This document shows positions 1-26,818 of a DNA stretch of 26,818 nucleotides, in pieces. Every line of letters begins with the position of its first letter. The first letter of the stretch is position 1. Below the pieces are notes generated by a model. The model was not told where the DNA came from and did no database searches. It saw nothing but the letters and a program-made list of their open reading frames with translations. A program made the translations under genes and the position numbers. Source of the DNA: a virus; the IMG/VR virus record IMGVR_UViG_3300043449_002532, positions 1 to 26,818 of that record; one strand, given 5' to 3'.

Positions 1-2
1 AT

Positions 3-578
3 GGGCATCGGGTTTACGCGGCATCCCCATTTCTCGTGAATGAAGATGTGATCTGTTTTCTGGACGAGGACAATTGGGTAGAGCCCAATTACATTGAGGC
101 ATTTCGTGAGGTTCTTCGCGATACTAAATATCAATGGGCCCATACGTTGCGTAATATTGTGGATGCCCAGGGATTGTTTGTCTGCCGCGATGATTGTGAG
201 AATCTAGGTCAGTGGCCTGTGATGGCACATGAGGATAGGTATCATGTGGATACGAGTTGTTTTGCGGTACCGCGGGATCTTGCCCTGAGAGTCAGTTCGT
301 CATGGTATGGTCAATGGGGAGCGGATAGACAATTCTTTGCAGCATTAAAAGCAATGGCTCCTAGGTTTGGATGCACCACTAAATACACATTAAATTATCG
401 TCTAGGTGGTGACACTAATCTAACTGACCAGCAAATGTTTCTTCGCGGTAACCGCATCACGGCCGAAGTCTACGAAGGACACTATCCATGGCAATTTCAC
501 CGAGAACCCGTTCCTCTTCCCCCAAGCACTCCAACGATACTAACATACCAAACGACCAATTCGAACCTATCTTTATGA
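3..578 (+). CDS. Glycosyltransferase family 2-like protein, 5' end cut by the window
   Basis: The frame is open from the first bases of the window, so the gene starts upstream; the GTG at 36 is probably internal. The visible part has a stretch typical of GT-A fold glycosyltransferases: a hydrophobic strand ending in an acidic DED motif (ICFLDEDNW), the usual place of the metal- and nucleotide-sugar-binding DxD. It is followed by a proline/asparagine-rich helix start, and further on by an HVDTSCF segment and a WGADR segment like the acceptor side of GT2 enzymes. The role would be transfer of a sugar to a phage or host glycan, or to modified DNA; the substrate cannot be told from sequence. The 3' end overlaps the ClpP-like gene by 91 bases if that gene starts at 488, or by ATGA if it starts at 575. 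Confidence 0.75.
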   Translation, partial: GHRVYAASPFLVNEDVICFLDEDNWVEPNYIEAFREVLRDTKYQWAHTLRNIVDAQGLFVCRDDCENLGQWPVMAHEDRYHVDTSCFAVPRDLALRVSSSWYGQWGADRQFFAALKAMAPRFGCTTKYTLNYRLGGDTNLTDQQMFLRGNRITAEVYEGHYPWQFHREPVPLPPSTPTILTYQTTNSNLSL

Positions 579-1147
579 TCCCAGATAACGCCTTACAAGA
601 TACAGAAATCATTCAGATGGGGCTCTTGAATCATCATAAGCATTTTCTTAGTGGAGAGATCAGCTATGATAGTGCCGGTAGGGCAATTCAATGGATCCTC
701 TATGAGCATACGCTAGTGGATAAGCCAGAATGTCTCGTGCTATATCTCAATTCTGGTGGCGGAGATCTTTATAATGCATTCGCGTTGATCGACATCATGA
801 GGGCCTCAACGATTCCCATCCATACCGTGGGACTTGGCAATATCATGTCCGCCGCGGCGCTCATCTTCGCCTGTGGCACCAAAGGACATCGCACACTGGG
901 GAAAAACACAGGAATCATGTTGCATCAATTTTCCAGTGACATGGAGGGGAAAGAGCATGAGTTGCATGCGGCGATGCGGGAGTTAGATTTTTGTCGCAAT
1001 CGTGTGGTGGACATCCTCACCAAACACTGTGGGCTTTCGGAAAAGATCGTCCGAGATAAACTACTAGCACCTACCGATGCGTGGCTAACCGCAGAAGAGG
1101 CAATAAAATGTAAGTTAGCCGATACAATTTTTACCAAACTCATATAG
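488..1147 (+). CDS. ClpP-like serine protease
   Basis: This is a ClpP/crotonase-fold peptidase of 219 residues, close to the usual 200. The catalytic triad can be placed: Ser121 in GNIMSAA, His146 in MLHQF and Asp197 in PTDAWLTAEEA; the oxyanion-loop glycines SGGGD are at 89-93. In bacteria ClpP forms a barrel fed by Clp ATPases. Phage copies have been suggested to act in capsid maturation or to alter host proteolysis; here no ATPase partner is visible. Start choice: ATG 488 has a good AAGGA at 475-479 but adds a Ser/Pro-rich, ClpP-unlike N-terminus of 29 residues. ATG 575 has no ribosome site but overlaps the preceding stop as ATGA. I keep 488 on the ribosome site, with moderate doubt. Confidence 0.88.
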   Translation: MAISPRTRSSSPKHSNDTNIPNDQFEPIFMIPDNALQDTEIIQMGLLNHHKHFLSGEISYDSAGRAIQWILYEHTLVDKPECLVLYLNSGGGDLYNAFALIDIMRASTIPIHTVGLGNIMSAAALIFACGTKGHRTLGKNTGIMLHQFSSDMEGKEHELHAAMRELDFCRNRVVDILTKHCGLSEKIVRDKLLAPTDAWLTAEEAIKCKLADTIFTKLI

Positions 1148-1161
1148 GAGGTTCATTGGGT

Positions 1162-1317
1162 ATGTTTATGAGTCATCCTTTGGTGAAGACACCAAAGACG
1201 AAATTGCGACGGCAGCAAGAGGAACCTGTAACCAAGAAGACGAAAACCAAGTCAAAGACGAAAGACACTCCTAAGGGCTTCGACATGTGGGAGGACCAGA
1301 CTGATGATGGATGCTAA
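1162..1317 (+). CDS. Small basic protein of unknown function
   Basis: This is a 51-residue ORF with a clear ribosome site, TAGGAGG, at 1145-1151 overlapping the stop of the ClpP-like gene. The protein has a lysine/threonine-rich middle (many KTK repeats) and an acidic end (WEDQTDD). The composition suggests a nucleic-acid or protein binder, but no family is recognised. It overlaps the next small ORF by 14 bases, as expected for co-translated phage genes. Confidence 0.6.
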   Translation: MFMSHPLVKTPKTKLRRQQEEPVTKKTKTKSKTKDTPKGFDMWEDQTDDGC

Positions 1318-1471
1318 GGGACAGGAGGAACTCGATCTCCTCCGAATGATAGATGAGACGCGGTATACTATGGCCTCATTGCAGCACCAATTAGAGGTAC
1401 TGCGTCGTACAAAGATCAAAGCAACGATTGACGAAACATCTGAGGACCCAAGAATTCTCTTGAAAGGATAA
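1304..1471 (+). CDS. Small helical protein of unknown function
   Basis: A 55-residue ORF starts inside the end of the previous gene, with GGGAGG about ten bases upstream. A second ATG follows directly at 1307. The sequence is mostly predicted helix with heptad-like leucine/methionine spacing (LDLLRMIDETRY, LQHQLEVLRR), so a short coiled coil is likely. It is not recognised. The overlap and ribosome site support that it is translated. Confidence 0.55.
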   Translation: MMDAKGQEELDLLRMIDETRYTMASLQHQLEVLRRTKIKATIDETSEDPRILLKG

Positions 1472-1547
1472 TGTGGGATCTGCCATGAGTAGAATTCCCC
1501 ATACGGGGCCATTGTAGAGTGATCTATGGTGGCTCCAGCCAAATACT

Positions 1548-1769
1548 ATGAATATCGTCAACTGCATTGGGTTAAAATGCCCGATGCCCATCATTCAGGT
1601 TCGGCTGGCACTCAACCAACTCCACAAAGATGATGAGTTGATCGTCTATGCCGATGATCCTGCGTTTTCCTCGGAATTCCTTCGATTCTGCCAACTTGCC
1701 GATCTTCTGCTTATCACAAAAACTGAACACCCCACATTTCAAGAATATCATGTGAAAATAATTCAGTGA
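1548..1769 (+). CDS. TusA/SirA-family sulfur carrier protein
   Basis: This 73-residue protein matches the whole length of the TusA (SirA/YeeD) fold. It has the family signature G-L-x-C-P-x-P with the expected active cysteine at Cys11 (CPMP 11-14), then the helix, then the ADDPAF motif and FC (Cys48) typical of the second half. TusA proteins carry a persulfide and pass it on in tRNA thiolation, molybdenum cofactor synthesis or sulfur oxidation. In a phage it is an auxiliary metabolic gene, perhaps keeping tRNA 2-thiouridine or host sulfur relay working. No strong ribosome site precedes ATG 1548. An in-frame ATG further upstream was not found. Confidence 0.82.
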   Translation: MNIVNCIGLKCPMPIIQVRLALNQLHKDDELIVYADDPAFSSEFLRFCQLADLLLITKTEHPTFQEYHVKIIQ

Positions 1770-1807
1770 TCCTCATAAAATCAACAACTTAGCGCATATA
1801 ATAGTGC

Positions 1808-1836
1808 TTGACTTCGCCTCATGTTTTTGTTACGAT
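1808..1836 (+). promoter_or_regulatory. Sigma70-type promoter with extended -10
   Basis: TTGACT at 1808-1813 is followed after exactly 17 bases by TACGAT at 1831-1836, preceded by TGT (extended -10, 1828-1830). The predicted transcript start near 1843 gives a leader of about 30 bases to the HD gene ATG at 1875, with GAGGGGGGA at 1863-1871 as ribosome site. It lies in the gap after the TusA-like gene. It suggests early expression by unmodified host polymerase. Confidence 0.65.
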
Positions 1837-1874
1837 GTATGCATGACAAAGATACTAACATTGAGGGGGGAGAT

Positions 1875-2375
1875 ATGACATTGATTACCAAGGCGCGGGT
1901 ATTCGCCACCGCAGCCCATGCGGCAGTAGGGCAACTCCGAAAGTATACGAATGAACCGTACAGTGTCCATCCAGAGGATGTTGCCGTACTGGTGGCCTCT
2001 GTTCCCCATACAGAGGCCATGATTGCGACAGCATTTCTCCATGATGTATTGGAAGATACCAATGTCACCGAGGACCTTCTTAGATTGGAATTTGGGGATG
2101 AGGTGACCGACCTTGTGGTATGGCTCACCAAAGTAGAAGATGAGAACGACAATCGTGCCACCAGGAAAGCAAAGGAACTCATTCGATTATCACAGGCGCC
2201 AGCGGAAGCACAGACAATCAAGTTAGCGGACCTCATTTCGAATACTCCAAGCATCGTTACATACGACCCCGACTTTGCCGTGATCTTTTTGAAAGAAAAG
2301 AAAGCGTTAGCCGAGGTCTTGGTGAAGGGAGATCAAACGCTCAGAGCATTTGCTCTCCTTGATGTCATGGGTTAA
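1875..2375 (+). CDS. HD-domain protein like small alarmone hydrolases (Mesh1/SpoT hydrolase type)
   Basis: This is a 166-residue single-domain HD phosphohydrolase. The likely metal ligands are His32 (VHPED), His56-Asp57 (FLHDVLEDT) and Asp119 (IKLADLISN). The order HP, HDxxEDT, FG-x-x-V-x-x-L-V and KLAD-x-x-N is that of the RelA/SpoT hydrolase domain and of stand-alone Mesh1-like enzymes, which remove pyrophosphate from (p)ppGpp or phosphate from NADPH. No synthetase domain follows. The start at 1875 is chosen because of the purine-rich ribosome site; longer in-frame starts (1821, 1842) would lie upstream of the predicted transcript start. A general nucleotide pyrophosphohydrolase is the alternative. 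Confidence 0.8.
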   Translation: MTLITKARVFATAAHAAVGQLRKYTNEPYSVHPEDVAVLVASVPHTEAMIATAFLHDVLEDTNVTEDLLRLEFGDEVTDLVVWLTKVEDENDNRATRKAKELIRLSQAPAEAQTIKLADLISNTPSIVTYDPDFAVIFLKEKKALAEVLVKGDQTLRAFALLDVMG

Positions 2376-2391
2376 CTCAACAGAAGGGATT

Positions 2392-2631
2392 ATGAATATG
2401 CTGATGGCGTTAGCTTCCTTGTTACTTGTGGGAATGGGTGGGTTTATGTTAGGTTGGGCATACGGACTCCATAGTCCTATCCACTTGCCTCGTGAGAACT
2501 CACATTGGCCAGACCACCTCCCAAGATCAAACCGTGACGCTCCTTGTTTCACCGAGTTTAAGACCGTGCGAACCACCAGGAAGAATGTGAAGCAACCAAA
2601 AGGGGCGACCACAAACAGGAGGACAAAATGA
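2392..2631 (+). CDS. Small membrane protein
   Basis: A 79-residue ORF starts 16 bases after the HD gene. Residues 3-24 form one glycine/methionine-rich transmembrane segment, followed by a hydrophilic, basic tail (many Lys, Arg, Thr). AGAAGGGA precedes the ATG at 2392; an upstream in-frame ATG at 2350 would overlap the HD gene and lacks a ribosome site. The stop overlaps the next start as ATGA. Function unknown; the topology (short N-terminus, cytosolic basic tail) is only inferred. Confidence 0.6.
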   Translation: MNMLMALASLLLVGMGGFMLGWAYGLHSPIHLPRENSHWPDHLPRSNRDAPCFTEFKTVRTTRKNVKQPKGATTNRRTK

Positions 2632-2792
2632 GCAGGACACGGAGGCAGTCTAATACAGATAGGTTTGATCATTCCACAATCCTAGAAAGTGCAGAAGATC
2701 TAGATCGAATGTGTCGCAAGTTTGATGTCAATGACGATGACGAAATTGCAGAAATTCTCAATGGGTCCATTAGTATGGACGTGGAGCTCTAA
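2628..2792 (+). CDS. Small acidic protein of unknown function
   Basis: A 54-residue ORF with a strong AGGAGG ribosome site seven or eight bases before ATG 2628, overlapping the preceding stop by ATGA. The N-terminus is basic (SRTRRQ), the remainder acidic with a DVNDDDE run. It is not recognised. The coupling and ribosome site are the evidence that it is a gene. Confidence 0.6.
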   Translation: MSRTRRQSNTDRFDHSTILESAEDLDRMCRKFDVNDDDEIAEILNGSISMDVEL

Positions 2793-2810
2793 TTAGATAG
2801 AGGGCATTGA

Positions 2811-3008
2811 ATGAGTCTCGACAAAGCGATTCAACACAAAAAGGAGAAACGTCAACCGTATCGTAAATCGAAAGCTATTGATGCAAGCTGTCGGAATCAC
2901 GGAGGATGCCCCTACTGTGAAAGTAATCGTGCCTATCATGATCTAAAAGCCGAATTATCGGCAGACGAAAGGGAAGAGGAATACACCCATGACACCAGTG
3001 AAAGATGA
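2811..3008 (+). CDS. Conserved phage small protein with CxNHGxCxxC-type motif
   Basis: A 65-residue protein. The N-terminal half (SLDKAIQHKKEKR followed by PYRKSKAIDASCRNHG) strongly recalls a family of small phage proteins beginning SLDKAIEHGKEKRxPYRGSK and containing CRNHGxCxxCxxNR. The three cysteines (CRNHGGCPYC) plus the histidine could bind zinc. The family has no known role that I can state. A GATAGAGGG tract lies upstream of the ATG. It overlaps the next gene by 20 bases. Confidence 0.7.
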   Translation: MSLDKAIQHKKEKRQPYRKSKAIDASCRNHGGCPYCESNRAYHDLKAELSADEREEEYTHDTSER

Positions 3009-3231
3009 GATGTTGCTTAGCCCGCTGACGGCCAAAGAAGTGCGGGATTTGGTAGACGAGTGGGTTGCTGCCGGTGGAGTCATTACCCAATGCAAGCCGG
3101 GATCGGCGTTGAATTTTCGTTCACAGGGTATTATTGAAGATGGGGGAGCCTCCCCGAAGCTACGGAGACCCGTGACACGTCATAGGCCGCGGCGGGCCCT
3201 CAAGACCAAGACTAAGCCCAAGAAGAATTGA
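2989..3231 (+). CDS. Small protein with basic tail, unknown function
   Basis: An 80-residue ORF starting within the 3' end of the preceding gene, with GGGAAGAGGA upstream of ATG 2989. Residues 10-48 look like a small globular domain (SPLTAKEVRDLVDEWVAAGG); the last 25 residues are strongly basic (RHRPRR, KTKTKPKK), which fits DNA or RNA contact. No family is recognised. Confidence 0.6.
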   Translation: MTPVKDEMLLSPLTAKEVRDLVDEWVAAGGVITQCKPGSALNFRSQGIIEDGGASPKLRRPVTRHRPRRALKTKTKPKKN

Positions 3232-3287
3232 TCCTGAAGTTTTAGCAGTGTCGATATGTTACTAACGTATAGAATGTAGGGGGTATT

Positions 3288-3602
3288 ATGTCGCGAGGAT
3301 TATCAAGTAAGCCGCGTCAAGCGGAGAAGTTGTTGCTCATCATGCTTGACGGCCATGTGGTAACGGAAGCCGAGATTGCTCAAACCTTGGGGGGAGAAAT
3401 TCAAGTATATAGATTGCCTACCTATCTGTGGAACCTCAAAATGATGGGGGCGGAGTTAGTTAAGACCAAACAGGGGCGTAAGATTGTTTCGATCCAGTTG
3501 GTCAATGTTGATGCCATGAGGTCCTATGCACAAACTCGTGGGTTGATTGCTCCACCCCCAGTTTCATTGGCTCCAAGTGATTTTGCACTGGTAGCAGGAT
3601 AA
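3288..3602 (+). CDS. Small winged-helix-like DNA-binding protein (probable)
   Basis: A 104-residue protein with TAGGGGG eight bases before ATG 3288. Residues 8-70 have the pattern of a compact winged helix: helix (AEKLLLIMLDGHVV), helix (EAEIAQTL), recognition-type helix (LPTYLWNLKMMGAEL) and a two-stranded wing (VKTKQGRKIVSIQLV). The C-terminal 30 residues are Pro/Ala-rich. A role as phage transcription regulator is inferred from the fold pattern only. A long imperfect hairpin follows directly (3609-3665). Confidence 0.6.
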   Translation: MSRGLSSKPRQAEKLLLIMLDGHVVTEAEIAQTLGGEIQVYRLPTYLWNLKMMGAELVKTKQGRKIVSIQLVNVDAMRSYAQTRGLIAPPPVSLAPSDFALVAG

Positions 3603-3608
3603 GATATG

Positions 3609-3665
3609 GGTTCACCCACCTCCCTATAAGGAGTCGGAAACAGTCAGAACTGCGGGGTGGACCCT
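3609..3665 (+). other. Long imperfect RNA hairpin between two genes
   Basis: GGGTTCACCC at 3609-3618 pairs with GGGTGGACCC at 3656-3665 over ten positions with one wobble. Inside, CTCC and GGAG flank the six bases CTATAA as a nested 4-bp stem that would bury a GGAG. It fills the gap between the winged-helix-like gene and the phosphoesterase gene. It may attenuate, terminate or stabilise; no U-run follows, so a simple terminator is less likely. Confidence 0.4.
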
Positions 3666-3691
3666 ATTATTAGAGGAACTGATACATTGAT

Positions 3692-4342
3692 ATGCGAATC
3701 GTTGCGCTAAGTGACACACATGGATATCATGGGAGACTGAAGGTGCCAGACGGTGACCTATTAGTCTATGCTGGTGATTTCTCGATGCGGGCCAAAATGA
3801 ATGATGTGGTCGAGTTTGCGCGGTGGATCAAATCATTACCCCATAGCCACAAGATCATCATTCCAGGTAACCATGATGTGTATTGCGAGAAAAACCTCCC
3901 ATGGACCCGTGATGAATTTTTTCCGGCACTGGCGCTCAATCATGAGTCATGCTCGATAGCAGGGTATAGGATTTTTGGGTCTCCCTACACATCTTCAATA
4001 TATGAGCCTTCTCCGTGGTCATTCGACTACCCGCGAGTTGGTTCACACTCAGAAAAATTATGGTCGCAGATCCCCACAACCACAGATATTTTGGTCACCC
4101 ACGGTCCTCCCAAAGGGATACTAGACTACGTTCCTGTTGTAGGACCAGAAGAGGACAATAATGTTGGCGATGTGAATCTATTGTATCATGTCAACCGAGT
4201 GCGACCTAAACTCCATTTATTTGGTCATATCCATGAAGGGTATGGTAACTATACCGCTACTTGGGGGACAAAATTCTACAACGTATGTATTTGCAACGAA
4301 AGCTATCGCCCCATCAATCCTATCACGGTGTTGGACCTCTAG
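3692..4342 (+). CDS. Metallophosphoesterase of the MPPED / UPF0046 type
   Basis: This is a 216-residue calcineurin-like phosphoesterase with all core motifs: Asp8 and His10 (SDTHG), Asp29 (AGDFS), Asn60-His61-Asp62 (GNHD), His137 (THGPP), and His179/His181 (GHIH). The C-terminus, with NESYRPINP, is the hallmark of the MPPED1/MPPED2 group, which hydrolyse 2',3'-cyclic nucleotides and other phosphodiesters. In a phage it might cleave cyclic nucleotide signals or RNA ends; which substrate is unknown. ATG 3692 lacks a close ribosome site (AGAGGA is about 14 bases away), and the upstream hairpin may influence its expression. Confidence 0.88.
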   Translation: MRIVALSDTHGYHGRLKVPDGDLLVYAGDFSMRAKMNDVVEFARWIKSLPHSHKIIIPGNHDVYCEKNLPWTRDEFFPALALNHESCSIAGYRIFGSPYTSSIYEPSPWSFDYPRVGSHSEKLWSQIPTTTDILVTHGPPKGILDYVPVVGPEEDNNVGDVNLLYHVNRVRPKLHLFGHIHEGYGNYTATWGTKFYNVCICNESYRPINPITVLDL

Positions 4343-4346
4343 GATG

Positions 4347-4354
4347 ACTAAATA
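4347..4354 (+). promoter_or_regulatory. Late-promoter-like motif ACTAAATA
   Basis: ACTAAATA fits the T4-like late consensus (TATAAATA in T4, with a variable first half in cyanophages). It lies just after the phosphoesterase stop and about 40 bases before ATG 4395, a normal leader length. Confidence 0.4.
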
Positions 4355-4394
4355 ATAGTGACCGGGTCGTCCACCATAACATGAGGAGTATATT

Positions 4395-4541
4395 ATGCCT
4401 TATTATTCTGTTCGCCGAAAAAGCTCAGATGAAATCCTGGATCTGCCTATGATGTCGTGGAATGATCTTCAAAAATTCCTGAATGAGAACCAGGAGTATG
4501 AGGTTGCCCCAACTCACCCAGCGTTTGTCAAGGTCAACTGA
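4395..4541 (+). CDS. Small conserved-type protein, paralogue of the next gene
   Basis: A 48-residue protein beginning MPYYSVRRKSSDEI, with GAGGAG six to eight bases before ATG 4395. It aligns with the N-terminal half of the following protein: MPxYxV, KS, E, M, QxFLxxN at matching places. Such MPxY proteins in phages look like shortened relatives of the FmdB-type small regulatory proteins, but lacking the zinc cysteines. Stop and next start overlap (TGATG). Function unknown. Confidence 0.65.
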   Translation: MPYYSVRRKSSDEILDLPMMSWNDLQKFLNENQEYEVAPTHPAFVKVN

Positions 4542-4801
4542 TGCCTACCTATGATGTGCTCCAAAAATCAACGGGGGAGGTGACGGAACGGTTTATGACC
4601 ATTTCCGCGATGCAAGAATTTCTGGCCGCCAATCCAGACTTTGAAATTACATTTCGGAAGATGCAGGTAGGGGATCCTGTGTCATTGGGGATTAAACAAC
4701 CCCCATCGGATTTTACAAAGTACATTATTTCCCCCATAGAGAAACATTATTTTGGCAAACGCAGAGACAGTAGATTCCGCACTCCGGCCAAGGAGACGTA
4801 G
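4541..4801 (+). CDS. Small conserved phage protein (MPTYxV type), tandem paralogue
   Basis: An 86-residue protein. Residues 1-40 (MPTYDVLQKSTGEVTERFM, then QEFLAANPDFE) match a small phage protein family that starts MPTYEF with a K-x-T-G-E segment. The rest contains a QPPSDFTKYI segment before a basic end. The start overlaps the previous stop, so it is translationally coupled. It is longer than its neighbour by a C-terminal extension. Function unknown. Confidence 0.7.
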   Translation: MPTYDVLQKSTGEVTERFMTISAMQEFLAANPDFEITFRKMQVGDPVSLGIKQPPSDFTKYIISPIEKHYFGKRRDSRFRTPAKET

Positions 4802-4802
4802 T

Positions 4803-4937
4803 ATGAGTGGTGTATTACCTAACCCTCTAACAAACGCAAGGATAGCACATGGGAAAACGCAAAGCTGCGGCCATTGTGATACCTCCTTTATCATGTCAAC
4901 TCAAATTCATCAAACCTATTACCGTCAATCAGCATAA
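4803..4937 (+). CDS. Possible small ORF overlapping the phoH start
   Basis: A 44-residue reading frame starts one base after the preceding stop and has the better ribosome site of this junction (AAGGAGA at about 4790-4796). It contains a CGHC pair (residues 22-25). It overlaps the first 89 bases of phoH in another frame. It may be a leader peptide that couples translation into phoH rather than a functional protein. No family is recognised. Confidence 0.25.
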   Translation: MSGVLPNPLTNARIAHGKTQSCGHCDTSFIMSTQIHQTYYRQSA

Positions 4938-5565
4938 GGCGTACAAAGCATTTCATTCAGGATACAATCTCGTGCTTCATGGAGTCGCGGGCACAGGCAA
5001 GACTTATATCTCACTCCATATGGCACTCAATGCAGTATTATCGTCTGGTTCTCTCTATGAACAAGTGTTGGTGATTCGCTCGGTGGTGCCTACACGAGAG
5101 ATAGGATATCTACCTGGATCACTCAAAGAAAAAATCTCGGTCTATGAGGATCCTTATCGCGATATTTGCAACGAATTGATGCAGCGACCCACTGGATACG
5201 AAGAATTGAAGATGCAGAAACGTCTTAGTTTCGCAACGACCTCTTACCTACGGGGCCTGACATTCAAAAATACGATCATTGTGGTAGATGAAATGCAGAA
5301 TCTCAATTTTGAAGAATTGAGGACCGTGATCACTCGCGTGGGAGAGAACACCCGTCTAATTTTTTCTGGTGATTATCGGCAGAGTGATTTTGAGCGATTT
5401 AAGGATCGCCAAGGACTAGGAAATTTTATCAGTATCCTGGACGATATGAGTAGCTTCGCGAAAGTGGAATTTGATTATAATGACATTGTGCGGAACGATT
5501 TGGTGAAGGAATACATTATTGCGGAAGGACGGTATCAGGATGCAGGTCACCCCCTCCAAATTTGA
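4849..5565 (+). CDS. phoH: PhoH-like P-loop ATPase
   Basis: A 238-residue protein. The Walker A is GVAGTGKT at 45-52, followed by the PhoH-type segment with VIRSVVPTREIGYLPG, and Walker B IIVVDEMQNL with Asp147-Glu148. The FSGDYRQSD sensor motif is at about 172-180. PhoH proteins belong to superfamily 1 helicase-like ATPases, are induced on phosphate starvation in bacteria and are very common in marine T4-like phages. Their phage role is unsettled; RNA metabolism is one proposal. The start at 4849 has a modest AAGGA site. The 3' end overlaps the exonuclease start. Confidence 0.92.
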   Translation: MGKRKAAAIVIPPLSCQLKFIKPITVNQHKAYKAFHSGYNLVLHGVAGTGKTYISLHMALNAVLSSGSLYEQVLVIRSVVPTREIGYLPGSLKEKISVYEDPYRDICNELMQRPTGYEELKMQKRLSFATTSYLRGLTFKNTIIVVDEMQNLNFEELRTVITRVGENTRLIFSGDYRQSDFERFKDRQGLGNFISILDDMSSFAKVEFDYNDIVRNDLVKEYIIAEGRYQDAGHPLQI

Positions 5566-6241
5566 GTATGTGAAATTACCCGGGCTTGACTATGAACTAG
5601 AGGTGGTTACCACATCGGATAGCAGGCTCTACGTTACGCCTGAGGGCAAGAAGTACCCCTCCGCCTCGACGATCTCTGGAGTGCTCAATCGGGATGCCAT
5701 TGCGGCATGGCGAGCACGAGTGGGGGTCGTCGAGGCGAATAAAATCTCCAAGCGTGGATGTGATCGGGGTACCTCGGTCCATCTAATCGCCGAAAAATAC
5801 CTTCTAGGTACATTGACGGCACAGGAACGAATGGGCATGATGCCCACTCTCAAGGAGCTTTTCCTTCAGCTCAGGGGGGTGTTTGACACGCACATTGATG
5901 TGGTGTATGCAATTGAGCAACCTCTGTATTCTGACCGATTGCGTGTGGCCGGGCGCGCCGACGGTATCGTGCGGTGGGATGGTAAACTTACGATCCTCGA
6001 CACCAAGACGGCCAATAAACCTAAACCAGAAGAGTGGATCCTAAATTATTTTGTGCAAACTGCGGCATATGCTGAAATGCTACAGGAGAGAACTGGGCTT
6101 GAGGTGGACAATATCGTGATTGCCATGGCCGTGGAGGGAGAACTTCTTCCCACTGTGTATCAAAAATCGAAGCAAGAATACTTGCCTATGCTAGAATCTT
6201 GCTTGGCGACCTATTATAAAGAGCATCCCGAATATGCTTGA
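5540..6241 (+). CDS. PD-(D/E)XK exonuclease, MGME1/RecB-like
   Basis: A 233-residue protein from ATG 5540 (GGAAGGA lies upstream; an in-frame TTG at 5519 is less likely). Signature motifs in order are RGTSVH at about 76-81, GRAD with Asp141, LDTKT with Asp154 and Lys156, and Q173-x3-Y177 (QTAAY). This is the pattern of MGME1-like and RecB-nuclease-like single-strand exonucleases found in many T4-like phages. A likely role is processing DNA ends or flaps during replication and recombination, or host DNA breakdown. The start overlaps phoH by 26 bases. The last bases form the -35 of the next promoter. Confidence 0.85.
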   Translation: MQVTPSKFEYVKLPGLDYELEVVTTSDSRLYVTPEGKKYPSASTISGVLNRDAIAAWRARVGVVEANKISKRGCDRGTSVHLIAEKYLLGTLTAQERMGMMPTLKELFLQLRGVFDTHIDVVYAIEQPLYSDRLRVAGRADGIVRWDGKLTILDTKTANKPKPEEWILNYFVQTAAYAEMLQERTGLEVDNIVIAMAVEGELLPTVYQKSKQEYLPMLESCLATYYKEHPEYA

Positions 6242-6266
6242 CAACCAAGAGGAACTGTGTTAATAT
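6238..6266 (+). promoter_or_regulatory. Sigma70-type promoter before the cell-wall hydrolase
   Basis: A perfect TTGACA (6238-6243) overlaps the stop codon of the exonuclease; after 17 bases comes TAATAT (6261-6266), preceded by TGT (6258-6260) as extended -10. The predicted start point falls at about 6273, on the A of the hydrolase ATG. In-frame stop TAA at 6261 rules out an earlier start codon. Confidence 0.7.
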
Positions 6267-6272
6267 CTCTGT

Positions 6273-6851
6273 ATGACACTCAAACAAATCATATCATCAA
6301 TTGCTGGCGTCATCTTGGCCTTGAGCGTAGCGACTGGGCTCTATGAGGTCAATTCTGTAGATGTGGCCCATGCCACGCTCTCCCCTCGTTACTTCAAACC
6401 ACCCCAACGTGCATCAATAAAAGACCAACACTGTCTCACACAAGCAATCTATTATGAGGCGGGGAATCAATCTTCCGTGGGCAAAGAAGCGGTGGCATTG
6501 GTCGTGATGAATCGAGTCGGTAAACGTGGGTACCCGAATACAGTCTGTGGAGTGGTGCGGCAATTCGCTGTGGTCGAGGATCGCAAGATCTGCCAATTTT
6601 CTTTTTGGTGTGGGCGCACCCCTAAGCCTACACAACAGGTATGGATAGAATCGGAACAAATCGCATATCGAGTCTTGCATAATTACTGGAATCGTGCTAT
6701 ACTCTCTCGATATGATGGGGCGCTGTTCTATCACGCTGATTATGTGCATCCTCGATGGAGAAAACAAAAAGTGTTTCTTGGGAAGATCGATAACCATTTA
6801 TTTTATGGGGAGCATAGTAGAGGCGATGAAAGAAGATACGCCAGGCGATAA
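6273..6851 (+). CDS. Cell-wall hydrolase of the SleB/CwlJ type, probable endolysin
   Basis: A 192-residue protein. Residues 1-34 are a signal peptide or signal-anchor (basic start, hydrophobic IISSIAGVILALSVA, ending in AHA). The Hydrolase_2 domain begins at CLTQAIYYEAGNQ, with Glu62 as expected catalytic acid, followed by GKEAVALVVMNRV, YPNTVCGVV and CQFSFWCG. These enzymes cleave peptidoglycan glycan strands as lytic transglycosylases or amidases. Export through a signal sequence suggests release not wholly dependent on a holin. There is no ribosome site at usual spacing: a possible AAGAGGA is about 20 bases off. A strong promoter stands directly upstream. Confidence 0.88.
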   Translation: MTLKQIISSIAGVILALSVATGLYEVNSVDVAHATLSPRYFKPPQRASIKDQHCLTQAIYYEAGNQSSVGKEAVALVVMNRVGKRGYPNTVCGVVRQFAVVEDRKICQFSFWCGRTPKPTQQVWIESEQIAYRVLHNYWNRAILSRYDGALFYHADYVHPRWRKQKVFLGKIDNHLFYGEHSRGDERRYARR

Positions 6852-6999
6852 GGTGCCTCAGGACACGTTCCTGGACCGATGTTATTGGGGTGCCTGGGCG
6901 CTATGTACGGCCGTGCTACTGTGGGGAATATTTCATCTGTGGTTGTATGCGTTTTCTGTGATGTATAAGTTGTCGGTGCGTTTTCATTATTTACCCTAA
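6805..6999 (+). CDS. Small single-span membrane protein next to the endolysin
   Basis: The ORF overlaps the hydrolase end by 47 bases. From ATG 6805 it has 64 residues; ATG 6826 is an alternative start. An acidic N-terminus (KEDTPGDK) is followed by one long aromatic-rich hydrophobic span (WGAWALCTAVLLWGIFHLWL) and a short basic end. Position and topology fit a holin, antiholin or spanin partner of the lysis unit, but no sequence signature proves this. Confidence 0.5.
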   Translation: MGSIVEAMKEDTPGDKVPQDTFLDRCYWGAWALCTAVLLWGIFHLWLYAFSVMYKLSVRFHYLP

Positions 7000-7016
7000 C
7001 CCAAAGGAGTGTTATT

Positions 7017-7292
7017 ATGGCAGGAGCTGTCAAAGTTGTGAATGTCGAGAACTTGACTGATGAGGAACGAGGACGCTTGGTGAAGGCGTTGAAGGAAACG
7101 TCAAACAGTCTCGCTCGTGCCGAGGGAGAGCAGGAGTATGTACGGGAGGCCATCAAGAAGATTGCCGATGACTTGAAGCTCCCCAAGAAAACAGTCACCA
7201 AATTGGTGAAAGTCCACCACAAGCAAAACTTTGATGAAGAGTGCTTGGAACATGAACAGTTCGAGAAGTTATACAAGATTGTGACCAAGTAG
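7017..7292 (+). CDS. dsbA: DsbA-like double-stranded DNA-binding protein for late transcription
   Basis: A 91-residue protein preceded by AAAGGAG. It is helical, with a C-terminal part (KTVTKLVKVHHKQNFDEE, then a segment ending in EKLYKIV) that lines up with T4 DsbA (Y-H-K-x-N, then E, L-Y-D). Length matches T4 DsbA (89). In T4 DsbA binds late promoter regions and enhances late transcription. The neighbours support it: gp33, gp59 and gp32 follow as in T4. Confidence 0.78.
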   Translation: MAGAVKVVNVENLTDEERGRLVKALKETSNSLARAEGEQEYVREAIKKIADDLKLPKKTVTKLVKVHHKQNFDEECLEHEQFEKLYKIVTK

Positions 7293-7306
7293 CATAAAGG
7301 AGTTAC

Positions 7307-7552
7307 ATGGCACCAAAGTCGCGGCGAGTACAGAAGGCGATAGCGATTCGTGTATCTTCCGGAGGATGCTCGGCCAAAGTCATGGCACATTCTTTGATCG
7401 AGGCGTTTAAGCTGTTCATTGACACCAAGAAACCAAAATGTCTGGGACTACTCTGTGAATTCAAAACCAAGGAGTGGCAACCAGGAGAGGATACGTTCTA
7501 TATGAGTACCATTGTGGCCTTGGAAAAACTGGATATCTATTCTAAGGAGTGA
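7307..7552 (+). CDS. Small protein of unknown function inserted between dsbA and gene 33
   Basis: An 81-residue protein with AAAGGAG before ATG 7307. It starts basic (PKSRRVQKA) and then forms an alternating strand/helix pattern, with CLGLLCEFKTKEW in the middle. Nothing is recognised. In T4 dsbA and 33 are adjacent, so this gene is an extra member of the cluster; its position suggests transcription or replication. Confidence 0.6.
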   Translation: MAPKSRRVQKAIAIRVSSGGCSAKVMAHSLIEAFKLFIDTKKPKCLGLLCEFKTKEWQPGEDTFYMSTIVALEKLDIYSKE

Positions 7553-7561
7553 ATGGTATAT

Positions 7562-7819
7562 ATGGCAATTGAAGGGTCTACCGTAATGCCAACAAAGGAT
7601 GAGATACAAAATTTTAGCCTGATGCTCAGGGAATATGCCGCCCATAAGGGGTTAGGTCTGTGGGATGCCTTAGTTCACTATTGTAGCACCTCAGGGATGG
7701 AGTCTGAATTGGCGGCAAGTTTGCTGACCGCATCTGTGTTGGAAGACATTGCTGTTGAAGTTCGAGACCTGAATCTCTTGAAAGAGAGAGGCGGGAAACC
7801 TGGAAGATTGCCTATCTAG
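7562..7819 (+). CDS. 33: Late transcription coactivator gp33
   Basis: An 85-residue protein from ATG 7562. The core (MPTKDEIQNFSLMLREY, DALVHYCSTSGMESELAASLL, DLNLLKERGGKPGRLPI) is that of the gp33 family in T4-like phages: helices spanning a Y-C/T-G-x-E segment, then L-N-L-L and the terminal RLPI. gp33 binds the RNA polymerase flap and connects it to the sliding clamp at late promoters. Start is uncertain: 7553 leaves too little space after AAGGAG, 7562 is acceptable, and 7586 (with GAAGGG) starts directly at MPTKDE. Confidence 0.82.
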   Translation: MAIEGSTVMPTKDEIQNFSLMLREYAAHKGLGLWDALVHYCSTSGMESELAASLLTASVLEDIAVEVRDLNLLKERGGKPGRLPI

Positions 7820-7824
7820 ACCAT

Positions 7825-8421
7825 ATGTCAGCCTATACTACCTTCTGCACGTACATGGCAATCAAGCTACATTTTACCACTGCCACGTATGATTTTTTTA
7901 AGTATGGAGGGAAATATACTAAAATCTCACCGGAGAAGTTTGAACATCGGAAAGATCGATATTTTTTTCATAAGCTAGATCGGCTATATCCTACACAAGA
8001 GGATCTCATCTTCTTTCTGGCTGTGTCGTTTTTCTCTCGCAACAAAGTCTGGGTGCGAGATCTTCTCACCGAAGACGCCCGGGAGATCTATCTAGAGAGA
8101 AAAAAAGTCAAGGAATCATTGTTGTATATGACACAACAGGGCTTTGACAAGTTAGAACTATCCCGTGCGAACTTTCGTTTGTGGGTGGGAGTGCCAGATG
8201 GAGGTTTACCCAAGCTGCTGTTAGGCGCGTTACAAGGAGATATTCGAGAAGAGATAGTCATAGTATTAGGCGCAGTCGCGGGGTGTTGGTCGTTATGGGA
8301 CCAAAAAATTACAGACACTATCGTGTATCCTGCATTCAGAGTGCGTTGTATACGTTATGCTCCATTTTTGGAACTCGATGTGTCAAAGTTTCGCAAGATG
8401 GTACGGGAGCGTCTATTATGA
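7825..8421 (+). CDS. 59: DNA helicase loader gp59
   Basis: A 198-residue protein (T4 gp59 has 217). The N-terminal third aligns well with T4 gp59: a Y-x-x-I-K segment, YDFFKYGGK, HRKDRYFFHKL, then the hydrophobic helix around FFLAVSFFSRNKVWVRDL. In T4 gp59 loads the gp41 helicase onto gp32-covered fork DNA. It lies directly before gene 32, as in T4. The alignment covers the first residues, which supports ATG 7825 despite the absence of a good ribosome site; the nearby gp33 stop suggests coupling. Confidence 0.85.
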   Translation: MSAYTTFCTYMAIKLHFTTATYDFFKYGGKYTKISPEKFEHRKDRYFFHKLDRLYPTQEDLIFFLAVSFFSRNKVWVRDLLTEDAREIYLERKKVKESLLYMTQQGFDKLELSRANFRLWVGVPDGGLPKLLLGALQGDIREEIVIVLGAVAGCWSLWDQKITDTIVYPAFRVRCIRYAPFLELDVSKFRKMVRERLL

Positions 8422-8422
8422 C

Positions 8423-8430
8423 GCTAAATA
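8423..8430 (+). promoter_or_regulatory. Late-promoter-like motif GCTAAATA before gene 32
   Basis: GCTAAATA follows the gp59 stop by two bases and lies 67 bases before the gene 32 start. A transcript from it would begin near 8436, inside the first arm of the predicted leader pseudoknot. Confidence 0.4.
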
Positions 8431-8432
8431 AG

Positions 8433-8475
8433 AGTGTATATGATGTGCGCTGTGGACAAAACATACACTACACAT
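8433..8475 (+). promoter_or_regulatory. Possible pseudoknot operator in the gene 32 leader
   Basis: AGTGTAT (8433-8439) pairs perfectly with ATACACT (8463-8469). ATGTG in the loop (8443-8447) pairs with CACAT just downstream (8471-8475), giving an H-type pseudoknot. An A/T-rich stretch follows to the ribosome site AGGAGG and ATG 8498. T4 gene 32 represses its own translation through a pseudoknot at a similar distance upstream. The structure here is read by eye and not energetically computed. Confidence 0.4.
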
Positions 8476-8497
8476 TCATACTATTATAGGAGGTTCT

Positions 8498-9409
8498 ATG
8501 TCAACACCTGTCAGTTTTTCTGCACTCAAGCGTTCCAGGGGGTCTGTTGAAAAGCTCACTGCGGCCATTCAACAGGCGACTCAGGGGAAAAAAGAGGATG
8601 AGCGTTTTTGGGAGCCTACGGTCGATAAGGCCGGTAATGGGCATGCCGTGATTCGCTTTCTTCCCTCGCCACCACAAGATGGGGAAGATGGATTGCCGTG
8701 GGTACGATCATTCTCACATGGATTTCAGGGTCCTGGGGGATGGCTCATCGAACTTTGTCCTACGACATTGGAACGTAAGTGTCCTGTTTGTGAAGGTAAT
8801 AACGTCTTATGGAATTCGGGTATTGAGTCGAATAAAGAGGTGGCGCGGGCCAGGAAACGGAAACTGTCCTATACAGCAAACATCCTGGTAATTTCGGACC
8901 CAGCAAAACCAGAGAATGACGGTAAGGTGAAGTTATTCCGCTTCGGCAAGAAGATTTTCGATAAAATGTATGAGAAGATGCATCCAGAGTTTCCTGATGA
9001 GGTGGCGTTCAATCCATCAGATCTCTGGGATGGAGCCAATTTCAAACTCAAGATCCGTAAGGTCGAAGGCTATCGGAACTACGATAAGTCTGAGTTTGCT
9101 GCTTCCGGTCCAATCGCAGAGAAGGACGAGGATCTTGAGAGGATTTGGAAATCGGAATATTCCCTCAAGGAGATTGTCGATACCAAGAACTTCAAGACCT
9201 ATGAGCAGATTGAAGCTCGGCGTGCCCGTGTCTTGGGAACTTCTGTATCTGGTACAACCGCAGAATCGGTGTCTGATGGGGCATTCAATGACGAGGATGT
9301 TGGAATAAAGATCCCTGCACGAACAAACGATCCTGTGACCCCTCCGGTGGCAGGAGACGAGGAGGACGATCTGAAGTTTTTCCGCTCATTAGCAGAAGAT
9401 GAGGCGTAA
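8498..9409 (+). CDS. 32: Single-stranded DNA-binding protein gp32
   Basis: A 303-residue protein (T4 gp32 has 301). The basic patch KRSRGS at 11-16 resembles the LAST motif for cooperative binding. Zinc ligands His74, Cys87, Cys95 and Cys98 keep the T4 order H-C-C-C, with the same 13- and 3-residue outer spacings. The OB-fold core follows. The C-terminus is acidic (GDEEDDL, AEDEA), as used for contacts with replication proteins such as gp59. An excellent AGGAGG stands before ATG 8498. The gene ends before a strong hairpin. Confidence 0.95.
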   Translation: MSTPVSFSALKRSRGSVEKLTAAIQQATQGKKEDERFWEPTVDKAGNGHAVIRFLPSPPQDGEDGLPWVRSFSHGFQGPGGWLIELCPTTLERKCPVCEGNNVLWNSGIESNKEVARARKRKLSYTANILVISDPAKPENDGKVKLFRFGKKIFDKMYEKMHPEFPDEVAFNPSDLWDGANFKLKIRKVEGYRNYDKSEFAASGPIAEKDEDLERIWKSEYSLKEIVDTKNFKTYEQIEARRARVLGTSVSGTTAESVSDGAFNDEDVGIKIPARTNDPVTPPVAGDEEDDLKFFRSLAEDEA

Positions 9410-9436
9410 GTAGTTGTAATCCATAGTGTTTTTTCA

Positions 9437-9473
9437 GATTGCCCCAGGATACCTAGTATATCCTGGGGCAATC
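9437..9473. terminator. Perfect 15-bp hairpin between convergent gene blocks
   Basis: GATTGCCCCAGGATA at 9437-9451 is the exact reverse complement of 9459-9473, with a seven-base loop (CCTAGTA). It lies 27 bases after the gp32 stop, where plus- and minus-strand genes meet. Neither strand has a U-run after the stem (a T6 run lies before it on the plus strand), so it is an atypical terminator; it could also protect the 3' ends of both transcripts. Confidence 0.65.
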
Positions 9474-9486
9474 GCGTTAAAAGGGC

Positions 9487-9636
9487 CTAAACGTCGATAT
9501 GGGGGCGGTTCCGGAGAAAGGTGATGTTTATATCGCGTTTACCGATAAGTACCCGGAGAACGAAGAATTGGCCGTTAAACCATACACTCTGCTCGTCTAG
9601 GTAGGCACATAATCCCTTGAGGTGACTCTCAGCCAT
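9487..9636 (-). CDS. Possible 49-residue ORF after the tape measure gene
   Basis: This minus-strand frame starts at ATG 9636, inside the last codons of the tape measure gene, and ends just before the hairpin. It reads MAESHLKGLCAYLDEQ, then an alternating hydrophobic part ending in RNRPHIDV, which looks like beta strands. The frame is open further up (WYGLAQIGRIH) but has no other start. No ribosome site is seen. It fills the only gap in the block, but an opposite-strand 33-codon frame (9499-9600) is also open, so coding is uncertain. Confidence 0.3.
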   Translation of the reverse strand: MAESHLKGLCAYLDEQSVWFNGQFFVLRVLIGKRDINITFLRNRPHIDV

Positions 9637-11651
9637 GTGGATTCTGCCGATCTGGGCGAGGCCATACCAGGGAACACCGAGGTGTTGTTTATGTTGTTAT
9701 TGTTTACTTTGGTCAGATTAGTCATTCCTGCGCCACCGTCTCGTTCTGCCTGGGGTGCCGCATCTCTCTGAAATTCTCTAGCAGCCATGAGCGCGCCTCC
9801 TGTTTGTGGGGGGGAGGCTGGCATCTCTGATATGCGAGGCGACACGGAGGATTCTCCTCCCTGTACAGACTGTGGTATTGAGGTTGCTGGGCCTGATGCC
9901 GCAACGACAGTGGGCGGTGTTGAAGGAACCGAGGTTGGCCCTGACACTCCTGTGACTCCCGCCACCGCGGTAGGAGAGCCTTGTTGTTCTTTTTCTGCTG
10001 CTTCACCTGACAACCAAGCTGAAACTGTCTGTTTCCCCAATTCCATCATCTCAGGAAGTCGTTCGGGAGCAAGTGGGTCTTGCTCAGGGTACACAGGTGG
10101 GCCATTTTTTGGACTGTATATTTCTGTGTAGGCATCACGCACCAGGGAGGTGACAATAGCAGGTATCGACGCACCTGGTATCGGTAACGCCCCGGCGGCA
10201 TCGATACCCGCCCCAACAAGATCTCCCTTCATCAGACGTTGGGCGGCAAAATAGAGGCCCATTGCCGTGCCTACAACGGGAATAATACTTGCGGCCTTGG
10301 ATTTCAAGACCTTGGGGGCAAGATTTTTCAACACCCCCAACACTTTACTCTTAGAGGCGACTCGCTCGGCTCCGGCAACTCCTTGGGTAACTTTAGAGGC
10401 CGCATTCAATTCTTTGATCGCAGGGGTAGCTGCGGCGATTCCTTTGGTTGCAACCTCTCCGGCTCCTGTCGCAACTTTTCCCGCGGTCTCCATAGCGCCT
10501 GTAGTTGCGCCTTTTGTCGCCGCAGATGCCGCCGTTCCCAATAGTCCCGCTGAAGCCCCGACCACTGTGCCGGCGATACCTTTGACTCCTTTGACAAGAG
10601 AACTCCCTAGTTGTCCTGCTCCTTTAATGACATTGGGAACATTTTCTAGCATCTTCGGTATCGTTTGTATTCCTGCCTTGAACATTTCAAAGAACCCTGT
10701 CACAAGACCTTTGAGCATGCTAAAGGGTCGGCTCAGTAGCCCCAATGCCGCTCCAAATTCTAGTGCGGAGCCGGATAGACTCTTGAACCAACCTGAGATA
10801 GTCTCGAATAGACCACCGGAAGGTTTGCCCGAATCCCCAGTTTTACCAGAAGAGTTTCCGGCCAGTCCAGAAAGAGCTTTCCCCGCCCCATCAACTCGCG
10901 TGGGTTTACCGAAGCGTTGCTTGTATTGCTCCTCTGCAAACTTATCACCGCTGAGGTCGGCTCGCCGTGCATCTCCTCGGTTTTCAGCAAACGTGATGTC
11001 ACGCAGTTCCTTGAGATATTGTGTTTGTCTCTCTTCTGCCCGTGCCATGGCACCCGATGCAAATTTACCGGTATTGGCATCCCTTAGTCTACCCTCAGAG
11101 GTTACCTTGATATCCTTGGTGGCCTTCAGCTTGACGGCAATATCCGTGACCCGCAGTGCAATTAAGGCCAGTGTTTTGGTCATTTGATCAAGTAGGTGTG
11201 TGGAGTTGTCTTGGTCGAGTGTAGAACCTTGGTTCTCCCGTGGGGATAGCATATCCGGTGAGACTGGCTCGGTTGAATATGGATCTTCCCGCTCGGCTAG
11301 ACCGGCAGCCGAGCGTATAGATTTTTCGGACCTACCCAAGAGTCTACCAGAAAGAGCTGTAGCGAGTTTGGATCCTCCCGTAATCTTGTGTACAATATTA
11401 AGAGGATCGATAGCTCGTTTGAATTCGGCTTTGGATTTTTGAGCTTGGAATGCAAGACCTTCCTTTGCTGCCCCCATTAAACTCCCACCACCGGCAATCA
11501 CATCTGCGGCGACATCGGTGGCCGTGGATTCCCGATAGTGAGGCTTGGCAATCTGCATCCTAATGTTTCTGAGCGCATCCAACAATTCTCGCCGGGTCTC
11601 TTTGCCCAGTTCAACTCTTGGGGGCTTTTGTGGGGGTCCTTGCTCTAGCAT
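9597..11651 (-). CDS. 29: Tape measure / tail length determinant protein (gp29-like)
   Basis: A 684-residue protein (T4 gp29 has 590). It has a charged, helical first third, a long hydrophobic glycine/alanine-rich centre at roughly 280-560 (for example LFETISGWFKSL, GIAGTVVGASAGLLGTAA), a Pro/Ser/Thr-rich region and an Asn-rich end. This is the typical make-up of tape measures: it sets tail tube length and is threaded through the tube. The identification rests on composition, size and position directly after the gp26/gp51 chaperone genes; the sequence itself is weakly conserved. By the usual 1.5 A per residue rule the tail would be about 100 nm (inference). AAAGGAA stands about 13 bases before the start. 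Confidence 0.75.
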   Translation of the reverse strand: MLEQGPPQKPPRVELGKETRRELLDALRNIRMQIAKPHYRESTATDVAADVIAGGGSLMGAAKEGLAFQAQKSKAEFKRAIDPLNIVHKITGGSKLATALSGRLLGRSEKSIRSAAGLAEREDPYSTEPVSPDMLSPRENQGSTLDQDNSTHLLDQMTKTLALIALRVTDIAVKLKATKDIKVTSEGRLRDANTGKFASGAMARAEERQTQYLKELRDITFAENRGDARRADLSGDKFAEEQYKQRFGKPTRVDGAGKALSGLAGNSSGKTGDSGKPSGGLFETISGWFKSLSGSALEFGAALGLLSRPFSMLKGLVTGFFEMFKAGIQTIPKMLENVPNVIKGAGQLGSSLVKGVKGIAGTVVGASAGLLGTAASAATKGATTGAMETAGKVATGAGEVATKGIAAATPAIKELNAASKVTQGVAGAERVASKSKVLGVLKNLAPKVLKSKAASIIPVVGTAMGLYFAAQRLMKGDLVGAGIDAAGALPIPGASIPAIVTSLVRDAYTEIYSPKNGPPVYPEQDPLAPERLPEMMELGKQTVSAWLSGEAAEKEQQGSPTAVAGVTGVSGPTSVPSTPPTVVAASGPATSIPQSVQGGESSVSPRISEMPASPPQTGGALMAAREFQRDAAPQAERDGGAGMTNLTKVNNNNINNTSVFPGMASPRSAESTWLRVTSRDYVPT

Positions 11652-11656
11652 AATCG

Positions 11657-11917
11657 TTATCGATTCCTTTTATTCTGTGCGTTCTGTAACTTGATTCGTT
11701 CGTTATCTCGCTCAACTCGCTGCTGCACCAACGACAGATAGATGAGTCGTTCCCATGGTAACATTTCTTCCAGCTCACTGATCGTAAACTTATGATCCTG
11801 TACCAAAGCAAACGTGGTGATGTAATAGTTTGCCAGGGTATCGTGCTGGAGAATTAGACGAAAAAACTGTCTAGCCCACTGACCACCACATCTTCCTTGT
11901 ATCCACACTTCGGGCAC
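11657..11917 (-). CDS. 51: gp51-like tail assembly chaperone part, probably made by -1 frameshift from gp26
   Basis: The frame is open from ATG 11917, but its first 64 bases overlap the gp26 zinc-ribbon end and translate to unlikely protein. The part after the overlap (LILQHDTLANYYITTFALVQ, ELEEMLPWERLIYLSLV) is the conserved piece that follows the gp26 domain in related phages (the LPWER motif). No credible start codon with ribosome site exists for it; ATG 11783 would lose most of it. A slippery T_TTT_TTC at 11866-11860 would join gp26 residue 246 to 67 residues of this frame, a fusion of 313. It ends six bases before the tape measure gene. Confidence 0.7.
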   Translation of the reverse strand: MPEVWIQGRCGGQWARQFFRLILQHDTLANYYITTFALVQDHKFTISELEEMLPWERLIYLSLVQQRVERDNERIKLQNAQNKRNR

Positions 11918-12597
11918 TTGAAGTGCAGTGTATGTTCTATTTTAGGCATCGTATCGAAGAAGGCATCTATTTTTTCCACTTGGCTATGATTGAGGGTATT
12001 CACGAATTCAATCACTTCCTCTTGGGGAACATCCTTGGTCGCAATCACAGTATCGCTGTCATTAATGGACTCGATACATTCCACCAGAAAGGCAAACGCT
12101 TCCTCTGATGGTAGATCCTTTCTAGAAATACTACGAAAGGACTTGAATGTGGGGTATCTGAGGGTAACCCCCACGGTGTCTGTCAATTGGACATATTTTT
12201 GATGATCTTTCCCGAATGTGGGACGAATATCGAGCAAATTGATCTCATAGTCAGATACGGTGTTACAAGGAGCTGGCATGCCGGTACTGGCATCTGGGTA
12301 CGATTGGTTGCATCGATATCTCATCTTCAGGGTTTCCCCAATACTCCTGGCTCGAATATTGAGGAAGAGGAATTCAATATCAAAGAGTGGAAGTTTATCA
12401 ATTTGGATGTTGGAGATGACCCCCACACAATTTTCTAGAATTTCCTTGGCGGTATTCAAAATCGTGGTCGTATCGTCCGATTGCATGGCAATCATCAGGA
12501 GTTTTTCCTCTTTCACCAAGAAGGGTCGAAATGACACCTTTAGCCCCGATGGGCACACCACATCATATGTCGGCACGGTTAACTTAGGGAGTTTCAT
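11854..12597 (-). CDS. 26: Baseplate hub assembly chaperone gp26
   Basis: A 247-residue protein of the T4 gp26 baseplate family. It shows the conserved opening LPKLTVPTYDV, FRPFLVKEEKLLMIA, then the DIEFLFLNIRARSIGE segment and YPTF. It ends in a CPKCG zinc ribbon and a G-L-D-S-F-F tail. In T4 it is needed for hub assembly and is not a main virion component. Start: ATG 12597 has GAGGTG six bases upstream; a GTG at 12606 would overlap that site. The FF codons at the end form the slippery site described separately. Confidence 0.85.
   Translation of the reverse strand: MKLPKLTVPTYDVVCPSGLKVSFRPFLVKEEKLLMIAMQSDDTTTILNTAKEILENCVGVISNIQIDKLPLFDIEFLFLNIRARSIGETLKMRYRCNQSYPDASTGMPAPCNTVSDYEINLLDIRPTFGKDHQKYVQLTDTVGVTLRYPTFKSFRSISRKDLPSEEAFAFLVECIESINDSDTVIATKDVPQEEVIEFVNTLNHSQVEKIDAFFDTMPKIEHTLHFKCPKCGYKEDVVVSGLDSFFV
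11860..11866 (-). promoter_or_regulatory. Putative -1 ribosomal frameshift site T TTT TTC
   Basis: On the minus strand the gp26 codons AGT TTT TTC GTC TAA give the heptamer T TTT TTC in exact X_XXY_YYZ phase, two codons before the stop. Slipping back one base continues as CGT CTA ATT CTC in the gp51-like frame. A perfect 6-bp stem (GCAAAC/GTTTGC) occurs about 30 bases downstream; whether it helps is unknown. A missing T in this homopolymer (assembly error) would give the same picture. Confidence 0.6.
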
Positions 12598-12612
12598 ATC
12601 AGTCACCTCATA

Positions 12613-13245
12613 TTAGACAATAAATCCATCTTGTTCGCTGCTTGCATCGAGTACACGTTGGGGGACTTGGACCGGTCCTGTTGGTATATTGGCACCACTG
12701 TTCGGTTTGGAGATTGTGTAGTATTCATAGGCAAACGTGACTGTTGTGCGGTGGAATCCATCTTCTGTCCAAGACAATGGCATCTGATTAATCGAAAGTG
12801 GGAAGGCATTGAACAAATTCCATGTAGCAACCTCATCCAATCCCGTACTGTTTTCCGCCGAGGATACGACATCGTATTGGGTGACCTGCATATCGACCCG
12901 ATATCTATTTGGATAGGATAGTATGTTGGTACTTGAGTCAAAGATCCTGTCCATCCATAGTTCAAATAATGTCCGAATACCCAGCGTGTCATTTTCCAAA
13001 AATGTCAAGATGATGTCTTGATACAGCGATTGATATGGTACTTTGTATACGGGCCCATATATCTTAACGTCTTGTGTCACGAGTTGCCTGCCTGGCAGTT
13101 CAGCCGATTCACAACGCAATGGTAAATCTCGCGGGTTCAATCCCAATTTATCGGTCAACGCAGGCATCGACGCGATAAAATGAGAGACCTTGGCAACACC
13201 ACGAGTATTGATGTGTGACAGAAATTCGCTATATATACCTGCCAT
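12613..13245 (-). CDS. Tail-tube-fold protein, probable gp54-like tube initiator
   Basis: A 210-residue protein with the tail tube family pattern: LRCESAELPGRQL, KIYGPVYKVPYQS, ILTFLEN, the VDMQVTQYDV strand, NLFNAFPLSINQMPLSW and TTVTFAYEYY. Tube (gp19), gp48 and gp54 share this fold. The ELPGRQL and KIYGP segments and its place beside gp4, gp26 and gp29 rather than beside a sheath gene point to the gp54 type that starts tube growth on gp48. It is shorter than T4 gp54 (320). It might instead be a gp19-type tube subunit. Stop and start of the two genes overlap (TAATG). Confidence 0.72.
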   Translation of the reverse strand: MAGIYSEFLSHINTRGVAKVSHFIASMPALTDKLGLNPRDLPLRCESAELPGRQLVTQDVKIYGPVYKVPYQSLYQDIILTFLENDTLGIRTLFELWMDRIFDSSTNILSYPNRYRVDMQVTQYDVVSSAENSTGLDEVATWNLFNAFPLSINQMPLSWTEDGFHRTTVTFAYEYYTISKPNSGANIPTGPVQVPQRVLDASSEQDGFIV

Positions 13246-13844
13246 TAGTATTTACCTTTCGACTCGGACCACACGGTCCTGGACGAGATACTCCCCGCAC
13301 TACTACGGAACTCATGCGCCGGGAGCGTCGCAGCAATTTCCCATTCCTTCGCGGGAATTTCAATGCACCGCGATTGCACATGGGAGGCCAAATATCGTTT
13401 GATGCATGGAGTGGCCCTATAGGATTGCCCCATTGACTGGAGAAGAGGATAGGTCAGCATTAGCCGTTTTCTCTCATCACGTTTTGAGGAAATCTCAAAT
13501 GCCGATAGTTGCCGCAACAAGATTAACCGATCTTTGGGATAAATGTAGTGAAGATTGAGTCCCAGGAATCCATCGGAATATTGTTCGATGGGTATGACTA
13601 GGGGGAATCGGTCCCAGTATGGGAGGAGATCTTTGGTTTTTGCATCATAGTAGAAAAAATAGAGGCGTCCGAGCATCGCTCGATTCCGCTGGGCCTCGCG
13701 ATCTTGAATCAGGGTCATGCGGTCTCTGGCAGTCACGCGGAGACTCTGTATTTTGTTGAGCAGCCAGGCCTGCCCCCGGAGAGTCTGGGTGTCAATGCCA
13801 TCGGCCGCGGCGCGTTGATGTACTTTGGTAAGGATCGTCTGCAT
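13245..13844 (-). CDS. Conserved T4-like phage protein of unknown function
   Basis: A 199-residue protein. The segment MLGRLYFFYYDAKTKDLL, then PYWDRFPLVIPIE and GFLGLNLHYI, with later CIKRYL-x-S-H-V and EWE, is a strongly conserved pattern I associate with T4-like phages of aquatic bacteria; I cannot assign a function. It sits between gp4 (head completion) and the tube protein, so a role in head-tail joining or packaging completion is possible. No ribosome site is seen; a CATAAATA motif ends five bases before the start codon. Confidence 0.72.
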   Translation of the reverse strand: MQTILTKVHQRAAADGIDTQTLRGQAWLLNKIQSLRVTARDRMTLIQDREAQRNRAMLGRLYFFYYDAKTKDLLPYWDRFPLVIPIEQYSDGFLGLNLHYIYPKDRLILLRQLSAFEISSKRDERKRLMLTYPLLQSMGQSYRATPCIKRYLASHVQSRCIEIPAKEWEIAATLPAHEFRSSAGSISSRTVWSESKGKY

Positions 13845-13849
13845 AGTGT

Positions 13850-13857
13850 TATTTATG
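13850..13857 (-). promoter_or_regulatory. Late-promoter-like motif CATAAATA, minus strand
   Basis: Reading the minus strand, CATAAATA is followed by five bases and then ATG 13844. By T4 late promoter geometry the transcript would begin on the A of the start codon, giving a leaderless message. The gene lacks a ribosome site, consistent with this. Confidence 0.35.
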
Positions 13858-13859
13858 TG

Positions 13860-14294
13860 TTATAGTTGGAGGTCTTTTTCCGTCAATACGACAAAGTCCC
13901 ACTTTTGCTGGGCGCAAAATTTGGTCGCCGCCTCCCATTTTGCCTGATTGGTCGAGTAGGTGGTTACCTCAGAGATAAATTTGCGGGTTTGCCGCTTGGG
14001 GGTGCGAAGGATCGTCTGTTCGAACGGTTTGATCTCAATGACCGTAGTTTTTATTCCATCCTTGGTGCGTGTTTTGACCAGAAAATCTGGAAAATATCGG
14101 CGAACCTTGTTTGAAACAGGGTCATAGTATGGGATTACCAGTTCCTCGGAGGAAAAGTAGATGACATTGGGGTTAGTGTCGAGCCATTGTAGAACTTTCA
14201 GTTCCCAGGAACTTCGGTATATGACGTTGTTTAAGTCACCTACATACTTTGATGGGTTTTGTACAACATACCTACCCTGATGATATCTCCGCAT
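13860..14294 (-). CDS. 4: Head completion nuclease gp4
   Basis: A 144-residue protein (T4 gp4 has 150) with very clear family features: the start GRYVVQNPSKYVGD, VIYRSSWELKVLQWLD, SSEELVIPY, RRYFPDFLVK, TVIEIKPFEQT, PKRQTRKFISE and the NQAKWEAA end. The PD-(D/E)XK-like site is Glu31, Asp70, Glu87 and Lys89 (EIK). T4 gp4 (also called gp50/65) completes the head before tail joining. It is the first gene of the minus-strand block, behind a divergent promoter pair. Confidence 0.9.
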   Translation of the reverse strand: MRRYHQGRYVVQNPSKYVGDLNNVIYRSSWELKVLQWLDTNPNVIYFSSEELVIPYYDPVSNKVRRYFPDFLVKTRTKDGIKTTVIEIKPFEQTILRTPKRQTRKFISEVTTYSTNQAKWEAATKFCAQQKWDFVVLTEKDLQL

Positions 14295-14310
14295 AGCTCC
14301 CTGGGTGTCA

Positions 14311-14318
14311 TATAAATA
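14311..14318 (+). promoter_or_regulatory. T4-type late promoter TATAAATA
   Basis: An exact T4 late promoter octamer stands in the gap between the divergent gp4 and gp48 genes. The predicted transcript start is near 14324, giving a leader of about 24 bases with GGAGG at 14335-14339 before ATG 14348. It likely drives the whole baseplate operon. Confidence 0.65.
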
Positions 14319-14340
14319 GACAAGGTAACATTCTGGAGGT

Positions 14341-14347
14341 TATTTAG
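14341..14347 (-). promoter_or_regulatory. Late-promoter-like motif CTAAATA, minus strand
   Basis: On the minus strand CTAAATA lies at 14347-14341, 46 bases before the gp4 start, and faces away from the plus-strand TATAAATA at 14311. Together they form a divergent late promoter pair within about 50 bases. Confidence 0.45.
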
Positions 14348-15445
14348 ATGGGATTATTAACGATCTTGTCAGAAAAGGTGGCACCCCTAATCAAAAGCAC
14401 CAGACCGGCTCTAGTTGCCGGAGCGGCCGTTGCGGTTGTTGGATCAGGACTGTTGGTGAGCGATTCGTCCACCCATCCCGAACCAAGCCCACAAGACCCC
14501 CAGGGACCACTGGCAAACATGGAGATGATTGCATTTGACTATGATACGATTAAATACCCTCTCAATTTGGGTGAAGATACGAGGCATCCATACTATATGA
14601 CGTTCTTTATCAATGCGGCCACAGATTCAAAGTATCTCAAGGCAAAACCCAACACTACCATGGCCTCCAGGTTAAAAATAGGAGCAGACGGTACAGTGGA
14701 GCAGTCGGAAGTGCAGAAACATCAGAGTCGAGAACTTCTGCTCGGAGATACCGGGCTTGGGTTTCAACGAAAAACTCGAAGGACAACCACATCAATTCGT
14801 CTTTATGTACCAGATACCATGACCATGGATTTTCAACATTCCTACGATGAGCCCAGTCTATCTGGGCTTCCAATGGCAAAAACCGCATCGGTACTTGGTG
14901 CCTTATGGGGGATGGGAGCATCTGCCCTGGATGCAGGAAGTATCCAGGGTGCCATGTCGGCACTTGGGAAATATAAGGGCTCAGCATCTTCTATTGCCGG
15001 GACACTTATGGAGAGCTTCGACAACAAAGAATTGGCGTTATCTACACTGGGGATTGCCGTCAATCCACAAATCGACGTGATCTATAAATCTCCAGGTTTG
15101 AGGTCGTTCAGATTTGAATTTCTGTTTGCTCCCCGTACCCCAGAGGAATCCTCGGCAGTCAAGAAGATTGTCCGACTATTTAAGTTCCATGCGGCGCCCG
15201 AGATTTTGGATGATGGTAGTATGTTTGGACGATACTTCTTGCAACCATCAGAGTTTGATATTGAATATTCCATGGTATCGTCTGTGGGGAAAATATCAAC
15301 CTGTGTACTCGAAGGCATTAGTGTTGATTATGCCCCACAGGGAGCGGCGTTCTATAAAGACGGCAGTCCAGTATACACGAGACTTATGCTTTCATTTAAG
15401 GAACTTGAATACATCACCAAAGAACTCATAGATGAGGGGTACTAA
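14348..15445 (+). CDS. 48: Baseplate tail tube cap gp48
   Basis: A 365-residue protein (T4 gp48 has 364). A hydrophobic N-terminal stretch (ALVAGAAVAVVGSGLLV, about 20-37) is followed by the long middle. The diagnostic C-terminal half has SPGLRSFRFEFLFAPRTPEE, VKKIVRLFKFHAAPE, YFLQPSEFDIEY, KISTCVLEGISVDYAPQG and LSFKELEYITK. gp48 crowns the baseplate hub and, with gp54, nucleates the tube. GGAGG lies before the start. Its stop overlaps the gp53 start (TAATG). Confidence 0.92.
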   Translation: MGLLTILSEKVAPLIKSTRPALVAGAAVAVVGSGLLVSDSSTHPEPSPQDPQGPLANMEMIAFDYDTIKYPLNLGEDTRHPYYMTFFINAATDSKYLKAKPNTTMASRLKIGADGTVEQSEVQKHQSRELLLGDTGLGFQRKTRRTTTSIRLYVPDTMTMDFQHSYDEPSLSGLPMAKTASVLGALWGMGASALDAGSIQGAMSALGKYKGSASSIAGTLMESFDNKELALSTLGIAVNPQIDVIYKSPGLRSFRFEFLFAPRTPEESSAVKKIVRLFKFHAAPEILDDGSMFGRYFLQPSEFDIEYSMVSSVGKISTCVLEGISVDYAPQGAAFYKDGSPVYTRLMLSFKELEYITKELIDEGY

Positions 15446-16068
15446 TGGGATCTACATACTTTTCAAATTTCCCATTTGTGCGCTATACCCTGAATCCCTC
15501 TCCTCAGCCAAATGAAGCTGAGTGGGTCACCGATATATTCAGACGCTCCGCTCCCTTGGCACAAGTCTTGTCAAGCGCGAGGTTGTTTTATCCCTATCAG
15601 GTAAAGGACGGCGAGACCGCCGAGATTGTGGCACACAAGTATTATGGTTCCATGAACTACTATTGGGTCGTTACCCTACTAAATGGCATAGTAGATCCAC
15701 TACTCGATTGGCCTAAAACCTATGCCAATTTCACTCGATATGTTGTGGACAAATACGGATCCATTGCCTCTGCGATGTCCACGACACACCACTATAGCAT
15801 GACACACACCAAACAAGACTCATTGGGGAATAAAAGTACCCAGACGTTCATCATTGATGCCGACAAATATGCCACGCTCACCTCGTTGGTTCCAGAGGTT
15901 TACACCTTTGCAAACGGCGTCACTGTCACCAAAACAACTACCCGTAGTGTTGTCGATTGTTATACCTATGAACAAGAGTTAAATGAGTCCAAACGGAACA
16001 TTCGTCTCCTGAAGATCGACTATCTTCCGCAAGTGGTGCGTGAACTTGAAGGACTGTTGGCCATCTGA
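15445..16068 (+). CDS. 53: Baseplate wedge protein gp53
   Basis: A 207-residue protein (T4 gp53 has 196). The middle holds the LysM-like segment typical of gp53 (YPYQVKDGETAEIVAHKYYG, then YYWVVTLLNGIVDPLLDWP). gp53 clips neighbouring wedges together around the hub. Coupled to both neighbours by one-base stop/start overlaps (TAATG upstream, TGATG downstream). The N-terminus begins with YFSNFPFVRYTLNP, as in related wedge proteins. Confidence 0.9.
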   Translation: MGSTYFSNFPFVRYTLNPSPQPNEAEWVTDIFRRSAPLAQVLSSARLFYPYQVKDGETAEIVAHKYYGSMNYYWVVTLLNGIVDPLLDWPKTYANFTRYVVDKYGSIASAMSTTHHYSMTHTKQDSLGNKSTQTFIIDADKYATLTSLVPEVYTFANGVTVTKTTTRSVVDCYTYEQELNESKRNIRLLKIDYLPQVVRELEGLLAI

Positions 16069-17375
16069 TGCCAGATACCGAGGGACTCAGTAAAGCAACC
16101 CAATTTCAAATTGACTCATTGCTCATAGTGGGAAGCAATGGCGTCTCGGTGGATGTGCGTCAACTCATGCGAGAGTTGAATCTATACGAAGATTTGTTTA
16201 CCAATACGATGTATGGAAATCTCCTGCTGAGTGACACCCAGAATCTCATCAATATATTGCCTATTGTAGGAAGTGAATACCTAGTGGTGTCATTGTCAAA
16301 ACCCACCACACCATGGAAAATTACCAAGACTCTTCGTATCTATAAAATTACCGATCGGCGTCGAAATGGGGCCTATGTGGAGGACTACATCCTTCATCTC
16401 TGTTCGGAAGAAACCATACTCAATGAATCTATCAAGATTTCCAAGGCCTACAAGGGGTTGCCTGTATCGGATATTATCCAGGATATCACGAAAAATTACC
16501 TACAAATTGCTCCGAGTAAATTCCCCCCAGCCTCCATCACCAATACCATGGGCAATCATAACATCGTGGTGCCATTCTGGACGCCATTTTATACCATCAA
16601 TTGGCTGGTAAGACTCGCACGAACGGCGCAACATCCGGGGTGTTCATTTGCGTTCTTTGAGGATAGGGACGGGTTTCGGTTTACCTCCATTGAAGCCCTC
16701 TCCCAGCAAACTCCTGTGCAATCCATAAATTTTATGCCCATGAATTTCCATGGCGAACATAATACCCAAGAATCAGATATGCAGATGCGGCAAGAATCTG
16801 CCGAGTCCTACGAAATTGTAGAAGGGTTGGATGTGTTGCGCTCAATCTCCACTGGAATGTATGCCGGTAAACTCGTGACCATCAATCCCATTGAACAGCG
16901 AATCAATGTACATTCTCTGGACGCAGCAACACTCTATAACAACACTAAACATCCCAATCCATTTAGCTGCTTAACTCTGGCGCCAGATCGCACGAGACAC
17001 ACATTATCGGAACATCACGATGCCAATTTTCGCGTGGCGGCGGATAATCTCTCGGTGGAGCGTTGGATGTTACAACGGGATGCCTATCTCTCCGGCATTC
17101 ATGCCTTTCGCATCCGTGTGGCCATCGGTGGAAATATGCTGCTGCGGGTCGGTCAAATGGTACAGTTAAATCTTCCTGCTGCGATGGCTGCGACAAAGGA
17201 CGGCAAGGAGCTAGATCGACTATTTACAGGAAAATACCTGATCACCGCTATCCGACATAAAGTAGATAGAACTAAATATGTCTGTATACTTGAGCTATCG
17301 AAGGATTCGTTGACCGCGGAACTTCCTGCTCCACTTCTTTCGAGTCCTACCCTCAATACCATAAGGCAAGCATGA
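16068..17375 (+). CDS. 27: Baseplate hub protein, gp27-like
   Basis: A 435-residue protein directly before the spike gene. It has the pattern of gp27/VgrG N-terminal hub proteins: ELNLYEDLFTNTMYGNLLLSD near the start, HLCSEE, LPVSDIIQDI, the VPFWTPFYTINWLVRLA segment and a late YLITAIRHKVD strand. T4 gp27 (391) forms the trimeric torus that joins the spike to the tube. It overlaps gp5 by ATGA. Sequence similarity within this family is low, so the call also leans on position between gp53 and gp5. Confidence 0.82.
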   Translation: MPDTEGLSKATQFQIDSLLIVGSNGVSVDVRQLMRELNLYEDLFTNTMYGNLLLSDTQNLINILPIVGSEYLVVSLSKPTTPWKITKTLRIYKITDRRRNGAYVEDYILHLCSEETILNESIKISKAYKGLPVSDIIQDITKNYLQIAPSKFPPASITNTMGNHNIVVPFWTPFYTINWLVRLARTAQHPGCSFAFFEDRDGFRFTSIEALSQQTPVQSINFMPMNFHGEHNTQESDMQMRQESAESYEIVEGLDVLRSISTGMYAGKLVTINPIEQRINVHSLDAATLYNNTKHPNPFSCLTLAPDRTRHTLSEHHDANFRVAADNLSVERWMLQRDAYLSGIHAFRIRVAIGGNMLLRVGQMVQLNLPAAMAATKDGKELDRLFTGKYLITAIRHKVDRTKYVCILELSKDSLTAELPAPLLSSPTLNTIRQA

Positions 17376-19219
17376 TGGATCGCAATCTTGGTGCTGAGTT
17401 TATCTGGTGGGTCGGTGTCGTGGAGAACCGCAAGGACCCTCTGAAGGTGGGTCGATGTCAAGTAAGAATCGCGGGTTCCCACACAGAACAAAAATCCATA
17501 TTGCCGACCGACTCCTTGCCTTGGGCCCAACCCATGATTCCTCTGAATGATGGTGCCTCCTTACAACTCAAGGAAGGTGACTATGTTATCGGGTTTTATA
17601 TGGATGGCAAGAATTCCCAAGTGCCCATTATCATGGGGCTACTGCCAGGAATACCCGTGGAACTTAAAAACCCATCTCTCGGATTTACCGATCCAAGAGG
17701 ATCTAATGAATTATCGGATGCCCCCAAGTCGCCAGTCTCATTGACCATAAATTCTGCTGGAAATAAGGTAAAAATAACTGAGGGGGCGGCATCTAGATAC
17801 CCCTCGCGACTCAAAGAATCTACGTTGTCTAGATTAGCCAGAAATGAAAAAATCATAGAAACTCCAATACAGTCTAAACGAGATTCAACATTCAAATCTA
17901 TCCCTATGGTAGGTGGGGGCGTCTATGACGAACCTTCTACTCCTTATGCTACAGTCTATCCATACAATCGGGTCATGGAGACTGAATCCGGACATATTTT
18001 AGAATTTGATGATACCCCCGGAGCTGAACGTATTCATATCTATCATCGATCTGGTACATCGGACGAATACCATCCAGATGGGACCAAAGTAACTAGAATC
18101 AATGCCGATGCCTATGAGGTGGTGTTGTCTGATAAACATGTTTATATTAATGGCGATATTCACATCACCGCTAAGAATGATGTGAATATCAAAGCTGGCA
18201 AGAATGTCAACATTGAGGCGGGGCAAGATGTGCGGGTCAAGGCATCGGGGGCAATCAAAACTCAAGCCGTCACATCACAGATACACTATTCTGCTGGGGC
18301 TATGGCACTTCGCGGAATTCCTATGAACCTCAATGGTCCAATTCTACCTCCATTGGGTCTTCCGTCGGCTCCTATTAGTGTTTCAGTGGCGGTAACTACG
18401 GCATTGGCTCCAGTCACCCCTGACGTATCGACTCCTGGAAATCAAGTATTGGCGCAGCGTCCAGGAGCCAATCTTGGAAAGGCGTCCCCCAATGTGCTAA
18501 GTGCCCCAACGGAGAGTCCCGTGGGCATTCCAGCCCCTAAGGTCATTGCAAAGTCTCCAGTCACCACACTAACTGCCACTGAGGGGGCAGATGTTATGAT
18601 TCGTGCGATGAATCGTAATAAAATTCGAGACCCCATTCAGCGAGCGGCAATTTATGCACAAACACGGCACGAAACTCGTGGATTTCGTGATTTGGTTGAG
18701 AGTTTTGCATTTACCCGCGAAGGATTACTCAAGACGTGGGGGATAAAACTAGATAAGGATGGAAATCCTATATTGAATAAAAAGGGTGAAAAAATAGGAT
18801 ATTTTGATGAGAGCAATGTTGATAATTATTTACGAAATGGAGTCAAAATCGCATCTCGTGTATATGGGAATCGGATGGGAAATGCATCCGAAGAATCTCA
18901 GGATGGATGGAAATACCGGGGGCGAGGGTTTATTCATTTAACAGGAAAGAGTAACTATAGCATAGCTGCAACCGCATTCAATCAAGATTTTGTTGCACAC
19001 CCGGATGCTGTGGCAATTCCGGACATGGCAGCGGATATTGCATGTTGGTATTTTACCAAAGGACCTTCAGGCCAAGGATATAGGGGCAGTTATGATAATA
19101 TTAAATCAGTCACCACATATGTGAATGGTGGTCTCAATGGACTCACCGAGAGAACTGCCTTGTACACGCTAGCAAAATCAAATACGAGTGTCATCACATT
19201 TCAATCGGCGTTGGTGTAG
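17372..19219 (+). CDS. 5: Baseplate hub spike gp5 with C-terminal GH19 muralytic domain
   Basis: A 615-residue protein. Residues 1-105 are the OB-fold (WWVGVVENRKDPLKVGRCQV, later GDYVIGFYMDG and PIIMGLLPG). Residues about 255-300 are a VgrG/gp5-type beta-helix with short repeats (GDIHITAKNDVNIKAGKN, then NIEAGQDVRVKASG). Residues about 310-400 are a Pro/Ala/Val linker. Residues about 405-615 are a GH19-type lysozyme/chitinase domain with catalytic Glu434 (RHETRGF), YGNRMGN and YRGRGFIHLTGKSNY. T4 gp5 instead places a different lysozyme before the beta-helix. It pierces the outer membrane and locally digests peptidoglycan. The GH19 part is visibly AT-richer than its surroundings. Confidence 0.9.
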   Translation: MMDRNLGAEFIWWVGVVENRKDPLKVGRCQVRIAGSHTEQKSILPTDSLPWAQPMIPLNDGASLQLKEGDYVIGFYMDGKNSQVPIIMGLLPGIPVELKNPSLGFTDPRGSNELSDAPKSPVSLTINSAGNKVKITEGAASRYPSRLKESTLSRLARNEKIIETPIQSKRDSTFKSIPMVGGGVYDEPSTPYATVYPYNRVMETESGHILEFDDTPGAERIHIYHRSGTSDEYHPDGTKVTRINADAYEVVLSDKHVYINGDIHITAKNDVNIKAGKNVNIEAGQDVRVKASGAIKTQAVTSQIHYSAGAMALRGIPMNLNGPILPPLGLPSAPISVSVAVTTALAPVTPDVSTPGNQVLAQRPGANLGKASPNVLSAPTESPVGIPAPKVIAKSPVTTLTATEGADVMIRAMNRNKIRDPIQRAAIYAQTRHETRGFRDLVESFAFTREGLLKTWGIKLDKDGNPILNKKGEKIGYFDESNVDNYLRNGVKIASRVYGNRMGNASEESQDGWKYRGRGFIHLTGKSNYSIAATAFNQDFVAHPDAVAIPDMAADIACWYFTKGPSGQGYRGSYDNIKSVTTYVNGGLNGLTERTALYTLAKSNTSVITFQSALV

Positions 19220-19221
19220 GT

Positions 19222-19518
19222 ATGTCAGCAGGACTTGGTGTTGTGAGATTAGGGATCGATCTTTGTACTGGGCACGCCGGATTTCATCCTAGGCCTGCGA
19301 TAACAGGATCACCGACCGTATTCTGTGACAGTTTTGCCGTTGTTAGAGCAGGAGACTTGTGGGCCCAACATACCGACAGAATCACCACCCATGATGGAAT
19401 TGGGGTCGTCGGATCCACTACAGTATTCTGTGACGGTCTACCCGTCATGAGGTCTCTGGATCCAATAAGTTGTGGTTCGTTGGTCGCTCTTGGCTCTCCT
19501 GATGTATTTTGTGGATAA
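19222..19518 (+). CDS. PAAR-type spike tip protein (gp5.4-like)
   Basis: A 98-residue PAAR-repeat protein. GSPTVFCDSFAVVRAGD, GSTTVFCDGLPVMR and GSPDVFCG are the three repeats, with His and Cys residues (for example HTD and ISCG) available for the metal ion near the point. PAAR proteins form a sharp cone on the end of the gp5/VgrG spike. The start follows the gp5 stop by two bases. Confidence 0.88.
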   Translation: MSAGLGVVRLGIDLCTGHAGFHPRPAITGSPTVFCDSFAVVRAGDLWAQHTDRITTHDGIGVVGSTTVFCDGLPVMRSLDPISCGSLVALGSPDVFCG

Positions 19519-19529
19519 GGAGTATTTCT

Positions 19530-20318
19530 ATGGCATTTTCTCTAGATTTTAGTAGTATACCATCGATTCCAGGATTGCCAACTCCTCCTGCGTCGGTGTC
19601 TGGGTTGTCCGACATTTCCAAGACATTGATAGACAAAATTACGTCAAATCCAGGAGAATTGTTCTCAAACCCAATGGTCTCTGCGGTTAATAGTGTTGGA
19701 GATGCCACATCTGCCGTGGAGGAGCGTTTACAAACCATTGCCGATGGATCGGCATTTAGCCCAACTATTACGGCATCTGAGGCGTCAGATTTTCTCAGTA
19801 CCGGGGGCATTGCAGATCTTCAGACCGTAATGGGCAATTTCCTTATGCACACCAATAGGTTGTCCGGTATTTTGGCCGGACAAGGCATTCAAGCCCCAGG
19901 ACTGCAACAGATTCTTTCCATTGGCACCCAAATGCAAGGTATGATGTCAATGATCAACGGGGCCTCAGACTGCCTTGTTGTACTTGGAGGTGCCACCGGA
20001 TTGTTTTCGGGTGGGCAATTATCGTCAGCAACTGAACAAGTTGCCAGTCTACTAAGCAGAATCGATAATGGTTTGGTCACGATTACTGAAATTGCACAGA
20101 GATTGTCTGAGGTGGCCAACCTGGTCAAAGGCATCATGGACAAGGATTCGCGTTTTTTGCAGCAATGCGTCAATCAACTGCAAACTGCCGCGGTCGGTAT
20201 GGCCATTGAGGCTCTCGATGCCAATCCCTGTGTCCATTTCTTGCTTGATCAGGTTAAGAACACAAATCCAGGTGGAATTATGGATGTCTTGGCTAAACCC
20301 ATCGCCAAGCTGACATAA
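19530..20318 (+). CDS. Virion structural protein between PAAR tip and gp25, unknown role
   Basis: A 262-residue protein from ATG 19530, with AAGGAG at 19517-19522; a further upstream ATG (19509) would lie in the PAAR gene. The start is Pro/Ser-rich (SIPSIPGLPTPPAS), the rest mainly helical with little charge and many Gly, Ser, Gln and Met, and a few Cys. The composition is like baseplate or tail-interior proteins. No homologue with known function is recognised; the location in the hub/wedge operon supports a virion role. Confidence 0.65.
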   Translation: MAFSLDFSSIPSIPGLPTPPASVSGLSDISKTLIDKITSNPGELFSNPMVSAVNSVGDATSAVEERLQTIADGSAFSPTITASEASDFLSTGGIADLQTVMGNFLMHTNRLSGILAGQGIQAPGLQQILSIGTQMQGMMSMINGASDCLVVLGGATGLFSGGQLSSATEQVASLLSRIDNGLVTITEIAQRLSEVANLVKGIMDKDSRFLQQCVNQLQTAAVGMAIEALDANPCVHFLLDQVKNTNPGGIMDVLAKPIAKLT

Positions 20319-20321
20319 ATA
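20314..20321 (+). promoter_or_regulatory. Late-promoter-like motif CATAAATA before gene 25
   Basis: CATAAATA overlaps the stop codon of the preceding gene and is followed by five bases and ATG 20327. By T4 geometry the transcript would start on the A of the gene 25 ATG. No ribosome site is present. Confidence 0.35.
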
Positions 20322-20326
20322 GACAT

Positions 20327-20716
20327 ATGGCTATTGACACGGTATATCAAGATTTTGACCTGTCGTTTGGTATCCATCCCATCAGGAAAGACCTGATCAT
20401 GAGGACGGATGCCGATGCGGTTGTTCAGGCGCTCTTAAATCTAGTAATGACCAACCACTATGAGGTGCCCTTTCACCCAGAAGTGGGTTGCAACATCAGA
20501 AAGCTATTGTTCGAAAATATTTCAGCGTTTACGGCGCGGGATATCGCCAGATTTATCCAGGAGACAGTAGAGAATTTTGAGCCACGAGTTAAAATCCACT
20601 CCATTAACGTGTCTCCAAATGAAGATTCCAATGCCTATACTGTGTCCCTGAAAGTGTTCATTGATATTCACGCCGCCCCCATTTCAGTTAATTTCCTATT
20701 GCATCGAGTCCGATAA
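20327..20716 (+). CDS. 25: Baseplate wedge protein gp25
   Basis: A 129-residue protein (T4 gp25 has 132) of the gp25/TssE fold. Landmarks are VYQDFDLSFGIHPIRKDL, the FHPEVGCNIRKLLFEN segment, and the EPR motif (NFEPRV) that is the family signature. gp25 lies in the wedge core, beside gp6, and helps start the sheath. It lacks a ribosome site and begins five bases after the CATAAATA motif. Confidence 0.95.
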   Translation: MAIDTVYQDFDLSFGIHPIRKDLIMRTDADAVVQALLNLVMTNHYEVPFHPEVGCNIRKLLFENISAFTARDIARFIQETVENFEPRVKIHSINVSPNEDSNAYTVSLKVFIDIHAAPISVNFLLHRVR

Positions 20717-20740
20717 CGAGTCACAGAAAACGGAGCACCA

Positions 20741-22780
20741 ATGGCCGAACGATTAGAGATCACAGACCTAGAGTTTGAGTCAATTAAAAATAACCTCAAA
20801 CTGTCTCTCCAAAATCAGACGGCTTTCAAAGATTATAACTTTGAAGGTTCCGCCATCTCTCAACTTATCAATCTGTTGGCCTATAACACCTACTATAACT
20901 CCTATTACTACAACATGATGGCCAATGAACTGTTTATCGATTCGGCCCAAGTCCGGAATTCGATTCTTTCGCATGCCAAGGCATTAAATTACACCCCGAT
21001 ATCGAGACGGGCTGCCACGGCAATCGTGGATGTGACAGTCACTCCTCCTGGTGGAAATACCCAATCCCAATTGACGCTGGACAGATTTCAAGAATTTCAA
21101 TCCGAGGCAGTTGATGGTATTAACTATACGTTCGTAACCACGGACGCAGTTACGGTCTACAAGGAAAATGGTGTATTCCCATTTACGAATCTGGAGATTA
21201 AGGCAGGAACCCCACAAGTCACCACATTCCTATTTGATCCCATTAGCAATCCAGATTCTCAATTTGAACTCCCGAACCCAGATATCGACACGAGTACCCT
21301 AGCCGTGACTGTTCAAGTATCGAGTGTCAATACCTCAGCGCGTGTCTTTTCGCTCTCCACGGATATTGCCACTTCGACTCCGAACACAGAAGTATATTAT
21401 CTGAGCACATCGATCAACAACAAATATAAAATTTCATTTGGAGATGGTGCGGTATCTAAGGCCTTGTCCAACGGGAACATTGTCATTGCCACCTATCTTA
21501 CGACCGATGGAGAGCCGGCCAATAAGGCCAATTCTTTTGCCACAGGTTCTATCGGGGGATTCTCTAATGTGTCCGTACGTTCCGTTTCTGCGGCTGCCGG
21601 AGGGGCAGATCGCGAATCTGATGCTTCCGTTAAACTGAGGGCTCCACTGGCCTATACCGCACAGGGACGTGCCGTGACCCACAAAGATTATCAAACCCTG
21701 ATTTCCTCGGTATACCCAGATATTCAGAGTTTGTCGGTCTGGGGAGGCGAAGACAATAGACCTCCTGTATATGGTAAAGTGTTCATTTCTATTGCCCCCA
21801 AGGAGGGTGTAATTCTCAATAATACCGAAAAGTTTCGCATTTTAACGGAATTGGTTAACCCCATGTCTATGGTGACAATCACCCCCGAATTAGTGGATCC
21901 CGACTATGTGTATTTGAAATTTGAAACAAAGGTAAACGTGGATGGGCGCCTCACATTACTGACAGGTCCACAAATCAGCGAAGTTATTCGAACCGCCATT
22001 ATCGATTACACGTCTGCTACCCTCAACCAATTTGATGCTCTATTCAGTTCCTCCAAATTTGGTAGGGCGATTGATGACTCCCTTCCTGCGATTCTAGGAT
22101 CAGATTCTTCGGTCAGACTTGAAAAGCGGGTCACCCCCAAACTCAATGTTGCATCCACGTATGTGGTGAGTTTTAGGACAGAACTTCGCCGTTCAGCATT
22201 GACCCGGGCGCTCAGATCCACCGCCTTTACGACATACGATTCCGCTAACAATTTACGCACCGCATATCTCGAAGAAGTCTCAGACTCATTCACAGGAATA
22301 GACTCCATCGAGGTGACCAATCCTGGATATAATTATCTGGACACTCCGGCTGTCATTATCACAGGAGATGGTGTGGGGGCGCAAGCGGAGGCTGTTGTGG
22401 TAAATGGAAGGATCGAGAGGATTACTATGATCGATAGGGGCACGGGATATACATCCGCCATTGTATCTATCGTTGGTGGGGGTGGAATTTCTGCCACGGC
22501 GTCGGCAGTAATCGAGGAACGATTCGGTACCGCAAGACTCTTTTACTTTAATAGCCGAGCAGAAAAGGTTGATATCGACAGCGCGGTCGGCTTGATCGAC
22601 TATATGGCAGGAGAAATCACACTTTATAATCTCAATGTCATCGAATCACTGTCCCCCGATGGTCTGATTCGCATTAGTGTGGAACCTCAAGATGATATTA
22701 TCGAGACACAGAGAAACCAATTGTTGAGTTTTGATGTCACGGATTCTAGTGCGGCGCTCATCACGGTGAACATACGGTAA
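20741..22780 (+). CDS. 6: Baseplate wedge protein gp6
   Basis: A 679-residue protein (T4 gp6 has 660) with the gp6/gpJ-like opening (FEGSAISQLINLLAYNTYYN, later ANELFIDSAQ and the SHAKALNYTP segment), ASVKLRAPLAYTAQGRAVT and a conserved DYQTLI. Dimers of gp6 form the continuous inner ring of the wedges. An extra module at about 518-592 carries two GxGY-type repeats (NPGYNYLDTPAVIITGDG and DRGTGYTSAIVSIVG), also found in the next two large genes. CGGAGC stands before ATG 20741. Confidence 0.9.
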   Translation: MAERLEITDLEFESIKNNLKLSLQNQTAFKDYNFEGSAISQLINLLAYNTYYNSYYYNMMANELFIDSAQVRNSILSHAKALNYTPISRRAATAIVDVTVTPPGGNTQSQLTLDRFQEFQSEAVDGINYTFVTTDAVTVYKENGVFPFTNLEIKAGTPQVTTFLFDPISNPDSQFELPNPDIDTSTLAVTVQVSSVNTSARVFSLSTDIATSTPNTEVYYLSTSINNKYKISFGDGAVSKALSNGNIVIATYLTTDGEPANKANSFATGSIGGFSNVSVRSVSAAAGGADRESDASVKLRAPLAYTAQGRAVTHKDYQTLISSVYPDIQSLSVWGGEDNRPPVYGKVFISIAPKEGVILNNTEKFRILTELVNPMSMVTITPELVDPDYVYLKFETKVNVDGRLTLLTGPQISEVIRTAIIDYTSATLNQFDALFSSSKFGRAIDDSLPAILGSDSSVRLEKRVTPKLNVASTYVVSFRTELRRSALTRALRSTAFTTYDSANNLRTAYLEEVSDSFTGIDSIEVTNPGYNYLDTPAVIITGDGVGAQAEAVVVNGRIERITMIDRGTGYTSAIVSIVGGGGISATASAVIEERFGTARLFYFNSRAEKVDIDSAVGLIDYMAGEITLYNLNVIESLSPDGLIRISVEPQDDIIETQRNQLLSFDVTDSSAALITVNIR

Positions 22781-22783
22781 TTT

Positions 22784-25144
22784 ATGGCCAACACCTTATC
22801 ACTACTTGTTCGCAATCAATTACCAGAATTCATCCGTAATGACCACGACACCTTTGTGGCATTTATTGAGGCCTACTATGCCTGGATGGACGAAAGTAAT
22901 AATGTGATGCAGATGGCCAAGAGCCTTCCGACTCATCTTGACGTGGACACTACTCTCGATGCCTTTGTCACCTACTTCGTCAAACAATTTTTGCCACTCT
23001 TTCCAGAAGACCGGTTGACCAGACCAGAGTTTTTAATCCAGCATGCCAAAGAATTTTACAGAACCAAAGGTACCGAAAAGGCCTATCGACTATTATTCAG
23101 GATTCTATTCGATCAGGACATCGATATTTTCTTACCTAAAAACCATATCTTGAAGTGTTCAGATGGTCAGTGGGTAAGACCTACCTCATTACGCTTGGAT
23201 CCTGTGGTGTGGACCACACAAGTGGCCGACGGAGTACGCACCCGATTCAGGACACTAACGAGTTCAATTGAATCCCCCACCATGACAGTCTATGTCGATG
23301 ATGTTCTGCAAACAACATCATATCAGCATTCCCCCAATGAACCCTGGGTGATTTTCACGAATCCTCCGAGTGCCAACAGTATAATTAAATTACGATACGA
23401 TGAGACCCCTGGTATCGTCATTACCAAACTGTTCAATACCAACCAACTGACCATGCGGCTTGTTGGTACCCAATCCGGAGCCAGTTGTATCACCGAAAAG
23501 GCACAGGTACTCACGGAAAATGGGCTGGTGCAATTGAATATTGGGGCCTCATCCCCCCTGGGTACATTCCAGCAATCGGAAGAGGTGAGGGGTAAATACG
23601 TCTACGATCTGGATACCGGGGACTACATCTATTTCTATGGGCATCTACTGTCACACCTCACCATGATTCAGGTTATTGACGGAGGACTAAACTATAACGT
23701 AGGCGATCCGGTTATTGTGAGTGGTGGGGATCCATCTGTTGTGGGGAGTGCGGTGGTGGATTCCGTCTACTCGGCGGTAATCACAAGTATTTCTGTGCTT
23801 AGTGGAGGTGCAGGGTATCAAGCTGGTCAACCAGCCTACATTACCTCTACCCCCAACACAGGATTGAATGTGTTTGTCTCTATGGTAGACACATCAGGAA
23901 CAATCCATCCAAATACCTATCCCATCAACACCGATGTGTTGTCGCTCTGGGCTAACACGGCGATGTCCAATAGTGAGTATTATTTTAGCCCAGCGGCATC
24001 CGAGAACGTCAATAGTATCATGTCGCTTGCATTCACGGACTATATTCTTGGCTCCGACCCTTCCGATAAGTTGGGTCCCATCACAGACATGGCGATCATT
24101 AGTAGCACGGCCGTGTGGACCATAAATCCGACTCTCAAAATCGATGCTCCTACTGTGACCGTCACAGGTAATACTGCGAATGGGAACACTGCGAATGCCA
24201 CGGTCTCTCTTGGCTACTTTGGCATTCTTGGTCGCATGAACGTGCATTCCGGTGGCATTGGATATACAGTCGGGGATGAGGTCTCGTTTGAAAATATCCC
24301 TGGAATAGGTATCGGCCTCGGCGCAGCAGCAGAAGTCATGTCGGTGCATCCCTCTAATTCGGGCATAAAACTCGTGCAATTTCAGCCTACCAGAATTACA
24401 GGAAACGTGACGGTCAATACCTCTATCTCCTCGGTGAATGTCACGGGCAATGGAACCCTATTCACCACAGATCTACGTGTAGGTGATTACATTGAGTTGA
24501 ACAGTGAATCTTCATATGTACAGACGATCACCAACAATACCCATTTGGTAGTCAATACGGCATTCACAAGGACCTCCACCTCAAGGAAATTGGGGGTCTA
24601 TAATCGATATTTCGTTGGAGGCATCAATTACAGACAAGATGCCCTTCCTATTGTCCATGTCTCATCGTCGAATGTGTCTGCCTATGGGGCCAACATAACA
24701 GCCGATGCCGTCATCTCAGGAGGTGAGACGTTGCTCCCAATTTCCAATGACGTTCCTCCTGGAAAAATCATTGCGATTCGGGTGACGAACCCGGGATATG
24801 GCTATCAATCTCTACCCACCATAGATCTTACAGGTTCTGGGAACCACCAGGCGACCGCGCTTGCAATTCTACTATCTAACTTATTTACTGCCTCTGGACA
24901 CTATGAATCAACCAGGGGGTTTTTGAGTTCTGATCAAAGGATCCAAGGTGGCGATTCCTACTATGCCCCATATTCATATGTCATACGCTCGCAGGTGGAG
25001 CTGGATAAATATAAGAACATACTCAAGGATTTGATACATCCCGCCGGCACGAGGCTGTGGGGGGAATATATCATTGAATCGAATGTTCGCCCGAGCCCAA
25101 ACACTACAGCAAATATCGCCAACACATTCCAGACTAGCGCATAA
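22784..25144 (+). CDS. Large baseplate wedge structural protein (gp7-position), cyanophage type
   Basis: A 786-residue protein starting four bases after gp6. Its first 135 residues are a conserved domain (LPEFIRNDHDTFVAFIEAYY, FYRTKGTEKAYRLLFRILF, KNHILKCSDGQW) that I know from large structural proteins next to gp6 in T4-like marine phages. The remainder is beta-rich, with GxGY-type repeats at about 295-345, 484-515 and 660-700. T4 has gp7 (1032 residues) at the same place in the wedge. The equivalence is inferred from position only. It probably forms the outer wedge and holds fibres. Confidence 0.78.
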   Translation: MANTLSLLVRNQLPEFIRNDHDTFVAFIEAYYAWMDESNNVMQMAKSLPTHLDVDTTLDAFVTYFVKQFLPLFPEDRLTRPEFLIQHAKEFYRTKGTEKAYRLLFRILFDQDIDIFLPKNHILKCSDGQWVRPTSLRLDPVVWTTQVADGVRTRFRTLTSSIESPTMTVYVDDVLQTTSYQHSPNEPWVIFTNPPSANSIIKLRYDETPGIVITKLFNTNQLTMRLVGTQSGASCITEKAQVLTENGLVQLNIGASSPLGTFQQSEEVRGKYVYDLDTGDYIYFYGHLLSHLTMIQVIDGGLNYNVGDPVIVSGGDPSVVGSAVVDSVYSAVITSISVLSGGAGYQAGQPAYITSTPNTGLNVFVSMVDTSGTIHPNTYPINTDVLSLWANTAMSNSEYYFSPAASENVNSIMSLAFTDYILGSDPSDKLGPITDMAIISSTAVWTINPTLKIDAPTVTVTGNTANGNTANATVSLGYFGILGRMNVHSGGIGYTVGDEVSFENIPGIGIGLGAAAEVMSVHPSNSGIKLVQFQPTRITGNVTVNTSISSVNVTGNGTLFTTDLRVGDYIELNSESSYVQTITNNTHLVVNTAFTRTSTSRKLGVYNRYFVGGINYRQDALPIVHVSSSNVSAYGANITADAVISGGETLLPISNDVPPGKIIAIRVTNPGYGYQSLPTIDLTGSGNHQATALAILLSNLFTASGHYESTRGFLSSDQRIQGGDSYYAPYSYVIRSQVELDKYKNILKDLIHPAGTRLWGEYIIESNVRPSPNTTANIANTFQTSA

Positions 25145-25147
25145 ATA
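25140..25147 (+). promoter_or_regulatory. Late-promoter-like motif CATAAATA before gene 8
   Basis: CATAAATA overlaps the stop codon of the wedge gene and ends eight bases before ATG 25156. A transcript from it would have a leader of only two or three bases. An AGGGG tract between the two could also serve as ribosome site for read-through transcripts. Confidence 0.3.
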
Positions 25148-25155
25148 GGGGTATC

Positions 25156-26484
25156 ATGTCTAATTTTGTTAATGTTAGTCAAAGCCTGGGGTTTCGTATA
25201 GCATTTTCAGTCTATCGAGACCTGGTGGGTAACACCTCCTCAGTTGGCTATATTATGCTTGGCCGCAATACGCCATGGGCCGCCAACGATACGGTACCGG
25301 AGATATATGACACAGAAAATGCAAAGTTTGATGCCTATAACAATTTCCTGGGTGGCAAGAAGATAACAGGCAACGATGCATTCTTGGTGGTCCCCAGAGT
25401 GAATTGGACCCCCAATGTTGTGTGGACTCAATATGATGATGCGAGCAATACCCAGTTTTCATCGGGAAATTCCATGTTTGTGTATACCTCCAACGGGAAT
25501 GTCTATAAGTGCCTAAACAATGCTAATGGGAGTTATTCTACTGTAGAACCTGTGAATAATTATTCGAGTGACAACGGATTCATTGCCCCAGGGGATGGAT
25601 ACCTTTGGAAATACATGTACAAGGTTCCTAGTGATAGTAAGTATTTGACTGATTCATGGATGCCGGCTCCATTATCACAAACTCCTGCATATTTTGGGGA
25701 TGCCAACAATATTGTTGTTGGGGCCATCTCCAGACTGGAAATTGCCAATGCGGGAACAGGGTATTCTAATACCAATACATCCATTGTAATAAGTGGATCT
25801 GGTATTTCCGGCAATGCGAGTGTCGTGGTCTCCAACGGATCCATTTCTTCCGTCACCTTGACTGATCGTGGGGCTCGATATATCCGACAGAACACACAAG
25901 TTAGGATCATTGGTTCTGGTACATCCGCCAATGTGAGACCTATTTTATCTCCTTGGGGAGGACACGGGTTCAATCCAGCCAGGGAACTTGGGGCCAACAC
26001 GATCATGATTGCAGTGAAGGTCGGAGATGTTGATTCTAGCGAGAATGGGAATATCAGTGCCAACAATGACTTTCGCCAAGTTGGGCTCGTGATGAGGCCT
26101 CACCTATATGGCGCGAATACCGAGGTTAGCTCGGCTAATGCCAATGTATCCGTAACTATGGCCACTCATATTGTCTTGGTGTCTGGTACGGCATTTATCA
26201 AAGATGAACTGGTCTATCAGGGTGCATCCTCCAACAGTGCCTCATTTTCTGGATATGTGTCTGACACCTTTCCTAGTGCCATAGAGGTGACGGGCCGACA
26301 AGGAACCCCCGCTCCTGGGAGACCAATTATCGGCGTTACTTCTGGAATTTCTAGGACGGTTGTATCTTATAGTGACCCAGATTTCGATGTGGAATCGGGA
26401 AATTTGGTATACATAGAAAACAGAGCGCCTGTCATGCGTTCACTGGGTCAAGGAGAATGGATCAAAATTATTCTGAAATTCTAA
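25156..26484 (+). CDS. 8: Baseplate wedge protein gp8
   Basis: A 442-residue protein (T4 gp8 has 334). The gp8 family shows in IAFSVYRDLVG, YDTENAKFDAYNNFLGGKKI, VPRVNWTPNVVWTQYDD, VYKCLNNANGSYSTVEP and DGYLWKYMYKV. gp8 dimers sit on the wedge next to gp7. The extra length is largely a GxGY-repeat insert at about 190-265 (IANAGTGYSNTNTSIVISG and DRGARYIRQNTQVRIIGSG). The preceding stop is within 11 bases. Confidence 0.88.
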   Translation: MSNFVNVSQSLGFRIAFSVYRDLVGNTSSVGYIMLGRNTPWAANDTVPEIYDTENAKFDAYNNFLGGKKITGNDAFLVVPRVNWTPNVVWTQYDDASNTQFSSGNSMFVYTSNGNVYKCLNNANGSYSTVEPVNNYSSDNGFIAPGDGYLWKYMYKVPSDSKYLTDSWMPAPLSQTPAYFGDANNIVVGAISRLEIANAGTGYSNTNTSIVISGSGISGNASVVVSNGSISSVTLTDRGARYIRQNTQVRIIGSGTSANVRPILSPWGGHGFNPARELGANTIMIAVKVGDVDSSENGNISANNDFRQVGLVMRPHLYGANTEVSSANANVSVTMATHIVLVSGTAFIKDELVYQGASSNSASFSGYVSDTFPSAIEVTGRQGTPAPGRPIIGVTSGISRTVVSYSDPDFDVESGNLVYIENRAPVMRSLGQGEWIKIILKF

Positions 26485-26498
26485 GCTGTGTTTACACA

Positions 26499-26506
26499 CA
26501 TAAATA
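26499..26506 (+). promoter_or_regulatory. Late-promoter-like motif CATAAATA
   Basis: CATAAATA lies 15 bases after the gp8 stop and 34 bases before ATG 26541, a normal late leader length. AAAGGA is in the leader. Confidence 0.45.
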
Positions 26507-26540
26507 GTGATGTTGTCAGCCCTCTATAAAGGACACCTAT

Positions 26541-26818
26541 ATGCATATCGATCTCTCACAGTCTCCATACTTTGATGATTTTTCCAGTGATAAGAATTAC
26601 CACAGGGTGCTGTTTCGCCCAAGTTATGCGGTGCAGGCCCGTGAGTTGACGCAGCTACAAACGATACTCCAGAATCAAATCAAAGAATTTGGAAAAAATA
26701 TTTTCCAGAATGGGTCTATCGTCACCGGGGGCCAGATGATGCTGGAAGTCACTGGCGTCAAATATGTGGCGATTGAATCCCAAGATCTCAATGGTAATGT
26801 CATCAATCTAAACAATTT
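26541..26818 (+). CDS. DUF4815-type baseplate/tail structural protein, 3' end outside window
   Basis: The first 92 codons are present. The start (SPYFDDFSSDKNYHRVLFRP, then SYAVQARELTQLQTILQNQI and FGKNIFQNGSIVTGG) is the conserved N-terminus of the DUF4815 family, large structural proteins next to gp8 in many T4-like phages of aquatic bacteria. It probably belongs to the wedge or its fibre attachments. AAAGGACACCTAT precedes ATG 26541. Confidence 0.82.
   Translation, partial: MHIDLSQSPYFDDFSSDKNYHRVLFRPSYAVQARELTQLQTILQNQIKEFGKNIFQNGSIVTGGQMMLEVTGVKYVAIESQDLNGNVINLNN

Follow-up and report, generated by a model that had tools for sequence, protein, structure and literature searches.

The gp26 junction and its frames

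Do the gp26-like gene of an uncultivated T4-like phage and the gp51-like reading frame behind it represent two genes, or a single gene with two products? The window analysed here (IMGVR_UViG_3300043449_002532, positions 1 to 26,818) belongs to an uncultivated lineage and carries a T4-like tail module on the minus strand, with a tail tube gene, gp26, a gp51-like extension in the -1 frame and an ORF of 684 aa (Table 1). Judged from sequence, we consider it very probable (roughly 0.93) that programmed -1 ribosomal frameshifting makes a short (247 aa) and a long (313 aa) tail assembly chaperone from this locus, similar to gpG and gpGT of phage lambda.

The 3' end of gp26 reads GAC AGT TTT TTC GTC TAA on the minus strand. 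The -1 frame past gp26 runs open until a stop at 11659-11657 and encodes 67 aa (RLILQHDTLANYYITTFALVQDHKFTISELEEMLPWERLIYLS...KRNR), and a backward slip of one base at the heptamer joins gp26 residues 1-246 to RLILQHDTLANYY...KRNR in a protein of 313 aa. The original prediction of a T_TTT_TTC in exact slippery phase at the gp26 end, of a second ORF that is open in the -1 frame and continues the protein, and of 246+67 residues for the predicted fusion is thereby borne out in the sequence. The gp26 product is a member of PF12322 (T4_baseplate; E 4e-60; 203.7 bits versus a curated cut-off of 24.5) and matches phrog_150 (E 9e-67), with a best amino-acid identity to an isolate gp26 of 39.9%. For the -1 ORF there is a match to phrog_634 (gp51, "baseplate hub assembly catalyst") and a weaker one to the C-terminal part of phrog_150. 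An AlphaFold model of gp26 is confident (pLDDT 86); in Foldseek it matches the HK97 chaperone gp13 (2OB9) weakly (probability 0.66, E 0.92), and a sequence search of solved structures with the gp26 alignment returned zero matches.

In the proposed mechanism gp26 and the following gp51-like frame would constitute one gene for two tail assembly chaperones. Most ribosomes would terminate at the TAA and release the short form, while a minority would slip back one base at U_UUU_UUC, where both Phe-tRNAs can re-pair with UUU, and would then read CGU and onward into the long form with its gp51 domain. By analogy with lambda, a coat of numerous short and rare long copies would form on the tape measure protein, recruit tail tube subunits and then leave. 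We infer that the shift takes place in vivo, with what efficiency, and that the products serve as chaperones in the window phage.

Table 1. Features of the gp26/gp51-like locus and neighbouring genes in the 26,818-nt window.
Feature	Position	Strand	Basis
gp26-like gene; its 0-frame product of 247 aa is the putative short chaperone of tail assembly	11854..12597	-	PF12322 and phrog_150
Slippery heptamer T_TTT_TTC, 0-frame phase	11860..11866	-	read from sequence; in-phase heptamer kept by 58 of 61 clusters
0-frame stop TAA, one codon past heptamer	11854..11856	-	read from sequence
gp51-like extension, -1 frame, 67 aa plus stop	11657..11860	-	phrog_634, E 3e-22; -1 frame in every relative
Predicted 313-aa fusion, gp26 codons 1-246 plus extension	join(12597..11860, 11860..11657)	-	
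SD-like AGTGGG, 8 nt before heptamer, possible stimulator	11875..11880	-	anti-SD duplex energy
Outer stem, 5' arm, 5 nt past heptamer	11844..11854	-	pairs with 11805-11795; 90% of cells paired, 9 clade members
Outer stem, 3' arm	11795..11805	-	pairs with 11844..11854
Inner stem, 5' arm	11828..11834	-	pairs with 11813-11807; 89% of cells paired; 3 pairs changed on both sides
Inner stem, 3' arm	11807..11813	-	pairs with 11828..11834
684-aa ORF, candidate tape measure protein	9597..11651	-	position: starts 5 nt past extension stop
Tail tube protein, directly upstream of gp26	12613..13245	-	phrog_45, E 1e-35

Neither a tRNA nor an Rfam family was found within the window. The motif TATAAATA, the core of the T4 late promoter, is present at 14311-14318 (+) in the gap that separates the divergent gp4-like and gp48-like genes; chance alone would give about one match in the window.

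Conservation of the slip site

Loci were taken from viral contigs and phage genomes, gp26 was located by profile and clustered at 90% identity, and the junction was read in each of the resulting 61 distinct non-T-even relatives. The junction has one frame relation, a phased slip site, a conserved -1-frame protein, no conserved start and structure downstream. Every one of the 61 clusters encodes the gp51 domain in the -1 frame, and 58 possess a T_TTT_TTN in slip-competent phase 6-30 nt upstream of the gp26 stop (T_TTT_TTC in 43, T_TTT_TTT in 13 and T_TTT_TTG in 2); the three clusters without a phased heptamer are all Ackermannviridae. Such retention is far beyond chance. At other positions of these loci, Phe-Phe pairs have the form T_TTT_TT[TC] in 21 of 192 cases (11%). 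The product of codon-usage probabilities, given the amino acids, is ~1e-30 for the 58 clusters and still ~1e-12 when each of 25 clusters formed at 50% identity is represented by a single sequence, although both values overstate the significance because clusters are treated as independent lineages. The original prediction took the codons of the C-terminal Phe-Phe pair for the slip site and looked to related phages for a conserved heptamer with out-of-frame continuation; these relatives agree with it in heptamer, phase and frame.

The nine relatives in the clade of the window (gp26 61-74% identical) all read A[GA]T TTT TTC. The same junction occurs in the isolates KVP40, Aeromonas phage 65, S-PM2, P-SSM4 and phiM7; two of these carriers of the frameshift signal, KVP40 and Aeromonas phage 65, are Straboviridae. 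The codon before TTT varies (Ser AGT or TCT, Asn AAT, Asp GAT), its final base is always T, and two Rhizobium phages have Leu in place of the second Phe, yet with a heptamer that is still slippery, T_TTT_TTG. When the Ps15 and D483 proteins were each used as the sole query of a scan, they recovered two loci and none, respectively.

Two side observations concern individual loci. One clade (L071, L073, L094, L095) has GAT TTT TTT TTC, which forms two overlapping in-phase slip sites, and has lost the upstream Gly/SD-like element. At L078 1546-1650 the gp26 copy is disrupted by an early frame change, probably as a result of misassembly or gene decay.

Start codons and alternative origins of the second product

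Two separate proteins would result if ribosomes that terminate on gp26 reinitiated there on gp51, as on a TAATG, but we consider this very improbable. In Ps15, D483, KVP40, P10VF, N34, phiM7 and some Kyanoviridae an ATG overlaps the gp26 stop or follows it closely, and gp51 is a separate CDS in the GenBank annotation of many phages. Some start codon of the -1 frame lies near the junction in 24 of the 58 clusters, sometimes as TAATG, and reinitiation could there add a separate gp51 peptide. However, ATG, GTG and TTG are all missing from the other 34 between the opening of the -1 frame and a point just past the gp26 stop, many of these clusters closing the frame near the slip site, and the start varies while the heptamer does not. 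The T-even gp51, too, is a full-length long form and not a free C-terminal domain. According to the original prediction the second ORF has no credible start of its own; this is correct in the sense that no start is conserved, but the window does contain two upstream GTG codons in the -1 frame, at -61 and -52 from the stop. These are not conserved within its own clade and cannot be a conserved start, because several close relatives (L002, L004, L007, L008, L009) close that frame until 4-5 codons before the gp26 stop. In KVP40, D483, Ps15 and N34, where an ATG lies at or past the stop, coupled reinitiation may therefore add a free gp51 peptide to the products of frameshifting.

Annotation of the domain is inconsistent: several deposited cyanophage genomes (L145, L155 and other Kyanoviridae records) leave it unannotated, and in L147, L154 and L157 it is annotated from differing, probably wrong, internal starts.

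We regard it as still less probable that RNA polymerase slips on the T run and generates mRNAs with an altered U count that yield the fusion on translation. Runs of 6-9 T exist at every junction outside Ackermannviridae, and they are long (GAT TTT TTT TTC) in the clade of L071, L073, L094 and L095. Slippage of RNA polymerase is independent of codon phase, yet the runs of six or more T at the junction are in the ribosome-slippery phase in 58 of 58 cases compared to 36 of 74 in the background, and ribosomal slippage is therefore favoured; moreover, most runs comprise just six T followed by a C, and RNA structure is enriched downstream. A sequencing or assembly error (a T missing from a simple in-frame gene) or a pseudogene has a negligible probability: homopolymers are error-prone, but dozens of independent contigs share the out-of-frame junction, its presence in the finished isolates KVP40, S-PM2, P-SSM4, Aeromonas 65 and phiM7 refutes such an error, and the in-frame fusion with seven T, which the original prediction named as its counter-case, is found in none of the relatives examined.

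Candidate stimulators of the frameshift

In a folding scan over the 58 loci the signal peaks just past the heptamer, where the 65-nt segment that begins 12 nt past its first base has a mean folding z of -1.45 (se 0.23), compared to -0.24 at an offset of 40 nt and ~0 at offsets of 60-170 nt; far offsets are mildly negative too (-0.86 at -600, -0.66 at +350). The two-part stem predicted for the clade of the window starts 5 nt past the heptamer and has 89.6% of cells paired, as opposed to 28-44% in slid controls, and four of its pairs display changes on both sides. We regard this pattern, seen in nine related sequences, as supportive and not as proof. RNAalifold over all clades found no common downstream fold outside the clade of the window, and the folds differ between clades.

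An SD-like GGA/GGG lies ~8 nt upstream of the heptamer, and the mean anti-SD duplex energy in this region is -5.0 versus -1.3 in the background (58 loci). We do not use this element as main evidence because its Gly codon is conserved in the protein, which the SD-like signal may merely mirror.

The downstream ORF

The original prediction placed the tape measure gene directly behind the extension. A 684-aa ORF does adjoin it, with homologous open frames of about 610-650 aa in five relatives, and although the ORF itself has no meaningful match in Pfam or PHROGs, the KVP40-like counterpart matches a tape-measure family (E 1e-6). Position and length suggest that it encodes the tape measure protein, with the qualification that the counterpart in the nearest large relative (L001) is on the other strand. 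In this relative (L001 3444-5741; G001:37356-39098 (-)) gp2-like, gp53-like and other baseplate genes come after the gp26/51 unit, and the opposite orientation of the tape-measure-like ORF recalls the divergent layout of T4.

Gene pairs in T-even phages and the case of Ackermannviridae

PMC3004832 names T4 gp26 and gp51 among the chaperones of hub assembly and describes gp51 as essential, though not a component of the virion. With T2 as representative of T4, and with other T-even types also tested, both proteins proved to be PF12322 members (T2 gp26 E 9e-64, gp51 E 3e-54), and phrog_150 matches gp51 over 13-280, as a long form, and gp26 over 14-235, as a short form. In profile comparisons gp26 aligns with the N-terminal 200 residues of T-even gp51 (probability 97%, E 8e-11) and the -1-frame domain with its C-terminal 46 residues (94%, E 1e-7). 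The predicted structures of gp26 and gp51 have most elements in the same order, with three additional C-terminal helices in gp51; a Foldseek search of the PDB with T-even gp51 yielded nothing meaningful. All eight T-even-type genomes possess two PF12322 copies and 29 others, some of them fragments, possess one. The 26.8-kb window has one gp26 match and its large clade relative G001 (178.6 kb) one PF12322 copy. T2 gp26 still ends in Glu-Phe-Phe, encoded as GAG TTC TTT, and has neither slip site nor -1 continuation. Duplication thus appears to have replaced the frameshift in T-evens, a direction suggested by the wide spread of the slip site and not by a rooted tree.

The eight Ackermannviridae loci (L159, L160, L162, L089, L084, L088, L161, L163) keep the gp51-like -1 frame without a tandem slip site: of the heptamer, one Phe codon (U_UUC or U_UUU) is left, and the codon behind it is non-slippery. 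A TAATG is found in four (LIMEstone1, K368, K475, 1.244), and the other four (CBA120, pertopsoe, Bullseye, TTM-TASP117) have no ATG, GTG or TTG before the domain. As a tentative and somewhat doubtful scheme, PF12322 chaperone pairs could be made in three ways, namely by tandem -1 slippage in most lineages, which is probably ancestral, by duplication in T-evens, and by a third route in Ackermannviridae, either a non-canonical slippage of a single tRNA or an unusual start.

Comparison with known systems

Most T4-like lineages in this survey carry the frameshift signal, and the T-evens appear to have swapped it for a gene pair. Vladimirov, Gautam and Davidson (2022, Virology 566:9-15) reportedly identified the tail assembly chaperone genes of T4-like phages. 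In the statements that refer to their article, PRFect (PMC10885494) mentions T4-like phages in which a short chaperone gene accompanies a long, fused one, and the paper on Pseudomonas phage Adele (PMC12846349) mentions poly-T slip signals in T4-like chaperone genes; a review of 2016 had listed T4 as an exception to the near-universal frameshift in tail chaperones (PMC5009743). Going by these citing statements, the principle of frameshifting in T4-like chaperones is already in the literature and is not new. The chaperones described there belong to the same protein family as the gene of the window, which differs in representing an uncultivated lineage with a best identity of 39.9% to an isolate gp26. 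With the concept published in 2022, the value of the present analysis therefore lies in its confirmation, in the extension to an uncultivated lineage and in the question raised by Ackermannviridae. There is also a practical aspect, as many deposited genomes leave gp51 out or annotate it wrongly, and a rule "PF12322 + T_TTT_TTN" would improve annotation.

The original prediction regarded T4-like gp26/gp51 as the equivalent of lambda G/GT, which holds in non-T-evens, but not for T4 itself, where 26 and 51 are separate, divergent paralogous genes. The gp26 of the window resembles the short form and T4 gp51 corresponds to PF12322 plus the -1-frame domain (as tested on T2 and other T-evens), whereas T-evens have two divergent genes and neither slip site nor frameshift.

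Vandenendeviridae and Andersonviridae, including Pseudomonas phage Adele, share with the window a -1 extension and, close to where the short gene ends, a conserved poly-T motif; they are other phage families, and their motif is reported as GTTTTT (PMC12846349).

The likeness to lambda has persisted through comparisons of frame relation, slip site and codon phase. The slip sequence of lambda is GGGAAAG, so that the slip sequence of the window is a different one, as are its PF12322 proteins and its contractile tail, and the two systems are likened by arrangement and not by sequence. In both, the short form ends just past the slip site, the long form adds a domain from the -1 frame, and the gene follows the tail tube gene and, in the window, precedes a tape-measure-like ORF. 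Lambda gpG and gpGT are described as a coat on the tape measure protein that recruits the subunits of the tail tube (PMC5009743).
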